Assembly (NCBI RefSeq): GCF_009647605.1
Contig: NZ_WJIF01000002.1
Location: forward strand, 1-64,000
Source of the DNA: Agromyces agglutinans
Lineage (GTDB): Bacteria; Actinomycetota; Actinomycetes; Actinomycetales; Microbacteriaceae
Reading direction: 5' to 3'
Length of the DNA: 64,000 nucleotides
The notes under the pieces are model-generated. The model was not told the origin of the DNA. It did no database searches and was given only the letters and a program-made list of their open reading frames with translations. This document shows, one piece after another, positions 1-64,000 of this stretch. Positions within the stretch are counted from its first letter, which is position 1. Every line of letters begins with the position of its first letter. The translations under genes were made by a program, and so were the position numbers.

Positions 1-1028
1 GCCGCCGCGGTGGCGGCACCGCCGCCGACGCTGCCGAGGAGGCCGCCGCCCCCGCCGCCGCCGATACCGGGGACGTGCCCCGGCAGAGTACCGCTGCCGC
101 CCGGGCCCCCGGGCAGGTTGGGGCCGACGGGTCCCCCGGAGCCGCCGGGGCCGCCGGAGCCGCCGGGCCCGCCGCCGGGAAGGGTCGGCACCACACCGGG
201 ACCGCCGATTCCGGGGCCACCGATGCCCGGGCCGCCGGGCAGCGTCGGGCGAACCGGATCGATGCCGCCGCCGATGCCACCGCCGATGCCGCCACCGCCG
301 CCGCCGGGGCCCCCGGGCAGGATCGGAGCAGTGCCGACGATCGAACCGTCGACGGACGGGCCACTGTATCCGGGCGGCCGCGAACCGGCGCCGGGCCCGT
401 AGCCGGGGCCGTTCCAGCCCGGGTCGTACCGGTCGAACTCCGGGCTCGGCGCATCGGGCCCGAAGGTCCAATCCTTGTCGTCGGGAACGTCAGATGCGTT
501 GAGGTCGTTCACGGTGATCTCCGCGATCACGGCCTTCTGCGCGTCGAGCCTCGCCGCATGCTGGGCGGTCTCGGCCTGCATGGTTTCGAGGGCCGCCTTC
601 GCGGCATCTTCACGCTGCCCGCCGAGCCATCCCTCGATCGCGTCGATCGCGGTATCGGCTGCGAGCGGCCCGAGCACGGGGTGCACGACCGCCGAACCGC
701 CGCGCGCGAGGTTCTCCCAGAACGGGTCGACGTCGGCCGAAGGCAGTTCGGCGACCGCGCCGGTGGCCCGGCTGCGGGAGGCGTTCGCCGCATCGATGAC
801 CCCTTGCGCGTCCTCGAGCGTGACCTGGACCCGCTTCATGTCGGCGTCGAGCTTGTGCAGCTGCGCGGCTGCGCCGTCTGCGGCGTTGCCCTTCCACGAA
901 TCGCTCTCGGCGAGCTGCGTGATCGCATTGCGGACGATGCCGAGCGCGACATTCAACCCGGCGAGGTTCGGGATCTGCCATTCGCCCGCTGCGGCGACGG
1001 CGTTCAGTTCGTCTTCATGCTTTCCCAT
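1..1028 (-). CDS. ESX-associated secreted protein, WXG-like N-terminus with Gly/Pro-rich tail (partial, 3' end off window)
   Basis: The gene reads leftward from an ATG at 1028 and runs off the left edge without a stop. The first ~170 residues are helical and contain a W-K-G turn ('ESDSWKGNAADG') near residue 45, like the helix-turn-helix of WXG100/LXG-type substrates. From about residue 200 the protein becomes a low-complexity tail of GGPG, GIGG and LPGG repeats. It overlaps the upstream mycosin gene by 14 bases, so the two are translationally coupled. I infer a secreted substrate or surface protein of the adjacent ESX system. No enzymatic domain is visible, and a toxin domain could lie beyond the edge. 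Confidence 0.7.
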   Translation of the reverse strand, partial: MGKHEDELNAVAAAGEWQIPNLAGLNVALGIVRNAITQLAESDSWKGNAADGAAAQLHKLDADMKRVQVTLEDAQGVIDAANASRSRATGAVAELPSADVDPFWENLARGGSAVVHPVLGPLAADTAIDAIEGWLGGQREDAAKAALETMQAETAQHAARLDAQKAVIAEITVNDLNASDVPDDKDWTFGPDAPSPEFDRYDPGWNGPGYGPGAGSRPPGYSGPSVDGSIVGTAPILPGGPGGGGGGIGGGIGGGIDPVRPTLPGGPGIGGPGIGGPGVVPTLPGGGPGGSGGPGGSGGPVGPNLPGGPGGSGTLPGHVPGIGGGGGGGLLGSVGGGAATAA

Positions 1029-2346
1029 GATTGCGTTCCCCTTGCCTCTGCTTGTTCCGTGTGGTGAGCACGACGACCAGCACGATCGCTCCCACGAGCA
1101 CCAGTGCCCCGACCGCTCCCCCGATGACGAAGACCGGAAGCAGCGCCTCGAACGGGTCGCCCGACGCCGGCGGCTCGGTCGGTTCGGGTGTGGCTGCCTC
1201 CGGGAAGATCTCGAGATAGGTCGGCTGGTAGACCGTCTCGACACCTCCCGCCCCTTGCAGTTCGCGGTCGTCGACGATCAGCGGGTTGACGTCGTCGTAC
1301 TGGGTCGGATCGACCCGCAGCATGTGGCGCAGCGACACGATGCCGTACCCGAGGCTGTCGTCGCGCGCGAGCTCGTGGTCCTCGACGCCGGTGTTGCGGA
1401 TCAGCGATTGGATCATCTGGTTGCCGGTCGCCTCCGGGTACTTCGACCACACGGCCGCGAGCACGCCCGCCGTGAACGGCACCGCGTTGGAGGTGCCCGA
1501 CTGGATCGTCTGGGTCTCCCAGGACTCCGCCCCCGGCCCGCCCTGCGCGGTCATTCCCACGCCGGGCGCCGCCACGTCCACGCCGGGATCGGTGGAGCCG
1601 GCGCCGTTCTGCGGATCGCCGTAGGCGTCGATCGCCTGCACTCCGACCACACCGTTCATCGAGGCGAGACCGCCGGTACCCCAGTCATCGAACGGTTCGT
1701 TCGACAGGCTCTGCAGCACGATCACGCCCTCGCGCATTGCACGGGCCACGAGGAGCGGGTCGATCGTATCCGACGACTCGATCTGGATCGAGACGATGTC
1801 CGCCCCGTCGTCGAGCGCTTGTTCGAACCGCTCGGGCACACCACGCTGCGAACCGGGTCGCTGCGAACCGGGCCGGTCGAAGCACAAGGGGTCGAGCAGC
1901 TCGCTGTCCGGACCGACCGAATAATAGGTCACCTGGGCCCGCGGTGCCGCGCCCCGCACTCCGACCTGTCCCGGGTACCCGGCCCCGGCGCCGGCGATCA
2001 GCGAGACCGAGTTCGTCCCGTGCGCCCCCTCCATCTCGTCCGTCGTGGGCGGAATCGGGTTGCCGGCCTCGTCGTAGCAGATCGACGGCGCGATCGTGAG
2101 ATCGGCCCCCTGCAGGGTCGGCACATCGGGATTGATCTGGCCGTCGATCACTGCGACCTGCACTCCCGCGCCGTCGTTGCCGGCATCGAGCGACTCCTGC
2201 ATGCCCGAAGCGGTGAAGTACCAGTCACCCGGCGCCTCGCTCTCAGCGCCGATGGCCGGCTGGGACGCCGCGAGGAGCGCAGCACCCAGAGCGACTCCTG
2301 CAGCGAGCCGCGCGATGTTCCGCCCCTGCACGTCAGATCGGCGCAA
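1015..2346 (-). CDS. mycP: mycosin-like subtilisin protease of the ESX locus
   Basis: A 443-residue S8-family serine protease. It has an N-terminal signal segment (about residues 8-33), Asp68 in 'VAVIDGQ', His109 in 'EGAHGTNS', the oxyanion Asn216 and Ser286 in 'SGTSNAVPF', then a Pro/Glu-rich linker and a C-terminal transmembrane helix (about 400-430) with a basic end. This is the mycosin layout, a membrane-anchored protease of type VII secretion systems that faces the outside. It lies in a leftward operon with the WXG100 genes and overlaps both neighbours. A second mycosin sits in the divergent eccD-eccB operon, so the locus has two. Confidence 0.88.
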   Translation of the reverse strand: MRRSDVQGRNIARLAAGVALGAALLAASQPAIGAESEAPGDWYFTASGMQESLDAGNDGAGVQVAVIDGQINPDVPTLQGADLTIAPSICYDEAGNPIPPTTDEMEGAHGTNSVSLIAGAGAGYPGQVGVRGAAPRAQVTYYSVGPDSELLDPLCFDRPGSQRPGSQRGVPERFEQALDDGADIVSIQIESSDTIDPLLVARAMREGVIVLQSLSNEPFDDWGTGGLASMNGVVGVQAIDAYGDPQNGAGSTDPGVDVAAPGVGMTAQGGPGAESWETQTIQSGTSNAVPFTAGVLAAVWSKYPEATGNQMIQSLIRNTGVEDHELARDDSLGYGIVSLRHMLRVDPTQYDDVNPLIVDDRELQGAGGVETVYQPTYLEIFPEAATPEPTEPPASGDPFEALLPVFVIGGAVGALVLVGAIVLVVVLTTRNKQRQGERNHGKA

Positions 2347-2725
2347 TGTCGCGACCGCCGACCGTCGGCGCCTTCTTCTGCACGATATCGGGGAAGTAGT
2401 CGTCGAGGGAGTCGAGCACGCCGGTGATCGTCTTCGCCTCGTCGGCGAACGAGGCGTCGAGCTCGACCTGCTGCTTCACGGCCGCTCGGATCTGGTCGGA
2501 CAGTTCGGCCATGTACTCCACCGTCGCGCGCACGGTGCGGCCCAGTTGGATGCCGAGTCCGTTGAGCGCACGCCGGAACTCCTGCGCCGCGGGGCTCTCG
2601 GACGCGGCCGCACCGTCGGTGCGTGAGACCGCCGCGGGATCCGGCATCTCGTGAAGACTGTTCAGCACGGCGACGAGCTCGGCGAACACCTGGTCGGGCT
2701 GCACCGAGATCTCAGAGGCACCCAT
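2333..2725 (-). CDS. small helical ESX-locus protein, unknown function
   Basis: A 130-residue protein with no signal peptide or membrane segment. It is predicted mostly helical, with a polar Ala/Ser-rich linker around residues 35-48. The central part ('ALNGLGIQLGRTVRATVEYMAEL') looks like a long amphipathic helix. It lies between the WXG100 genes and the mycosin gene and overlaps the latter by 14 bases. It could be a substrate-specific chaperone-like or co-secreted helical-hairpin protein. I do not recognise the family, and the functional guess rests on position only. Confidence 0.75.
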   Translation of the reverse strand: MGASEISVQPDQVFAELVAVLNSLHEMPDPAAVSRTDGAAASESPAAQEFRRALNGLGIQLGRTVRATVEYMAELSDQIRAAVKQQVELDASFADEAKTITGVLDSLDDYFPDIVQKKAPTVGGRDIAPI

Positions 2726-2842
2726 CGTCGATTCCCCTCAACTCCTGGACGAACATCTGTGGCGACCTCACGGCCGCAGTCAACGTGGCGATGGGGTGCC
2801 ACGGCGAATCGCCGCGCACCCCACCCGCTCGAAAGCCTCGAC

Positions 2843-3139
2843 TCAGATCGAGAAGCGCTTCGCCGAAGCGTTGTCGCCCGAGACGTACTCGCCCGACATC
2901 TGCTCGGTCTTCGTCGCGATCTGCCCGAGCAGCGACTGCAGCTCGGCGAGCGACTTGGTCCACTTGGCCTGCGCCTGGTCGTAGGCGGCCTGCGCCTCAC
3001 CGCCCCACGACGCGCGGAGCTTGCCGACCTCGGACTCGAGGCGCTCGAGGTCCGACCGGATTCCGTTCGCACCGTTGCGGATCTGGCCGGCGAGCGCGTT
3101 GACCTGCTCGGGCCGGACCGACATGGACTGCATGTTCAT
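2843..3139 (-). CDS. WXG100 family protein (ESAT-6-like)
   Basis: A 98-residue protein, the usual size for WXG100 substrates. Two amphipathic helices flank the turn 'ASWGGEAQ' (W-G-G at about residue 45). The second helix ends in 'KTEQMSGEYVSGD', close to the YxxxD/E export signal of type VII substrates. It follows the other WXG100 gene by 25 bases on the same strand, so the two probably form a CFP-10/ESAT-6-like dimer exported by the EccB/EccD-containing machine encoded divergently. 'MNMQSM' gives two possible starts; the first is used here. Confidence 0.92.
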   Translation of the reverse strand: MNMQSMSVRPEQVNALAGQIRNGANGIRSDLERLESEVGKLRASWGGEAQAAYDQAQAKWTKSLAELQSLLGQIATKTEQMSGEYVSGDNASAKRFSI

Positions 3140-3164
3140 CTGCTCTCTCCCGTCTCTCGAACGC

Positions 3165-3482
3165 TCAGGCGCCCGACATCATCGAGCCGAGGCCCGAGAT
3201 GGTCTGCTGGTGCTGGTCTTCGGTGGCGGCCTGGTCGCGCTCGGTTCCCGCGAGCGCATCTTCGAGCGTCACGAGCACCTGGTTGAGCTTGGTGGTCTCC
3301 TCGTTCCAGCGGTTGAGCAGCTGGGTGTAGGAGCCCGCGGCGGCACCGGTCCAGTACGCGCTCACCTGCTCGATCTCACCGCGCACCGTCTTGACCTTCT
3401 GGTCGATGGCGCCCTTCGCCTCGTTGACAGCCTGCGCACCCCGGCGCAGCGCGCCTTCTTCTGCGGAGATCTGATCAGCCAT
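3165..3482 (-). CDS. WXG100 family protein, first gene of leftward ESX operon
   Basis: A 105-residue helical-hairpin protein with the turn 'SAYWTGAAAGSY' (W-T-G, near residue 44), diagnostic for the WXG100 superfamily. It has no signal peptide. It is the first gene of the leftward operon, with a purine-rich ribosome-binding site just upstream of the ATG, and is followed by the second WXG100 gene. In other actinobacteria such pairs are the core secreted heterodimer of an ESX system and are needed for export of other substrates. Assignment as the EsxB or EsxA partner is not possible by eye. Confidence 0.92.
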   Translation of the reverse strand: MADQISAEEGALRRGAQAVNEAKGAIDQKVKTVRGEIEQVSAYWTGAAAGSYTQLLNRWNEETTKLNQVLVTLEDALAGTERDQAATEDQHQQTISGLGSMMSGA

Positions 3483-3664
3483 CTCACGCTCCTTTCACCC
3501 CTACACGACACGGACGAGGAGAGCGTACCCCGTTTTCGAATCCCACGAAGATGGGGAGAGGTACCCATCCGGCCCGGATCGCCGCGAAGCGGAGATGGGC
3601 TTCCCGTAGAGTGTTCGCGCGGCGCCCGCATCCGCAGGCTGCCCGTGGATGTCAGGAAAGGTGC
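3483..3664. promoter_or_regulatory. divergent promoter region between esx and ecc operons
   Basis: This 182-base gap separates the leftward WXG100 operon from the rightward eccD operon. A TAGAGT hexamer at 3606-3611 is a plausible -10 for eccD, and 'aggaaagg' immediately before the ATG at 3665 is its ribosome-binding site. I saw no clear palindromic operator. Confidence 0.4.
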
Positions 3665-4999
3665 ATGGCACAGAACGCCGCTGCCGCCGGGGTGCTGAGG
3701 CTGTCGATCGTGAGCGAGGATCGCCGGCTCGATGTCGGCGTGCCGGCCCATGTCCCCCTCGTCGAGCTCATCCCCGGCTTCGCGCGCAGCATCGGGGTCC
3801 TCGACCCCACGCTCGCGCACACCGGCTACCAGTTGCGGCGTGCCGACGGCACCGTGCTCGACTCGGCCCGAGCGGCCCTGGTGCAGGGCGTCCACGACGG
3901 CGAGCTGCTCACCCTGGTGCGCGGCGGCCTCATCGCCGAGCCCAAGGTCTACGACGACATCGTCGAGGCGGTCATCGACGCCACCGCGTCGCAGCACGGC
4001 GCATGGACGCCGCGCGACAGCTCGCGCACCGCGCTCGCGATCAGCCTCGCCTTCCTCGCGCTGTGCGCCCTCCTGCTGCTGACGTCGGGCGCCGACTCGA
4101 CGCTGGCCGCGGTCATCGCCGGAGCCGGCGCGCTCGTACTGCTCGCGACGGGTGCCGTGCTCGGCCGCCTCGGGCAGTCGGAGGCGAGCCACGCCCTCTC
4201 CCTCGCCGCGGCCGCCTACGGGGGCCTCGCGGGGCTCATCGCGGTCCCGGCCGCCGAACCGTGGGGGTGGCCGCTCGCGGCTGCCGGTCTCGGACTCGGT
4301 CTCGTCGGCGGCGCGGCACTCGCCCTCGCGCCCGACCGACCGGAATTGCAGTTCGCCCCGATCGCGCTGGGCACCGCGCTCGGCCTGACCGGGCTCATCG
4401 CGGCGGTGCTCGGCGGCGATCCGATCGGGCCGTGGGCGATCATGGTGGCCGCCGCCGGCACGCTCTCCAACGGCCTGCCGTGGCTCGCGATGAGCTCGAC
4501 CCGAATCCGGGTCATCTCGCCGCAGAGCGATGCCGAGATCTTCGACGCGCCGCACCCGGTCGACCCCGACGAGGTCACCCGTCGCGCCGTCGCGGGCGCC
4601 CGCACGCTGACGTCGCTCCGCATCGCGCTGGCACTCGCGATGCTCGTCGCCACGCCGCTCGTCGCGGCATCCGGATTGGTGGGCGCGCTCCTCAGCGCGC
4701 TCGCGTTCGTCGGCCTCATGTTCCAGTCGCGGCAGATGCACGCGCGCGGAGGCGTGCTCGCGCTCATGGCGTTCGGAGCCGTCGGGCTCGCCGTGACCGG
4801 GCTGACCGTGGTGTTCAGCCAGCCCGACCTGCGCATCGGGCTGCTGGTCGTCCTGCTCACCACGACGGCGCTGCTCGTGGGACTCACGCTCCTCAGCCCC
4901 CGCGCGCGGCTCCGACTCGCCCGCCTGGCCGACACCGCCGAGCTCGTGGCGCTCGCGCTGCTGCTGCCGCTCGGCGTCCTGACCGCCGGGCTCGCGTAG
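3665..4999 (+). CDS. eccD: type VII secretion integral membrane protein EccD
   Basis: A 444-residue protein with a soluble ubiquitin-like (YukD-type) domain at about residues 10-90, a short linker and then about ten or eleven closely packed hydrophobic helices. This is the EccD architecture: the channel-lining vestibule component of the ESX inner-membrane complex. The start at 3665 is chosen because 'aggaaagg' precedes it and because the ubiquitin-like domain begins right after it; upstream in-frame codons are Arg-rich and not protein-like. It is followed 3 bases later by eccB and then a mycosin gene in one operon. EccC, the ATPase, is not visible here. Confidence 0.9.
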   Translation: MAQNAAAAGVLRLSIVSEDRRLDVGVPAHVPLVELIPGFARSIGVLDPTLAHTGYQLRRADGTVLDSARAALVQGVHDGELLTLVRGGLIAEPKVYDDIVEAVIDATASQHGAWTPRDSSRTALAISLAFLALCALLLLTSGADSTLAAVIAGAGALVLLATGAVLGRLGQSEASHALSLAAAAYGGLAGLIAVPAAEPWGWPLAAAGLGLGLVGGAALALAPDRPELQFAPIALGTALGLTGLIAAVLGGDPIGPWAIMVAAAGTLSNGLPWLAMSSTRIRVISPQSDAEIFDAPHPVDPDEVTRRAVAGARTLTSLRIALALAMLVATPLVAASGLVGALLSALAFVGLMFQSRQMHARGGVLALMAFGAVGLAVTGLTVVFSQPDLRIGLLVVLLTTTALLVGLTLLSPRARLRLARLADTAELVALALLLPLGVLTAGLA

Positions 5000-5002
5000 G
5001 CG

Positions 5003-6355
5003 ATGGCGACGAAGAAAGACCTCATCGAGGCGCAGACGTTCAGCCGCCGCCGGCTGCTCACGGCGTTCACGGGCGGCGCGCCCGGAGGCAAGGAGCTCGA
5101 GCCGTCGAAGCCGCTGATCGCCGTGATCACCGGCATCGTGCTCAGCGTCATGCTCGTGCTCGGCGGCGTGTTCTACGGCCTCATCCGCCCGGGCCTGCCG
5201 AACGACTGGCAGAACAACCGGCTCATCGTCGCCGGCGACACCGGTGCCAGGTTCGTCTCCATCGAGGGCGTCCTCTACCCGGTGGTCAACACGGCGAGCG
5301 CGCGGCTGCTCATCCCCGCCGGGCAGTTCGAGGTGATCACGACCGACCGCGGCACGCTCTCGGGCATCGAGATCGGCCGGTCGATCGGCATCGTGGGCGC
5401 CCCCGACGAGCTTCCCGAGCCGAGCGCCCTCATCCACGACGCCTGGGCCGCCTGCCTGCCCGAGGGGCGCACCTCCGTGGTCGCGCTGTCCTCGAATCCG
5501 GTCGCGGCCCCGGCCGCCGGAGTCGGTCTCGCGGTCACCCGAGGCGACGAGGCCTTCGTCGTCGCCGGCGATCGTCGCTACGCCGTCGACGACGAGCAGG
5601 TGAGCGCCGTGCTGCGCGCGGCCGGGCTCGGCACCGTCGGCGAGCGCGAAGTCGAGGGCCGCTGGCTCGAGCTCTACACCGAGGGCGAGCCGCTCGCTCC
5701 GCTCGTGATCGACGGCGCGGGCGCCCCGGTCACGGGTACGAGCCTGCGCGTCGGCGAGGCGGTGCACGCCGCGGGCAGCCCCGAAGCCGACCGCTACCTC
5801 GTCACGGCGGCGGGCGAGCTCGCGCCGCTCAGCCCGCTCGCCTACCAGCTGTACCTCCTCGGCACGGGCGCCGAGCTCGGTGAGGCGCGCGAGATCAGCC
5901 CAGCCGAGATCGCGGGGCTCACCACCGCCTCCGCTCGCGCCGGCGGTGCCGACTGGCCGACCGACGTGCTCGGGGAGCTCTCGGCCGGCGACATCCCGTG
6001 CGCGGTGCTCGACACCTCGGGCGAGGCGCCGACGACCCGCCTCGGCATGGCCGAGCGCGAGTTGCCGGATGTCTCCGCCGCGGGCGCGGTCGCCATGCAG
6101 CGCGGCGCGGGCGCCGTCGTCGCCGCGGGCGGGTCGGGCACCGACCGAGCGACGACGACGTTCGTGATCGACGCGACCGGCACGGCATTCCCGGTGCCCG
6201 GCAGCGACCCCGAGCCGTTGCAGCGCCTCGGCTACGGCGAGGACGACGTCACCCCGGTCACGAACGCGTGGATCGCCTTCTTCCCGACGGGCCCGGCGCT
6301 CTCGCCCGCCGCTGCGGCGGATACGGCCGAGCCGGCATCGGCCGACGGCGGATGA
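5003..6355 (+). CDS. eccB: type VII secretion protein EccB
   Basis: A 450-residue protein. It opens with the EccB hallmark of a cytoplasmic N-terminus ('KKDLIEAQTFSRRRLLTAF'), followed by one transmembrane helix at about residues 38-62. A long extracytoplasmic part follows, with repeated Val/Gly-rich beta segments and two conserved Cys ('WAACLPEG', 'DIPCAVLD') that could form a disulfide. EccB forms the periplasmic part of the ESX complex. It lies 3 bases after eccD and overlaps the mycosin start by 4 bases (ATGA). Confidence 0.92.
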   Translation: MATKKDLIEAQTFSRRRLLTAFTGGAPGGKELEPSKPLIAVITGIVLSVMLVLGGVFYGLIRPGLPNDWQNNRLIVAGDTGARFVSIEGVLYPVVNTASARLLIPAGQFEVITTDRGTLSGIEIGRSIGIVGAPDELPEPSALIHDAWAACLPEGRTSVVALSSNPVAAPAAGVGLAVTRGDEAFVVAGDRRYAVDDEQVSAVLRAAGLGTVGEREVEGRWLELYTEGEPLAPLVIDGAGAPVTGTSLRVGEAVHAAGSPEADRYLVTAAGELAPLSPLAYQLYLLGTGAELGEAREISPAEIAGLTTASARAGGADWPTDVLGELSAGDIPCAVLDTSGEAPTTRLGMAERELPDVSAAGAVAMQRGAGAVVAAGGSGTDRATTTFVIDATGTAFPVPGSDPEPLQRLGYGEDDVTPVTNAWIAFFPTGPALSPAAAADTAEPASADGG

Positions 6356-7662
6356 CGGGCGGCCGCCTCGCCGCGCTGGCGGCGCTCGCGGGCATCGCCT
6401 GCGGCATCGTCGCCGCGGCGGCGACCGCGACGCCGCTGGGCGCCGCTTCGCACGCGTTCGCCGCGGGCCAGTGCGAGCCGGGGAACGTGGCGTACACCCC
6501 CCAGACCCCGCCGGCGTTCGCCCTGCTCCAGTCCGAGCTCGCCTGGGGTCGCGCGACCGGCGACGGCGTGCTCGTCGCGATCGTCGACTCGGGCATCGAC
6601 GCGGGCAACGCCCACCTCGCTCCCGTGCTGACCGGCGGCGTCGACCTCGTGGGCGACGGCGAGCGGGCCGACGGTCTCAGCGACCTCGACGGCCACGGCA
6701 CCGCGATCGCCGGGATCATCGCGGCCGCGGAGGTGCCCGGTTCCGGCGTGCGGGGACTCGCCCCCGATGCCCGCCTCCTCTCGGTGCGCGTGTTCCGCGG
6801 GCGCGACGACGAGTCGATCGAGGCGGGCTTCGGCCCGACGGTCGAGCGGATCGCGGCGGGCATCCGCGTCGCCGCCGACCGGGGCGCGCAGGTCGTCAAT
6901 GTCTCGCTCAGCGACGTGCCCGAGTCTGGCGACCTGCACGACGCGGTGGCCTATGCGCACGCACGGGGAAGCCTCGTCGTCGCGAGCGCGGGCAATCGCA
7001 CGACGTCGGCCTCGACCGAGGACGGCCCCCGCTACCCGGCCGCGTACCCCGAAGCACTCGCGGTCGCGACCAGCGATGCGTCGGGCCAGGCGACGGATGC
7101 CTCGGTGCACGGCCCGCACGTCGAGGTGGCCGCCCCCGGCCAGAACGTGCTCACCTCCGCGACTGGAGCCGGCGACTGCCTCTACGCAGCCGACACCCCC
7201 TCGTCGAGTTTCGCGACGGCGTACGCCGCCGCCGCCGCCGCCCTCGTCGCCGGGGCACACCCCGAGGAGGGCCCCGACGGCTGGCAGTACCGCTTGATGG
7301 CGAGCGCGACCCGTGCCGACCCCGACCGCCGCGATGACGCGCTCGGGTGGGGCGTCGTGCAGCCGTACGACGCGATCGCGCTGCTGCCCGCACCCGACAC
7401 CCGCGGCCCGGCGAGCCCCTTCTTCGACACCAGCGCGAGCGCCGTGCGGCCGGCGAGCACGGCGGTCGAGCCCGACCACGGACCGTCCCCGTTCGAGGCG
7501 ACGCGTGAACTGCTGCTCGTCACGGGTGTCATCGCCGTGGCGGCGCTCGGCACGCTCGGGAGCCTGCTCGTGCTCCGCCGGCGCCGTGCCGAGCCCGCGA
7601 CGCCCACGCTCGCCGACGTCCGCGGAGGCCTGCTCAGCCGCGAGGTCGACACCGAGCCGTGA
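6352..7662 (+). CDS. mycP: mycosin protease of the ecc operon
   Basis: A 436-residue subtilisin-type protease with an N-terminal signal sequence (residues 1-38), Asp79 in 'AIVDSGID', His115 in 'LDGHGTAIAG', Asn215 in 'VASAGNRT' and the serine at about 286 in 'SSSFATAYA'. A C-terminal transmembrane helix (about 385-405) ends in an Arg-rich cytoplasmic tail. The nucleophile context is SSSFA rather than the more common GTSFA, but the serine is kept. The ATG at 6352 overlaps the eccB stop. The protein should be anchored outside the cell membrane and stabilise or process the ESX complex. It differs clearly from the leftward mycosin, so they are not recent duplicates. Confidence 0.9.
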   Translation: MTGGRLAALAALAGIACGIVAAAATATPLGAASHAFAAGQCEPGNVAYTPQTPPAFALLQSELAWGRATGDGVLVAIVDSGIDAGNAHLAPVLTGGVDLVGDGERADGLSDLDGHGTAIAGIIAAAEVPGSGVRGLAPDARLLSVRVFRGRDDESIEAGFGPTVERIAAGIRVAADRGAQVVNVSLSDVPESGDLHDAVAYAHARGSLVVASAGNRTTSASTEDGPRYPAAYPEALAVATSDASGQATDASVHGPHVEVAAPGQNVLTSATGAGDCLYAADTPSSSFATAYAAAAAALVAGAHPEEGPDGWQYRLMASATRADPDRRDDALGWGVVQPYDAIALLPAPDTRGPASPFFDTSASAVRPASTAVEPDHGPSPFEATRELLLVTGVIAVAALGTLGSLLVLRRRRAEPATPTLADVRGGLLSREVDTEP

Positions 7663-7696
7663 GCCCGTACGGCGCAGCCGTGAGCGGGGCACCGCG

Positions 7697-7718
7697 GAGC
7701 CGTAGGCGGTTCCGGCTC
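7697..7718. terminator. weak inverted repeat between convergent genes
   Basis: GAGCCG and CGGCTC face each other with a 10-base loop, between the stops of the convergent mycosin and FHA genes. There is no T tract, so it is only a weak terminator candidate. Confidence 0.25.
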
Positions 7719-7720
7719 GG

Positions 7721-8758
7721 TCAGGGCACCAGCTCGTAGGCGAGCCGCAGCTCAACCTCGCCCAGCCTGAAGCGCTCGCCGACCACGGCCGGCTCGCCCG
7801 GCTGGAGCTCGAGGACGGAGCCGCTCGCGTCGACGACGCGGCTGCCGTTGGTCGAGGCGAGGTCGACGAGCCGCCAGGCGCCGTCGGTGTAGGCGAGCCG
7901 TGCATGGGTCTTCGACAGCGTGCGGGTGTGGTCGGGCAGCGCGATGCGCTGCTCGTCGGGAGTCGCCGGCTCGGGGTTGCGCCCGAGCACGATGCGGGGC
8001 GCGGCGAGGTCGAAGGCGGTGCCGTCGGCGAGTTCGACCCGCCAGTTCGCCCGGGCCGCGGGCGGCGCGGGCGCTGGGCTGGCGGCGACCGGACGCGCGA
8101 CCGCGGCGGGCCGAACCGGCGCGGCGGCCGGGACCGCGACCGGCGCGGCAGCGACCGGCTCCGACCCCATGCCCGGCGCCGGAAGGACCGATCCCGGTAC
8201 CGCAGGCACGACACCCTGCGGCTCGAGCGGCTGCACCTCGATCGGCGTGGCGACGGGAATCGCGTAGCCCGAGGCATCCCGTGGGGCGAACGCGGTCGCC
8301 GGATCGATGGCCTCGTCGAGGGCCTCGGGCACGCGACCGCCTACGGGCTCGGGCGCCGGCTCGGGCCCCCACGCGAGCACCGACATCCACACGGGCGGCA
8401 GCACGATGCCGAGCGCGGTCGAGCCCGCTCCTCGGCCGAAGCGCTCGTTGATCCGGTGAACGGCGGCGATGCGCACCACGAGCCCGTAGATCGCGACGAC
8501 GGGGATGAGGCAGTACACGAGCGAGTAGGCGGGCTTGCCGCCGCGGGCGAAGACCTCGGCCTCGTTCAGCACGGGCACCCACGCCTTCCACGGTTCCCCG
8601 CCGGTGCGCGCGAAGAGCCGCGAGAGGGCGAAGCCGGTCCAGAGGTAGAGCGCGAGCCAGACGACGAATGCGGCCGCGACCATCGCGAACAGCGCCGGCC
8701 CGAGTGCCGAGACGTCCGGCACGACACCGGATCCATCCACTGCGAGAACGCTCACCAC
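7721..8758 (-). CDS. membrane protein with C-terminal FHA domain
   Basis: 345 residues. Two or three membrane helices lie within residues 20-125 and contain 'WKAWVPVLNEAEVFARGGKPA', which resembles the DUF5684-type small membrane domain. An Ala/Pro/Val-rich linker (about 130-240) and an FHA phosphothreonine-binding domain at the C-terminus follow, with 'IVLGRNPE', 'LSKTHARL' and 'DLASTNGSRV' (the GR, SxxH and TNG motifs). The FHA domain implies reading of Ser/Thr-kinase signals at the membrane, plausibly from kinases such as the one at the right edge. It is convergent with the ESX operon; a link to secretion is possible but not shown. Confidence 0.85.
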   Translation of the reverse strand: MVSVLAVDGSGVVPDVSALGPALFAMVAAAFVVWLALYLWTGFALSRLFARTGGEPWKAWVPVLNEAEVFARGGKPAYSLVYCLIPVVAIYGLVVRIAAVHRINERFGRGAGSTALGIVLPPVWMSVLAWGPEPAPEPVGGRVPEALDEAIDPATAFAPRDASGYAIPVATPIEVQPLEPQGVVPAVPGSVLPAPGMGSEPVAAAPVAVPAAAPVRPAAVARPVAASPAPAPPAARANWRVELADGTAFDLAAPRIVLGRNPEPATPDEQRIALPDHTRTLSKTHARLAYTDGAWRLVDLASTNGSRVVDASGSVLELQPGEPAVVGERFRLGEVELRLAYELVP

Positions 8759-8831
8759 CGGATTCTTTCATGCGTCGCGCTGAAGCGGAGTGCCGGGCGG
8801 ATTTCCGTGCAGGTCCCAGCGCTCGACGCCC

Positions 8832-9428
8832 TCACTCCTCGCCGGCCGCCCCCGATCGCGGCTCGAACGCGAGGTCGATGAGCGCCCGCGCGCGGCGCGC
8901 GTCGGTGCGGCGGTCGGCGGCATCCGTTCGCGCGGTGAGGTCGGCGAGCATCGTGACGACCAGCAGCACGTCGGAGGTGTGCACGTGGTCGCCGACGCGG
9001 CCCGAGGCGATCTCGCGGTCCAGGAGCGACTCCGCGAGCCGCGCGAGCCGCTGCGTGAAGTGGGCGACGCGTGCGTCGTGCCGGTTCTCCCAGATCAGGT
9101 CGATCAGCGCGGTCGAGACCGCGGCCTGTTCGATGATCGCGTCGAACAGGTCGTCGAGCGTCGCTTCGGGGCGGTCGACGGATGCCTCGAGCTCGTCGAT
9201 GTTCTCATCGAACACGGCGACGGCGATCGAGAGCCGGTCGGGGAAGTGCCGGTAGAGGCTGCCCTGGCCGACGCCGGCGCGCTTGGCGATGGAGCTGAAC
9301 GGCGCCTGCAGCCCGTCGGCCGCGAACACCTCGCGAGCGGCGGCGATGAGTGCGCGGCGATTGCCCGGACCCGCGCTCGGCCCGCGGTTGGGCTTGCGGG
9401 TGCCGATTCCCTTCCGGCTCTCAGGCAC
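8832..9428 (-). CDS. TetR family transcriptional regulator
   Basis: A 198-residue TetR-type repressor starting at GTG 9428. The N-terminal helix-turn-helix is 'FSSIAKRAGVGQGSLYRHFPDR', about residues 35-57, with the usual YRHF end; the rest is a helical ligand-binding and dimerisation domain. It is divergent from the SDR gene at 9516, and a perfect palindrome lies 16 bases upstream of its start, between the two genes. I infer autoregulation and repression of the SDR gene. The inducing ligand is unknown. Confidence 0.9.
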   Translation of the reverse strand: MPESRKGIGTRKPNRGPSAGPGNRRALIAAAREVFAADGLQAPFSSIAKRAGVGQGSLYRHFPDRLSIAVAVFDENIDELEASVDRPEATLDDLFDAIIEQAAVSTALIDLIWENRHDARVAHFTQRLARLAESLLDREIASGRVGDHVHTSDVLLVVTMLADLTARTDAADRRTDARRARALIDLAFEPRSGAAGEE

Positions 9429-9443
9429 GGGTGTTAGCGTACT

Positions 9444-9463
9444 ACCGGACAATGTTGTCCGGT
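9444..9463. promoter_or_regulatory. palindromic operator, probable TetR site
   Basis: ACCGGACAATGTTGTCCGGT has perfect 9-base arms around a TG centre. It sits between the divergent TetR and SDR genes, which is where a TetR dimer would block both promoters. Binding is inferred. Confidence 0.75.
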
Positions 9464-9515
9464 GTATCGCCGACACGTGCGGCGGAACCCGACCCCCCGA
9501 GAAGAAGGAACTCGC

Positions 9516-10592
9516 ATGAGCACGACCAAGCCTCTCACCGGCGACGACTCGATCAAGACCTGGCTCGACAGCCCCGTCGGCGGACCGATCCTCCGCGACC
9601 TGCTGGCGCAGTCCGGCCAGGACGCCGGCGTGCTGAAGCCCGTCAGCCGCCTCGCCCTCAAGCGTCTCATCAAGCTCAGCAAGGGCCAGTTCAGCCAGGA
9701 CGCCGTCGACGCCCTCGTCGCGCGCGCCGCCGCCGGCGACGTGCCCGAAGGCGCGCCCGCCGCGGCCGAGACCGCCGACCACGGCCCCGAGGCCGGCGCC
9801 GAGGCATCCGCACCGCCCGTCGAGCGCCCCGAGTGGGTCGAGCGCATCAGCGACGGCCGCTTCTCCGGCAAGACGATCATCGTGACCGGCGCCGGCTCGG
9901 GCATCGGTCGCGCCACCGCGTCGCGCATCGCCCGCGAAGGCGGCCGCGTCATCGCGGTCGACGTCTCGCAGGAGCGCCTCGACGAGTTCGCCGCCGATCA
10001 CGCCGCCGCCGACGTCGTGACCCTCGTGGCCGACATCACCGACGAGGCGAAGGTCGCCGAGATCGTCGCCGCAGCCGGCGACCGCATCGACGGGCTCGCG
10101 AACATCGCCGGCATCATGGACGACATGACCCCGCTCGGCGAGGTCACCGACGCCGTGTGGGAGCGCGTCATGCGCGTGAACGTCGACGGCACGATGAAGC
10201 TCAGCCGCGCGGTGATCCCGACCATGCTCGCGCAGGGCATCGGCTCGATCGTGAACACCGCGTCCGAGGCCGCCCTCCGCGGCTCGGCGGCCGGCGTCGC
10301 CTACACGGCGTCGAAGCACGCGGTCGTCGGCATCACCAAGTCGACCGCGTTCATGTACGGCCCGAGCGGCATCCGCGTGAACGCCGTGGCCCCCGGTGCG
10401 ACCATCACCAACATCGAGGCGAAGTTCGCGTCGCCGCTGGGCGCCGAGCGCGTGCGCCTCGCGATGACGGTGCTGCCGGATGCCGCGGAGGCCGAGGCCC
10501 TCGCCGCGTCGATCACCTTCCTGCTCAGCGACGACGGCGTGAACATCAACGGCGTCGTGCTCGCCTCCGACGGCGGCTGGTCGGTCGCGTAG
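9516..10592 (+). CDS. SDR family oxidoreductase with N-terminal helical extension
   Basis: 358 residues. The C-terminal 240 are a classical short-chain dehydrogenase: 'TGAGSGIG' cofactor loop at residues 124-131, 'NIAG' near 197, Ser250 in 'NTASE', and the Y263-x-x-x-K267 pair in 'YTASKHA'. The Asp at the end of the second strand ('VIAVDV') favours NAD over NADP. The first ~75 residues form an extra helical domain ('WLDSPVGGPILRDLL') joined by an Ala/Glu-rich linker, which standard SDRs lack. The ATG follows 'gaagaagga'. The substrate is unknown. It is probably repressed by the divergent TetR protein. Confidence 0.9.
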   Translation: MSTTKPLTGDDSIKTWLDSPVGGPILRDLLAQSGQDAGVLKPVSRLALKRLIKLSKGQFSQDAVDALVARAAAGDVPEGAPAAAETADHGPEAGAEASAPPVERPEWVERISDGRFSGKTIIVTGAGSGIGRATASRIAREGGRVIAVDVSQERLDEFAADHAAADVVTLVADITDEAKVAEIVAAAGDRIDGLANIAGIMDDMTPLGEVTDAVWERVMRVNVDGTMKLSRAVIPTMLAQGIGSIVNTASEAALRGSAAGVAYTASKHAVVGITKSTAFMYGPSGIRVNAVAPGATITNIEAKFASPLGAERVRLAMTVLPDAAEAEALAASITFLLSDDGVNINGVVLASDGGWSVA

Positions 10593-10630
10593 CGACCGGT
10601 TCCAGGCACCCCGGTCGCTCGTCGGCCGAC

Positions 10631-10662
10631 GCGCGCCCCGGCTCCCGCGAGTCGGGGCGCGC
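10631..10662. terminator. hairpin terminator after SDR gene
   Basis: GCGCGCCCCG and CGGGGCGCGC pair perfectly across a 12-base loop, 38 bases after the SDR stop. No T tract follows, as is common in actinobacteria. Confidence 0.5.
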
Positions 10663-10744
10663 CGCATTCCCGCTGTCCACAACCCGCCCCAGGCCACCCA
10701 GCCGAGCGGGGTAGGGTCTTCGGACCCTACCGATCAGGAGCATC

Positions 10745-11686
10745 GTGTCCCGGTTCCACCCCGACCTCGCGGCCGCGAGGTTCATCCCGAAGTTCTCCTT
10801 CTCGCCGGGGCTGCTCCGCGTCCTGCGTCGCCCGCGGCCGAAGATGCCGCCCGTCGCGGGCATCCGCATCGAGGATCTCACCGTGCCCGGCGCCGACGGA
10901 GCGCCCGACGTCGAGGTGCGCGTCTACGACCCGGCCGGGCGCGCACCCGGCTCCCCCGCGCTGCTGTGGCTGCACGGGGGCGGCTTCCTGATCGGCGATC
11001 CCGAGCAGGACGAGGCATCCAGCATCGCGTTCGCCCGCGAACTCGGCATGCTCGTCGTCGCGCCGCGGTATCGACTGGCACCCGAGCATCCGGCGCCGGC
11101 CGCGGTGCACGACGCGTACTCGGCGCTCACGTGGCTCTTCGGCGAGGCGGCCGCGCGCAGCGTCGATCCCGGCCGCATCGCGATCGGCGGCGCCTCCGCC
11201 GGTGGCGGCCTCGCGGCCGGCCTGGCGCTCTACGCGCACGACCGCGGCGAGGTGCGACCCGCGTTCCAGCTGCTGGTCTACCCGATGCTCGACGACCGCA
11301 CGGTGCTGCGCACCGACCTCGACACGCGCGGCGTGCGCGGCTGGACGCCCGCGAGCAACCGCTTCGGCTGGACCAGTTACCTGGGCGGACCTCCCGGCGC
11401 GGCGGACGTGTCTCCGTACGCCGCCCCCGCCCGGCGCGCCGACCTGACCGGGCTGCCTCCGGCGTGGATCGGCGTCGGATCCCTCGACCTGTTCCACGAC
11501 GAGGACTGCGCGTACGCGTTCCGCCTGCAGGCGGCCGGGGTCGGTTGCGAGCTGCTCGTCATCGAGGGCGCGTTCCACGGCTTCGACTCGATCATGCGCA
11601 AGGCGGGGGTCTCGCGCGAGTTCTGGCGCGCGCAGGCCGACGCGTTGCGCGCGGGCCTCGCCATCGCCGAGGAGTCGGGAGCCTGA
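10745..11686 (+). CDS. alpha/beta hydrolase, hormone-sensitive-lipase type
   Basis: A 313-residue esterase/lipase of the HSL (family IV) type. The oxyanion motif HGGG is at residues 77-80, the nucleophile Ser151 in 'GGASAGG', and the Asp and His are in 'VGSLDLFHDED' and 'GAFHGFDS' near the C-terminus. There is no signal peptide, so it is cytoplasmic and should act on short-chain esters. The GTG start at 10745 has an 'aggag' ribosome-binding site seven bases upstream. Its stop almost touches that of the convergent alcohol dehydrogenase gene. The natural substrate cannot be told. Confidence 0.9.
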   Translation: MSRFHPDLAAARFIPKFSFSPGLLRVLRRPRPKMPPVAGIRIEDLTVPGADGAPDVEVRVYDPAGRAPGSPALLWLHGGGFLIGDPEQDEASSIAFARELGMLVVAPRYRLAPEHPAPAAVHDAYSALTWLFGEAAARSVDPGRIAIGGASAGGGLAAGLALYAHDRGEVRPAFQLLVYPMLDDRTVLRTDLDTRGVRGWTPASNRFGWTSYLGGPPGAADVSPYAAPARRADLTGLPPAWIGVGSLDLFHDEDCAYAFRLQAAGVGCELLVIEGAFHGFDSIMRKAGVSREFWRAQADALRAGLAIAEESGA

Positions 11687-11687
11687 C

Positions 11688-12824
11688 CTACGCGCCGCGC
11701 GCGCGCCTCGGGTCGACGGCCACGCGCACGTGCGCGCCCGTCGCCGCGGCGGCGAGCGCGTCGTCGAGGTCGGCGAGCGGGAAGGACCGCGAGACGAGCT
11801 CGTGGAACGGCGGCGCACCCCGGTTGCCGGCGAGGTGGTCGATGGCACGCTGCAGGTGCTCCGTGCGGTAGTTGTGCACGCCGGTCACGGTGAGCAGCCC
11901 CCGCACGACCGCCTCGGGATCGAGCTCGACGCGCGGGCCCGGCGACACGCTGCCGACGAGCACGAGGATGCCTCCGACGCCCATCGATCGGAGCAGCAGC
12001 TGCACCGACGGCGCCGCGCCCGACGCCTCGATCGCCACGAGCGGTTCGCCGAGACCGCGGCGTGCGAGCTCGGACGCCAGGTCGTCGCCCGGGTCGAGCG
12101 TCGCCTCGGCGCCGAATCGTCGGGCGGTCGCGCGACGCTCGAGGTCGGGGTCGATCACGACGACGTCGGCGCCGGCCTCGGTCGCGATCGCGGTCACCGC
12201 GAGCCCGATCATGCCGGCGCCGCCGACGAGCACGGTGGTGCCCTCGAGCGGCACACGGGATGCGGCGTCGAGGGCGGCGACCGCGGTCGCGGTCGAGCAC
12301 GCCGCCGGGGCCGCGAGTTCGGCCGGCATCGACTCGGGCACGCGCACGATGCCCGTGCCGGCGCGCAGCTGCACGTGCGTGGCGAACCCGCCCGAGAGTT
12401 CCCAGCCGCGGCGCATCCGCTCGTGGCCGTACTTCGCGAGCGACCGGCACTTCTGCGGATGCCCCGAATCGCACCGGTCGCACGCGCCGCAGCTGACCGT
12501 GACCGTCCACACGATGCGGTCACCGGGCGCGACGGGTGTGCCGTCGTGGGCGAGCACGTCGCGACTGCCGACGGCGAGCACCCGGCCCACCTGCTCGTGG
12601 CCGAGCACCGAGGGCACCGGCTGCGAACGCCGGCCGTGCACCGTGTGCACGTCGGAGCCGCAGACCGTGGCGAGCTCGACCTCGACGAGCACCTCGCCCT
12701 CGGCGAGCCGGATGCCGGGCACCGCGATCGGCTCGTGCGCCCGTCCGGGCTCCGACCACACCATGGCGGTCGGCGTCGGGGTCACCAGCAGTTCCTGCTC
12801 GCGTCCGCGAGCGAGGGTCGGCAC
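11688..12824 (-). CDS. zinc-dependent alcohol dehydrogenase, phosphonate-catabolism associated
   Basis: A 378-residue medium-chain dehydrogenase. Catalytic-zinc ligands are C55 ('TVCGSDVH') and H76-E77 ('LGHEQ'); structural-zinc cysteines are C112, C115, C118 and C126; the cofactor loop is 'VGGAGMIGL'. It is the last gene of the phosphonate operon, five bases after the PhnX-like hydrolase gene. Such dehydrogenases recur in phosphonate operons (the family known as putative phosphonate-catabolism-associated alcohol dehydrogenase). It may reduce or oxidise the aldehyde released by the hydrolase; that role is inferred. The GTG start is uncertain, as an internal Met21 is also possible. Confidence 0.85.
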   Translation of the reverse strand: MPTLARGREQELLVTPTPTAMVWSEPGRAHEPIAVPGIRLAEGEVLVEVELATVCGSDVHTVHGRRSQPVPSVLGHEQVGRVLAVGSRDVLAHDGTPVAPGDRIVWTVTVSCGACDRCDSGHPQKCRSLAKYGHERMRRGWELSGGFATHVQLRAGTGIVRVPESMPAELAAPAACSTATAVAALDAASRVPLEGTTVLVGGAGMIGLAVTAIATEAGADVVVIDPDLERRATARRFGAEATLDPGDDLASELARRGLGEPLVAIEASGAAPSVQLLLRSMGVGGILVLVGSVSPGPRVELDPEAVVRGLLTVTGVHNYRTEHLQRAIDHLAGNRGAPPFHELVSRSFPLADLDDALAAAATGAHVRVAVDPRRARGA

Positions 12825-12829
12825 GGCGA

Positions 12830-13639
12830 CTACGCTTCGTCGAGGCCGAGCAGCGCCGGCAGGTCGGCGACGCTGTCGATGACGGCGTGCGCGCCGGCCG
12901 CCTCGAGCTCGGCGCGGTCGTGCGTCCCGGTGAGCACGCCGACGACGAGACCGGCGCCCGCGGCGAGGCCCGAGCCGATGTCGCTCTGCGTGTCGCCGAC
13001 GACCACCATCGAGCCGACCGAGCCCGCGCCGGTTCGCAGCAGCGCCGTGAGCGGCAGGTCGGGGTGGGGCCGGCCGCGGCCGGCCTCGGCCGGGGCGAGG
13101 GCGACGTCGGCGAGGTCGTGCCAGCCGAGCGCATCGAGCAGGGCGTCGCGCGTCGACGGCGCGAAACCGGTCGTGAGCGCGACCGCCACGCCGGAGGCGC
13201 GCAGCAGGCGCACGGTCTCGAGGGCGCCGTCGATGGCAGAGACCCCGAGTTCGCCGACGAGTTCGGCGTAGGCGCCCTCGAACTCGGCATTGGCCCGCTG
13301 CGCGAGCTCCTCGTCGCCGGTCAGCACCCGGAACACGGCGATCTTCGACTGGCCCATCGTCTCGCGAACGTAGTCGAGGGCGCGCTCGCGCTCCTCTCCT
13401 TCGGGCGCGAACCCGGCCCGCTCCGCGGCGAGCGCGAACGCCCGCTCGACGAGCCCGTCGTCGCGGACGGTCGTGCCGGCCATGTCGAGCACGACGAGCT
13501 CGACCGGGCGGTCGCCGATGCGCGCGGTCGGGTGCGGCACGGCGGCGCTCGCGCCCGCGATCGCGGTGGCTGCGGCGCTCGCTCCCGCGGGCGCGGGCGC
13601 GGTCGCCGCCTCGGTCGCCGGGCTGGTGTCGATGGTCAT
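12830..13639 (-). CDS. PhnX-like phosphonatase (HAD superfamily)
   Basis: A 269-residue HAD hydrolase. An Ala-rich 40-residue leader is followed by the phosphonatase core. Asp52 in 'DMAGTTV' is the nucleophile, with Ala54 as in PhnX. Lys99 in 'ETMGQSKIAVFR' aligns with the Schiff-base lysine of phosphonoacetaldehyde hydrolase ('MGLLK' in PhnX). 'VVGDTQSDIGSG' supplies the Mg-binding acids. Keeping the lysine supports cleavage of the C-P bond of phosphonoacetaldehyde or a close analogue. The start overlaps the stop of the FAD oxidoreductase by 4 bases, and it is preceded by a good ribosome-binding site. Confidence 0.9.
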   Translation of the reverse strand: MTIDTSPATEAATAPAPAGASAAATAIAGASAAVPHPTARIGDRPVELVVLDMAGTTVRDDGLVERAFALAAERAGFAPEGEERERALDYVRETMGQSKIAVFRVLTGDEELAQRANAEFEGAYAELVGELGVSAIDGALETVRLLRASGVAVALTTGFAPSTRDALLDALGWHDLADVALAPAEAGRGRPHPDLPLTALLRTGAGSVGSMVVVGDTQSDIGSGLAAGAGLVVGVLTGTHDRAELEAAGAHAVIDSVADLPALLGLDEA

Positions 13640-14856
13640 CTGGTGGAGCCTTCCTGGATGCTGGATGAGGTGAGGTCCGCCCGCGGCCCCGCGAAGCGGG
13701 CGACGACGGCCTCGGCCAAGCCGAATCCCGTGGTCATGCCGATACCGGTCGTCGCGGCGGCGAGGTGCACGTCTGGGCGCACCTCGAGGTCGAGGTAGTC
13801 GTCGGGGCCGCTCGCGTACACGCCCTGCCAGCGCTCGAGCACCCGAAGCGAGGTGGTGCCGAACAGCCGTCGGGCCTCCTCGAGCAGTGCGTCGGCCGCG
13901 GCCTCCGACTGGAACGGGGCGACCGTCCGGCCCCGGTAGTGCGTGTCGCCGACGATGAGCGTGCCGTCGGGCAGCTGCGTGTACATCTGGTTGAGGTCGA
14001 TGGCGGCGAGGTCGGGCCGCTCGCCGTGCAGGCGATCGCGCAGCGCCGCCGTCGAGGCGAGGCCCGCGAAGGCGCCGTACCGGAGCAGCGACCACCCGGT
14101 GAGCAGGGGCGCGGCGAGGGGCATCCGCAGGTCGGCCGCGACGCGCAGCATGTCGAGCCCGCAGCGCACGATGCCCTCGCGCTCGGCGACGTCGGGGAAC
14201 AGGAGATCGACGTCGTGGTTGACGGCGACGACCACATGACCGGCGACGAGGTCGCCGCGACTCGTCGAGACGAGACCCGGCTCGATTCGGCCGACCGCCG
14301 TGCGGAAGCGGAAGTCGACCCCGCGACCCGCGAGGTACGCGGTCACGGCGCCGAGCGCCTGCCGCGGGTTCGCCTGCAGGTCGGCCGGCAGGAGTGCCCC
14401 GCCGACGACGCTGCCGGCAGCGACGGGCACGCGCGCTTCGAACTCGGCGGCGCCGAGGAGCTCGACGGCCGCGCCGTCGGCGGCCGCTCCGCCGCCGGCC
14501 GCGCCCGCGTCAGCCGCGCCGGCGGCGGGCGCATGCGCGGCCGCGAATTCCGCGAGCACCGCCAGCTCGTCGTCGGCGCGAGCCGCGACGAACGTGCCGG
14601 ACTCGCAAAGCCACACCCCGGCCTCACGCGCCAGCCGTCGCCAGATCTCCCGCGCGGCGCGCCCGTACTCGAGCGCGACACCGGCTTGGGGGGTCACGCA
14701 CAGGTGCCCGAAGTTGCGGATCGACGCGCCGGATGCCTCGCTGCCCCGCTCGACCACGATGACGCGCAGCCCGCGGTCGACCGCGGCGAGCGCGGCCCCG
14801 AGGCCGACGACGCCCGCGCCGACCACGACCACGTCGGCCCGGTCGGCGTCGCGCAT
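13636..14856 (-). CDS. FAD-dependent oxidoreductase of the phosphonate operon (DAAO/GlpO fold)
   Basis: 406 residues. The N-terminal dinucleotide fold ('VVVVGAGVVGLGAALAA', GAGVVG at 13-18) ends at an ERGSEASGASIRN segment typical of D-amino-acid-oxidase-like enzymes. It matches the type found next to PhnX-like hydrolases in phosphonate operons. It probably oxidises an aminoalkylphosphonate (such as 2-aminoethylphosphonate or an N-methyl form) to phosphonoacetaldehyde for the next gene. No PhnW transaminase is present, so this enzyme may replace it. The ATG at 14856 starts just before the FAD fold; a GTG at 14895 that overlaps the phnE stop as GTGA is an equally plausible coupled start. An Ala/Gly-rich insert lies near residues 110-135. 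Confidence 0.87.
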   Translation of the reverse strand: MRDADRADVVVVGAGVVGLGAALAAVDRGLRVIVVERGSEASGASIRNFGHLCVTPQAGVALEYGRAAREIWRRLAREAGVWLCESGTFVAARADDELAVLAEFAAAHAPAAGAADAGAAGGGAAADGAAVELLGAAEFEARVPVAAGSVVGGALLPADLQANPRQALGAVTAYLAGRGVDFRFRTAVGRIEPGLVSTSRGDLVAGHVVVAVNHDVDLLFPDVAEREGIVRCGLDMLRVAADLRMPLAAPLLTGWSLLRYGAFAGLASTAALRDRLHGERPDLAAIDLNQMYTQLPDGTLIVGDTHYRGRTVAPFQSEAAADALLEEARRLFGTTSLRVLERWQGVYASGPDDYLDLEVRPDVHLAAATTGIGMTTGFGLAEAVVARFAGPRADLTSSSIQEGSTR

Positions 14857-14891
14857 CACTCCGCCGCGACCGGCGGCCCCGACGCCGCCGC

Positions 14892-16645
14892 TCACCGGAA
14901 CACCCGCCGCATCCACACCGCGAGGCCCTCGAAGACGAGCTGCACGACGAGGATCATCAGCACGATCGAGGTGACCACGTCGTAGTTCGAGCCCTGGCCC
15001 GCGTTCAGCAGGTAGTAGCCGATGCCCCCGCCGCCGACGATGCCGAGCACGGTCGCCGCGCGCAGATTCGTGTCGATCAGGTAGAAGCCGTGGCCGATCA
15101 GCGCCGGCACCCCCTGCGGGAACGTGGCCGAGGCGTACACCTGCAGGCGCGTCGCACCGGTCGCGACCAGGGCGCGTTCGGGTCCGCGGGCGACCTCCTC
15201 GAACGAGTCGGCGATGAGCTTGCCGAGCAGGCCGACGCCGCCGAAGGCGAGCGCGATCATGCCCGCCTGCGAGCCGAGACCGGTGATCACGATCAGCAGG
15301 ATCGCGAGGATCACCTCGGGCACGCCGCGGATGCCGACCAGCAGCAGTCGCGCACCGCTTCGGATGCCGCCGTTCGGGGCGACGTTGCGCGCTGCGAACG
15401 AGCCGATGACGAGCGAGAACACGAAGCTCAGGAGCGTGGCGGCGAGCGCGACGGCGATCGTCTCGGTGAGCGCGGCCGACATGGTGGCCCAGTCGTAGGA
15501 GCCGAACGACGGCGGCCAGAACTGCACGGCGACCGCGGGCACCTTCGCCCAGACGGTCACGAGGTCGGCCCAGTGGATGTCGCACACGGCGACGCCGGCG
15601 ACGATGACCGCGGCAGCCCCCCAGAGCCACGCGACGTTGCGGATGCGCGTGCCGTCCCACGGCCGACGGAGCACGGCTTGCAGGTCAGCGGGCGAGGCGG
15701 CCCCCACCTTCGCCGGGGCGTCGGCCGAGGCATCCGCCACCGTGGAGCGCGTGCGCGGACGCGCGCTCGTGACGCGCCGTACGAATCGATCGCCGAGGCC
15801 GCGCCCGGTGGGCTGCGCGCCCAGCATGGCCCGGCGGATGAGGCTCGACACGATCTCCATGACCACGCAGAGCACGAACATGACGATCGCGATGCCGATG
15901 CCGAGCGAGTAGTTCAATGACTTGAACGCGTGCGACATCTCGAGACCGAGGCCGGCGACGCCCACATAGCCGAGCACGACCGAGTGACGCAGGTTGATGT
16001 CGAAGCGGTGCAGGACCGTCGCGATCCAGCTCGGCAGCACCTGGGGCAGGATGCCGCTCGTGAACTCCTGCAGCTTGGAGCCGCCGGCCGCGCGGACGGC
16101 GAGCCGCGGACCCTCGTCGATCTGCTCGATCGCGTCGGCGAAGAGCTTCGCGATCATGCCGACCGAGTGGATGCCGATGGCGAGGATGCCCGGCAGCGAG
16201 CCGAGCGTGAACATGAGTGCGAATGCCATCGCGAGGACGATGTCGGGAACGGCGCGGGTGAGCACGGTGATGAACCGGCCGATCGCCCGCCAGGCCGGGC
16301 CCGGCGTCGTGTTGCCGGCCGCGAGGTAGGCCACGGGCACCGAGATGACGGCGGCGAGCAGCGTGCCGGTGAGCACGAGGCCGAGCGTGAGGGCCGTGAG
16401 GGAGACGAGCTCGGCCGGCTCGGGGAAGGTGATCGTGCCGACGCGTTCGAAGAACCGCTCGGCGTTGCCCCAGCTGTCGACGATGCCGGCGATCGAGACG
16501 TCGATGTCGACGAGCGCCCACACGGATGCCGCGACGAGGGCGACGATCGTCAGCCCGGCGGCGATGCGCTCGGGCGAGGCACGGCGCCGCGGCGCGCGCG
16601 CGGCGATCGATTCGAGCTTCGGTGCGGCCGCCGGCGCGAGCGCGG

Positions 16646-16649
<4 letters not shown>
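14892..16649 (-). CDS. phnE: phosphonate ABC transporter permease, double-length PhnE
   Basis: 585 residues with two complete permease domains in one chain. The first spans about residues 30-280 and the second about 330-585, each with five or six membrane helices and an EAA-type loop ('AVRAAGGSKLQEFTSGILPQVLP' and 'ALVATGATRLQVYASATFPQGVP'). Most PhnE proteins have one such domain and work as a dimer; here the dimer is fused. It overlaps phnC by 4 bases (ATGA) and sits between the ATPase and the catabolic genes, so uptake and breakdown are co-expressed. Confidence 0.93.
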
Positions 16650-17530
<881 letters not shown>

Positions 17531-17603
17531 GTGCGTGCTTTCGGGGATCGGTGGTGCGGGTCGTGGTGCGGGTCGAAGCGGGTCAGGCCCGCTCAGGGCC
17601 GGG

Positions 17604-18530
17604 TCAGCCCTGGCACTGGGGGGCGTTCGTCTTCGCGCAGATGTCGCGGATCAGGTCGTAGTACTCGTCGTCGACCGGGGAGGTCGCGTAGAACACCGAG
17701 CGGAAGCCCTCGCTGTCGGCACTCTCGACGCCGGCCTCGATGATCTCGTCGATGGTGACCTCGGCCAACGCATCCACCAGGGTCTGCTTCAACTCCTCGG
17801 GGAGCGTGTCGGACATGACGATCGGCGCACCGGGAACCATGGTCTCGGCGATGACCTCGACCTGATCGCTCTTCTCGACCTCGCTGTCCTCGGCGAAGCC
17901 GGCCTCGCACTCGATGCCCTCGCCGACCTTGGTGACGCTGATGTCGTGCTTGCCTGCGAACACGGGAGTGACGTCCGTCTCGGCATCGATGCCCGCCTCG
18001 AGGAGGTTGTAGGAGGGGAAGAGGTAGCCCGAGGTCGACGACGGGTCGACGAAGCACACCTTCTTGCCTTCGAAGTCCTCGAGCGTCGTGATGTCGCTGC
18101 CCTTGGGCACGATCGCCTGAGAGTAGTAGCCCGGCTCCTGGCCCTCCTTCTCGATGATCGATGAGATCGGGGTGATCTTGGCACCGTTGTTGGTGGCGAC
18201 GATGTAGCTGAAACCGGCGAACGAGGCGACATCGACCTTGCCGGCGACGGCGGCCTCGATCAGGGCGGCGTAGTCGGTCGACTCGTGGTACTCGACGGTC
18301 TTGCCGGTGACCTCGGCGAGGTAGTCGGTGAGCCCCTGGTAGTTGGTCTCGGTGTCGACCGAGTCGGGAACGACGCCGAAGACGAGCGTGTCCTGGTCGA
18401 CGGCGAAGCCTGCGGCCGCGTCGGAGGATGCATCGTCGGCGCCGGCGGGGGCGGAACAGGCGGAGAGGGCGAGCGCGAGCGCTCCGGCGCCGAGCAGCGC
18501 GAGCATCGAGTGGGACGTGCGGGTGGTCAT
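17604..18530 (-). CDS. phnD: phosphonate-binding lipoprotein PhnD
   Basis: A 308-residue solute-binding lipoprotein with lipobox 'ALSAC' (Cys25) and a PhnD/SsuA-like fold ('LVFGVVPDSVDTETNYQGL', 'DVASFAGFSYIVA', 'VDPSSTSGYLFPSYNLL'). The Ser-Thr-Ser stretch is where phosphonate-binding proteins hold the phosphonate group. The ATG at 18530 has a 'GGAAGG' ribosome-binding site and a proper signal peptide; longer in-frame starts are not plausible. It is the first gene of the operon, divergent from the GntR regulator. Confidence 0.93.
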   Translation of the reverse strand: MTTRTSHSMLALLGAGALALALSACSAPAGADDASSDAAAGFAVDQDTLVFGVVPDSVDTETNYQGLTDYLAEVTGKTVEYHESTDYAALIEAAVAGKVDVASFAGFSYIVATNNGAKITPISSIIEKEGQEPGYYSQAIVPKGSDITTLEDFEGKKVCFVDPSSTSGYLFPSYNLLEAGIDAETDVTPVFAGKHDISVTKVGEGIECEAGFAEDSEVEKSDQVEVIAETMVPGAPIVMSDTLPEELKQTLVDALAEVTIDEIIEAGVESADSEGFRSVFYATSPVDDEYYDLIRDICAKTNAPQCQG

Positions 18531-18604
18531 GATTGCCTTCCGTGCAGGAATGGTGGGCAGGACACCGGAAGCCTGCCACGGCCGAGGCCGACGTGTATGC
18601 CCAA

Positions 18605-18636
18605 CTTGGGTGAGATTCATCACCTGTTCACTCAAG
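18605..18636. promoter_or_regulatory. inverted repeat in phnD/phnF divergent promoter, possible GntR operator
   Basis: CTTGGGTGA (18605-18613) and TCACTCAAG (18628-18636) are inverted with one mismatch, and a smaller perfect pair GGTGA/TCACC (18609-18624) lies inside. It is in the 173-base gap between phnD and the GntR gene, a natural place for PhnF-type control. Binding is not shown. Confidence 0.45.
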
Positions 18637-18691
18637 GGGGAACGAGGTGAACTCCAGGTGCCGCGGGGTTCTCTGGTGCAACCGCGCAAAG

Positions 18692-18704
18692 TAGTATTCC
18701 TTCG
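18692..18704 (+). promoter_or_regulatory. -10 element of a probable leaderless transcript for the GntR gene
   Basis: TAGTAT at 18692-18697 ends six bases before the GTG start at 18704 and no Shine-Dalgarno is present, so transcription likely begins at or next to the start codon. Confidence 0.5.
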
Positions 18705-19453
18705 TGTCCTCCAGCGTGTACAAGCAGATCGCCGACGACCTCCGCCAGCGCATCACGAGCGGCCAGCTCGCGCCCGGCGACGACGTGCCCACCGAAGGCG
18801 AGCTCGCCGTCCGCTGGAACACCTCGCGCGGTCCCATCCGCAACGCCCTCGCCGAGCTCCGCCAGGAGGGCCTGATCGAGACCACCCGCGGCCGGCCCGC
18901 GCGCGTGGTCGAACGCAAGGCGCACCAGGCGGTCGACGTCTCGATCCCGTTCACCCGGTGGGCCCGCGAACTCGGCGCGAACCCCGGGGCGATCACCCAG
19001 GAGCTCTCCCTGCGCCGCGCCGACGAGGAGCACGCCGAACTCCTGGGTATCGGCACGAGCGACCTCGTCGTGCACGTCGTGCGCCTGCGGCTGCTCGACG
19101 GGCGGCCGACGATGCTCGAACGGCTCACATTCATCGAGGAGGTCGGTCGCAGCCTCTTCGAGCACGACCTCGACGCGGTCTCGATCACCGAGGCCCTCGC
19201 CGAGCGCGGCTTCGGCTACAGCGACGTCGACCACGAGATCGATGCCGTGGCGGCCGACGAGCTCGACAGCCGGCTGCTCGAGGTCGACCCGGGTTCCCCG
19301 ATCCTGCGCCTTCGGCGGATCACCCGGGACGCCCACGGCCGCGTGTTCGAGGCATCCGACGACCGCTATCGCAGCGACATCGTGCGCTTCACCGTCGCCG
19401 CATCGGGACGCGCGACCGCGGGCGGCCACTTCATCCGCCCGATCGGCGGCTGA
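18704..19453 (+). CDS. phnF: GntR/HutC family regulator, PhnF-like
   Basis: A 249-residue GntR regulator. The winged helix is at residues 1-70 ('YKQIADDLRQRITSGQLAPGDDVPTEGELA', 'TSRGPIRNALAELRQEGLIE'), followed by a UTRA effector domain (about 90-240) with the typical alternating strands. Divergent placement next to phnD and the HutC/UTRA class fit PhnF-type control of phosphonate or phosphate use. It would respond to the substrate or a breakdown product. The GTG start has no ribosome-binding site and appears to be leaderless. Confidence 0.87.
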   Translation: MSSSVYKQIADDLRQRITSGQLAPGDDVPTEGELAVRWNTSRGPIRNALAELRQEGLIETTRGRPARVVERKAHQAVDVSIPFTRWARELGANPGAITQELSLRRADEEHAELLGIGTSDLVVHVVRLRLLDGRPTMLERLTFIEEVGRSLFEHDLDAVSITEALAERGFGYSDVDHEIDAVAADELDSRLLEVDPGSPILRLRRITRDAHGRVFEASDDRYRSDIVRFTVAASGRATAGGHFIRPIGG

Positions 19454-19467
19454 CCGCCGCGGGCGCC

Positions 19468-20370
19468 TCAGCCCGTCATGAGCACGATGCCCGCGACCAC
19501 GGCGACGGATGCCCCGATGCGCCAGCCCGCTCGGCCCTCGCGCAGGGCGAGCACGCCGAAGAGGCTGACGAGCACGACGCTCATCTCGCGCAGCGGCGCG
19601 ACGAGCGAGAGCGGGGCGAGCGTCATGGCCACCAGCACGAGAATGTAAGCCAGCGGCGACAGCACGCCGAACGCGACGATCCGGCCCCGGTGCGCGCGCC
19701 AGACCGCACCGAGTTCGCGCCGGCGACCGCCGAGCAGGAGCGAGAACAGCACGGCCTCGCCGGCCGTCGTGCCGACCATGTACGCGACCGGCGCGGCGCC
19801 CCACCCGGTCACCGCGTGCGCGTCCCAGAGGGTGTACGCGGCAATGGCGACGCCGGTCACCAGACCCCAGGCGAGCGCCGGGTCGATGCGGCGATGACGC
19901 GGCGAGGCGGATGCCGCGGACGTCACGGATGCCGCGTCGCCGGTGCTCCCCCGGTCGGCCAGCCCGATCGCGACGACGCTCGCGATGATCACCGCGATGC
20001 CGGCGAGCTCACCGAGCGTGGGCCGCTCGCCGAACAGCACGACCGCGGCCAGCACGGTGAGGATCGGCCCTGTGCCGCGCGCGGTCGCGTACACCGTCGA
20101 GAGGCCTCCGGTCGCGTAGCCGCGCTGCAGCACGAGCAGGTAGGCGCAGTGCAGCAGCGCCGAGCCGACCACGCCGACGGCGAACTCCCCGAGGGATGCC
20201 CCGCCGAGGCCGCCGGTGAACGGGATGACCGGCAGCCACAGCACGGTCGAGGCGATCGAGCCCCACCAGAGGAACGGCATACCGATGCGGCTGACGCCGT
20301 GGGCGATGACGTTCCAGGCCGCGTGGCAGACGGCGGCGGCCAGGACGATGACGAGCGCGGTGACGGACAT
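19468..20370 (-). CDS. EamA/DMT-family transporter under a ykkC-type riboswitch
   Basis: A 300-residue protein with ten hydrophobic helices arranged as two five-helix EamA repeats (about residues 1-140 and 155-300), typical of drug/metabolite exporters. The start at 20370 is chosen because the first helix begins there and 'GAAGGGA' precedes it. The leader carries the conserved blocks of a ykkC/guanidine-I riboswitch, so the likely cargo is guanidinium or a related compound, moved outward as the SMR-type exporters of that regulon do. Substrate is inferred from the RNA alone; guanidine-I RNAs more often control SMR than EamA proteins. Confidence 0.87.
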   Translation of the reverse strand: MSVTALVIVLAAAVCHAAWNVIAHGVSRIGMPFLWWGSIASTVLWLPVIPFTGGLGGASLGEFAVGVVGSALLHCAYLLVLQRGYATGGLSTVYATARGTGPILTVLAAVVLFGERPTLGELAGIAVIIASVVAIGLADRGSTGDAASVTSAASASPRHRRIDPALAWGLVTGVAIAAYTLWDAHAVTGWGAAPVAYMVGTTAGEAVLFSLLLGGRRRELGAVWRAHRGRIVAFGVLSPLAYILVLVAMTLAPLSLVAPLREMSVVLVSLFGVLALREGRAGWRIGASVAVVAGIVLMTG

Positions 20371-20372
20371 CC

Positions 20373-20412
20373 GGATCCCTTCGGCCCGTCGCGGGCGCGA
20401 CGAACGGGATCC
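20373..20412 (-). promoter_or_regulatory. RBS-sequestering hairpin (riboswitch expression platform)
   Basis: The last bases of the riboswitch, GGATCCCGTTCG (20412-20401), can pair with CGAAGGGATCC (20383-20373), which contains the GAAGGGA ribosome-binding site of the EamA gene. One G is bulged. The enclosed GTCGCG/CGCGAC arms can form a further stem. Ligand binding holds the 3' riboswitch strand and would free the ribosome-binding site, giving a translational ON switch; the mechanism is inferred from base pairing. Confidence 0.65.
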
Positions 20413-20520
20413 TCCGGGCTTTTGTCCTGTCAGATGACGGCCGCCGTCGGCGACGACCGTGGCGCCGCTCGGACCAGTCGGGCCGCACCTCCGTGCCACC
20501 CCGGAACCCTAGGCGCTGTC
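20408..20520 (-). promoter_or_regulatory. ykkC / guanidine-I-type riboswitch
   Basis: Read on the minus strand, the 5' leader of the EamA gene contains in order CUAGGGUUCCG (20512-20502), ACUGGUCCGAG (20478-20468), CCACGG (20462-20457) and GGACAAAAGCCCGGAGGA (20427-20410). These are the conserved blocks of the ykkC class (CUAGGGUUCCG, ACUGGUCCGAGAG, ACACGG, GGGAYAAAAGCCCGGGAGA) in the right order and spacing. The presence of an ACACGG-like block favours the guanidine subtype over the ppGpp or PRPP subtypes. The outer stem can pair CGAC near 20520 with GUCG near 20400. The ligand is inferred from consensus, not tested. Confidence 0.85.
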
Positions 20521-20539
20521 GGGAGGCACCGTAGCACGC

Positions 20540-21703
20540 TCAGGAGAACCGGGCTGTGATCACCGCGACGATCGCGAGAGCGGCCATCACGAGCGCCATC
20601 GCGGAGTACCCGCCGACGGCGATCGCGATGACCGGGCCGAGCGCGGGGCCGAGTGCGGAGATCGCGGTGATCGGCGCGGCGAAGACGCCGTTGATGGTGC
20701 CGTAGTTCCGCACCCCCCACCGGTCGGCCACCGCGGAGCCCTGCACGAGGGTCTGCGCACCGCGGACGGCGCCGGTGATGACGCCGATGACGATGAGGAG
20801 CCAGGGCGGACCGGGCACGAGACCGATCAGGGCGAGCAGGAGTGCTGCGAGGCCCGAGGTGATCGCCAGCGGGATCCAGGGTGCGGTTCCGTGCGGAATG
20901 GCGACGTAGAGGAGCCGGCCGATGACCTGGCCGGCGCCGAGCAATCCCAGCGCCCAGGCGGCGAGCTCGTAGCTCATGCCCTTCTCCATGTAGAGGGGGA
21001 TGATGGCGAGGGTGACGCTGAAGAGCGCGGCGGCGAGGGCGAGCATCGAGATCTCGAGCATCCAGAACCGGCGGGTGCGGATGACGGTCCCGACGTTGTG
21101 GACCGCCTCGCCGTCGTGCGCCGGCGGGAGCGGTGCCCAAGTGCGTTCGAGGAAGATCCAATGCAGCGGTAGGGTCAGGGCGAGCAGGACGACCGCGAGG
21201 ATGAGGGACGTCGCACGCCAGTCCATCAGCGTGAGCAGACCCGCGACGACCGGCGCGAACACGGTCGACGCGAGCCCGCCCGCAAGGGTCAGGATCGTCA
21301 TCGCACCCCGTCGGGCGTCGCCGTGGCGGCGGGCGATGACGGTGAACGCGGCTTGGTAGAGCACCGCGGATTGGGCGAGTCCGCAGACGACCCAGCCGAG
21401 CGTGAAGACGATGAGGTCGGGTGCGGCGCTCACGATGACCAGGCCGAGGGTTCCGACGATGGCGCCGACGCTCATGATCAGGCGCGGTCCGCGATCATCC
21501 AGCCAGCGGCCGACGACGATACCCGCCGCGGCCGAGACGATGAGCCCGCCCGAGAAGCAGAGCGTGATGGTCGCGACGCTCCAGCCGGTCTCGTCCGCGA
21601 TCGCGGGAGCGGCGATGATCAGCGCGTAGTAGAGGATGCCCCAGCTGATGACCTGCCCGACCGAAAGCGCGGCCAAGCGCACGCCGAGTGGATACGTCGA
21701 CAC
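20540..21703 (-). CDS. MFS transporter in arsR operon
   Basis: A 387-residue major facilitator with 12 membrane helices and the loop 2-3 motif 'GRWLDDRGPRL' (GxxxDrxGpR). It begins with GTG 19 bases after the end of the leftward arsR and so is probably its only co-transcribed partner. It is not an ArsB, Acr3 or ArsJ by eye (ArsJ normally pairs with a GAPDH gene, absent here). Since the island lacks a known arsenite pump, this protein is a candidate exporter of arsenite or an organoarsenical. Function is inferred from context only. Confidence 0.83.
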   Translation of the reverse strand: MSTYPLGVRLAALSVGQVISWGILYYALIIAAPAIADETGWSVATITLCFSGGLIVSAAAGIVVGRWLDDRGPRLIMSVGAIVGTLGLVIVSAAPDLIVFTLGWVVCGLAQSAVLYQAAFTVIARRHGDARRGAMTILTLAGGLASTVFAPVVAGLLTLMDWRATSLILAVVLLALTLPLHWIFLERTWAPLPPAHDGEAVHNVGTVIRTRRFWMLEISMLALAAALFSVTLAIIPLYMEKGMSYELAAWALGLLGAGQVIGRLLYVAIPHGTAPWIPLAITSGLAALLLALIGLVPGPPWLLIVIGVITGAVRGAQTLVQGSAVADRWGVRNYGTINGVFAAPITAISALGPALGPVIAIAVGGYSAMALVMAALAIVAVITARFS

Positions 21704-21722
21704 GACCGGCGGCAGGTCGTGC

Positions 21723-22085
21723 TCAGCGGGATGCGGTGACGTCGAGCAACTGCGAGAGCTGGCCCAGCGCGCCGGGCACGAGCTTGTAGTACGCCCAGGT
21801 TCCGCGCTTGCTGCGGGTCAGGAACCCGGCCTCCATGAGGATCTTCAGGTGATGCGACACCGTCGGCTGGCTGAGGCCTACAGGTTCGATGAGGTCGCAC
21901 ACGCACGCCTCAGTACCCTCGGATGCCGCGACGATCGACACGAGACGGAGTCTGGTCGGGTCTGCGAGTGCCTTCAGCTTCTTCGCGAGCCCGTCGGCGC
22001 GCTCTGCGTCCATGGCCTCGCTGGTCAGCGGCGTGCAGCAGACGGCGGCATCTGGCTGAATGACGGGCAGCAGCGTGGTGGACAT
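21723..22085 (-). CDS. arsR: ArsR/SmtB family arsenic-responsive repressor
   Basis: A 120-residue winged-helix repressor. The recognition helix 'LSQPTVSHHLKIL' is at residues 71-83. The arsenite-binding pair Cys61-x-Cys63 ('ACVCDLI') lies in the alpha-3 position used by classical ArsR. An additional Cys16-Cys17 ('AAVCCTP') near the N-terminus could provide a third ligand. The start at 22085 is preferred over an upstream ATG at 22151. A TAGAGT -10-like hexamer ends seven bases before it, fitting a leaderless message, and the longer form would run across the promoter of arsO. It should repress itself, the MFS gene and the divergent arsO-arsN1. Confidence 0.9.
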   Translation of the reverse strand: MSTTLLPVIQPDAAVCCTPLTSEAMDAERADGLAKKLKALADPTRLRLVSIVAASEGTEACVCDLIEPVGLSQPTVSHHLKILMEAGFLTRSKRGTWAYYKLVPGALGQLSQLLDVTASR

Positions 22086-22175
22086 GTCGACCACTCTATC
22101 CGAATATTGACAAACATCGATGAAGTAGGCACACTCAGTATCGAAGTTCATCGATGCCTAGGAGGCGCACCCATC
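22086..22175. promoter_or_regulatory. arsR/arsO divergent promoter with paired CATCGATG boxes
   Basis: Two palindromic CATCGATG boxes lie at 22115-22122 and 22149-22156, 34 bases centre to centre. TTGACA at 22107-22112 is a good -35 for arsO, and TAGAGT (22098-22093 on the minus strand) a -10 for arsR. AT-rich palindromes with an ATCGAT core are plausible ArsR sites. 'aggagg' at 22160-22165 is the arsO ribosome-binding site. Confidence 0.55.
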
Positions 22176-23531
22176 ATGACGATGATCGATCTCACCGTCC
22201 CGAGTCTGCAGCGACGCGGCCTGGACACCCTGCCGGTCGCGATCATCGGCGCCGGGCCGGTGGGCCTGGCGGCCGCCGCGAACCTCGTCGAGCGGGGCAT
22301 CGACTTCGTGGTCTACGAAGCCGGCGATGAGATCGGCTCCAGCATCCGGCAGTGGGGGCACACCCGGCTGTTCTCGCCGTGGAAGCACGTCGTCGACCCC
22401 GCCTCGCGCCGCCTGCTCGAGGCGACGGGGTGGCAGCTCCCCGCACCGCAGAGCCTCCCCACCGGCACCGAACTCGTCGAGCGCTACCTCGAGCCGCTGG
22501 CCGCGCTCGACGAGATCGCGGGGCGTATCCGCACCGGCATCCGGGTCGAGGCCGTCACTCGCCAGGGCATGGACCGCACCCGCACGGCACGCCGCGCCTC
22601 CACCCCGTTCCTGCTCCGCGCCCGCACGCCCGACGGCGTCGAGGAGTACACCGCCCGCGCCGTGATCGACACCTCAGGCACCTACGCCCACCCCAACAGC
22701 CTCGGCTCCTCCGGCCTCGACCCGCTCGGCCTCGTCGACGTCGCCGACCGGGTCAGCCACCCCCTGCCCGACGTCCTCGGCCGCGAACGAGCCCGCTTCG
22801 CCGGCCGGCACACCACCGTCGTCGGCGCCGGACACTCCGCAGCCAACACGCTCCTGGCGCTGGCCGAGCTCGCCGAGCAGGAACCCGGAACCCGCATCAC
22901 CTGGCTCATCCGCAACGCGAGCGCCGTCCGCGTCACCACCTCGGACGACGACGGGCTCGCGGCCCGCGCCTCGATCGGCCGCCGCGTCGACGCCCTGGTC
23001 GCCGCGGGCCGCATCACCGTGGTCGACCGGTTCGAGATCGTCCGCCTCGGCCGCCCCGACGACGGCGTGCGCCTGATCGGCGCCCGGCGCGGCGAGCTGG
23101 TCGAGCACGAGACCGACCTCGTCGTCAGCGCCACGGGCTTCCGTCCCGACCTCGACATGCTCCGCGAGATCCGCCTCGAGCTCGACGACATCGTCGAGGC
23201 CCCCAAGCGCCTCGCGCCGTTGATCGACCCGAACGTGCACACCTGCGGCACGGTCGAGCCGCACGGGTTCGCGGAGCTCGCCCACCCCGAGCCCGGGTTC
23301 TTCCTCGCGGGCATGAAGAGCTACGGCCGCGCACCGACGTTCCTCCTCGCGACCGGGTACGAGCAGGTCCGCTCGATCACGGCCTGGCTCGCCGGTGACC
23401 TCGCCGCGGCGAGCAACGTCGAGCTCGTCCTTCCGGAGACCGGGGTGTGCTCGACGAGCCTCGCGCCCGACGGATCGTCCTGCGGAACAGGCGACGACGC
23501 ATCGGGCAGCGCCTCGAGCTGCTGCTCGTGA
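22176..23531 (+). CDS. arsO: ArsO-like flavin-binding monooxygenase
   Basis: A 451-residue protein with an FAD fold near the N-terminus ('VAIIGAGPVGLAAAANLVERG'), a second nucleotide-binding fold ('TVVGAGHSAANTLLAL') in the middle and an 'SATGFRPDLD' segment, as in FMO/YUC-type flavoproteins. Such genes, called arsO, occur in actinobacterial arsenic clusters, where their role is not settled. The C-terminal tail is unusual: it is Ser/Gly-rich, carries several cysteines and ends in Ser-Cys-Cys-Ser, which could bind arsenite. It overlaps the acetyltransferase gene by 4 bases (GTGA). Confidence 0.83.
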   Translation: MTMIDLTVPSLQRRGLDTLPVAIIGAGPVGLAAAANLVERGIDFVVYEAGDEIGSSIRQWGHTRLFSPWKHVVDPASRRLLEATGWQLPAPQSLPTGTELVERYLEPLAALDEIAGRIRTGIRVEAVTRQGMDRTRTARRASTPFLLRARTPDGVEEYTARAVIDTSGTYAHPNSLGSSGLDPLGLVDVADRVSHPLPDVLGRERARFAGRHTTVVGAGHSAANTLLALAELAEQEPGTRITWLIRNASAVRVTTSDDDGLAARASIGRRVDALVAAGRITVVDRFEIVRLGRPDDGVRLIGARRGELVEHETDLVVSATGFRPDLDMLREIRLELDDIVEAPKRLAPLIDPNVHTCGTVEPHGFAELAHPEPGFFLAGMKSYGRAPTFLLATGYEQVRSITAWLAGDLAAASNVELVLPETGVCSTSLAPDGSSCGTGDDASGSASSCCS

Positions 23532-24052
23532 CATCCATCCGGCCGATGGAGGCATCGGACTGGCCGGCCGTGCAGGCGATCTACGCCGCGGGCATCGGCA
23601 CCGGCAACGCCACGTTCGAGGCCGAACCGCCGAGCTGGGACGCCTTCGACCAGTCCAGGGTGCCCGATGCCCGGCTGGTCGCCTGCGATGCGGGCGGCGA
23701 CGTGATCGGGTGGGCAGCGGCATCCAGGGTCTCCGCGCGTGAGGTGTACCGCGGCGTGATCGAGCACTCGATCTACGTCGACCCCGCAGCGCAAGGAACC
23801 GGCGCCGGGCGGCAGCTGCTGTCCGCGTTCATCGAGACGACGAACGCGGCCGGCTACTGGATGATCCAGTCCTCGATCTTCCCCGAGAACGTCGCCAGCC
23901 TCACCCTCCACGAACGCGCCGGCTTCCGCACCGTCGGCCGGCGCGAACGCATCGCTCGCATGGGCTACGGCCCACACGCCGGCAAGTGGCGGGACACGAT
24001 CCTGATCGAACTGCGTCGTCAGGACGAGGCTGAGGTGTCGCAGCTGAACTGA
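23528..24052 (+). CDS. arsN1: GNAT acetyltransferase, ArsN1/phosphinothricin-acetyltransferase type
   Basis: A 174-residue GNAT enzyme of the PAT family: N-terminal 'IRPMEASDWPAVQAIYAAGI', acetyl-CoA loop 'DPAAQGTGAGRQLL' and 'GFRTVGRRERIARM' near the C-terminus. Members of this family found in ars operons (ArsN1) acetylate the amino group of the organoarsenical antibiotic arsinothricin, and some also of phosphinothricin. The GTG start overlaps the arsO stop, so it is coupled. Its presence suggests that the island deals with organic arsenic or glutamate-analogue antibiotics as well as inorganic arsenic. Specificity is inferred. Confidence 0.82.
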   Translation: MTSIRPMEASDWPAVQAIYAAGIGTGNATFEAEPPSWDAFDQSRVPDARLVACDAGGDVIGWAAASRVSAREVYRGVIEHSIYVDPAAQGTGAGRQLLSAFIETTNAAGYWMIQSSIFPENVASLTLHERAGFRTVGRRERIARMGYGPHAGKWRDTILIELRRQDEAEVSQLN

Positions 24053-24081
24053 AGGTTCTCGCGTCGGCACCCGACCGTTAG

Positions 24082-24097
24082 ATAGACTCTGGTCTAT
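24082..24097. promoter_or_regulatory. ATAGA-N5-GTCTAT operator overlapping the start of the ArsR-ArsC fusion gene
   Basis: ATAGACTCTGGTCTAT has perfect 6-base inverted arms (ATAGAC/GTCTAT) and overlaps the ATG at 24096. The same spaced motif recurs at 25755-25770 before arsC and at 33811-33826 before pstS. There is no Shine-Dalgarno and TAGACT (24083-24088) fits a -10, so the message is probably leaderless and the site would block RNA polymerase. Confidence 0.65.
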
Positions 24098-24983
24098 GGA
24101 TGCTTCGGTGGACTCTGCTCGCGAGTTGCGTCTCGTTGCCGACCCGACGCGGGCGCACATCCTGCGCAGCATCCTCGAGGCCCCTGACGGGCGGGTGCTC
24201 GTGGGGCGTCTCGCTGAGGAACTCGGTTTGCGGCAACCGACGGTGAGTCACCACATGAAGGCGCTTCTCGATGAGGGGTTGGTGCAGCGACACCCCGATG
24301 GGCGCCGCACCTGGTATTCCCTGGCGGACGAGCACGCGGACCGGTTGGCTGAGATCCTTCGCGCCCAGGAGTCGTCCGTCCCGGTCGACCCGGTGCTGGA
24401 GCGCGTGGTGCGAGATCTCAGCGACCGGTACCGCGGGACCTTCAGCCCCGAGACGGTCGAGCGGTACGTGCGCGAGAGCTACGACCTCCTCGCCGACCGA
24501 CCCGCGCCGGGCCGCCGCCTCGCCTCCCTCGCCTCCCAGTTCGCGGCGGATCGGCTCGACGCCCTCGCTCGCGAGGAGCCCGGCGCCGGTTCCGAGATTC
24601 CGGAGGTCCTGTTCGTCTGCGTCCAGAACGCCGGACGGTCGCAGATGGCCTCCGCCATCCTCCGACACCTCGCCGGAGACCGGGTGCACGTACGCACCGC
24701 CGGGTCCGACCCGGCGGGTGAGGTCCGCAGCTCGGTCCTGACGGCGCTGGATGAGATCGGCGTGCCGCTCGCCGGGGAGTACCCGAAACCACTGACCGAC
24801 GAGGTGGTGCGGGCCGCGGATGTCGTGATCACGATGGGCTGCGGCGACGCCTGCCCGATCTACCCCGGCCGCCGCTACCTGGACTGGGACCTCCCCGACC
24901 CGGTCGGCAAGCCCATCACCGAAGTGCGGGAGATCCGCGATGACATCGAGCGCCGCATCCGCGAGCTGCTCGCCACCCTCTGA
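24096..24983 (+). CDS. ArsR-ArsC fusion: HTH regulator, helical linker domain and arsenate reductase
   Basis: A 295-residue protein with three parts. Residues 1-90 are an ArsR winged helix ('LRQPTVSHHMKALL'). Residues 95-160 form a helical domain ('FSPETVERYVRESYDLL', 'LASQFAADRLDALA') shared with two other proteins in this island. Residues 168-295 are a thioredoxin-fold-coupled (low-molecular-weight-phosphatase type) arsenate reductase with C175-x5-R181 and further Cys249 and Cys253 in 'MGCGDACP'. The HTH part has no cysteine, so any arsenic sensing must use the reductase cysteines or another signal. It likely binds the operator over its own start. It leads the operon with the aquaporin gene. 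Confidence 0.9.
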   Translation: MDASVDSARELRLVADPTRAHILRSILEAPDGRVLVGRLAEELGLRQPTVSHHMKALLDEGLVQRHPDGRRTWYSLADEHADRLAEILRAQESSVPVDPVLERVVRDLSDRYRGTFSPETVERYVRESYDLLADRPAPGRRLASLASQFAADRLDALAREEPGAGSEIPEVLFVCVQNAGRSQMASAILRHLAGDRVHVRTAGSDPAGEVRSSVLTALDEIGVPLAGEYPKPLTDEVVRAADVVITMGCGDACPIYPGRRYLDWDLPDPVGKPITEVREIRDDIERRIRELLATL

Positions 24984-24999
24984 TCGATCGACAGGACCG

Positions 25000-25755
25000 A
25001 TGACCGACGAGTCACCCCAGCCCAGCCCTGCCCCGCTCGCCCGCCGCCTGGTCGCCGAGTTCCTCGGAACCGGGCTGCTCGTCGCGATCGTCGTCGGCTC
25101 CGGGATCGCCGCATCACAGCTCTCCCCGGAGGACATCGGCCTGCAGCTGCTGGAGAACAGCCTCGCCACCACGCTCGGCCTGGCTGTCCTGATCGCGGTC
25201 CTCGCCCCGGTATCCGGTGCCCACTTCAACCCCGTCGTGTCGCTCGCGGACTGGTGGCTCGGGCGACGCTCGGGACAGCCCGGCTTCGCTGTGCGCGATG
25301 TCACCCCGTATGCCGGCGCGCAGGTGCTCGGCGCGATCGCGGGCGCCCTGCTCGCGAACGCGATGTTCGATGTGTCCACGGCCATCGCGACCACGGAACG
25401 TGCGACGCCGTCGACGCTGCTCGCTGAAGTCGTCGCGACCGCCGGACTCGTCCTCGTGATCTTCGCGCTCGTGCGCAGCGGCAACACCCGCATCATCCCG
25501 GCAGCGGTCGGTGCGTACATCGGCGCGGCGTACTGGTTCACCAGCTCCACCTCGTTCGCCAATCCAGCCGTGACGATCGGGCGCGTCTTCTCGGACACCT
25601 TCGCCGGCATCTCGCCCACCTCGGTCCTCCCGTTCGTCGGCGCGCAGATCGTCGGCGCGGTCCTTGGCATCGTGCTGGTCGGCTTCCTCTTCCCCGTCCG
25701 AGCCGCAGCATCGGAGCGAAAGGAAAAGAAGGTTCCCGCGGGAGTGGCCAAATGA
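25000..25755 (+). CDS. aquaporin/MIP channel of the arsenic operon (AqpS-like)
   Basis: A 251-residue MIP-family channel with six membrane helices and two pore half-helices carrying the NPA boxes 'HFNPVVS' (NPV variant) and 'FANPAVT'. In some bacteria, an aquaglyceroporin inside an ars operon (AqpS) lets arsenite made by ArsC leave down its gradient. Placement between an ArsR-ArsC fusion and arsC, with no ArsB or Acr3 in the island, supports that role. The first box is NPV rather than NPA, a variation that is tolerated in this family. The start at 25000 is chosen just before the first helix. Confidence 0.9.
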   Translation: MTDESPQPSPAPLARRLVAEFLGTGLLVAIVVGSGIAASQLSPEDIGLQLLENSLATTLGLAVLIAVLAPVSGAHFNPVVSLADWWLGRRSGQPGFAVRDVTPYAGAQVLGAIAGALLANAMFDVSTAIATTERATPSTLLAEVVATAGLVLVIFALVRSGNTRIIPAAVGAYIGAAYWFTSSTSFANPAVTIGRVFSDTFAGISPTSVLPFVGAQIVGAVLGIVLVGFLFPVRAAASERKEKKVPAGVAK

Positions 25756-25773
25756 TAGATCACGGTCTATCAT
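25752..25773. promoter_or_regulatory. palindromic operator and -10 before arsC
   Basis: ATGATAGA and TCTATCAT are perfect 8-base arms around TCACGG. Inside is the ATAGA-N5-GTCTAT motif seen at 24082 and 33811. TATCAT (25768-25773) is a -10 ending six bases before the ATG of arsC, so the operator covers the promoter and the message is likely leaderless. The site also overlaps the aquaporin stop codon, so arsC has its own regulated promoter inside the operon. Confidence 0.7.
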
Positions 25774-25779
25774 TCAGAT

Positions 25780-26199
25780 ATGAGCACTGAGAAGCCCACC
25801 GTCCTGTTCGTCTGCGTCCACAATGCGGGCCGCTCCCAGATGGCCGCCGGCTACCTCCGCGAGCTCGGCGGGGACCGCGTCGAGGTCCGCTCGGCCGGCT
25901 CCGAGCCGAAGGACCAGATCAACCCGGTCGCCGTGGAAGCCATGTCCGAGGAGGGCATCGACATCACCGGCAACACCCCGAAGATCCTCACCGTCGACGC
26001 GGTGAAGGAATCCGACGTCGTCATCACCATGGGCTGCGGCGACGCCTGCCCGATCTTCCCCGGCAAGCGCTACGAGGACTGGGAGCTCGAGGACCCGGCC
26101 GGCCAGGGCATCGAGGCCGTACGCCCGATCCGTGACGAGATCCGCCGCCGCGTGGAAGAACTCATCAGCGAACTCCTGCCCGCGAACGCCACGGTCTGA
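25780..26199 (+). CDS. arsC: arsenate reductase ArsC, single domain
   Basis: A 139-residue arsenate reductase of the low-molecular-weight phosphatase fold. The loop Cys12-x5-Arg18 ('FVCVHNAGRSQ') is at the N-terminus, with Cys86 and Cys90 in 'MGCGDACP' and Asp in 'DPAGQG'. It reduces arsenate to arsenite; the two distal cysteines suggest electron supply by a thioredoxin system, and a thioredoxin reductase gene lies downstream. It is the simplest of four ArsC-domain proteins here and has its own operator-bearing promoter. Confidence 0.93.
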   Translation: MSTEKPTVLFVCVHNAGRSQMAAGYLRELGGDRVEVRSAGSEPKDQINPVAVEAMSEEGIDITGNTPKILTVDAVKESDVVITMGCGDACPIFPGKRYEDWELEDPAGQGIEAVRPIRDEIRRRVEELISELLPANATV

Positions 26200-26223
26200 T
26201 CCGCCCGACGGACGGCCAGGATC

Positions 26224-26874
26224 ATGACGCGCACCGAGCAGCCGCCGCTCCTCACACCCGACTCCGTGCTGCACCGGGCCAGTGAACGCCTCGCCGTCCG
26301 CTTCGACGGGATCTTCAGCGAAGAGACCGTCGAACGGGTGGTCTTCGAGTCGTACACCGCGCTCGCGCGCACCGCGACGGTCAACACCCACCTGCCCAGC
26401 CTCGCCACCCGCTTCGCGCAGGATCGGCTCATGGCGCTGGCGCAGTCCAAGGGCGCGATCGCGAAGCCGGTGCCCGAGGTCCTGTTCGTCTGCGTGCAGA
26501 ACGCCGGCCGATCGCAGATGGCGGCTGCGTACCTCCGGGAACTCGGCGGCGACCGCATCCATGTCCGCTCGGCAGGATCCCAGCCCGCATCCGACCTCGG
26601 CACCTCCGTCGTCCAGGTCATGACCGAAGCCGGCATCGATCTCAGCCACGAATTTCCGAAGCCGCTCACCGATGACGTGGTCCGCGCCGCGGACGTCGTG
26701 ATCACGATGGGCTGCGGCGACGCCTGCCCGGTCTACCCGGGCAAGCAGTACCTCGACTGGCACCTCGACGACCCTGACGTGCTCACCCTCGACGGGGTCC
26801 GCCGGGTCCGTGACCAGATCCGCTCCAACGTCGAACACCTGCTGCACAGCCTGGAGGCCGCACCCCATGAATGA
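26224..26874 (+). CDS. arsC: arsenate reductase with N-terminal helical domain
   Basis: 216 residues. The first 80 form a helical domain ('[17 protein letters not shown]', '[15 protein letters not shown]') homologous to the middle part of the two ArsR-ArsC fusions. Residues 84-216 are ArsC with Cys90-x5-Arg96 and Cys164 and Cys168 in 'MGCGDACP'. A similarly extended, dimeric ArsC is known in Corynebacterium. It lies 24 bases after arsC and overlaps the thioredoxin reductase gene by 8 bases, so reductase and electron supply are coupled. It differs from the fusions only by lacking the DNA-binding part. Confidence 0.9.
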
Positions 26875-27853
26875 GAACCCCATCGAGAACGTCGTCGTCA
26901 TCGGCTCAGGCCCCTCCGGCTACACCGCAGCCGTGTACCTCGCCCGCGCAGGCCTGGAGCCGGTCGTGCTCGCGAGCTCCGTGGAAGCCGGCGGCGCCCT
27001 GGTCACCACGACCGAGGTCGAGAACTACCCGGGCTTCTCCACCGGCATCATGGGCCCCCAACTCATGGACCAGATGCGGATGCAGGCCGAACGCTTCGGC
27101 GCCCGCATCGTCTACGACGACGCGACCGAGGTCGAGCTGACCGGACCGGTCAAGACCATCCGCACCATCAACGGCGTCGAATACCGGGCCCACGCCGTCG
27201 TGCTCGCGATGGGCTCGGCGTACCGCAAGCTCGGCATCGAGGGCGAGGAACGGCTGACCGGTCGTGGTGTCTCCTGGTGCGCCACCTGCGACGGATTCTT
27301 CTTCAAGGGCAAGGACGTCGCCGTCGTCGGCGGCGGCGACTCGGCCCTCGAAGAGGCCATGTTCCTCACTCGGTTCGCCGACTCCGTCACCCTCGTGCAT
27401 CGCCGCGACTCACTGCGCGGGTCCCGCATCATGCAGGAACGCGCCCTCGCCAACCCGAAGATCCGCCCCTACTGGAACGCGGAAGTCATCGCCGTCGAAG
27501 GCGAGGACGGCCTCGAGCGCCTCCGACTCCGCGACACCACCACCGGCGCCGACGCGGCACTCGACGCGACCGGGCTCTTCATCGCGATCGGCCACGACCC
27601 GCGCAGCGAGCTCGTCGCCGGCCAGATCGACCTCGACGACGACGGCTACGTAAGAGTCGCGCACCCGTCGACGCAGACGAACCTCGACGGCGTGTTCGCC
27701 TGCGGCGACCTCGTCGACAAGCGCTACCGACAAGCGATCACCGCAGCAGGAACCGGCTGCGCCGCCGCGCTCGACGCCGAGCACTACCTCGCGGCGCACG
27801 GACTCGCCTCCCCGGTCGAAGAACAAGCAGCCGTCATCCTCGAAACGTCATGA
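26867..27853 (+). CDS. arsT: thioredoxin reductase (ArsT)
   Basis: A 328-residue low-molecular-weight thioredoxin reductase with FAD loop '[11 protein letters not shown]', redox pair Cys138-Ala-Thr-Cys141 ('[10 protein letters not shown]'), NADPH loop '[12 protein letters not shown]' and the C-terminal FAD motif 'GVFACGDL'. It overlaps the extended arsC by 8 bases and closes the operon. As in other actinobacterial ars clusters (arsT), it should regenerate the thioredoxin that reduces ArsC. No thioredoxin gene is in the island, so a housekeeping thioredoxin is presumably used. Confidence 0.92.
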
Positions 27854-27907
27854 ACGATGCACCGATTCATGCTCGCCGAATCTGACTCGCCCCTGTCAGA
27901 CGACCGA

Positions 27908-27934
27908 AAGGACGCTCGTCTAGAATCGGGAGCA
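27908..27934 (+). promoter_or_regulatory. promoter of second arsR with degenerate operator
   Basis: TAGAAT at 27921-27926 is a -10 ending seven bases before the ATG at 27934. A loose copy of the island motif (AAGGA-N5-GTCTAG, 27908-27923) overlaps it. AGACGA and TCGTCT flank the region as a longer inverted repeat. Evidence is modest. Confidence 0.35.
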
Positions 27935-28260
27935 TGGCTGCCGATCCGCTCCGGCTCCCCGCTGGGCGGGAAGAGCCGGCCGCGCTGGACCGGGAAGCTG
28001 CCGAATCCCTCGCGCGGACGCTTCGAGCGATCGCGGACCCGACGCGGCTGCAACTGCTCAGCCTCATTCGTCGGAGCGTCAACGCGGAATCGACCGTCGG
28101 CGAGCTTGCCGACCATCTCCGACTCACCCAGCCGACCGTCAGCCACCACCTGCGGATCATGGTCGACGACGGTCTGCTCGTCCGAGAGCAGCGAGGCCGC
28201 CACGCCTGGTTCTCCGTGGCATCCGACCGCGCGTCGGAGATCGACGACCTGCTCCGGTGA
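27934..28260 (+). CDS. ArsR family regulator without cysteines
   Basis: A 108-residue winged-helix ArsR/SmtB protein with recognition helix 'LTQPTVSHHLRIM'. It has no cysteine at all, so it cannot bind arsenite by thiols as the first ArsR can. It is directly followed, three bases after its stop, by the second ArsR-ArsC fusion gene, with which it may form heterodimers or share operators. It could respond to a different signal or act as a constitutive DNA-binding partner. Confidence 0.85.
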   Translation: MAADPLRLPAGREEPAALDREAAESLARTLRAIADPTRLQLLSLIRRSVNAESTVGELADHLRLTQPTVSHHLRIMVDDGLLVREQRGRHAWFSVASDRASEIDDLLR

Positions 28261-28263
28261 ACG

Positions 28264-29256
28264 ATGAGCGGGCCCGGCGCAACTGCGCCGTTGGATCCCG
28301 TATCAGCGCAGAGCCGCGCCGAGCAGATCGGAGTGCTCGCCGATCCGATTCGACTCAGGCTGATGAGCGTACTCGCGACTGATCCAGACCGGGCGTGGAG
28401 CCCGGCCGAATTGGGCGAGCAGCTCGAGATCGACGCACCGAGCGTGATCGAGCACCTGGAGCGCCTTGAGGCAGTGGGCCTACTCGTGCCGAGACCTGGC
28501 CCGAGGTCACCCCAGTTGATCCCGTCCGCCGAGGCGTGGGTTCGCTTCGGCCGCCTCCTCGCCGGGAAGCCGATCTACGCGCCCGTGGAGCCGGCCGATG
28601 AGCGGGCCAGCGGTGCGGTCGCGCTGCCCTCGCAGATCCAGCGCATTGCGGATCGGCTCGCGTACCGGTTCAGCGCGCATTTCTCACGGGAGACCGTCGA
28701 ACGGTACGTCGCCGAGAGCTATCAGCTGCTCCTTCGGCGGGCGAAGACCACGCGTCATCTCCCCTCTTTGACGAGCCGGTTCGCCAGTGACCGCCTGGGC
28801 GCACTTGCGGCTGCACAGGGCTTCGATCTCACCGGCGTGCCCGAGGTCCTGTTCGTGTGCGTGCAGAACTCCGGCCGTTCCCAGATGGCGGCCGGCCTGC
28901 TCCGTAGTCTCGCCGGACCGCACGTGCACGTGCGGACGGCGGGGTCGCAACCGGCCGACACGATCGACCCGCTCGTCGTGCAGGCCCTGGACGAGATCGG
29001 TGTGCCGACCGTTGCCGAGTTCCCCAAGCCGTTGACGGACGAGGTCGTGCAGGCCGCCGATGTGGTGGTCACCATGGGCTGCGGAGACGCCTGCCCGGTA
29101 TATCCGGGGCGACGCTACATGGACTGGAAGATCCGCGATCCGCTCGGTCATCCGCTCGAAGAGGTCCGCCGGATCCGCGATGAGATCAGATCGCACGTGG
29201 ATGAGCTCATGGCGAGCCTGGGCCTGCCTGCAGATCAGACCTCGGCGATCCGGTAG
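28264..29256 (+). CDS. second ArsR-ArsC fusion protein
   Basis: 330 residues in the same three-part order as the gene at 24096. A winged helix covers residues 15-100 ('IGVLADPIRLRLMSVL', 'IDAPSVIEHLERLEAVGLL'), a helical domain 125-185 ('FSRETVERYVAESYQLL') and ArsC 192-325, with Cys199-x5-Arg205 ('CVQNSGR') and Cys273 and Cys277. The recognition helix differs strongly from the first fusion, so it probably binds another site or has lost binding. There is again no cysteine in the HTH part. Its 3' end overlaps the convergent phosphate-operon regulator gene by 22 bases. Confidence 0.88.
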   Translation: MSGPGATAPLDPVSAQSRAEQIGVLADPIRLRLMSVLATDPDRAWSPAELGEQLEIDAPSVIEHLERLEAVGLLVPRPGPRSPQLIPSAEAWVRFGRLLAGKPIYAPVEPADERASGAVALPSQIQRIADRLAYRFSAHFSRETVERYVAESYQLLLRRAKTTRHLPSLTSRFASDRLGALAAAQGFDLTGVPEVLFVCVQNSGRSQMAAGLLRSLAGPHVHVRTAGSQPADTIDPLVVQALDEIGVPTVAEFPKPLTDEVVQAADVVVTMGCGDACPVYPGRRYMDWKIRDPLGHPLEEVRRIRDEIRSHVDELMASLGLPADQTSAIR

Positions 29257-30011
29257 CCGATACCGCGGAGCGTCTCGAGGATGCGCCCGGAGCCGACCGC
29301 GGTGGCTTCGAGCTTCTTGCGCACCCGGGTCACCAGGGCGCGGGTGGCCGGGACACTGCCGTCATCGTAGGTGGAGAGGGCCCGAGTGAGTTCTTCAACG
29401 CTGACGACCCGAGGCGTGGCGAGCATCAGGCATTGCACGAGCAGGAACTCACGTGGGGTCAGCGGTACCGTGCGCCCATCGATCGTGACCCTGAACGCCT
29501 GGGGTTCGAGCAACAGTGTTCCGATCGTGAGCGGCCGGGAATGCGAGTCGATGCGCACCCCGCATGATCGCACCGCCGAGATGAGCTGATCCGGACGGCA
29601 CGGCAGCGCGAGGATCGACCGGGCGCCCCTCGCGATCGCCTGGTACGCGAGGTCGGCTGCACCGTCGTGGTTGGCCACGCCGACGATGACCGGTACCTCG
29701 CTCCACGCCGCCATCGCTTCGATGAAGCTCATGAAGTCCACGTTCACCATATCGGTGGGCGCGACGATCGCGGCAGGCTCCTCCTCCCGCACCGCCAGCA
29801 GCGCACCGATGGCATCGCTGTACCCGTGGATCTCCAAGCCGTGGGTCTCGACCGACTCGGCGGGATACCCGGGCGCCGATCTCGACTCGATGAACAACAC
29901 TCGTGCCGGCCACTTCGGGGCGCCGACCGCGATTCGGGATGCGCCCTGATGCGCGTAGGCGAGCTCGCTCGGGACCGCCGCGACGCCCGACCGGACGCCC
30001 ACCGTGCTCAT
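29235..30011 (-). CDS. winged-helix response-regulator-like protein with degenerate receiver, last gene of pst operon
   Basis: 258 residues. The C-terminal 100 are an OmpR/PhoB winged helix ('[31 protein letters not shown]', 'TRVRKKLEA', 'LRGIGYRI'). The N-terminal ~120 have a receiver-like fold ('VLFIESR', '[11 protein letters not shown]', '[17 protein letters not shown]'). The phosphoacceptor position reads Pro-Thr-Asp and the usual KP switch lysine is Leu, so phosphorylation is doubtful. The ATG overlaps the pstB stop (ATGA). It may be an atypical PhoP-like regulator of the operon or act like PhoU, which is absent here; this is inference. Confidence 0.82.
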
Positions 30012-30862
30012 CCGAAACGCCCGGAGATGTAGTCCTCGGTTCGCTGATCCGTCGGGTCCTCGAAGATCTGCGTCGTCGTGCCGTACTCGACGAGCACCCC
30101 GGTCCGCGCACCGCTGCCTTCCGAGACCTGCGCCGTGAAGAAGGCCGTGCGATCGGCGACTCGAGCCGCCTGCTGCATGTTGTGCGTGACGATCACGATC
30201 GTGTACTGCTTCCGCAGTTCCTGCATCAGATCCTCGATGCGCATCGTCGCGATCGGGTCGAGCGATGCGCACGGCTCGTCCATCAGGATGACGTCCGGTC
30301 GCACGGAGATCGCGCGCGCGATGCACAGTCGTTGCTGCTGACCGCCCGACAATCCGATCGCCGACTGCTTGAGCTTGTCCTTCACCTCGTCCCAGAGCGC
30401 GGCACGCGTGAGCGATTCCTCCACCAAGTCGTCCATCGATTCGACCTTCATGCCGGTGACCCGTGGGCCGTAGGCGATGTTGTCGTAGATCGACTTCGGG
30501 AACGGATTCGGCTTCTGGAACACCATCCCGATCCGCCGACGCACCTCGATTGGGTCGACACCCTTTCCGTAGATGTTCTCGCCGTGGAAGAGGATCTCGC
30601 CCTCCACGCGGGCGCCCTCGATGAGATCGTTCATGCGGTTGAGCGAGCGCAGCAACGTCGACTTACCGCAACCGGACGGACCGATGAGGGCGGTGATCTC
30701 ATTGAGCCCGAATGCGAGGTTCACGTCGGTCACGGCGCGGAAGTCGCCGTAGTACACGTCGACGTTCTCGACCCGCATGATCGGGCGGGCGACGTGGTCG
30801 GCGACGCTTCCGTTGCGTGCGGCCTGCAGGTGCATAGGGGCGTCGTCATGGGCCGTTGCCAT
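30008..30862 (-). CDS. pstB: phosphate ABC transporter ATP-binding protein PstB
   Basis: A 284-residue ABC ATPase with Walker A 'GPSGCGKST', signature 'LSGGQQQR', Walker B '[13 protein letters not shown]' and a switch His in '[14 protein letters not shown]'. The '[16 protein letters not shown]' segment is diagnostic for PstB. It carries about 28 extra residues at the N-terminus before '[12 protein letters not shown]'; an internal ATG there is an alternative start. It energises high-affinity phosphate uptake and sits between pstA and the regulator gene. Confidence 0.95.
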
Positions 30863-30864
30863 GG

Positions 30865-31776
30865 TTACCACCGTTTCTGGTATCGGTTGCGGATGAAGAT
30901 GGCGAGCCCGTTCATGACCAGCAGCAAGCCGAGGAGGAGGAGGCTCGCCGCGGCGGCGAGCTCGTGGAAGCCTTCCTGCGGACGGCCGGTCCAGTTGAAG
31001 ATCTGGATCGGGAGCGTCGTGAAGCCGCTGAGCAGCCCGTTGGGATCGAAGCTGACGAATACGAGTGCGCCCAGCAGGAGAAGGGGTGCTGCCTCTCCGA
31101 GCGCCCGGGAGAGCGCGAGGATGGACCCGGTCGCGATGCCCGGCACAGATGCCGGGAGCACCTGTCGCCACGTCGTCTGCCATTTGGTTGCACCGAGCGC
31201 GAGGGAACCGTCGCGGATCTCCGCCGGCACGGCCCGGATCGCTTCGCGGGTCGCGATGATGATCACCGGAAGGATGAGCAGGCTCAGGGCGAGGGCACCC
31301 CCGATGACGATGTTCTTGTCTCGCACGCCGACGAGCGTGAGGAAGGCCAGTGCCAGGAGTCCGTACACGATGGATGGCACTGCGGCGAGGTTCTGCACGT
31401 TCAACTCGATCACGCGGTTGAACCAATGCTTCCTGTCGGCGAACTCCTCGAGGTGCACCGCTGCGGCGACCCCCAGCGGGATGGTCAGCACCGCGGTCGT
31501 GCCGATGACCCACATCGATCCGAGGATCGCCGGGCGCGCGCCGGCTCGGTCGGGTGACGACGACGGGTACTCGGTGAACAGCGGAAGGCCGAAGCGACTC
31601 CCGCCCTCGAGCACGATGTTCACGATCAGGGTGATCAGGAAGATCACCGCCACAGCCAAGCTCAGCCAGAGCAGGATCAGGAAGACGAGCGGTGCTGCGC
31701 GGCGCTCGCCCGGAGCGCGACCGGTCTTGAGCGGCATCGTCGGCGCCCCGGCGAGGGAGTCCTGGAGGGATCTCAT
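30865..31776 (-). CDS. pstA: phosphate ABC transporter permease PstA
   Basis: A 303-residue permease with six membrane helices and the EAA loop '[23 protein letters not shown]', followed by '[16 protein letters not shown]' as in PstA. The ATG at 31776 follows the pstC stop by two bases (TGA-TC-ATG); a TTG two codons upstream is also open. It forms the phosphate channel with PstC. Confidence 0.94.
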
Positions 31777-31778
31777 GA

Positions 31779-32765
31779 TCAATAGGCCTGTCGGAATCGG
31801 CGGACGAGTCGGATGCTGATGAAGTTGACGATCAGGGTGATCGCGAACAACAGGAGGCCGACGGCGTAGAGGGTGTCGTATTCGAGCGAACCGACTCGGG
31901 AGTCACCGAGCGCCGCGTTGGCGATGAACCCGGTCATCGTCTGCCCCTGCTCGAGGGGTCCGGACACGATGCGCGCCTGGTTGCCCGCAGCGATCGCGAC
32001 GATCATCGTCTCGCCGACCGCGCGCGAGATCCCCAGGACGATGGCCGCCATGATGCCTGAGAGGGCAGCAGGGAACACGACCCGGAGGCTGGTCTGCATG
32101 CGGTTCGCCCCGAGGGCGAACGATCCTTGCCGCAGGGCCATCGGCACGGCGGACATCGCGTCCTCTGAGATCGAGGCGACGGTCGGGATGATCATGATGC
32201 CCATCACGAGTCCGGCAGCGAGGACGCTGAATGCCCCGGTGTCGAGGCGCAGCCACTCGCGGAACACGGTCGCCTGGATGAACTGGAGCGCGAAGAGCCC
32301 GTAGACGACCGTCGGTACGCCGGCGAGGAGCTCGAGAATGGGCTTCAGCACCTTGCGCAGACCCGGGCGCGCGTACTCGGAGAGCAGGATGGCGGCGCCG
32401 AGCCCGAGTGGCACCGCGACGACGAGCGCGATCGCCGTGGTCCACAGCGTTGCCGTGACCAGTGGGATCACGCCGAAGGAGGCATCCGCGAATCTGGGCG
32501 CCCACCGGTCGCCGAACAGGAAATCGAAGACGGGTACCTCGCGGAAGAAGCCGATGGCCGGAACCAGCAGGGCGATCACGATGCCGATCGTCGTCAGCAT
32601 CGCGACCGCCGCGGCGAGCCTGAGGGCGAGCTTGATGACGGCTTCGCCGGGACGGGCGCGCCCGGCGAACATGGACCGAGGCGGGTGGCCCGACGGAGTC
32701 GTCGAGCCACCCGTGCTGGCGGTCCTGGGCACCTCGGTAACCGAGGCTGTGGTGTTGGCCAGCAT
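31779..32765 (-). CDS. pstC: phosphate ABC transporter permease PstC
   Basis: A 328-residue permease with a Ser/Thr-rich cytoplasmic N-terminus (about 55 residues), six membrane helices, the EAA loop '[23 protein letters not shown]' and '[16 protein letters not shown]', typical for PstC. The ATG is eight bases after pstS. It is co-transcribed with pstS, pstA and pstB. Confidence 0.94.
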
Positions 32766-32773
32766 CGAGGTCC

Positions 32774-33742
32774 TCAGCCGAGCGTGGCGAGTTCGTCCTG
32801 TGCCGTGGCCTTCTGCTCCTCCGTCAGGCCGATGAAGAGCGCCGCCTCGGCGACCTCGGCCTCGGACTCGACGTAGAAGTCCACGAAGGCCTTGACCTGC
32901 GGCTTCTCGGCATACGACGCGTTGTTCACGTAGATGAAGAGCGGGCGTCCGAGCGGTGTATACGTGCCGTCCTGCACGGTCTCCGCGGACGGGGCGACGC
33001 AACCAGCACCGCCGTCGACCTCGACCGCCTTCATCGCGTCGGGGTTCTCCTCGACGTACGACAGACCGAGGAACCCGATCGCACCTTCGTCGCCCGAGAC
33101 GCCCTGCACGGTGATGTTGTCATCCTCGGAGGGGCTGTAGTCGGTGCGGATCGCGCCCTCTTCGCCGTTGATCGCATCGGTGAAGTAGTCGAACGTACCG
33201 GAATCGGTTCCCGCACCGAACAGCGCGAGCGGAAGGTCGGGGAAGGAGGAGTCGACCTGGTTCCAACTCGTCACGGTGCCCTCGGCGTCGGGGCCCCAGA
33301 TCGTGTTGAGCTGCTCGACGGTCAGGCACTGGGCGAAGTCGTTCTCGGGGTTCACGACGACCGAGAGCCCGTCATTGGCGATGACGATCTCGGTGTACTC
33401 GATCCCGGCGTCTTCGCAGAGTGCGATCTCCTCGTCCTTGATCGGGCGGGACGCGTTGGAGATGTCCGTCTCGTCGGCGCAGAACTTCGCGAAGCCGCCT
33501 CCGGTGCCGGAAGTGGCGACGGTGACATTGACGTCGGGCGCCTCGTCGCGGAAGAAGTCTGCGGCCGCTTCGGTGAGCGGGGCGACGGTCGACGAACCGT
33601 CGGCGACGACGGAGCCGCTGATGCCGCCACCCTCGGTGGAGCCTTCGCCGGCAGCCGGCTGGCCGCCGCACGCGGTGAGCAGGAGGGCGCCGACCGCGAC
33701 GGTCGCGCTCAACCCCGCGAGTTTCAGAGAACGGTAAGACAC
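32774..33742 (-). CDS. pstS: phosphate-binding lipoprotein PstS
   Basis: A 322-residue lipoprotein with lipobox 'LLTAC' (Cys25), a Gly/Ser-rich spacer and a PstS fold with phosphate-binding segments 'VADGSSTVAPLT', 'TSGTGGGFAKF' and 'FGAGTDSGTFDYF'. It captures phosphate outside the membrane for PstCAB. Given the arsenic island next door, its selectivity against arsenate would matter. The GTG start follows a 'GAAGGA' ribosome-binding site. The promoter region carries a PHO box. Confidence 0.95.
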   Translation of the reverse strand: MSYRSLKLAGLSATVAVGALLLTACGGQPAAGEGSTEGGGISGSVVADGSSTVAPLTEAAADFFRDEAPDVNVTVATSGTGGGFAKFCADETDISNASRPIKDEEIALCEDAGIEYTEIVIANDGLSVVVNPENDFAQCLTVEQLNTIWGPDAEGTVTSWNQVDSSFPDLPLALFGAGTDSGTFDYFTDAINGEEGAIRTDYSPSEDDNITVQGVSGDEGAIGFLGLSYVEENPDAMKAVEVDGGAGCVAPSAETVQDGTYTPLGRPLFIYVNNASYAEKPQVKAFVDFYVESEAEVAEAALFIGLTEEQKATAQDELATLG

Positions 33743-33810
33743 GGTGATCCTTCCGGGAGAGGATTTCGCCTCGTGGATGAAATGTGATGGCCGGTATCCG
33801 GCTCAACACA

Positions 33811-33826
33811 TAGAAGATCGTCTAAA
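33811..33826. promoter_or_regulatory. ATAGA-N5-GTCTA inverted repeat in pstS promoter
   Basis: ATAGAAGATCGTCTAA has the same spacing and ten fixed bases as the two sites in the arsenic island, with TAGA/TCTA as its symmetric core. It adjoins and overlaps the PHO box by five bases and lies where the -10 of pstS is expected. A role as an arsenic-responsive operator is inference. Confidence 0.5.
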
Positions 33827-33843
33827 TGAACGCAGGGTGAACG
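33822..33843 (-). promoter_or_regulatory. PHO box (PhoP-type direct repeats) upstream of pstS
   Basis: On the minus strand GTTCACCCTGC is followed directly by GTTCATTTAGA. These are two 11-base direct repeats matching the actinobacterial PhoP consensus (GTTCACC/GTTCATT with 11-base period). They lie about 80-100 bases upstream of the pstS start codon. This indicates phosphate-starvation activation by a PhoP encoded elsewhere. Confidence 0.75.
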
Positions 33844-33999
33844 ACGGCTTACCGCGAGCCATCCGGATCCGGGCCGTTCACCGCGCGGGGCTTCAGTGCA
33901 CGTCGCAAGCCCGGCGGAGGACTCGCACCGCCACGCCCCGACGTCGGCGGGGTGTGCGACGCTGGGCGGAGCATCCATCATCGTGGAAGGGAGCCGACC

Positions 34000-34707
34000 G
34001 TGTGCGGAAGGTTCGTCGTCTCGCAGAAGGTCACCGACCTGACCGATGTCTTCGACGCCGAAGACGACTTCCCCGACTGGCAGCCGAGCTTCAGCCTCGC
34101 GCCGACCGACGTCGTGCCGATCATCCGCGAGCGCGCCAAGTCCGACACGGGCGAGTTCGTGCGGCGCGTCGAGCCCGCGGTGTGGAACTTCCGGCCCTCG
34201 TTCATGAAGGAGTCGAAGCGCCCCCAGTTCAACAGCCGCATCGAGACCGTCGCGACGAACGGGCTGTGGAAGGGCGCGTTCGCGTCGGGCCGGTGCATCG
34301 TGCCGATGCGCGGCTACTACGAGTGGACCGGGGAGCCCGGGCACAAGCAGGCGCACTTCCTACACGGCCCCGACGACCTGCTCGCCGCCGCCGGCATCTC
34401 GACCGCGCGCAAGCTCGACAACGGCTCATGGGAGGTGTCGACCTCGATCATCACGCGCGAGGCCCGCGACGCGTCGGGCGAGGTCCACGATCGGATGCCC
34501 GTCTACCTGCCGCTCGGCGAGATCGAGCGGTACCTCGATCCGGCGAAGCTCGACCCGGGCGGCGCCCAGGCGATGGTCGACTTCCTGATCGAGGCATCCG
34601 ACCGGGTCGCGCCGACCATCAACGAGTACGAGGTCGACCCGCGGGTCAACAACCACCGTCGCATCGATCCCGGCGACCCGACCCTGATCGAGCCGCTCGA
34701 CGAGTGA
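34000..34707 (+). CDS. SRAP domain protein (HMCES/YedK type)
   Basis: A 235-residue SOS-response-associated peptidase-like protein. The catalytic Cys2 follows the initiator directly ('MCGRFVVSQ' once GTG is read as Met), Asn in 'FNSRIET', Glu in 'RGYYEWTG' and His in 'DRMPVYLP' context near residue 165. The family forms a covalent bond with abasic sites in single-stranded DNA and protects them. The GTG at 34000 is required for Cys2 and has 'GGAAGGGA' upstream, which decides the start. It stands alone between pstS and a convergent membrane-protein gene. Confidence 0.92.
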   Translation: MCGRFVVSQKVTDLTDVFDAEDDFPDWQPSFSLAPTDVVPIIRERAKSDTGEFVRRVEPAVWNFRPSFMKESKRPQFNSRIETVATNGLWKGAFASGRCIVPMRGYYEWTGEPGHKQAHFLHGPDDLLAAAGISTARKLDNGSWEVSTSIITREARDASGEVHDRMPVYLPLGEIERYLDPAKLDPGGAQAMVDFLIEASDRVAPTINEYEVDPRVNNHRRIDPGDPTLIEPLDE

Positions 34708-34723
34708 CCGCGCCGGCGCCCGG

Positions 34724-35518
34724 TCAGATCGCCGGTTGCGCCGCCGGCCGCGCCTCGGGCGCGACGCCGAGCCGGTACGACGGCAGGCCGCGCCGGCGAA
34801 TGATCCATTCGGCGACGACGAGGTTCGGCAGCCAGGCGAGGAACGGCACGGCCGCGTAGGCGTTCTCGAAGGCGTCGCCGAAGTCGAACGACCCGAACGG
34901 CACCTGCGCCACGATCAGCAGCGGCAGCCAGATCCGCAGCATGACCGCGCTGTACGTCAGGGCGAAGTTGCGGATCATCCACGCACGGTGACTCGCGACG
35001 TCGCGGCGACGGATCGCGACGTACGCGCGCCAGCCGGTCACGAGCCACAGCACCGCGAGCGTGCCGAACCCGAACAGGCCGGCGAGTCCGGCGTCGCCGA
35101 CCGGCGCGATGACCAGGCCGCCGAGCCCGCCGATCGCGATCGCGACGAGGTACACGCGTCCGGTCCAGCGATGGACCTTCGGATGCCTCGCCCGCAGCCC
35201 GCGCCAGAACTGGAACGGACCCGCGACGAGCGCGATGCCGCCCCCGACGATGTGGGCGTAGAAGGCGAGCTGGATCGCGAGCGGCTGGGTGGCATAGGTC
35301 GCGGCGATCGCGGAGCCGGACTCCGCACCGGCGGCGAGCGACTGCGTCAGGTAGGGCGACAGCGCGAAGGCGGCGATGCCGAGGGAGGTCAGCAGCACGA
35401 GCGTCCAGCCCGTGCGGCCGGCCGCGGTGGGGCAGGTCGATCCGTCCCCCCGCGGGGACGGCCTCGGTGCCGCCGGGCCGGCGACGGCGTCGGTTTCGAT
35501 ACGGGTGTCTGAGGTCAT
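34724..35518 (-). CDS. DUF2306 family membrane protein
   Basis: A 264-residue protein with about seven membrane helices. 'FYAHIVGGGIALVAGPFQFW' and 'HRWTGRVYLVA', followed by 'SHRAWMIRNFALTYSAVMLRIW', are hallmarks of the DUF2306/YozB-like family, with conserved His that may bind haem or metal. Function is unknown. The upstream gap contains six 11-base repeats. No good ribosome-binding site is seen before the ATG. Confidence 0.8.
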   Translation of the reverse strand: MTSDTRIETDAVAGPAAPRPSPRGDGSTCPTAAGRTGWTLVLLTSLGIAAFALSPYLTQSLAAGAESGSAIAATYATQPLAIQLAFYAHIVGGGIALVAGPFQFWRGLRARHPKVHRWTGRVYLVAIAIGGLGGLVIAPVGDAGLAGLFGFGTLAVLWLVTGWRAYVAIRRRDVASHRAWMIRNFALTYSAVMLRIWLPLLIVAQVPFGSFDFGDAFENAYAAVPFLAWLPNLVVAEWIIRRRGLPSYRLGVAPEARPAAQPAI

Positions 35519-35616
35519 GCGGGGAAGGTATCGACGCCCCTCCGACTGCCGCACTCGGGCTGACCCCCGTGAGCCCGCGGGGGTCAGCGGCGCTGGTGGC
35601 GCCGATGCGGGCGCAG

Positions 35617-35682
35617 CGCATGGCGAGCGCGCGGCGAGCGCACGGCGAGCGCATGGCGAGCGCGCGACGAGCGCGTGGCGCG
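35617..35682. repeat. six tandem 11-bp repeats
   Basis: Units CGCATGGCGAG, CGCGCGGCGAG, CGCACGGCGAG, CGCATGGCGAG, CGCGCGACGAG and CGCGTGGCGCG follow without gap, in the 170-base space between the MarR and DUF2306 genes. The period is one helical turn, so bound proteins would line one face of the DNA. Confidence 0.8.
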
Positions 35683-35688
35683 CGGCCG

Positions 35689-36225
35689 TCAGTGCGAGGT
35701 ATCCGTCTCGACCGGCGGCAGGGCCCGGGCGCGTGCGACGACGTGGTCACGCAGCTGCTCGAGGGCGGGCACCGCGCCGGCGATCGCCTCGAGCTCGGAC
35801 GGCGCGAGCTCGGCGAGCGCGGACGCGAGGATCTCGGTGCTCGCGGCATCGAACTGCGCGAGCAGCGCGAGGGCGTGGTCGGTGGACCGCACCTCGATGT
35901 GCCGTCGATTGCGGTCGGAGACCCTGCGGCTGACGAGTCCCTGCTCCTCCATGAGCCGCAACAGGTTGCTGATGGTCGGGCGGCTGAGCCGCAGCACGTC
36001 GGCGAGTTCGCCGGGCGTGCGCATCACGCCGGCCGGCAGCAGCCGCAGGACCTCGATCTGCGCGTCGGGAAGCTCGGGGAGCCGCCGGCTCGCGCGCGCG
36101 ATCTGCAGCAGGCCGCGCCGGAGCGGCGGGACGACACCGCTGAGTCGGGCTGCACCGGCCGAATCGAGCTTCCGGGTCACTCCCGAAGTCTCGCCGGGTT
36201 CCGGATGCCCCGTCAAGCGCCCCAT
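35689..36225 (-). CDS. MarR family regulator
   Basis: A winged-helix MarR protein of up to 178 residues: 'LPDAQIEVLRLLPAGVMRTPGELADVLRLSRPTISNLLRLMEEQGLVSRR' runs over the DNA-binding region, followed by the beta-wing 'RVSDRNRRHIEVRST' and C-terminal dimer helices. The start is uncertain: ATG at 36225 or GTG at 36180; neither has a strong ribosome-binding site. It is likely to control the downstream DUF2306 gene or itself. Confidence 0.83.
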   Translation of the reverse strand: MGRLTGHPEPGETSGVTRKLDSAGAARLSGVVPPLRRGLLQIARASRRLPELPDAQIEVLRLLPAGVMRTPGELADVLRLSRPTISNLLRLMEEQGLVSRRVSDRNRRHIEVRSTDHALALLAQFDAASTEILASALAELAPSELEAIAGAVPALEQLRDHVVARARALPPVETDTSH

Positions 36226-36267
36226 CGGGGGGCCGCGGGGGCCACGGGGGTCACGCGACCGCCCGGC

Positions 36268-37776
36268 TCACTCGCGAACGGCGGACACGGCCCGGCGCGC
36301 GAACCCGACGGCGTGCTCGAACAGCGCCTCACGGTCGACATCGCCCTCGAACCGGTGCCGGGCTCCGTCGACGAGCACGAGCTCGACCTCGCCGCCCGCG
36401 GCGGCGAGCGCGTCGGCGAACTCGACGGCCTGCGCGTGCGGCACCGCGTCGTCGCTCGTGCCGTTGACGACGAGGAACGGCGGCGGCACGGCGACACCGC
36501 CGTAGGCATCGCCGGTGGGCGCACCCGCACGCGCGGCGGCCCCAGCGGTGAGGACGAGCGCCGGCGACGCGCCCGCCGCGAGGTCGGGCCGCTCCCCCGC
36601 GGTCGCTCCGAGCCACCGGGCCTCGGCGCAGTCGGGGTCGTTCGTGCGTCCGAGCAGGCGGGCGTGCTCGATCAGGTTGGTCGGGCCGTACCAGTGCACG
36701 ACCCCGCGCACCGAGGCATCCGCTCGCAGGGCGACGAGCGAGGCGATCGTCGCTCCCGCCGACTCGCCCCAGGCGACGACGCGCGCACCGTCGATGCCGA
36801 AGGCGTCGGCGCGCACGCGCAGCCACGCGAGCGCCGCCGCGACGTCGTCGACCTGCGCCGGGAAGACGGCTTCGCCGCTCAGCCGGTAGTCGACGGATGC
36901 CACGGCGAAGCCGGCCGCGGCGATGCGCGCGAAGGCGTCGCGCACGTCCGGCCCGAACTCACGGCGGCTGCCCGAGCGCCATCCGCCGCCGTGCACGAAG
37001 AGCACGAGCGGCGCCGGGTCGCCGCGGTGCGCGCCGGTCGCCGCCGTGGGCGGCAGGTGCAGGTCGAGTGCGAGCGGTCGGAACCCGGTCGGCTCGGCGT
37101 ACACGAGATCGCGGAGCACCCGGACGCCTCCGGCGACGGCCGACGTGGCCGGCTCGCCGCGCGCGCCCGCCGCACCGCGCGCACCCGGCACCACCGCCGG
37201 CACCGACACCGGACCGAGCACCGCGTCGACCATCCGGGCGGCCGTGCCCGGATCGACGGGCGCACCGCTCAGGGCCCGCAGCGTGAGGGAGCCGACGAAC
37301 GCCTCGACGATCTCGGGCAACGGGGCATCCGCCCGCACCTGCCCGGCCGCGATGCCCGTCTCGAGCCGCGAGATGAGCACCGATGCCGACCCGATCTTCT
37401 CCTGCAACCGCAGTCCGACCTCGACGTTCGAGGTCGCGGCAGCGACGAGCGAGCGCATGAGGCTCGCGTTCGAGGGGTCGGCGATGAAGTCGAACACGAC
37501 CTCGAGCCAGGCGGTGAAATCCGCGTGCACATCGCCGGTGTCGGCGGGCGTGAAGTGGTCGGGCAGCAGCAGGTCCTCGATGAGGCACTCGGCGACGAGC
37601 GCACCCTTCGAAGGCCACCACCGGTAGATGGTCTGCTTGCCCACGCCGGCTGCCGCCGCGATGCCCTCCATGCTGAGCTGGTCGTAGCCGCGTTCGGCGA
37701 ACTGGGCCGCGGTGGCCCGCAGGATCGCGAGTCGCGCGGTCTCACTCCGCGCGGCACCGCGCCGTCCGTCCGCCAT
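36268..37776 (-). CDS. TetR regulator fused to alpha/beta hydrolase
   Basis: A single 502-residue frame. Residues 10-190 are a TetR protein, with HTH 'LSMEGIAAAAGVGKQTIYRWW' at 35-54 and a TetR C-terminal helical domain. An Ala/Gly-rich linker (about 195-217) leads to an HSL-type hydrolase: 'HGGGW' at 262-266, Ser339 in 'WGESAGAT', Asp near 442 in 'GTSDDAVP' and His474 in 'GARHRFEG'. I do not know such a fusion as a standard family. The regulator may sense the hydrolase substrate or product directly. It is divergent from the MMPL transporter gene at 37854, its likely target. A frameshift artefact joining two genes is possible but the frame is open throughout. Confidence 0.85.
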   Translation of the reverse strand: MADGRRGAARSETARLAILRATAAQFAERGYDQLSMEGIAAAAGVGKQTIYRWWPSKGALVAECLIEDLLLPDHFTPADTGDVHADFTAWLEVVFDFIADPSNASLMRSLVAAATSNVEVGLRLQEKIGSASVLISRLETGIAAGQVRADAPLPEIVEAFVGSLTLRALSGAPVDPGTAARMVDAVLGPVSVPAVVPGARGAAGARGEPATSAVAGGVRVLRDLVYAEPTGFRPLALDLHLPPTAATGAHRGDPAPLVLFVHGGGWRSGSRREFGPDVRDAFARIAAAGFAVASVDYRLSGEAVFPAQVDDVAAALAWLRVRADAFGIDGARVVAWGESAGATIASLVALRADASVRGVVHWYGPTNLIEHARLLGRTNDPDCAEARWLGATAGERPDLAAGASPALVLTAGAAARAGAPTGDAYGGVAVPPPFLVVNGTSDDAVPHAQAVEFADALAAAGGEVELVLVDGARHRFEGDVDREALFEHAVGFARRAVSAVRE

Positions 37777-37788
37777 CCTCACATCCTA
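37776..37788 (-). promoter_or_regulatory. -10 element of probable leaderless TetR-hydrolase message
   Basis: TAGGAT (37788-37783, minus strand) ends six bases before the ATG at 37776, and no separate ribosome-binding site is present. The opposite-strand TATTCT near 37817 could serve the MMPL gene. Confidence 0.4.
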
Positions 37789-37853
37789 CGTTCAGTCAGC
37801 GAGACGGACCGTTGCGTATTCTTGTCTGGGCTCTCGAGAGGAAACACGAACGC

Positions 37854-40379
37854 ATGGCTGAACTGCTCTATCGACTCGGGAAGTTCGCCGCACGGCGCGG
37901 ATGGGTCGTCGTCACCGCGTGGCTCGCGGTGCTCGCCATCGCGGTCGGCGGATTCCTCGTGGGCTTCAAGGGACTCGCGACCAGCTTCGACGTGCCCGGC
38001 ACCGCCTCCGGCGAGGTCGTCGCCGAGCTGGAGGAGGCGCTGCCCGACTACGCCGGCGCGGCCGGCACGGTCGTCTTCGAGACCACCGACGGCGAGGCGT
38101 TCACCGACGAGCAGCGCGCCGAGATCAGCGCGCTCGTCGACAGCGCCGCCGACCTGCCGGATGTCGCGGACGTCATCGACCCGTTCGACGCCGAGCAGGA
38201 GCGCGCCGACCGCGAACAGGAGCTCGCCGACGGGCAGGCCCGACTCGACGCCGGTGAGGCCGAGCTCGACGCCGGGCAGCAGCAGCTCGACGCGGCGAAG
38301 GCCCAGCTCGACGCAGGGCAGGCGCAGCTCGACGCCGGACAGGCCCAGCTCGACGCGGCCCGCCAGCAGGCGGTCGACGCCGGAGCGCCCGACGAGCAGC
38401 TCGCCGCACTCGACGCGCAGCAGGCCGAGCTCGACGCCCAGCAGGCGCAGCTCGACGCGGGCGCGCAGCAGCTCGCCGACCAGCAGGCGCAGCTTGACGA
38501 TGGCCGCGCCGAGCTCGAGACGAACGCCGTGCAGCTCGAGCAGGGCGCCGAGCTCCTCGCCCTCTCGAGCGACATCCGCATCGTCTCCGAAGACGGATCG
38601 ACCGCGCTCGTGAACGTCGCGTTCACCGAACCGCGCATGGAGCTGCCCGAGTCCTCCAAGCAGGCCGTGATCGAGCACTTCGAGTCCGAGCCGATCGAGG
38701 GCGTCGAGGTGTCGTTCTCGACCGAGATCGCGCAGGGCGTGCCCCAGCTCGTGGGCGTCGGCGAGATCGTCGGCGTCGTGTTCGCCGCGATCGTGCTGAT
38801 CGTCATGCTCGGCTCGCTCATCGCGGCGTCGCTGCCGATCGTCACCGCCATCTTCGGCGTCGCGATCGCGGCGCTCGGCACGCTCTCGTTCTCGGGCGTC
38901 GTGCAGATGGCCTCCGTCACGCCGATCCTCGGCCTGATGCTCGGGCTCGCGGTCGGGATCGACTACTCCCTCTTCATCATCAACCGGCACCGCAAGCAGT
39001 TGCTCGAGGGCGCCGAGGTGCGGGAGTCGGTCGGCCTCGCGAACGGCACCGCGGGCAACGCCGTGGTCTTCGCCGGCACGACCGTCGTCGTGGCCCTCTT
39101 CGCGCTCAACGTAACGGGCGTGCCGTTCCTCGGCCTCATGGGCACCGCGGGCGCGGTCGCCGTCATCATCGCGGTGCTCATCGCGGTGAGCCTCACGCCC
39201 GCGATCCTCGGCCTGCTCGGTCCGCGCATCCTCGGCAAGCGGGCGCGCGCCCGCATCGGCGAGGTGCACCACGAAGACCTGAAGGCCAAGCCGATGGCGA
39301 CCTGGCGCGCGATCGTCACCGTCGTCGTGTCGGCCGCCGCGCTCCTCACCATCGCGATCCCCGCACTCGACATGCGGGTCGGCCTGCCCGACGGCTCGTC
39401 CGAGCCGGTCGAGTCGGCGTCGTACCGCGCGTTCGAGACGACCGAGCAGGCATTCGGCGCCGGCGTGAACGGGCCGCTCCTCGTCACCGCCGACCTGCCC
39501 GGCGGCCTCACCGACGCCGAGCAGCTGCAGGCCCAGCTCGACGTGGCGAACGTGCTCGCCGAGCAGGACAACGTCGTGGCGGTCGCCCCGATCGCGATCG
39601 CCGACGACGGCTCCGTCGCCGCGTTCCAGGTCGTTCCCGCGGAGGGCCCGAACAGCGAGTCGACCGAGCAGCTCGTGCACGACCTGCGCGACCTGCCGCC
39701 CGTCGACGGCGACATCGCGCTCGGCGTCGCCGGCCAGGCGGCGATCAACATCGACATCTCGGCGAACCTCGCCGCGGTGCTGCCGCTCTACCTGACCGTG
39801 GTCGTCGGCCTGTCGCTGCTGATCATGATCCTGGTGTTCCGGTCGATCCTCGTGCCGCTGATCGCGACCGGCGGATTCATCCTGTCGCTGTTCGCGACCT
39901 TCGGCGCGGTCACCGCGCTGTTCCAGTGGGGCTGGGGGGCCGACGCGCTCGGCATCCACACCGGGCCGATCCTGAGCTTCCTGCCGGTCATCCTCACCGG
40001 CATCCTGTTCGGGCTCGCCATGGACTACCAGCTGTTCCTCGCGACGGGCATGCGTGAGGCGTACGTGCACGGCGCGTCGGCGCGACTCGCGGTCGCCCGA
40101 GGATTCCGAGCCGGCCGGTCGGTCGTGATCGCCGCCGGGCTCATCATGATCTCGGTGTTCGGCGGGTTCGTCTTCGCCGAGTCGACGATGATCCGCTCGA
40201 TCGGGTTCGGCCTCGCGTTCGGCGTGCTCGTCGACGCATTCGTCGTGCGGATGCTGCTGATGCCCGCGTTGATGCACCTGCTCGGCAGGTCCGCATGGTG
40301 GATCCCGAAGTGGCTCGACCGCATCATGCCCGACGTCGACGTGGAGGGCGCGGCGCTCGAGCGTCGCCACCACGCCTGA
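37854..40379 (+). CDS. MMPL/RND family transporter with long coiled-coil insert
   Basis: An 841-residue protein with the MMPL layout. Helix 1 (about 17-38) is followed by a large extracytoplasmic loop, a helix bundle with 'MLGLAVGIDYSLFIINRHR', a second loop, and another bundle with 'GILFGLAMDYQLFLATGMREA'; these hold the Asp-Tyr pairs of the proton pathway. Residues 113-236 of loop 1 form a heptad-repeat coiled coil built from 'QAQLDAG'-like units. The cargo may be a lipid or hydrophobic compound; none can be named. It is divergent from the TetR-hydrolase gene and probably repressed by that protein. Confidence 0.9.
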   Translation: MAELLYRLGKFAARRGWVVVTAWLAVLAIAVGGFLVGFKGLATSFDVPGTASGEVVAELEEALPDYAGAAGTVVFETTDGEAFTDEQRAEISALVDSAADLPDVADVIDPFDAEQERADREQELADGQARLDAGEAELDAGQQQLDAAKAQLDAGQAQLDAGQAQLDAARQQAVDAGAPDEQLAALDAQQAELDAQQAQLDAGAQQLADQQAQLDDGRAELETNAVQLEQGAELLALSSDIRIVSEDGSTALVNVAFTEPRMELPESSKQAVIEHFESEPIEGVEVSFSTEIAQGVPQLVGVGEIVGVVFAAIVLIVMLGSLIAASLPIVTAIFGVAIAALGTLSFSGVVQMASVTPILGLMLGLAVGIDYSLFIINRHRKQLLEGAEVRESVGLANGTAGNAVVFAGTTVVVALFALNVTGVPFLGLMGTAGAVAVIIAVLIAVSLTPAILGLLGPRILGKRARARIGEVHHEDLKAKPMATWRAIVTVVVSAAALLTIAIPALDMRVGLPDGSSEPVESASYRAFETTEQAFGAGVNGPLLVTADLPGGLTDAEQLQAQLDVANVLAEQDNVVAVAPIAIADDGSVAAFQVVPAEGPNSESTEQLVHDLRDLPPVDGDIALGVAGQAAINIDISANLAAVLPLYLTVVVGLSLLIMILVFRSILVPLIATGGFILSLFATFGAVTALFQWGWGADALGIHTGPILSFLPVILTGILFGLAMDYQLFLATGMREAYVHGASARLAVARGFRAGRSVVIAAGLIMISVFGGFVFAESTMIRSIGFGLAFGVLVDAFVVRMLLMPALMHLLGRSAWWIPKWLDRIMPDVDVEGAALERRHHA

Positions 40380-40396
40380 CCCGCACCGTTCAACCG

Positions 40397-40439
40397 ACGG
40401 ATGCCCCGCCCGCGAGTCGCTCGCGGACGGGGCATCCGT
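40397..40439. terminator. long bidirectional terminator hairpin
   Basis: ACGGATGCCCCGCCCGCGAG and its near-perfect inverse (one mismatch) flank a TCG loop. It lies between the stops of the convergent MMPL and sulfatase genes. No T tract. Confidence 0.8.
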
Positions 40440-40455
40440 CATTCACGGCACCGGG

Positions 40456-41955
40456 TCAGTGGCTGCCGGTGCTCGCCTTCAGCTTCTCGAGGACCTGGTC
40501 GATCGTGAAGCTCGCCGACTCCTGGCGCTGCGGGAACTCGACGAGCGTCTGCAGCATCTTCGCCACGTAGGCCTGGGCCGGGACGAAGAGGAAGATCCGG
40601 TCGATCATCCAGTCGTAGTAGGTGTTCGACGTGATGTCGGCCCGCTCGTACGGATCCGTGCGCAGGTTGAACAGCTTCGGCGCTCGGAGCTCGACGTAGG
40701 GCTCGAGCCAGATGTCGAGCGTGCCGACGGCTCGCTGCTCGAGGAACACGATCTTCCAGTTGTCGAAGCGCAGCGCGGTCAGGTCGCCGTCGTCCGACAC
40801 GTAGAAGAAGTGCCGGCGTGGACTCGACTCGGCCTGGCCGGTGAGGTAGTCGAGCTGGTTGTGCCCGTCGAGGTGCACCTTGTACTCGGTGCCGTTCAGC
40901 TCGGTTCCCGCCTTCAGCCGGTCGGCGATGTCGGCGTCGCCGGCGGCGGCGAGCAGCGTCACGAACCAGTCGTTGTGGCTCACGATGCCGTTGAGCGTCG
41001 TGCCCGCCGGGATGCGCCCCGGCCAGCGGACCATCGCCGGCACCCGGTAGGCGCCCTCCCAGTTCGAGTTCTTCTCGTTGCGGAAGGGCGTCATGCCCGC
41101 ATCGGGCCAGCTGTTCATGTGCGGGCCGTTGTCGGTCGAGTACATGACGATCGTGTTCTCGGCGAGGCCCAGTTCGTCGAGGAGGTCGAGGAGGCTGCCG
41201 ACGAGGTCGTCGTGGTCGAGCATCGTGTCGTGGTAGTTGGACTGCCAGCGGCCGGCGCGGCCCTTGCTCTCCTCTTTCGTGTGTGTGCGGAAGTGCATGT
41301 GCGTCGAGTTGAACCACACGAAGAAGGGTTCGTCCTCGTCGGCCTTCGCGCGGATGAACTCGGCCGCCGCGTCGCGGAACTCCTCGTCGCAGGTCTCCAT
41401 GCGCTTCTTGGTGAGCGGGCCGGTGTCCTCGATGCGCTGGGTGCCGTCGGCGTTCGCCCAGGAGTGGATGACGCCGCGCGGCCGGAACCGATCGCTGAAG
41501 CCCGGGAACTCCTCGTCGGTCGGGTAGTCGGGGTGCTCGGGCTCCTCCTCGGCGTTGAGGTGGTAAAGGTTGCCGAAGAACTCGTCGAACCCGTGCGCCG
41601 TCGGCAGGTGCTCGTCGCGGTCGCCGAGGTGGTTCTTGCCGAACTGGCCGGTCGCGTACCCCTGCGCTTTGAGCGCGGTCGCGATGGTCGGGTCCTCGGC
41701 CTTCAGCCCGAGCGCGGCGCCGGGCATGCCGACCTTCGTGAGCCCCGTGCGGTACGGGTTCTGCCCGGTGATGAACGCGGCGCGCCCGGCCGTGCAGCTC
41801 TGCTCGCCGTAGTAGTCGGTGAACTTCACGCCCTCGTCGGCGATGCGGTCGATGTTCGGCGTGCGATACCCCATGAGCCCGTCGGAGTACGCGCTCAGGT
41901 TGGAGATGCCGATGTCATCGCCCCAGATGATCAGGATGTTCGGCTTGTCGGCCAT
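40456..41955 (-). CDS. arylsulfatase-type sulfatase
   Basis: A 499-residue sulfatase without a signal peptide. Metal ligands Asp13-Asp14 are in 'IIWGDDIG', the formylglycine site Cys54-Thr-Ala-Gly-Arg58 in 'EQSCTAGRAAFITG', and Asp-Asn in 'YSTDNGPH'. Cys54 needs oxidation to formylglycine, for which the upstream gene on the same strand encodes the enzyme. It hydrolyses sulfate esters; the organic substrate is unknown. It is cytoplasmic by sequence. Confidence 0.93.
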   Translation of the reverse strand: MADKPNILIIWGDDIGISNLSAYSDGLMGYRTPNIDRIADEGVKFTDYYGEQSCTAGRAAFITGQNPYRTGLTKVGMPGAALGLKAEDPTIATALKAQGYATGQFGKNHLGDRDEHLPTAHGFDEFFGNLYHLNAEEEPEHPDYPTDEEFPGFSDRFRPRGVIHSWANADGTQRIEDTGPLTKKRMETCDEEFRDAAAEFIRAKADEDEPFFVWFNSTHMHFRTHTKEESKGRAGRWQSNYHDTMLDHDDLVGSLLDLLDELGLAENTIVMYSTDNGPHMNSWPDAGMTPFRNEKNSNWEGAYRVPAMVRWPGRIPAGTTLNGIVSHNDWFVTLLAAAGDADIADRLKAGTELNGTEYKVHLDGHNQLDYLTGQAESSPRRHFFYVSDDGDLTALRFDNWKIVFLEQRAVGTLDIWLEPYVELRAPKLFNLRTDPYERADITSNTYYDWMIDRIFLFVPAQAYVAKMLQTLVEFPQRQESASFTIDQVLEKLKASTGSH

Positions 41956-42038
41956 GGATTCCTCCCCCGGAATCGAAACGTCGTCACCCGAAGCCTACGG
42001 GTCGGGGCATCCGTCGTCACCGGTCCGATGCCTCGCGG

Positions 42039-42953
42039 TCAGGCGTCGCGTGCGCAGCGGAAGCCGATGTGGCTCATGCCCGTGTCCTCCGCCTGCGGCG
42101 AGCGCGCCGCAGGCCGGAACCGCAGGCAGTAGTCGGGCGAGCACAGGTGGGAGCCGCCCTTCAGCACCCGGCGCGGGATCTCGGGGAACTCCTGCTGCGC
42201 GCTCGCTGCCGCGAGCAGGTTCTCGCGCTTGCCGGCGTCGACCGGTCGGTCGGTCAGCCGAAGGTGCCGCGGCGTGTAGTAGTCGGTCGTCCACTCCCAC
42301 GCGTTGCCGGTCATGTCGAACAGGCCATACCCGTTGGGCGGGTACGAGCCGACGGGAGCCGCATCACCCACGCCCTGGTTGTCGTACGGGAACCGCCCGA
42401 GCCACGAGTTCGCCATGACGGCGCCGTCGGGGTAGGCGTCGTCGCCCCACGCGAACCGCTTGCCGTCGAGCCCACCTCGCGCCGCGTACTCGTGCTCGGC
42501 CTCGGTGGGCAGACGGGCATCCGCCCACTCGGCGTAGGCCGTCGCGTCCTCGTACGCGACATGCACGACCGGATGCGACATCCGTTCGTCGATCGAGGAG
42601 CCGGGACCGAACGGCCGCCGCCAGTACGCGCCCGGTTGCCAGCGCCACCAGTTGCGCCAGTTGCGCAGGTCGACGGGGCCGGGGGTCGGCGTGAACACCA
42701 TCGCGCCGGGCACGAGATCGGCGGGATCGGCGCCGGGGAACGCCGCCGGGTCGAGCTCTCGTTCGGCAACCGTGACGTACCCGGTCTCGTCGACGAACGC
42801 CGCGTACTGCGCGTTCGTGACCTGATAGCGGTCGATCAGGAACGGAGCGACCTCGCGCTCGTGCACCGGCCGCTCGTCGGGATAGAACTCGTCGGATCCC
42901 ATGCGGAACACGCCGCCGTCGAGGCGGACCATGTCGCGTTCGGGTGCGGTCAT
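42039..42953 (-). CDS. formylglycine-generating enzyme (sulfatase activator)
   Basis: A 304-residue FGE/SUMF1-family protein: 'GGVFRMGSDEFYPDERPVHE' at the N-terminus, 'LPTEAEHEYAARGG', 'GNAWEWTTDYY' and 'RVLKGGSHLCSPDYCLRFRP' at the C-terminus. Cys271 and Cys276 have the spacing of the copper-binding active-site pair of FGE. It turns the sulfatase Cys into formylglycine using oxygen. It precedes the sulfatase gene at 41955 on the same strand and is divergent from a second sulfatase, both likely clients. Confidence 0.94.
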   Translation of the reverse strand: MTAPERDMVRLDGGVFRMGSDEFYPDERPVHEREVAPFLIDRYQVTNAQYAAFVDETGYVTVAERELDPAAFPGADPADLVPGAMVFTPTPGPVDLRNWRNWWRWQPGAYWRRPFGPGSSIDERMSHPVVHVAYEDATAYAEWADARLPTEAEHEYAARGGLDGKRFAWGDDAYPDGAVMANSWLGRFPYDNQGVGDAAPVGSYPPNGYGLFDMTGNAWEWTTDYYTPRHLRLTDRPVDAGKRENLLAAASAQQEFPEIPRRVLKGGSHLCSPDYCLRFRPAARSPQAEDTGMSHIGFRCARDA

Positions 42954-43014
42954 GGATCCACCGTAGCCGTGACGCGGGCCGGCGGGTCCGGGCGCCGTTC
43001 CCGCTCTTCCGGGA

Positions 43015-43030
43015 ACCCACTCGAGTGGGT
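43015..43030. promoter_or_regulatory. 16-bp perfect palindrome in FGE/sulfatase divergent promoter
   Basis: ACCCACTCGAGTGGGT is fully palindromic and lies between the divergent FGE and sulfatase starts (42953 and 43081). It is a good operator candidate for joint control; no regulator gene is adjacent. Confidence 0.6.
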
Positions 43031-43080
43031 ACGGTCGAAGCGGAGCGCGGCGCGCCGCGGCGAATGGGGGAATCATCGTC

Positions 43081-45405
43081 ATGCCCAAGGAATTCTCGGG
43101 GAAGATCGAACACGACATCCGGGACTCCGTGCCCGACTGGTCGCCGTATGAGCTGCCGAAGGCGCCCGATGGCGCACCCAACGTGCTCATCATCCTGTAC
43201 GACGACACCGGCATGGCGTCGTGGTCGCCCTACGGCGGTCGCATCGACATGCCGACGCTCGACCGCCTCGCGGCGAACGGCCTGACCTACACGCAGTGGC
43301 ACACCACGTCCATCTGCTCGTCGACGCGATCGACGTTCCTCACCGGCCGCAACCACCACGCCAACGGCATGGGCGTCATCATGGAGGGCACCAACGGCTT
43401 CCCGGGCTACTCGGGGCGCATCCCCGCCGAGTGCGCGACGATCGGCCAGGTGCTGCAGGACAACGGCTACTCGACGTTCTGGGTCGGCAAGAACCACAAC
43501 GTGCCCGAAGAAGACATCTCCTCGGGCGGTAGCAAGTCGCAGTGGCCGCTCGCGATGGGCTTCGACCGCTTCTACGGCTTCCTCGGCGGCGAGACCAACC
43601 AGTGGTACCCCGACCTCGTGGAGGACAACCGGTTCATCGAGGCGCCGTACACGCCCGACGAGGGTTATCACCTCTCGAAGGATCTCGCCGACCAGGCGAT
43701 CCGGATGATCCGCGACCAGAACGCCTCGAACCCCTCGAAGCCCTGGTTCACCTGGTTCTGCCCCGGCGCGAACCATGCGCCGCACCAGGCTCCCGACGAG
43801 TACATCGCCAAGTACAAGGGCCTCTTCGACGACGGCTACGACGCCTACCGCACCTGGGTGCTCGGGCGCATGATCGAGCGCGGCATCCTGCCCGCCGGAA
43901 CCGTCCTCACCGAGTTCGACCCGATGCCCGAAGACCAGGCGAACCCCGCCGATCACGTCAAGCCGTGGGACTCGCTCTCCGACGACGAGAAGCGCCTCTT
44001 CAGCCGCATGGCCGAGGTGTTCGCCGGATTCAGCGAGTACACCGACGTGCAGATCGGCCGGCTGATCGACTACCTCGAAGAGTCGGGGCAGCTCGACAAC
44101 ACGCTCATCTTCTACTGCGCCGACAACGGCGCATCCGGCGAGGGCAGCCCCGACGGGTCGGTCAACGAGAACAAGTTCTTCAACGGCTTCCCCGACGACC
44201 TGCAGGAGAACCTCGACAAGATCGACGCGCTGGGCTCGAACGCGACGTACAACCACTACCCCACCGGGTGGGCGGCGGCGTTCTCGACGCCGTTCAAGAT
44301 GTTCAAGCGCTACTCCCAGTTCTCGGGCGGCACGTGCGACCCGATGATCATCCACTGGCCCGCGGGCATCACGGCCAAGGGCGAGATCCGCCACCAGTAC
44401 CACCACTCGGTCGACGTGGTCTCGACGATCCTCGACGTCATCGGCATCGAGTTCCCCGACGTGTACCGCGGCGTGAAGCAGCGGCCGCTCCCGGGTGTCT
44501 CGATGAAGTCCTCCTTCGACTCGGCGCCCGACGCGCCCACCGAGAAGCACGTGCAGTACTACTCGATGCTCGGCACGCGCGGCATCTGGAAGGACGGCTG
44601 GAAGGCCTCGACCCTGCACGCGCCGCTGACCGGACACGGCCGGTTCGATGAGGACACGTGGGAGCTCTACCACGTCGACGTCGACCGATCGGAGTCGAAG
44701 AACCTCGCCGCCGAGCATCCCGAGAAGCTGCAGGAGCTCATCGAGGCGTTCGAAGTGGAGGCGAAGGAGAACTTCGTCTACCCGCTCGACGATCGTCCCG
44801 CGCGCGAGCAGTTGACCATCGAACGCCCCCAGGCGGAGCCCCCGCGCACCCGGTACGTGTACTACCCCGGGACGACCTCGGTCCCGGAATCGGTGGCGGT
44901 GAACGTGCGCGGCCGCTCGTACAAGATCATCGCCGACGTGGTGATCGACGACGACGCGCAGGGCATCCTGTTCGCGCACGGCTCGCGCTTCGGCGGGCAC
45001 GCGCTGTTCATCAAGGACGGCAACCTCAACTACGTGTACAACTTCCTCGGCATCCCGCCGGAGCAGACGTTCACGTCGGGGAAGCTCGCTCCCGGGCCGC
45101 ACGCGCTGGGCATGGAGTTCATCCGCGAGCGCGCGGGCGACCACGGCGAGTCGATCGGCACGTGCAAGCTCTACGTCGACGACCAGGTCGTCGCCGAGGG
45201 GCCGATGCGCACGCAGATCGGCAAGTTCACGCTGTGCGGCGACGGGCTCTGCGTCGGATTCGACAGCGCCGACGCGGTGAGCAGCCAGTACACGAACCCG
45301 TTCCCGTTCTCGGGCGGCAAGCTGCTGGGCGTGGGCATCGACATCAGCGAGGAGCAGTACCTCGACCTCGAGCTCGAGGCGCTCGCGGCGCTCGCGCGCG
45401 AGTAG
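43081..45405 (+). CDS. large sulfatase with C-terminal beta domain
   Basis: A 774-residue sulfatase. Asp41-Asp42 are in 'ILYDDTG', the formylglycine site Cys79-Ser-Ser-Thr-Arg83 in 'TSICSSTRSTFLTGRN', and Asp-Asn in 'FYCADNGASG'. The sulfatase core ends near residue 560. A C-terminal beta-rich domain (about 610-770) with 'RSYKIIADVVIDDDAQGILFA' looks like a laminin-G/concanavalin-type fold. There is no signal peptide. It is divergent from the FGE gene that should activate it. Confidence 0.92.
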   Translation: MPKEFSGKIEHDIRDSVPDWSPYELPKAPDGAPNVLIILYDDTGMASWSPYGGRIDMPTLDRLAANGLTYTQWHTTSICSSTRSTFLTGRNHHANGMGVIMEGTNGFPGYSGRIPAECATIGQVLQDNGYSTFWVGKNHNVPEEDISSGGSKSQWPLAMGFDRFYGFLGGETNQWYPDLVEDNRFIEAPYTPDEGYHLSKDLADQAIRMIRDQNASNPSKPWFTWFCPGANHAPHQAPDEYIAKYKGLFDDGYDAYRTWVLGRMIERGILPAGTVLTEFDPMPEDQANPADHVKPWDSLSDDEKRLFSRMAEVFAGFSEYTDVQIGRLIDYLEESGQLDNTLIFYCADNGASGEGSPDGSVNENKFFNGFPDDLQENLDKIDALGSNATYNHYPTGWAAAFSTPFKMFKRYSQFSGGTCDPMIIHWPAGITAKGEIRHQYHHSVDVVSTILDVIGIEFPDVYRGVKQRPLPGVSMKSSFDSAPDAPTEKHVQYYSMLGTRGIWKDGWKASTLHAPLTGHGRFDEDTWELYHVDVDRSESKNLAAEHPEKLQELIEAFEVEAKENFVYPLDDRPAREQLTIERPQAEPPRTRYVYYPGTTSVPESVAVNVRGRSYKIIADVVIDDDAQGILFAHGSRFGGHALFIKDGNLNYVYNFLGIPPEQTFTSGKLAPGPHALGMEFIRERAGDHGESIGTCKLYVDDQVVAEGPMRTQIGKFTLCGDGLCVGFDSADAVSSQYTNPFPFSGGKLLGVGIDISEEQYLDLELEALAALARE

Positions 45406-45437
45406 CGCTCGCGCGCGAGGGCACGCCCCGCACTCGG

Positions 45438-45473
45438 AGGCCTCGGCCGGTCCCCCATGGCCGGCCGGGGCCT
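45438..45473. terminator. bidirectional terminator hairpin
   Basis: AGGCCTCGGCCGG (45438-45450) pairs with CCGGCCGGGGCCT (45461-45473) with one mismatch, between the stops of the convergent sulfatase and SulP genes. Confidence 0.7.
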
Positions 45474-45476
45474 TCG

Positions 45477-47261
45477 TCATCTGCCCGACACGACCCACTC
45501 CGTGGCATCCGCGTAGGCACGGCGCTGCGAGTCGCCGATCCACTCGGTGCCGCGGTACACCGACTCCTCGCCGATCACCTCGATCAGTCCGCCCGCCGCC
45601 ATCTCGGCGACGACGCGTTCGTTCGTCACGATCACCCGCAGGGCCGACTCGTGCTCGGCGAGCGCTCGCGCGTACCGTTCGAGCACGCCGACCAGTGCCA
45701 GGCCCAACTGGTCGATTCCCCGCAGGCGGAGGATGACGACCGACGACCGGGTCGTCGCCTCGATGCGCGGCAGCTGCGCCTCGAACACGGGCGCGCTGGC
45801 GAAGAACAGGCTGCCGTAGGGCTGCAGCATGATGACCTGGTTCGCCCCGATGACCGGCACCGGCTCCTGCTCGCGACGCCGGCCGTCGGACTCGATCACG
45901 ATCTGCCGCACGGCGAGCCGGTTCGACTGCTTCGCGACGAACAGGATGATGCCGAGCCCCACGCCGATCAGCACGGCGAACTGCAGCGGCACGATCAGCG
46001 TGAGCACGAAGGTGACCGCCATGATCGTGGTCGGCACCACGCCGGTCTTCAGCACCGACTGCACGCGGGCCGGGTTGATCGATCCGACGCCGACGACGAT
46101 CAGCAGTGCGGCGAGCGACGGCATGGCGACGTACGCGACGACACCGGATGCCACGAGCACGACGAAGGCCATCACCGCCGAGGCGATGAACAGCGAGAGC
46201 CTGGTCTTCGCGCCCGCCGCCGTGATCAGCGCCGACGCAGACATCGACCCGCCGACCGGCATTCCCTGGAACACCCCGGCCGCGATGTTGCCCGCACCCT
46301 GCCCGACGAAATCGCGCGAGGCATCCGACTGGCGGCCGTCGGGATTCGGGATGCCCGCGGAGACCGCCGCGCCCTGCACGAGGCCGACGAACGCGAGCGA
46401 GAGCGCGGGCACCAGGAGCACGAGCACGTCCTCGACGTTCGGCAGTACGGGCGCGGGAAGGCCGGCCGGCACGTCGGCGATGTCGGCGACGACCGCGACC
46501 TCCCAGCCGATCCAGGCGTCGAACGCGAATGCGAGCAGCGAGCCGGCGACCACGGCGATCACGAGACCGAACGAGCCCAGCCGGGTGCGCGTGAGCCAGA
46601 CGATGAGTCCGAGGGTGACCGCGCCGACGAGGGTCGTCGGCCAGTCGAACTTCCAGAAGTGCACGAGCAGGTCGAACGCCCGGATCACCCGGTTGCCGCC
46701 CTCGCCCTCAGCGCCCGTGAAGTTCGACAGCTGGCCGAGCACGATGTTCACGCCGACCGCGGTGACGAATCCCGTCATCACGGCCGTGGGTACGAACCGC
46801 AGCAACCGACCGCCCTTCAGCACGCCCGCGACGACCATGATCACGCCGGTGAGCACCGCGAGCGTGAAGAGCGCTCGGTCGGGGTCGGGCCGGGAGGCGA
46901 GGTCGGTGTCGGCGACCACGAGCGACATCGCACCGGTCGCCTGCACCGCCATGAAGGTGCTGCTCGTGAAGCACGCCGCGCCAAGCATGCCGAAGAGGTA
47001 GGCGTACAGGCCGGCGAGCGGGTTCACGCCGGCGAGCACGCCGGCCGCGAGCCCGTCGGGCACGGACTCGACGCCGAGGACCGTGCCGGCGACCGCATCG
47101 CGCCCGATGGTCTTGCGGCTGAACACCGGGCGCACGCGCGCGGTCGCGCGACCGACGGCGCCCGTCGCGGCGCCGCGCAGGCGCTGCAGCGGCGAGATGC
47201 GCGATGCACCGGATGTCACGGCCGGCTCCGCCGGCTCCCGAGTGGACTCCGGATCGGTCAC
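45477..47261 (-). CDS. SulP/SLC26 anion transporter with STAS domain
   Basis: A 594-residue SulP protein with a cytoplasmic N-terminus (about 55 residues) and about 12-14 membrane helices. These include 'GVESVPDGLAAGVLAGVNPLAGLYAYLFGM' (the SulP signature region) and 'FQGMPVGGSMSASALITAAGAKTRLS'. A C-terminal STAS domain covers about residues 450-580. It may carry sulfate released by the neighbouring sulfatases or bicarbonate; the choice is not visible. The GTG at 47261 has a strong 'GGAAGGGGGAG' ribosome-binding site. Confidence 0.9.
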   Translation of the reverse strand: MTDPESTREPAEPAVTSGASRISPLQRLRGAATGAVGRATARVRPVFSRKTIGRDAVAGTVLGVESVPDGLAAGVLAGVNPLAGLYAYLFGMLGAACFTSSTFMAVQATGAMSLVVADTDLASRPDPDRALFTLAVLTGVIMVVAGVLKGGRLLRFVPTAVMTGFVTAVGVNIVLGQLSNFTGAEGEGGNRVIRAFDLLVHFWKFDWPTTLVGAVTLGLIVWLTRTRLGSFGLVIAVVAGSLLAFAFDAWIGWEVAVVADIADVPAGLPAPVLPNVEDVLVLLVPALSLAFVGLVQGAAVSAGIPNPDGRQSDASRDFVGQGAGNIAAGVFQGMPVGGSMSASALITAAGAKTRLSLFIASAVMAFVVLVASGVVAYVAMPSLAALLIVVGVGSINPARVQSVLKTGVVPTTIMAVTFVLTLIVPLQFAVLIGVGLGIILFVAKQSNRLAVRQIVIESDGRRREQEPVPVIGANQVIMLQPYGSLFFASAPVFEAQLPRIEATTRSSVVILRLRGIDQLGLALVGVLERYARALAEHESALRVIVTNERVVAEMAAGGLIEVIGEESVYRGTEWIGDSQRRAYADATEWVVSGR

Positions 47262-47457
47262 ACCGCTCCCCCTTCCGACGCGAGCCCGCCCGCTCCGCGT
47301 CGTTCTCGACTCTGACGCACGGGACCGTGACGGGCAAGGGCGGATGCGATCGCGTGTCGTCACGCGCCCGGGTCGTCGGGCGACGGCATACTCGATCCAG
47401 CCGGCGTCGGATCCGCCGGGCTCCGGCGGATCCTGCCGGAGGCATCCGTGGGGGATC

Positions 47458-48444
47458 GTGAACACCGTCGCCGACATGCGCTCATCGGTCTTCTTCGAGG
47501 GACCGACGCTCACCGAGCGCTCGAGCCGCTTCTGGATCCTGCTCGGCCTCGCGAGCGTGATCGCCGCCGCGGGGGTGGTCGGCGACTCCACGGCGACCGT
47601 CATCGGCGCGATGATCGTCGCGCCGCTGATGACGCCGATCCTCGGCGTCGTGCTCGCCACGGTGCTCGGCGACCGTGCCAACCTGCTGCGGTGCTGGACG
47701 CTCGTCATCGGTGGCGCGGCCGCCGCGATCGCGATCGGATACCTCGTCGGTCTGCTCGTCGCTCCCCCCGTGGTCGCCGCGACGAACGACCAGGTCGCCT
47801 CGCGCGTGACGCCGAGCCTCATCGACCTGCTCGCGGCCCTCGCCACGGGCCTCGTCGGTGCGATCGCGCTCATCCGCAAGGACATCTCCGACACGCTGCC
47901 CGGCGTCGCGATCGCGATCTCGCTCGTGCCGCCGCTCACCGTCGTCGGGCTCGCCATGGAGTCGGGCGCGTTCACCGAGGCGCTCGGCGCGTTGCTGCTG
48001 TTCGTCGCGAACGTGGCCGCGATCCTCGCGACCGGGGTCATCGTGCTGCTCGGCTACCGCATCGGCGCCGTCGCCGCGCTCGATCCCGGCGACGGAACCC
48101 GTGCCGGCTGGGGACGCGGTGGTCGCGCGATCGCCTCGGTCGTCATCACACTGGCGGTGATCGGCGTTCCGCTGGCCGTGTCATCGGTCCGGTTCACCGA
48201 CCAGTCGCTCCTCGAGAGCTCGGTGCGCACCGCGGTGGAGCCCTGGGTCGGCGAGGTGGGCTGGGAGCTGGCCGGCATCGAGGCGGACGGCTCCCACGCG
48301 ACGGTGACCGTCACCGGCACGCCGCCCCTGCCCGACACGGGCCCTCTGGAAGACGCGCTGCGCGCGCAGGGCGTCGAGCCCGCAGACGTCACGCTCGAGC
48401 TGATCCCCGCCTACCGGGTGCCGTTGGGCGGGGACGCGGGATAG
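47458..48444 (+). CDS. DUF389 family membrane protein
   Basis: A 328-residue protein with about six membrane helices; 'DSTATVIGAMIVAPLMTPILGVVLATVLGD' is the signature of the DUF389 family, function unknown. The last ~90 residues form a soluble alpha/beta tail. The GTG at 47458 is chosen for frame and proximity to 'GGGGGA'; an ATG at 47476 is also possible. It is divergent from the SulP gene. Confidence 0.82.
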   Translation: MNTVADMRSSVFFEGPTLTERSSRFWILLGLASVIAAAGVVGDSTATVIGAMIVAPLMTPILGVVLATVLGDRANLLRCWTLVIGGAAAAIAIGYLVGLLVAPPVVAATNDQVASRVTPSLIDLLAALATGLVGAIALIRKDISDTLPGVAIAISLVPPLTVVGLAMESGAFTEALGALLLFVANVAAILATGVIVLLGYRIGAVAALDPGDGTRAGWGRGGRAIASVVITLAVIGVPLAVSSVRFTDQSLLESSVRTAVEPWVGEVGWELAGIEADGSHATVTVTGTPPLPDTGPLEDALRAQGVEPADVTLELIPAYRVPLGGDAG

Positions 48445-48452
48445 TCGCCGGA

Positions 48453-48824
48453 TCAGCGCCAGGGACCGATCCGGCTGGCGCCGATGATCATCGCGAGCCC
48501 GGTGCCGAGCGCGGCGACGAGCGGCACCGCGACGACGGCCAGCGCGATCGTGTTGGGCCGGAACCGCAGCCCGTCGGGCCCGCCGATGTATGCGCCGATG
48601 GGCACCGAGTAGCCGCCTCCGCCGCCACCGCTGCCCTCGCCCGTGCCGGTCACGGCCTTGCCGGTGTCGGGCATCTCGCCCGCCCCCTCGCCGCCGCCGA
48701 AGGCGAAGCCGACGAGCGCGACGGGCACCAGCTCCTTGCCGTCGACCGTGGTCTTCTCGCCGTACGCCACCTTCGCGCCCCAGGAGGGCACGGATTCCGC
48801 CAGGTTCTCGATCAGCTTCCCCAT
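48453..48824 (-). CDS. GerW/YtfJ-like small membrane protein
   Basis: A 123-residue protein: 'YGEKTTVDGKELVPVALVGFAFGGGEG' resembles the GerW (YtfJ) family, followed by a Gly-rich stretch, 'YSVPIGAYIGGPDGLRFRPN' and one C-terminal membrane helix. The family is best known from spore-formers, but homologues are common in non-sporulating actinobacteria, where the role is unknown. It is convergent with the DUF389 gene. Confidence 0.8.
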   Translation of the reverse strand: MGKLIENLAESVPSWGAKVAYGEKTTVDGKELVPVALVGFAFGGGEGAGEMPDTGKAVTGTGEGSGGGGGGYSVPIGAYIGGPDGLRFRPNTIALAVVAVPLVAALGTGLAMIIGASRIGPWR

Positions 48825-48943
48825 GCGCTCGACCGTACGCGCGTTCGGCCCGCGCGGCCAGAGGGATTCCCCTGAGCGGCGCGCGACCGGGTACCTCGCG
48901 GCGGCGAGCCCGCCACCGGTCGACGCCGGCGAAGGCCGAGGTC

Positions 48944-48958
48944 TAGCATCGAGATCGA
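48944..48958 (+). promoter_or_regulatory. -10 element of probable leaderless MFS message
   Basis: TAGCAT at 48944-48949 ends eight bases before the ATG at 48958, with no clear ribosome-binding site between. Confidence 0.4.
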
Positions 48959-50889
48959 TGGCGAATCAGGCCGCGGCTTCGGCACCACTGATGTCCCACA
49001 GGCAGATCCTCTTCGTGATCTTCGGCCTGATGGCCGGCATGTTCCTGTCGGCCCTCGACCAGACCGTCGTCGGTACGGCCATCCGGACGATCGGCGACGA
49101 CCTCCAGGGGCTGAGCCAGCAGGCATGGGTGACGACCGCCTACCTGATCGTCTCGACGATCTCGACCCCGATCTACGGCAAGCTCTCCGACATCTGGGGC
49201 CGCAGGCCCCTGTTCATCGCGGCGATCGTCATCTTCATCCTCGGCTCGCTCCTCGCGACGTTCTCGACGTCGATGCTCGAGCTGGCGGCGTTCCGGGCGA
49301 TCCAGGGGCTGGGTGCCGGCGGCCTGATGTCGATGCCGCTCGCGATCATGGGCGACATGCTCGCGCCGCGGGAACGCGCCAAGTACCAGGGGTACTTCCT
49401 CGCGGTGTTCGGCATCTCGAGCCTCATCGGCCCCCTCGTCGGCGGCCTGTTCGCCGGTGCCGACGAGATCCTCTGGATCGCCGGCTGGCGTTGGGTGTTC
49501 CTCATCAACGTGCCGATCGGCATCGTCGCATTGGCCGTCGTCATGCGGTTCCTCCACCTTCCCAAGTCGGAGCACGACCGGGTGCGCATCGACTGGTGGG
49601 GCGCCACGACCGTGATCGTCGGGCTCGTGCCGCTCCTGCTCGTCGCCGAGCTCGGCCGCGACTGGGGCTGGGGCAGCCCGCTCGCGCTGGCCTGCTATGT
49701 CGTCGGAGGGCTCGGCCTGGTCGCCTTCGTCGTGGTCGAGGCTCGCATGGGCGACGACGCGCTCATCCCGTTGAAGCTGTTCCGTTCGCAGACGTTCTCG
49801 ATGGCGACCGTCATCGGCGTCTTCGTCGGGTTCGGCATGTTCGGCGCGATGATGACCATCCCCCTGTTCCTCCAGCTCGTGTTCGGCGCGACGCCGACCG
49901 AGAGCGGCCTGCAGATGCTGCCGATGATCCTCGGCATGATGGTCGCCTCCATCGGCAGTGGGCAGATCATCGCGCGCACCGGGCGCTACCGCATCTTCCC
50001 GATCCTCGGCACCCTGTTCCTGTCGGGCGGGTTCCTGACGCTCACGTTCCTCAGGTACGACTCGTCGTACTGGTTCATGGCCGGCGCGATGCTGCTCATC
50101 GGGCTGGGGCTGGGGCAGCTCATGCAGACGCTGACGATCGCCAGCCAGAATTCCGTCGGGCTGCGGGACATGGGCGTCGCGACCAGTGCCTCGACGTTCT
50201 TCCGCCAGATCGGCGGCACGCTCGGCACCGCGGTGCTGCTCTCGCTCCTGTTCACGGTCATGCCGCAGAACATCACCGGCTCGCTGTCCGACGAGGCGAC
50301 GTTGAGCGATGCACTGGATGCCGCACTCGATCCGGCCGTCGCGACCGCGCCCGAGAACGAGCAGATCATGGCGACGATCTACTCCCCGATCGTCGAGCCG
50401 ATCACGGCGAACCTGCCGCCACAGGTCGACCTTTCCGACGACGCCCAGCGCGCCCAGGTCGTCGACGAGGCCCTGCCGCAGATCGAGCAGGCGTTCGACG
50501 GTTCGGGCTCGGCCGAGTCATCCGTCGGCGGCGACGCGCTCGACGACACGTCGTTCCTCAACGGCGCCGACCCTCGTCTCTCGAAGCCGTTCCTCGTGGG
50601 CTTCACCGAGTCGGCCGTCGCGGTCTACCGGGTCGCCCTCGTCGTCGTGCTCATCGCATTCGTGCTCGCGCTGTTCTTCCGCACGCCGCCCCTGCGCGCC
50701 AAGTCGGCGCTCCAGGAGGCCGCCGACGAACGGGCGGCGGCTGCGGCGACGGAGTCGGAGGACTCGGCGCATGGGGCCGGCGAACGCACCGACACCGGGG
50801 TCATCGCCACTCGCGCCGCCGACGAGGTGGGTGCCATCGTGCAGCCCGGAGGCGACACCTCGTCGCACCGGCGAGCTGCCGACGATTGA
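48958..50889 (+). CDS. DHA2-type MFS multidrug efflux protein
   Basis: A 643-residue major facilitator of the 14-helix DHA2 type: 'LDQTVVGTAIRTIGDDL' (motif D1), 'GKLSDIWGRRPLF' (motif A) and 'FLINVPIGIVALAV' (DHA2 signature). A long extracytoplasmic loop of about 100 polar residues sits between the last two helices and a charged Ala/Glu tail of about 60 residues follows. Such EmrB/QacA-like pumps export drugs by proton antiport. No regulator gene is adjacent. Confidence 0.92.
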   Translation: MANQAAASAPLMSHRQILFVIFGLMAGMFLSALDQTVVGTAIRTIGDDLQGLSQQAWVTTAYLIVSTISTPIYGKLSDIWGRRPLFIAAIVIFILGSLLATFSTSMLELAAFRAIQGLGAGGLMSMPLAIMGDMLAPRERAKYQGYFLAVFGISSLIGPLVGGLFAGADEILWIAGWRWVFLINVPIGIVALAVVMRFLHLPKSEHDRVRIDWWGATTVIVGLVPLLLVAELGRDWGWGSPLALACYVVGGLGLVAFVVVEARMGDDALIPLKLFRSQTFSMATVIGVFVGFGMFGAMMTIPLFLQLVFGATPTESGLQMLPMILGMMVASIGSGQIIARTGRYRIFPILGTLFLSGGFLTLTFLRYDSSYWFMAGAMLLIGLGLGQLMQTLTIASQNSVGLRDMGVATSASTFFRQIGGTLGTAVLLSLLFTVMPQNITGSLSDEATLSDALDAALDPAVATAPENEQIMATIYSPIVEPITANLPPQVDLSDDAQRAQVVDEALPQIEQAFDGSGSAESSVGGDALDDTSFLNGADPRLSKPFLVGFTESAVAVYRVALVVVLIAFVLALFFRTPPLRAKSALQEAADERAAAAATESEDSAHGAGERTDTGVIATRAADEVGAIVQPGGDTSSHRRAADD

Positions 50890-50904
50890 GGCTCCGACCA
50901 CGAA

Positions 50905-50951
50905 GAAGCGCGCATCGCGATCCCCCCATTCGGAATCTCGATGCGCGCTTC
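50905..50951. terminator. bidirectional terminator hairpin
   Basis: GAAGCGCGCATCG (50905-50917) and CGATGCGCGCTTC (50939-50951) pair perfectly around a 21-base loop between convergent genes. Confidence 0.65.
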
Positions 50952-51010
50952 GACCCGTGGCCGGCAGGGCGCCCGAGTCGGGCGCCCCGCCGGTGATCGT
51001 GGTCCGCGGG

Positions 51011-51280
51011 TCAGGCCGTGCGGCGGCTGCCGCGCGTGAGGAGGCCGTAGATCAGCAGCACGACGATCGAACCGCCGATCGCGAGCAGCCAGGTGCCGAG
51101 GTCCCAGAACTCCTCGAGGCCCGTGCCGAAGAGGAGGCTGCCCAGCCATCCGCCGAGCAGGGCGCCCACCACGCCGAGCAGCAGCGTGACGAGCCATCCG
51201 CCGCCCTGCTTGCCGGGCAGGATCAGCTTGGCGATGGCGCCGGCGATGAGGCCGAGGATGAGGAATGCGAGGAAACCCAT
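51011..51280 (-). CDS. GlsB/YeaQ/YmgE family small membrane protein
   Basis: An 89-residue protein with three membrane helices and 'GLIAGAIAKLILPGKQGGGW', diagnostic of the transglycosylase-associated (GlsB/YeaQ/YmgE) stress-envelope family. ATG 51280 is chosen because the 'AAGGAG' ribosome-binding site is ten bases away; ATG 51289 would be only one base from it. Confidence 0.87.
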   Translation of the reverse strand: MGFLAFLILGLIAGAIAKLILPGKQGGGWLVTLLLGVVGALLGGWLGSLLFGTGLEEFWDLGTWLLAIGGSIVVLLIYGLLTRGSRRTA

Positions 51281-51417
51281 GTCGTGCATGCTCCTTCGTT
51301 CGTGACCGGCGGTTGCCGCGCCGTGGGTGGTGGCGCTCCCGTCCGATCGGGGGTGCATCCACCGAACCACGGCGGGGCGTGCAGGCCCGGGCCCTTGCGC
51401 CGACCCGCCCGGACGCG

Positions 51418-51846
51418 TTACGCGCGCGACGCGGGCGCCGCACGCGTGAACCGGATCACCGGCATCAGCCGGCCGGCCCGCGCCTGGTAGGCCTCGAAGG
51501 CCGGGGCGACGTTCACGAAGCGCTGGAACGCGATCGCCCGTTCGATGCCGTCGAGCTCGGATGCGTGGACCGGAACGATCTCGATGCGGTCGTCGACCAC
51601 GGCCTCGATCGTGGTGTCGGGCGCCGCGCGGAGATTGCCCACCCACGCCGGATCCCGCGGCGCGCCCATCGCCGAACCGACCACCATCCAGGCGTCCCCC
51701 TCGCGCAGCGACATCGCCGGGTTGATCCGTGCGAGCCCGGTCTTGACGCCGCGATGGTGGATGAGCACCAGGTTCGTGCCCCACGCGCCGACCTGCCCGC
51801 GGTTCGCGCGGAATTCCGCGATCACCCGCCGGTTGAACTCGGTCAT
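51418..51846 (-). CDS. deazaflavin (F420)-dependent nitroreductase family protein
   Basis: A 142-residue protein of the Ddn/DUF385 split-beta-barrel family: 'VLIHHRGVKTGLARINPAM', 'WMVVGSAMGAPRDPAWVGNLRAAPDTTIE'. Members use F420 or bind related flavins to reduce or protect small molecules. Its start overlaps the stop of the old yellow enzyme gene by one base (TGATG), so the two redox enzymes are co-expressed. Confidence 0.87.
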   Translation of the reverse strand: MTEFNRRVIAEFRANRGQVGAWGTNLVLIHHRGVKTGLARINPAMSLREGDAWMVVGSAMGAPRDPAWVGNLRAAPDTTIEAVVDDRIEIVPVHASELDGIERAIAFQRFVNVAPAFEAYQARAGRLMPVIRFTRAAPASRA

Positions 51847-53003
51847 CAGGCGGCCGCTTCGGCGAGCGCGGCCGGGTCCGCGTCCGCGCCCGATTCGGCG
51901 AGCGCGCCGAGCCGCGGGTAGTCGGTGTAGCCGCGGTGGTCGCCGCCGTAGGCCTTCGACAGGTCGGGCAGCGCGAGGTCGGCGTGAACCGCGAGGCGCT
52001 CGACGAGGTCGGGGTTCGAGATGAAGAGCCGTGCGAATGAGACGAGGTCCGCGGACCCGTCGGAGACGAGTTCGACGCGCGCGCGATGGTCGAGCGGGTC
52101 TGGGGCGGCGGCGTTCAGGATCAGCGCGCCGCTCCAGGCGTCGCGGATCGTCGGCGTGAGTGCCGGGTCGCCCGCCTCGACGAGGTGCAGATACGCGAGA
52201 CCGATCGGGTCGAGGGCCGCGACCAGGAGCGGGTACACCGTCGCGTAGTCGGGCTCGGCGGTGTCGCCGAGCCCGTTGTTCGGCGAGAGGCGCACGCCCG
52301 TGCGGTCGGCGCCGATCGCACGGGCGACGGCCCGCACGACCTCGACGGCGAATCGGATCCGGTTCTCGGGGCCACCGCCCCACTCGTCGGTGCGGAGGTT
52401 CGCGTTCGTCGCGAGGAACTGGTGCAGCAGGTAGCCGTTCGCGCCGTGCACCTCGACCCCGTCGAATCCTGCGGCGATGGCGTTGCGGGCCGCGGCGGCG
52501 AAGTCGGCGATGGTCGACCGGATGTCTCCTTCGCTCAGCTCGTCGGGCACGACGTTGTCCTGCAGGCCGGTGGGCGTGAAGACGCCCCCGGCCGCCTTGA
52601 CCGCGGAGGGGCCCACTGGGGTAAGCGCGCCGTGGCCCGAGGCATCCGTCGTGCTGGGGTGACCGATGCGGCCGGTGTGCATGAGCTGGGCCACGATGGT
52701 GCCGCCCGCCGCGTGCACCGCGCCGGTGACCGGCCGCCACGACCGGACCTGCTCCTCCGAGTGCAGGCCGGGCGTCGCCGGGTAACCCTGCCCGATCGCA
52801 CTCGGCTGGATGCCCTCGGTGATGATCAGCCCGGCCCCGGCGCGCTGCGCGTAGTACGTCGCCATGTCCGCGCTGGCGAGCGTGCCGTAGGCACGGCTGC
52901 GGGTCATCGGTGCCATCACGATGCGGTTGCGCAGCTCGAGGCTGCCGATGCGGGTCGGGTCGAACGCATTCGCCCCGGTTCGGGTCGACGTCTGCTGGCT
53001 CAT
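51846..53003 (-). CDS. old yellow enzyme family alkene reductase
   Basis: A 385-residue FMN TIM-barrel: 'RNRIVMAPMTRSRA' at strand 1, the His/Asn substrate pair in 'EVHGANGYLLHQFL' and 'RTDEWGGGPENR' (usually DEYGGS). It reduces electrophilic alkenes, nitro compounds or quinones with NAD(P)H. The ATG follows 'AGGAG'. Its promoter carries two palindromes suited to the MarR protein encoded upstream. Confidence 0.93.
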   Translation of the reverse strand: MSQQTSTRTGANAFDPTRIGSLELRNRIVMAPMTRSRAYGTLASADMATYYAQRAGAGLIITEGIQPSAIGQGYPATPGLHSEEQVRSWRPVTGAVHAAGGTIVAQLMHTGRIGHPSTTDASGHGALTPVGPSAVKAAGGVFTPTGLQDNVVPDELSEGDIRSTIADFAAAARNAIAAGFDGVEVHGANGYLLHQFLATNANLRTDEWGGGPENRIRFAVEVVRAVARAIGADRTGVRLSPNNGLGDTAEPDYATVYPLLVAALDPIGLAYLHLVEAGDPALTPTIRDAWSGALILNAAAPDPLDHRARVELVSDGSADLVSFARLFISNPDLVERLAVHADLALPDLSKAYGGDHRGYTDYPRLGALAESGADADPAALAEAAA

Positions 53004-53042
53004 GGTCGCTGCTCCTGTCCGGCGGGCTCGGTCACCCGCCAT

Positions 53043-53089
53043 GGTTGTTCGAACAACCAATTGCAGCGAAGGTATTCCTTGTTCGAACA
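53043..53089. promoter_or_regulatory. two palindromic operators upstream of old yellow enzyme gene
   Basis: GGTTGTTCGAACAACC (53043-53058) and TGTTCGAACA (53080-53089) share the core TGTTCGAACA, 34 bases apart centre to centre, in the gap between the MarR gene and the old yellow enzyme gene. They are probable MarR sites. Confidence 0.75.
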
Positions 53090-53106
53090 CCTTTCTTCGG
53101 GCGCGG

Positions 53107-53565
53107 TCAGTCGCCGGCCGGGCGCTCCATCTCGCAGAGGTTCGCCTCGAGTTCGGCGAGCGCGGCCAGGATCTCGGCCTGCCGCTCGGCGGGCAGCGTG
53201 CCGACGGTCCGCCGCTCAAGCTCGTCCCACGCGTGCTCGACGCTCGCCCGCAGCGCGCGGCTGGCCTCCGTCGCCTCCACGATGGTCACGCGCCGGTCGG
53301 TCTCCGACGGGCGACGTCGCACCAAGCCGGTCTTCTCGAGCCGGGCGATGCTGCGGGTCATCGTCGGGGCATCCGAATCGAGGCTGTGCACGAGGTCGAC
53401 CATGCGCTGCGGGCCCCGCTGCCACAGCGTCATGAGCACCAGTTCCTGGCCCGGGCGTAGGCCCGCCTCGCGGAGCAATCTCGCCGCCAGCGCCTTGTGC
53501 AGGCGGGCGGTGCGGAACACCGCCTGGCTGAGCGGGCCGGCGTGCAGGGACAGGGGCTCGACCAT
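53107..53565 (-). CDS. MarR family regulator of the old yellow enzyme operon
   Basis: A 152-residue MarR protein: helical dimer parts around 'LRPGQELVLMTLWQRGPQRMVDLVHSL', recognition helix 'DAPTMTRSIARLEKTGLVRR' and wing 'SETDRRVTIVEAT'. The ATG has 'GGGGAG' directly upstream. It is encoded just before the old yellow enzyme gene and likely represses it through the two TGTTCGAACA sites, being relieved by an electrophile or a phenolic ligand. One Cys near the C-terminus ('ANLCEMER') could serve in redox sensing. Confidence 0.88.
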   Translation of the reverse strand: MVEPLSLHAGPLSQAVFRTARLHKALAARLLREAGLRPGQELVLMTLWQRGPQRMVDLVHSLDSDAPTMTRSIARLEKTGLVRRRPSETDRRVTIVEATEASRALRASVEHAWDELERRTVGTLPAERQAEILAALAELEANLCEMERPAGD

Positions 53566-53637
53566 CTCCCCGACCCTAGGTTCGCGGAAGGCGCGAGGCA
53601 AGGCGGCGGACCGGCGATCGGTCGCGGCGAGACGACG

Positions 53638-53661
53638 AAGGCCCCGACATCGCGGGGCCTT
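53638..53661 (-). terminator. terminator hairpin after tRNA-Leu
   Basis: AAGGCCCCG and CGGGGCCTT pair perfectly around a 6-base loop, 10 bases beyond the 3' end of the leftward tRNA. Confidence 0.65.
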
Positions 53662-53671
53662 CTGCTCGTGG

Positions 53672-53753
53672 TGCGCAAGGGGGGAGTTGAACCCCCACAC
53701 CCGAAGGTACACGGACCTGAACCGTGCGCGTCTGCCTATTCCGCCACTTGCGC
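53672..53753 (-). tRNA. tRNA-Leu (anticodon CAG)
   Basis: On the minus strand the acceptor arms GCGCAAG and CTTGCGC pair. The anticodon stem GCACGG/CCGTGT encloses TTCAGGT, giving anticodon CAG. A long variable arm (about 12 bases around CTTCGGG) and the T-arm GGGGGTTCAACTCCCCC complete a class II tRNA. The CCA end is not encoded. Confidence 0.95.
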
Positions 53754-53954
53754 ATACCGATTCGCACCATTCAGGTGCGCATCAGCCAACCGAGACTAAC
53801 ATCTCATCGCGGCAATAGCCATTCGGGTCACCGTCGTCCCCGCCACCCCCGCCTCGCACCCCGCGAGGAACGGCCTCGCGTCCTGCGAGGCATCCGGAAT
53901 AGCATCGAGGCCTGGGTTCAGGCGCCCGGCCGACGCGATGAAAGGACCGCCCCC

Positions 53955-54761
53955 GTGACCCACTCCCCCACCGCACCGCCGAGCACGCCGGCGACCGTCG
54001 ACCTCGGCGGCATCCGCGGCTGGCTGTTCGACCTCGACGGCGTGCTCACGCCCACGGCGACGGTGCACATGCACGCCTGGTCGCGCCTGTTCACCCCGTT
54101 CCTCGAGGCGCACGGCGCCGAGCCGTACACCGACGCCGACTACTTCTCCTACATCGACGGCAAGCCGCGCTACGACGGCGTGCGGTCGCTGCTCGAGAGC
54201 CGGGGCATCCACCTGCCCGAGGGCGACGTGACCGACACGCCCGACCTCGACACCGTGCACGGGCTCGGCAACCGCAAGAATCGCGCGTTCAACGAGACGC
54301 TCGCCGAAGAGGGCGTCGAGGCGTATCCGGCGTCCCTCGCGTTCCTCGACGCGGTGCAGCGGGCCGGATGCCTCGTCGCCGTGGTCTCGAGTTCGAAGAA
54401 CGCGCCGGCCGTGCTCGAGGCCGCCGGCATCGCCGACCGGTTCGAGGTCGTCGTCGACGGCCAGGTCGCGGCCCGCGAGGGCCTGCCGGGCAAACCGTTC
54501 CCCGACACGTACATCCGCGGCGCCGACCTGCTGCGCCTGCCGACCACGGCCTGCGCGGTCGTCGAGGACGCCGAGTCCGGCGTGCGCTCGGGCGCGGCCG
54601 GCGACTTCGGCCTCGTCGTGGGCGTCGACCGCGGCGTGGGCCGCGATGTGCTCGCCCGCCTCGGCGCCGACGTCGTGGTCGACGAGCTCGACGAGCTGAT
54701 CCCGGCCGTCGAGCGGGCGGCCGCCACCGAACCCACGAACCCCCGAGAGGACACCGAATGA
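53955..54761 (+). CDS. HAD hydrolase, beta-phosphoglucomutase-like
   Basis: A 268-residue HAD protein with nucleophile loop 'LFDLDGVLTPTA', cap domain, 'AVVSSSKNAPAVLEAAG' (motif II) and 'PFPDTYIRGAD' with 'AVVEDAESGVRSG' (motifs III-IV), the beta-phosphoglucomutase class. It overlaps the GH65 gene by 4 bases. Such pairs convert the beta-glucose 1-phosphate released by an inverting disaccharide phosphorylase to glucose 6-phosphate. The GTG start follows 'aaagga'. Confidence 0.88.
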   Translation: MTHSPTAPPSTPATVDLGGIRGWLFDLDGVLTPTATVHMHAWSRLFTPFLEAHGAEPYTDADYFSYIDGKPRYDGVRSLLESRGIHLPEGDVTDTPDLDTVHGLGNRKNRAFNETLAEEGVEAYPASLAFLDAVQRAGCLVAVVSSSKNAPAVLEAAGIADRFEVVVDGQVAAREGLPGKPFPDTYIRGADLLRLPTTACAVVEDAESGVRSGAAGDFGLVVGVDRGVGRDVLARLGADVVVDELDELIPAVERAAATEPTNPREDTE

Positions 54762-57268
54762 GGTTCGCCGACACCGATCCGCTGAACCGCACGCGGTTCC
54801 CGATCGACGAGTGGTCGCTCGTCGAGACGGAGTTCGGCACCGACGACCAGGGCCGCACCGAGACGCTCTTCGCCGTCGGCAACGGCTACCTCGGCCTGCG
54901 CGGCAACGTCGAGGAGGGCCGCGACGGCCACATGCACGGCACGTTCGTGAACGGCTTCCACGAGACGTGGCCGATCCGCCACGCCGAGGAGGCGTTCGGG
55001 TTCGCGCGCGTCGGGCAGACGATCGTCAACGCGCCCGACACGAAGGTGATCCGCCTCTACATCGACGACGAACCGCTCGTGATGACCGAGGCCGAGATCC
55101 TGGCCTACGAGCGTCGCCTCGACTTCCGCACGGGCGCGCTCAGCCGGTCGGTCGAGTGGCGCACGCCGTCGGGCAAGCGCGTGCTCATCACGAGCCGCCG
55201 GCTGACGAGCTTCACCGACCGGCACCTCGGGCTCATCGACTACGAGGTCGAGCTGCTCGACGCGGATGCCGCGATCACGATCTCCAGCCAGATCCTCAAC
55301 CGTCAGGACGGCCGCGACGAGTACCGCTCGGGCGTCGCCGAGGATCCGGGCGGCTTCGACCCGCGCAAGGCCGAGATGTTCATCGACCGAGTGCTGCAGC
55401 CGCGCGTCAAGCGCCACGGCGACGGCCGCTACGTGCTCGGCTACCAGACGACGAACTCGGGCATGGCGATCGCGGTGGGCGCGCAGCACTGGATCGAGAC
55501 CGAGAGCTCGTACTCCGAGTCGGGCTCGATCGGCGACGACCTCGCGAAGCACATCTACAAGATCGCGGGCAAGCGCGGCGAGCCGGTGCGCATCACGAAG
55601 GCGGTCAGCTACCACACGGCCCGCAAGGTGCCGGCGCGCGAGCTCGTCGACCGGTGCGACCGCACCCTCGACCGCGCCGCCGAGCTCGGCGTGGCGCGGA
55701 TCTTCCAGGACCAGCGCGAATGGCTCGACGACTTCTGGACCCGTTCCGACGTCGAGGTCGCGGGGCAGCCGTTGCTGCAGCAGGCGATCCGGTGGAACCT
55801 GTTCCAGCTCGCGCAGGCGACCGCGCGCACCGACGGCGGCGGCGTCGCCGCGAAGGGCGTCTCGGGTTCGGGCTACGGCGGTCACTACTTCTGGGACTCC
55901 GAGATCTACGTGATGCCGTTCCTCACCTATACGGCGCCGATCGTGGCGCGCAATGTGCTGCGGTTCCGGCAGAAGATGCTCGACGCCGCGCGCGCCCGCG
56001 CGGCCGAGCTGAACCAGCTGGGCGCGCTGTTCCCGTGGCGCACGATCAACGGCCAGGAGTCGAGCGCGTACTACGCGGCCGGCACGGCGCAGTACCACAT
56101 CGACGCCGACATCTCGTATGCGCTGATGCAGTACATCGCCGCGACGGGCGACGAGGACTTCCTCGCCCGCGGCGCGATCGACATCCTCGTCGAGACGGCG
56201 CGGATGTGGGAGGACCTCGGCTTCTGGCGCACCAACGCCGACGACGTGTTCCACATCCACGGCGTGACCGGCCCCGACGAGTACACGACCGTCGTGAACG
56301 ACAACCTGTACACGAACGTCATGGCGCGCGCGAACCTCGAGGCGGCCGCGAAGGCGGTCGACGACCTCCAGGTGCACCAGCCGATCGAATACCGCAAGCT
56401 CGTCGAGCGGCTCTCCGTCACGCCGGCCGAGGTCGCCGGATGGCGTCGCGCGGGCGCGCACATGCACATCCCGTTCGACCCGCAGCTCGGGGTGCACCCG
56501 CAGGACTCGGCGTTCCTCGAGAAGGAACTGTGGGACCTCGAGCACACGCCCGACGACCGCCGGCCGCTGCTGCTGCACTACCACCCGCTCGTGATCTACC
56601 GCTTCCAGGTGCTGAAGCAGGCCGACGTCGTGCTCGCCCTGTTCCTCCAGGGGCACCGGTTCACGACCGAGCAGAAGCTCGCCGACTTCGAGTACTACGA
56701 CCCGCTGACCACGGGCGACTCGACGCTGTCGGCGGTCGTGCAGTCGATCATCGCCGCGGAGGTGGGCTACCACGAGCTCGCGCTGCGCTACTTCCGCGCG
56801 GCGCTGTTCGTCGACCTCGCCGACCTGCATCACAACGCGGCAGACGGCGTGCACGTGGCATCCACCGGTGGTGTGTGGGGCGCGCTGGCCTTCGGCTTCG
56901 GCGGTTTCCGCGATCACGGCGGCAAGTTCACGTTCGATCCCCGCCTGCCCGACGGCTGGGATTCGCTGGTCTACCGGGTCACGCTCCACGGCACGCGCGT
57001 GCGCGTGACGCTCGAACACGATGCGATCGCGTTCGAGATCGAGCAGGGCGAGGCGACGGATGTCTCGGTGCGCGGCACCGCCGTGCACGTGGCACCGGGC
57101 GAGGCGGTGCGAGTGCCGCTCGACGACCAGGGGCCGCGCATGGTCGGATCCCCGACGATGCGCGACATGGCCGGCTCCCGCCGGGCCGACGGCACGCTGC
57201 TCACGGCGTCGATCCCGACCCTGTCGCTCGACGTCGACGAAGAGGATTCCCCCATCCCGGTGGACTGA
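54758..57268 (+). CDS. GH65 disaccharide phosphorylase
   Basis: An 836-residue family-65 enzyme. It has an N-terminal beta-sandwich (to about 270), a helical barrel with 'GYGGHYFWDSEIYVMPF' and the general acid Glu in 'HGVTGPDEYTTVVNDN', then 'KQADVVLALFLQGHRF' and a C-terminal beta part. It phosphorolyses an alpha-linked glucose disaccharide (maltose, trehalose or kojibiose type) to beta-glucose 1-phosphate. The linkage cannot be told by eye. It is coupled with the HAD mutase gene. Confidence 0.92.
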   Translation: MRFADTDPLNRTRFPIDEWSLVETEFGTDDQGRTETLFAVGNGYLGLRGNVEEGRDGHMHGTFVNGFHETWPIRHAEEAFGFARVGQTIVNAPDTKVIRLYIDDEPLVMTEAEILAYERRLDFRTGALSRSVEWRTPSGKRVLITSRRLTSFTDRHLGLIDYEVELLDADAAITISSQILNRQDGRDEYRSGVAEDPGGFDPRKAEMFIDRVLQPRVKRHGDGRYVLGYQTTNSGMAIAVGAQHWIETESSYSESGSIGDDLAKHIYKIAGKRGEPVRITKAVSYHTARKVPARELVDRCDRTLDRAAELGVARIFQDQREWLDDFWTRSDVEVAGQPLLQQAIRWNLFQLAQATARTDGGGVAAKGVSGSGYGGHYFWDSEIYVMPFLTYTAPIVARNVLRFRQKMLDAARARAAELNQLGALFPWRTINGQESSAYYAAGTAQYHIDADISYALMQYIAATGDEDFLARGAIDILVETARMWEDLGFWRTNADDVFHIHGVTGPDEYTTVVNDNLYTNVMARANLEAAAKAVDDLQVHQPIEYRKLVERLSVTPAEVAGWRRAGAHMHIPFDPQLGVHPQDSAFLEKELWDLEHTPDDRRPLLLHYHPLVIYRFQVLKQADVVLALFLQGHRFTTEQKLADFEYYDPLTTGDSTLSAVVQSIIAAEVGYHELALRYFRAALFVDLADLHHNAADGVHVASTGGVWGALAFGFGGFRDHGGKFTFDPRLPDGWDSLVYRVTLHGTRVRVTLEHDAIAFEIEQGEATDVSVRGTAVHVAPGEAVRVPLDDQGPRMVGSPTMRDMAGSRRADGTLLTASIPTLSLDVDEEDSPIPVD

Positions 57269-57286
57269 GCGACTGCGTTCACAGAC

Positions 57287-57309
57287 CTTCGCGCTATCCT
57301 GTCGCGAAG
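57287..57309. promoter_or_regulatory. inverted repeat upstream of fhaA
   Basis: CTTCGCG and CGCGAAG are perfect arms around nine bases that contain TATCCT, a -10-like hexamer. It may be an operator at the fhaA promoter or a terminator of the GH65 operon. Confidence 0.35.
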
Positions 57310-57334
57310 TCACGGATACCGGATCGGGAGACCT

Positions 57335-58066
57335 GTGGGCCTACTGGACAACTTCGAGAAAGGTCTCGAGCGCGCCGTCAACGGCGCGTTCGCGAAGACC
57401 TTCCGCTCGGGGCTGCAGCCCGTGGAGATCACGGCGGCGCTCAAGCGCGAGATCGACACGAAGGCGGCGGTCGTCTCACGCGACCGCGTACTCGTGCCCA
57501 ACAGCTTCACGGTGCGCATGGCGCCCGAAGACCATGAGCGGATGACCCGCCTCGGCCCCGCCCTCGTCGACGAGCTCGTCGACCTGGTGCAGAAGCATGC
57601 GGCGAGCCAGCACTTCCAGTTCGCGGGCGGCGTGTCGATCGCGCTGGCCTCCGACGAGGGCCTCACGGTCGGCATGGTGCAGGTCGACTCGACGAACGTG
57701 AAGGGCCGCGTCGCGTGGACCCCCGTGCTCGACGTCGACGGCAAGCGGTACCCGATCCTCAAGGGCCGCACGGTGATCGGCCGCGGCAGCGAGGCCGACG
57801 TGACGCTCGACGACACGGGCGCCAGCCGGCGCCACGCCGAAGTGCAGTGGGACGGCTCGCGGGCCCGCGTGCGCGACCTCGGCTCGACGAACGGCACCCA
57901 GCTCAACGGGGCCCCCGTGAAAGAGGCCGTGCTCGAACCCGACTCGGTGATCACGATCGGCCGTTCGCGCATCGTCTTCCGGGTGCTCGCCCAGGCCGGC
58001 GCGTCCGACACGCGCCCCGCGACGCAGCGGTCCGACCTCGGCGGGTTCTGGGGGCCGGCCTCGTGA
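57335..58066 (+). CDS. fhaA: FhaA-like protein: DUF3662 and FHA domains
   Basis: 243 residues. The N-terminal DUF3662 domain ('GLLDNFEKGLERAVNGAFAK', residues 1-115) is joined to a C-terminal FHA domain with 'TVIGRGSEADV', 'GASRRHAEV' and 'DLGSTNGTQLNG'. This is the first gene of the conserved fhaA-fhaB-pstP-rodA-pbpA-pknA cluster that controls growth and division in actinobacteria. It is shorter than mycobacterial FhaA because the linker is reduced. The GTG start follows 'GGGAG'. Confidence 0.93.
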   Translation: MGLLDNFEKGLERAVNGAFAKTFRSGLQPVEITAALKREIDTKAAVVSRDRVLVPNSFTVRMAPEDHERMTRLGPALVDELVDLVQKHAASQHFQFAGGVSIALASDEGLTVGMVQVDSTNVKGRVAWTPVLDVDGKRYPILKGRTVIGRGSEADVTLDDTGASRRHAEVQWDGSRARVRDLGSTNGTQLNGAPVKEAVLEPDSVITIGRSRIVFRVLAQAGASDTRPATQRSDLGGFWGPAS

Positions 58067-58614
58067 GCGAACTGACCCTCCTCGTCCTCCAACTCGGTTT
58101 CCTCCTCCTGCTCTGGGTGTTCGTCTTCGCGATCGTGTACGCCCTGCGCAGCGACCTGTTCGGCCAGCGCGTGCGCAAGCTGCCCGAGACCGCTGCCGCG
58201 TCGGCCTCGGCCGCGCCCGTGGCATCCGCCTTCCCGTCGTCGCCGGTCTCGCAGGCGCCGACCGAGGCCGTGAACCGGCCGGCGGCCGCATCCGGTTCCG
58301 ACGGCGGCGTCGCCACGACCGAGTCGGCGAGCCGACTCGTGATCACCTCGGGCCAGAAGGCCGGCTCCGAGTTCCCGCTCGGCCGCGACGAGATCACGAT
58401 CGGGCGCTCGAGCGACTCGGCGATCATCATCCGCGACGACTACACGTCGACGCACCACGCGCGACTCATGCTGTGGAACGGGCGCTGGATGATCCAGGAC
58501 CTCGATTCCACGAACGGCACGTTCCTCGACGGTTCCCGGGTGACCGTGCCGACGCCAGTGCCGCTGGGAGCCACCGTCAAGGTCGGGGCGACGACGTTCG
58601 AGCTGCGGCGGTAG
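58063..58614 (+). CDS. fhaB: FhaB/FipA-like membrane FHA protein
   Basis: 183 residues: one N-terminal membrane helix (about 5-27), an Ala/Ser-rich linker and an FHA domain ('ITIGRSSDSAI', 'STHHARL', 'DLDSTNGTFLDG'). The GTG overlaps the fhaA stop (GTGA). In mycobacteria the FhaB orthologue binds phosphorylated partners at the septum; the same role is inferred. Confidence 0.92.
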   Translation: MSELTLLVLQLGFLLLLWVFVFAIVYALRSDLFGQRVRKLPETAAASASAAPVASAFPSSPVSQAPTEAVNRPAAASGSDGGVATTESASRLVITSGQKAGSEFPLGRDEITIGRSSDSAIIIRDDYTSTHHARLMLWNGRWMIQDLDSTNGTFLDGSRVTVPTPVPLGATVKVGATTFELRR

Positions 58615-58617
58615 CCC

Positions 58618-59850
58618 ATGGCTTCTGTCAAGGCGAGCGCTGCGGTCTCGCACGTCGGCCGGATCCGCTCGAACAACCAGGACTCCGGGTATGCGGGCCA
58701 CCAGTTGTTCTTCGTCGCCGACGGCATGGGCGGCCACGCGGGCGGCGACGTCGCGAGCGCGATCGCGACGCACCGCATCGCCGACGCCGACGTCGATCAC
58801 CCGACTCCGGCCGAGGCCGCCGCCGAACTCGAGTCGGCACTGCTCGCCGCCAACCGGCGCATCACCGAGACCGTCGCCGACCACTCCGAGTTGACGGGCA
58901 TGGGCACGACGGTCAGCGCGCTCATCATCGAAGACAGCCGCGCCGTCATCGCGCACATCGGCGACTCGCGCATCTACCTGCTCCGTTCGGGCGAGCTCAG
59001 CCAGATCTCGACCGACCACACGTTCGTGCAGCGCCTCGTCGACGCCGGCCGCATCACCGCCGAGGAGGCGATGGTGCACCCGCGGCGCTCCGTGCTCATG
59101 CGCGTGCTCGGCGACGTCGAGTCCTCGCCCGAGATCGACACGATGGTGCTCGACACCCGCCCCGGCGACCGGTGGCTGCTCTGCTCCGACGGCCTCTCCG
59201 GCGTCGTCTCGTTCGACGAGATCCAGCAGATCCTCTCCTCCGATGCCGGCGCCCGGCAGGTGGCCGACCGACTGGTGAAGGCGTCGCTCGACGGCGGTGC
59301 GCCCGACAACGTGACGGTCGTCATCGTCGACATCGGCGACCCGCCCGCCCCAGAGACGCCGCCCCTCATCGTCGGGTCGGCGGCCGCGCCGCTGGCCTTC
59401 GGCCAGCCCACCGAGCCGGCCCGCGCCCGCGGCATCTTCCTCACGCCGTTCCGCCCGCACCCGGTCCAGGAGACGCACTTCGAGCCCGACTCCGAGGAGT
59501 TCTTCGACGAGCTCATCGAGGAGGACGCGCGCCGCCGCCGCCGGCGCCGCTTCGTGTGGGGCTTCTGGATCGTGCTGCTCGTCGTGGCGATCGTCGCGGC
59601 CTTCGTGCTCGGCTACCAGTGGACGCAGACCCGCTTCTACGTGGGCGAGTCGAACGGCCGGGTCGCGGTGTTCCAGGGCATCCAGCAAGACCTGGGGCCG
59701 ATCTCGCTGCACGAGCTGCACACCGAGACCCCGCTCGACGTCTCGGAGCTGCGTGCCTACGACCAGCAGCGCGTCGAGCAGACCATCACCGCGGGCAGCC
59801 TCGCCGAGGCGCTCCTGATCGTGCAGCGACTGGAGGCCTCCCTTGAGTGA
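58618..59850 (+). CDS. pstP: PP2C-type Ser/Thr phosphatase PstP
   Basis: 410 residues. The catalytic PP2C domain is at about 1-245, with Asp22 in 'RSNNQDSG', Asp35 in 'VADGMGGHAGGD', 'HIGDSRIYLLR' and 'GGAPDNVTVVIVD' supplying metal ligands. A linker, one membrane helix (about 311-332) and a 75-residue outer domain follow. It dephosphorylates kinases such as the one at the end of this cluster. It overlaps the next gene by 8 bases. Confidence 0.93.
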   Translation: MASVKASAAVSHVGRIRSNNQDSGYAGHQLFFVADGMGGHAGGDVASAIATHRIADADVDHPTPAEAAAELESALLAANRRITETVADHSELTGMGTTVSALIIEDSRAVIAHIGDSRIYLLRSGELSQISTDHTFVQRLVDAGRITAEEAMVHPRRSVLMRVLGDVESSPEIDTMVLDTRPGDRWLLCSDGLSGVVSFDEIQQILSSDAGARQVADRLVKASLDGGAPDNVTVVIVDIGDPPAPETPPLIVGSAAAPLAFGQPTEPARARGIFLTPFRPHPVQETHFEPDSEEFFDELIEEDARRRRRRRFVWGFWIVLLVVAIVAAFVLGYQWTQTRFYVGESNGRVAVFQGIQQDLGPISLHELHTETPLDVSELRAYDQQRVEQTITAGSLAEALLIVQRLEASLE

Positions 59851-61252
59851 CCGTCGCACGCAGACGCCGCCGCAGGGCACGGCCGCGACGCCGCCGAGCG
59901 GCGTCCGTCGCATCCGGATGCCGCAGAAGCTGCGCAACCTCGAACTGTGGCTGCTCGCCTTCGCGTGCCTCATCAACGCGGCCTCGATCGTGCTCGTGCA
60001 GCTCGGCGCGCTCGGCACCATCGACACGCAGCTCGTGCTCCTCGGCGCCGGGCTCTCGGCGCTGGTGTTCGGCCTGCACATCGCGATGCGGTTCGTGGCG
60101 CGCGACGCCGACCCGTTCCTGCTGCCGATCGCGACGGTGCTGAACGGCCTCGGCATCGCCATGATCTACCGCATCGACATCGCCGAGGGCGACGCCGGGT
60201 GGGAGTCCGCCGCGGTGCGGCAGATCGCGTGGAGCGCCATCGCGATCCTCTGCGCCATCGCGACGATCGTCCTGATCCGCAACCACCGCGTGCTCTTCCG
60301 GTACACGTACCTCGCCGGCCTGCTCGCGATCGTGCTCCTGATCCTGCCGCTCCTCCCGGGCATCGGCCGCGAGGTCTACGGAGCCCGCGTATGGATCGGC
60401 ATCGGCGACATCGCGACCTTCCAACCCGGTGAGATCGCGAAGATCGCCCTCGCGGTCTTCTTCGCCGGCTACCTCGTGCGCAACCGCGACTCGCTGTCGA
60501 TGGTCGGCACCAAGTTCCTCGGCATGCGGTTCCCCCGGGCCCGCGACCTCGGCCCGCTGCTGGTCGTCTGGGCGCTGTCGATGGCGGTCATCGTGTTCCA
60601 GCGCGACCTCGGCACGGCCCTGCTGTACTTCGGGCTGTTCCTCGTGATGCTGTACGTCGCGACGAGCCGGCTCTCGTGGGTCGTGCTCGGGCTCAGCCTC
60701 TTCATCGGCGGCGCCCTCATCGCCGCGCAGACGCTCGACTACGTGCGTAACCGCTTCGCGAACTGGCTCGACCCGTTCAGCGACGAGCGGTTCAACGCCG
60801 ACCCAGGCGGCAGCTACCAGCTCGTGCAGGGCCTCTTCGGCCTGGGTAACGGCGGGCTCATCGGCACCGGTCTCGGCCAGGGGCGGCCCGACCTCACGCC
60901 CGTGCCGCAGAGCGACTACATCATCGCGAGCCTCGGCGAAGAGCTCGGGCTCGCGGGCGTGTTCGCCATCCTGGCCCTGTACCTCCTCTTCGTGGCGCGC
61001 GGATTCCGCATCGGCTTCGCCGGCCAGGACGACTTCGGCAAGCTCCTCGGCGTCGGCCTCTCGTTCACCGTCGCCCTGCAGGTGTTCATCGTCGTGGGCG
61101 GCGTCATGCGGGTCATCCCGCTCACCGGCCTCACGACGCCGTTCCTCGCGGCCGGCGGTTCGTCGCTCGTCGCGAACTGGATCATCGTCGGGTTGCTGCT
61201 CCGACTCTCCGACACGATCCGCAACCATCCGAGGCTGGTGATCGACGGATGA
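59843..61252 (+). CDS. rodA: RodA/FtsW family peptidoglycan polymerase
   Basis: A 469-residue SEDS glycosyltransferase with about 12 membrane helices, 'WIGIGDIATFQPGEIAKIALAVF' and 'QRDLGTALLYFGLFLVMLYVA' with the conserved Asp, and 'QSDYIIASLGEELGLAG' and 'PLTGLTTPFLAAGGSS' at the C-terminal end. It works with the class B PBP encoded next. The TTG start at 59843 lies inside the pstP end. Confidence 0.93.
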   Translation: MSDRRTQTPPQGTAATPPSGVRRIRMPQKLRNLELWLLAFACLINAASIVLVQLGALGTIDTQLVLLGAGLSALVFGLHIAMRFVARDADPFLLPIATVLNGLGIAMIYRIDIAEGDAGWESAAVRQIAWSAIAILCAIATIVLIRNHRVLFRYTYLAGLLAIVLLILPLLPGIGREVYGARVWIGIGDIATFQPGEIAKIALAVFFAGYLVRNRDSLSMVGTKFLGMRFPRARDLGPLLVVWALSMAVIVFQRDLGTALLYFGLFLVMLYVATSRLSWVVLGLSLFIGGALIAAQTLDYVRNRFANWLDPFSDERFNADPGGSYQLVQGLFGLGNGGLIGTGLGQGRPDLTPVPQSDYIIASLGEELGLAGVFAILALYLLFVARGFRIGFAGQDDFGKLLGVGLSFTVALQVFIVVGGVMRVIPLTGLTTPFLAAGGSSLVANWIIVGLLLRLSDTIRNHPRLVIDG

Positions 61253-62703
61253 ATCGCGAGCTCAAGCGCATCACGATCCTCGTGCTCGTGATGTTCCTCA
61301 CCCTCTTCGCCGCCTCGTCGGTGATCCAGGTCGCGCAGGCCGGCACCCTCGCCGAGGATCCGCGCAATTCCCGCACGCTCTACGAGAGCTATTCGGTCGA
61401 ACGCGGCCCGATCCTCGTCGACGGCGAGCCGATCGCGTTCTCGCAGCCCTCCGACGACGACTACCGCTTCCAGCGGGTGTACGCCAACGGGCCGCTGTAC
61501 GCGCCCGTGACCGGGTTCATCCCCGTCAACGGCGAAGCCACCGGGCTCGAGCAGTCGCTGAACTCGTACCTCTCGGGCCAGTCCTCGAGCCAGTTCTTCG
61601 ACCAGCTCAACCGGCTCATCTCCGGGCAGGATCCGATGGGCGCATCGGTCGAGGTCGCCATCGACCCGATCGCCCAGCAGGCCGCGTGGGACGCGCTCGG
61701 CGATAACACCGGCGCCGTCATCGTGACCGAGCCGACGACCGGGCGCATCCTCGCGATGGTGACGAAGCCGACCTACGACCCGAACCAGCTCGCCGTGCAC
61801 GACGGCGATGCGGTCCAGGCGACGTACCAGTCGCTCGTCGAGGACCCGATGGACCCCCTGTTCAACCGCGCCACCGGTGGCGACATGAACCCCCCGGGTT
61901 CCGTGTTCAAGCTCGTCGTGACCGCCGCCGCGCTCGAGTCGGGCCGGTACACGCCCGACAGCACCTTCCCGAACCCCGGCACGTACACGCTCCCGGGCAG
62001 CAGCTCGATCGTGCGCAACTCGGGTGGCGGCACCTGCGGCGGCGGCGCCACGGTCACCCTCGCCGACGCCCTCCGCCTCTCCTGCAACATCCCGTTCGCG
62101 GAGCTCGGCGTCGAGCTCGGCGACACCGCGATCCGGGAGCAGGCGCAGAAGTTCGGGTTCAACAGCGAGTTCGAGATCCCGACGGCGACCGAGCCGAGCG
62201 TCTACCCGCGCGGACTCGACGACGCGCAGACCGCGCTGAGTGCGTTCGGCCAGGGTTCGGTGCGCGCGACCCCGCTCCAGATGGCGATGGTGTCGTCGGC
62301 GATCGCCAACGGCGGCATCGTGCTGAACCCGACGCTCGTCGACGCCATCACGGCGCCCGACTTCCGCCCGATCCAGGAGTTCGAGCCCTCGGAATTCGGC
62401 CGCGCGATCAGCGAGGCGACCGCCGCGACGATGGTCGAGATGATGGTGAACGGCGTCGAGAACGGTGCCGCGAGTAATGCAAGAATAGACGGCGTCAGCG
62501 TGGCCGGTAAGACAGGTACCGCGGAGAACGGCGAGGACGATCCGTACACTCTCTGGTTCACAGGTTTTGCCCCCGCCGACGACCCCCAGTACGCGATCAC
62601 GGTGCTGGTGGAAGATGGCGGGGGACTTGGTCAGGAGGGGTACGGCAACTTGATCGCCGCGCCCATCGCACAACAGGTACTAGAGGCGGTGCTGAACAAA
62701 TGA
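61249..62703 (+). CDS. pbpA: class B penicillin-binding protein PbpA
   Basis: A 484-residue transpeptidase with one N-terminal membrane helix (about 8-29), a short pedestal domain and the penicillin-binding fold: Ser218-x-x-Lys221 in 'PPGSVFKLV', Ser-Cys-Asn in 'LRLSCNIPF' and 'GKTGTAEN'. It overlaps rodA and pknA by 4 bases each, so polymerase, crosslinker and kinase are coupled. Confidence 0.95.
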
Positions 62704-64000
62704 GACCGAGTGCTGGGCTCACCTTCGGTGGACGGTACGAGCTGCAATCCCGCATCGCCATCGGCGGTATGGGCGAGGTGTGGCAGGCCACCGACCTCGT
62801 CATCGGGCGGCAGGTCGCCATCAAGATCCTGAAGGACGAGTACCTGGGCGACCCCGGGTTCCTCGAGCGGTTCCGTGCCGAGGCCCGCCACGCCGCACTC
62901 GTCAACCACGAGGGCATCGCGAACGTCTTCGACTACGGCGAGGAAGACGGCAGCGCCTACCTCGTGATGGAACTCGTACCCGGCGAGGCGCTCTCGACCA
63001 TCCTCGAGCGCGAGCACGTGCTGTCGACCGACAAGGTCCTCGACATCGTCGCCCAGACCGCGGCGGCGCTCCAGGCCGCGCATGCGGCCGGCCTCGTGCA
63101 CCGCGACATCAAGCCGGGCAACCTGCTGATCACGCCCGACGGCCGCGTCAAGATCACCGACTTCGGCATCGCGCGCATCGCCGACCAGGTGCCGCTGACC
63201 GCGACCGGCCAGGTCATGGGCACGGTGCAGTACCTCTCGCCCGAGCAGGCGTCGGGCCACCCGGCGTCGCCGACGACCGACATCTACTCGCTCGGCATCG
63301 TCGCGTACGAGTGCCTCGCGGGCCGTCGCCCGTTCACGGGCGAGTCGCAGGTCGCGATCGCGATGGCGCAGATCAACGAGACGCCGCCCGACCTGCCGGT
63401 CACGGTCTCCGAGCCGGTGCGCAACCTCGTCTACGCGTGCATCGCGAAGAACCCTGCCGATCGCCCGCAGTCGGCCGCGCACCTCGCGCGTGCCGCGCAG
63501 GCGCTGCGCCGGGGCGACGTGCACGCGGCCGCCGCGGCGGTTCCCGCCGTGCTCGGCGCCGCAGGCGCCACCGCGGCGACGATGCTCATGCCGCAGCAGG
63601 GCCAGACGGCCGCGACGACGGTGCTCGCGACGGGCACCGCCACCGAAGTCGACGAAGAGGGCGAGCCCGAAGAGAAGAAGCGCAGCCCGTGGACGTGGCC
63701 GCTCATCATCCTCATCGCGATCCTCGCGATCGTGCTCATCGGCACGATCATCGCGCTGCTGAGCAACCAGGGGCGCGACACGCCGTCCAGCACGACGACG
63801 AAGCCGCCGAGCACCAGCACGAGTGCCCCGTCGACGACGGCACCGCCGCCCACGACCGAAGCGCCCGAGACGATCCAGATCGACCGTGCCGCGTACCTCG
63901 GCATGAACGTCGACGACGCCGCGGCGGCGATCGAGGCGCTCGGCCTGCCGACCACCCGTGAAGAGGGCGGGCGTGCGACCGACCCTGCACAAACGAACAC
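62700..64000 (+). CDS. pknA: PknA/PknB-type Ser/Thr protein kinase (partial, 3' end off window)
   Basis: At least 433 residues. The kinase domain covers 12-275: '[12 protein letters not shown]' loop, Lys42, Asp136 in 'VHRDIKPGN', 'DFG' 154-156 and activation loop '[18 protein letters not shown]'. A juxtamembrane linker, one membrane helix (about 330-352), a Ser/Thr/Pro-rich stalk and the start of a PASTA-like domain ('[22 protein letters not shown]') follow before the window ends. The PASTA part suggests PknB-like sensing although the gene position is that of pknA; a second kinase gene may follow. Confidence 0.93.

Follow-up and report, generated by a model that had tools for sequence, protein, structure and literature searches.

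ArsR-ArsC fusions with a cysteine-free ArsR part and a candidate two-input pst promoter in Agromyces agglutinans

Fusions of ArsR with the arsenate reductase ArsC have already been published. ArsRC of Paracoccus is described as improving arsenate sensing, with As(III) from ArsC binding the ArsR part (Chen et al. 2022, doi 10.1111/1462-2920.15957, as cited in PMC9479143). Among actinobacteria, earlier work reports the fusion ArsR-ArsC2 in an ars cluster of Microbacterium sp. A33, as well as two similarity-network clusters of ArsR-ArsC fusions, C4 and C7, spread over genera (PMC6514093). Cg_ArsC1' of Corynebacterium glutamicum, thioredoxin-dependent according to the title of its entry (PDB 3t38), possesses a three-helix bundle and a low-molecular-weight ArsC but no HTH. 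Regulation of phosphate genes by an ArsR has been reported in the arsenic island of Agrobacterium tumefaciens 5A, where ArsR1 controls pstS1/phoB1 and represses a pst operon; ArsR1 is stand-alone, responds to As(III) and is reported to be insensitive to phosphate (PMC7965956, PMC3834237). The ArsR-family repressor TtSmtB of Thermus, with a reported preference for arsenate, has cysteines and is not described as reductase-fused (PMC5658604).

The window analysed here, 64,000 nucleotides of Agromyces agglutinans DNA, encodes two fusions, P0001 (type A) and P0002 (type C), which resemble Paracoccus ArsRC in holding ArsR and ArsC in one chain, but whose ArsR part is cysteine-free. Clusters C4 and C7 are described as two separate fusion groups, as in our tree (PMC6514093). 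The new elements are the type A lineage, with an almost always cysteine-free HTH and a conserved operator, and the type C lineage, whose pseudo-HTH proteins are paired with a stand-alone ArsR (ArsRx) and linked to pst. Control of pst by an ArsR is reported for A. tumefaciens 5A and proposed for the window, where a cysteine-free ArsR is combined with a pseudo-ArsR-ArsC and a PHO-like box abuts the operator. No report of a cysteine-free ArsR-ArsC sensor or of a PHO-box/ArsR composite promoter was found among the open-licence papers searched. Computation established the anatomy of the fusions, their cysteine content, where the operator lies and how well it is conserved, which genes are paired, and the PHO-box/operator geometry. 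The joint model, in which P0001 would be a reductase-sensing repressor and ArsRx/P0002 a split pair acting on a two-input pst promoter, has in our estimate a probability of about 0.55. The first part of the locus contains the following features:

21723..22151, minus strand: ordinary ArsR with cysteines (CC, CVCDL), divergent from an FAD enzyme (sequence, Pfam)
24082..24097, plus strand: P0001 operator, ATAGACTCTGGTCTAT (exact genome pattern match)
24096..24983, plus strand: P0001, type A fusion of ArsR HTH, three-helix bundle and ArsC (Pfam, AlphaFold)
24606..24971, plus strand: P0001's ArsC (LMWPc) domain, containing C175, C249 and C253, the proposed sensor (Pfam, residues 171-292)
25000..25755, plus strand: MIP/aquaporin-family channel, adjoining P0001 (PF00230)
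25755..25770, plus strand: second exact operator, upstream of arsC, ATAGATCACGGTCTAT (genome pattern match)
25780..26199, plus strand: separate ArsC, no extra domains (PF01451 only)
26224..26874, plus strand: P0003, three-helix bundle and ArsC without HTH, the Cg_ArsC1' architecture (PF21234 and PF01451)
26867..27853, plus strand: thioredoxin reductase (TIGR01292 above cut-off)

The open reading frames of both fusions are present at the coordinates listed. P0001 matches HTH_5, HTH_20, PF21234 (three-helix N-terminal domain) and PF01451 (LMWPc); NF033788 and HTH_5 are above cut-off for both P0001 and ArsRx. The AlphaFold model of P0001 (pLDDT 89.3) finds its best structural match in PDB 3t38 (TM 0.89), and the helical domain is not confined to regulators of this kind, being the N-terminal domain of Cg_ArsC1'. 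Several claims of the sequence-only reading were borne out: both proteins are fusions of an HTH, a helical domain and ArsC, as the reading frames and Pfam agree; neither HTH has a cysteine, P0001 containing only C175, C249 and C253 and P0002 only C199, C273 and C277; and the reductase active site is kept, since the P-loop CxxNxGRS, the CGDxCP pair and the DP motif do not vary across the 76 rows aligned for P0001 or the 38 rows aligned for P0002. The equivalents of C175, C249 and C253 are likewise invariant across the 76 rows. The recognition helix of P0001 is intact (QPTVSHH), and the exact palindromic pattern ATAGA-N6-TCTAT occurs at only two sites in the 3.9-Mb genome, 24082 and 25755; the last two bases of the first are the AT of the P0001 ATG (a leaderless-type start). 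P0001 is very probably an autoregulatory repressor with the reductase as the sole candidate thiol sensor.

The lack of cysteines is a family trait. Among 111 distinct P0001-type fusion sequences, 106 are free of cysteine from the ADPTR motif, where the HTH begins, as far as the P-loop, and absence by chance was therefore rejected. One HTH cysteine occurs in each of L037 and L169, so that the HTH is cysteine-free in 109/111, and L045, L103 and L203 have one cysteine in the linker or helical part; exactly three cysteines are present in 73 of the 76 full-length aligned proteins and four in the other 3. These counts bear on product channelling, by which the fused ArsC would make As(III) and pass it to a binding site within ArsR, a mechanism that PMC9479143 describes as proposed for the Paracoccus ArsRC fusion. 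With the HTH cysteine missing from 109/111 type A proteins, P0001 and P0002, a sequence-based argument, As(III) would need the thiols of another protein; channelling within the chain was rejected and the explanation is extremely improbable here.

With at most one mismatch, the operator lies at the start of 98 of the 108 type A genes with full upstream DNA (88 exact) and is missing at 10, a count in which L153 and L130 stand without it merely because the search stretch ended inside the site. The start ATG sits within the right half-site in 97 genes, and the half-sites are constant while the spacer bases vary. The reversed pattern was found in 0/108 upstream regions, and the operator was matched in 90 of 2160 stretches of 200 bp drawn at random from these loci, real sites counted in. 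In 68 of the 80 named type A loci (those >12 kb), it is upstream of 62/71 arsC genes, 13/39 MIP genes and 2/6 PstS-like genes. A separate ArsC is encoded in 63/68 of these loci, which makes the enzymatic function of the fused one appear superfluous; ACR3 was found in 0/68.

The P0001 HTH might instead be a vestige, with the cysteine-containing ArsR at 22151 controlling the entire cluster, and a match to such an ArsR is indeed present in 37/68 named loci (CxC in 37/37). However, the operator precedes 0/39 FAD-enzyme genes, and for 35 of these a divergent Cys-ArsR lies no more than 300 bp away; it also occurs where no other ArsR was matched (a match to two reference ArsRs is absent in 31/68); and the type A recognition helix has a mean conservation of 0.84 (n=111), all of which makes the vestige explanation very unlikely. 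Between the window's own Cys-ArsR and FAD enzyme there are only two-mismatch operator sites, at 22106 and 22140.

Under the preferred reading, a P0001 dimer would bind ATAGA-N6-TCTAT over its own promoter and start codon and before arsC, with the fused thioredoxin-type arsenate reductase as its sensor. Thiol sensing, if by P0001 itself, would fall to the catalytic cysteines, because none lie outside the reductase; this suggests that they act as arsenic sensors. The signal could be engagement of arsenate, arsenic bound by C175, C249 and C253, or a disulfide between them, and would be relayed by the three-helix bundle to the dimeric HTH, lifting repression. If true, a well-known enzyme would double as a sensor of arsenate itself, and not of arsenite alone, via its reductase thiols.

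The protein at 26224 (P0003) does share the helical domain without the HTH, as had been noted (PF21234 and PF01451 only). As a special partner of the fusions it was rejected, since the three-helix domain is standard and P0003 falls in a tree group other than that of P0001/P0002; P0003 is an ordinary Cg_ArsC1'-type reductase. The conserved neighbour of P0002 is instead a third cysteine-free ArsR at 27934-28260, overlooked in the sequence-only reading. The second part of the locus is as follows:

27934..28260, plus strand: ArsRx, stand-alone ArsR with intact QPTVSHH, the proposed DNA-reading partner of P0002 (Pfam, NF033788)
28264..29256, plus strand: P0002, type C fusion of a degenerate (pseudo) ArsR HTH, three-helix bundle and ArsC (Pfam, AlphaFold)
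29235..30011, minus strand: winged-helix regulator, separating P0002 from the pst operon (annotation of a Cellulosimicrobium plasmid counterpart)
30008..33742, minus strand: pst operon (tblastn with annotated Cellulosimicrobium Pst proteins)
33810..33825, minus strand: operator upstream of pstS with one mismatch, TTAGACGATCTTCTAT (pattern search)
33827..33842, minus strand: PHO-box-like direct repeat, GTTCACCCTGCGTTCA (starts 17 nt before the operator start)

The two fusions, previously taken to be alike, differ in the HTH: P0002 has DAPSVIEHL in place of QPTVSHH. HTH_20, PF21234 and PF01451 are above cut-off in P0002, and HTH_5 (20.0 bits, cut-off 22) and NF033788 (29.5, cut-off 55) are below. 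Regex typing, completed by tblastn, gave 14 distinct type C proteins with identities to P0002 as low as about 44%. The recognition helix is lost in 14/14 (conservation 0.46 vs 0.79 in ArsRx), and P0002 itself probably no longer reads an operator. The earlier proposal of catalytic cysteines as the sensor gains indirect support for P0001, where they are the sole thiols and helix and operator are conserved; in treating the two fusions as equivalent it was too broad. Only the three catalytic cysteines are present in 11/14 type C proteins, and L086, L112 and L119 have one more. In 14/14 loci the type C gene is preceded by a cysteine-free ArsRx with an intact helix; in the window, ArsRx has no cysteine anywhere, its stop codon is 3 nt ahead of the P0002 start, and no operator was found at its own promoter. 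The AlphaFold model of P0002 (pLDDT 85.1) retains the winged helix fold, and the last ArsR helix is conserved at 0.69 in type C, vs 0.64 in ArsRx and 0.48 in type A. Because this fold and helix are kept, P0002 could pair with ArsRx.

Downstream of P0002, the counterpart of the 29235..30011 gene is annotated as 'winged helix family transcriptional regulator', and the pst operon begins with pstS (33742-32774), followed by pstC, pstA and pstB. In 13/13 pst promoters, namely those of the 12 type C loci that reach pstS and of one further pst locus (L141), the PHO-like repeat begins precisely 17 nt upstream of the operator start. At L141 the neighbour is a type A fusion and no type C gene is in view, so that a type A protein may suffice for this promoter. 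A pair of operators 55-56 nt apart is present in 10/13; the window's pst promoter has a single site. When 396 genomes of the order were searched, the composite PHO/operator site turned up in 6, against 0 for the control; all six are among the 7 in which type C had already been found, and the seventh, G548, has it with 3 mismatches; since the pattern was derived from these very loci, 6/396 shows specificity and is not independent proof.

Taken from sequence, ArsRx, P0002 and the operator suggest that an ArsR and a pseudo-ArsR-ArsC form a split regulator acting on a phosphate promoter with two inputs. P0002 would be the split form, with its HTH off DNA; ArsRx would read the operator, the P0002 reductase would sense, and the pair would control the adjacent pst operon. 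The two inputs would be the PHO box, where PhoP could bind for activation under phosphate starvation, and the abutting operator, derepressed by arsenic. A narrower version specifies that the catalytic state (a thiol-arsenate adduct or a C249-C253 disulfide) frees the cysteine-free repressor and that the split form gates a pst promoter integrating PHO box and arsenate; this we regard as possible, although we lean against it. If true, a transporter promoter needing both signals hints at how phosphate enters under arsenate stress, and the pairing would show clearly, and in a form open to testing, how a DNA-binding domain can be retained once it has stopped reading DNA.

Alternatively, P0002 may be a mere reductase with a dying ArsR domain, pst being controlled by ArsRx homodimers or P0001. 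The lost recognition helix and the L141 promoter speak for this; yet 14 distinct proteins still carry the pseudo-domain, whose last helix is more strongly conserved than its type A counterpart (0.69 vs 0.48), P0002 is still modelled as a winged helix, and the pairing with ArsRx holds in 14/14, so we consider it rather unlikely. A cysteine-free ArsR part might also bind an oxyanion (arsenate or phosphate) by itself, the fused ArsC being a tethered enzyme only. ArsRx, itself stand-alone and cysteine-free, fits this idea, as does TtSmtB, for which arsenate is reported to be more effective than arsenite in causing DNA release (PMC5658604). Oxyanion binding is nevertheless unlikely, as it leaves unexplained both the full triad and P-loop of the fused ArsC despite the separate ArsC in 63/68 loci, and the pairing of ArsRx with pseudo-ArsR-ArsC in 14/14 type C loci.

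A third group, type B, was defined by a CxCD arsenite site; the motif is thus present in every member by definition, and independent support comes from the tree and from ACR3, which type B adjoins in 7/7 annotated loci. In the tree (29/111 type A, being a random 28 plus P0001; 14/24 type B; 14 type C; 15 HTH-less), type B is a separate group (100/100), and A and C form one side of a 100/99 branch. A repressor role was reportedly assigned to A33 ArsR-ArsC2 by Achour-Rokbani et al. in 2010, and from its gene order (ACR3/thioredoxin operon, CVCDL) we expect this protein to be type B. The search of the order for P0002 relatives gave matches in 164/396 genomes, and 30 loci plus 60 further matches were typed among the matches listed. 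The latter comprise 4 type A, 41 type B and 15 unparsed, 12 of which show CVCD on reading; L271 and L281 were left untyped, and type C was absent from the 58 typed of these 60. L247 is type B-like with the CVCD cysteines lost. A CVCDL-coding pattern occurs somewhere in 7/15 type A/C genomes. Operator-like sites are also present at type B loci, so cross-binding is possible.

The ars gene cluster carrying the two ArsR-ArsC fusions, P0001 and P0002, whose closest named relatives are both from Agromyces, is arranged in the following order.

21723-22151, -, canonical ArsR with cysteines
+, FAD enzyme, then ArsN1-like acetyltransferase (family match below cut-off)
24096-24983, +, P0001, type A fusion
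+, MIP channel, then ArsC
26224-26874, +, P0003, three-helix bundle and ArsC
+, thioredoxin reductase
27934-28260, +, ArsRx, stand-alone cysteine-free ArsR
28264-29256, +, P0002, type C fusion with an eroded recognition helix
-, beyond P0002, winged-helix regulator, then pst genes

Close to this cluster, the ORFs at 14892-19453 read as a putative phosphonate/phosphite-type ABC transporter group, with a GntR-type regulator at 18704.

The sequence-only reading had the DNA-binding parts of both fusions free of cysteine, and this holds: P0001 and P0002 have exactly three cysteines each, all in the reductase. We compared 111 distinct type A, 24 type B (defined by the CxCD arsenite-site motif itself) and 14 type C sequences. 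In type A, the HTH lacks cysteine in 109/111, no cysteine lies between the ADPTR motif and the P-loop in 106/111, and 73 of the 76 aligned full-length proteins have exactly three cysteines; 11 of the 14 type C proteins have the catalytic cysteines only, and the other three have one more. The P0001/P0002 lineage is thus the one without arsenite cysteines. In a tree of the three-helix and ArsC part (72 rows, types A and B sampled), types A and C share one side of a 100/99 branch, while type B, a single group (100/100), lies opposite with HTH-less reductases; therefore, at least two separate ArsR-ArsC fusion events are probable. ACR3 adjoins the type B fusion in all seven annotated loci. A type-B-like fusion (L247, genome G346) has SANDI at the CVCDL position, which suggests a loss of the arsenite cysteines in this second fusion lineage as well. 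Locus L178 (JASDDH010000006.1) is titled Planococcus sp., yet groups with Microbacterium type A in the tree; the record is probably mislabelled or contaminated.

Judged by helix and operator, P0001 looks like a working repressor. The type A recognition helix is conserved (mean 0.84; 12 positions, 111 sequences), and the preceding 200 bp were available for 108 type A genes (three of 111 truncated and dropped). The palindrome ATAGA-N6-TCTAT occurs there with at most one mismatch in 98, exactly in 88, with constant half-sites and a variable spacer. The start ATG falls within the right half-site in 97 genes, and the reversed pattern was found in 0/108. The single-chain AlphaFold model of P0001 is confident (pLDDT 89.3, pTM 0.83), with Cg_ArsC1' as its best solved-structure match. 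The whole 3.9-Mb genome, in which the window is C12:1-64000, holds five operator matches, and the reversed pattern occurs at one place.

24082, exact
25755, exact
33810, one mismatch, at pstS
C20:98997 (L082 4998), one-mismatch hybrid ATCGA-N6-TCTAT, before arsC of the second ars cluster
C12:388527-388542, one mismatch

The second cluster (L082, G000:C20:94000-106000) comprises a Cys-ArsR, FAD enzyme and ArsC. Type B loci carry a similar asymmetric site, ATAGA-N6-TCGAT (L039:3636, directly preceding a thioredoxin reductase gene; L052:3971, L055:6115, L056:5249, with TCAAT instead of TCGAT; L059:4561, L061:3824, L065:3973).

Among the 68 of 80 named loci exceeding 12 kb, the operator precedes 62/71 arsC genes and 0/39 FAD-enzyme genes; a Cys-ArsR gene diverges from 35 of the latter at a distance of at most 300 bp, and 31 loci contain no match to two reference ArsRs. 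The most likely regulator acting at the operator is therefore the Cys-free fusion, which would control its own gene and arsC. A stand-alone ArsC is also encoded in 63 of the 68 loci, so the enzymatic activity of the fused reductase seems expendable, an argument for its acting as a sensor; we infer that arsenic would affect DNA binding through the catalytic cysteines, as initially proposed. ArsR-ArsC fusions have been published previously (PMC6514093, PMC6205960), as has the L. ferriphilum arsRC fusion (PMC4443643), and one fusion is described in a passage of PMC9479143 as an enhanced arsenate sensor via As(III) channelling. Within the open-licence papers searched, we found neither a Cys-free fusion lineage with a start-codon operator, nor pairing of a pseudo-ArsR with ArsRx, nor a PHO/operator composite promoter.

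P0002 probably represents a split form. ArsRx lies directly upstream of the type C fusion in 14/14 loci, lacks cysteine and keeps its helix intact as [QS]PT[VI][ST]HH, with recognition-helix conservation of 0.79, whereas that of type C is eroded (0.46). The last ArsR helix, the expected site of the dimer interface, is retained in type C (0.69), and structure prediction still gives the P0002 ArsR domain a winged-helix fold (model pLDDT 85.1, pTM 0.64). We infer an ArsRx-P0002 heterodimer, in which ArsRx would read the DNA and P0002 would carry the reductase.

Control of pst by ArsR is already known in Agrobacterium, and actinobacterial PHO boxes are described as PhoP-bound 11-nt direct repeats (PMC7866108). 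pstS is reached by 12/14 type C loci (Agromyces L135 and L136 end short of it); with L141 of Agromyces bauzanensis, where a type A fusion but no type C was seen, these give 13 pst promoters. In all 13, the start of a PHO-box-like GTTCA-N6-GTTCA (at most two mismatches) lies exactly 17 nt ahead of an operator; such a repeat occurs in only 3/108 type A promoters. A second operator-like site (at most two mismatches) lies 55-56 nt upstream in 10/13, and none was found there in the window or L141; L114 has one 27 nt downstream. The composite site occurs once in this genome, at pstS, and, with at most two mismatches, in 6 of 396 genomes of the order (control 0), all among the seven in which type C had already turned up in the typed subset of fusions; since the pattern was derived from these same loci, the search gauges its specificity. 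Against a phosphate link, however, the operator stands at only 2/6 PstS-like genes of the named loci. Exact operators at L039:9311, beside a short minus-strand 'hypothetical protein' gene at 8888-9301, and L116:9278, both between fusC and the pst operon, may mark another target.
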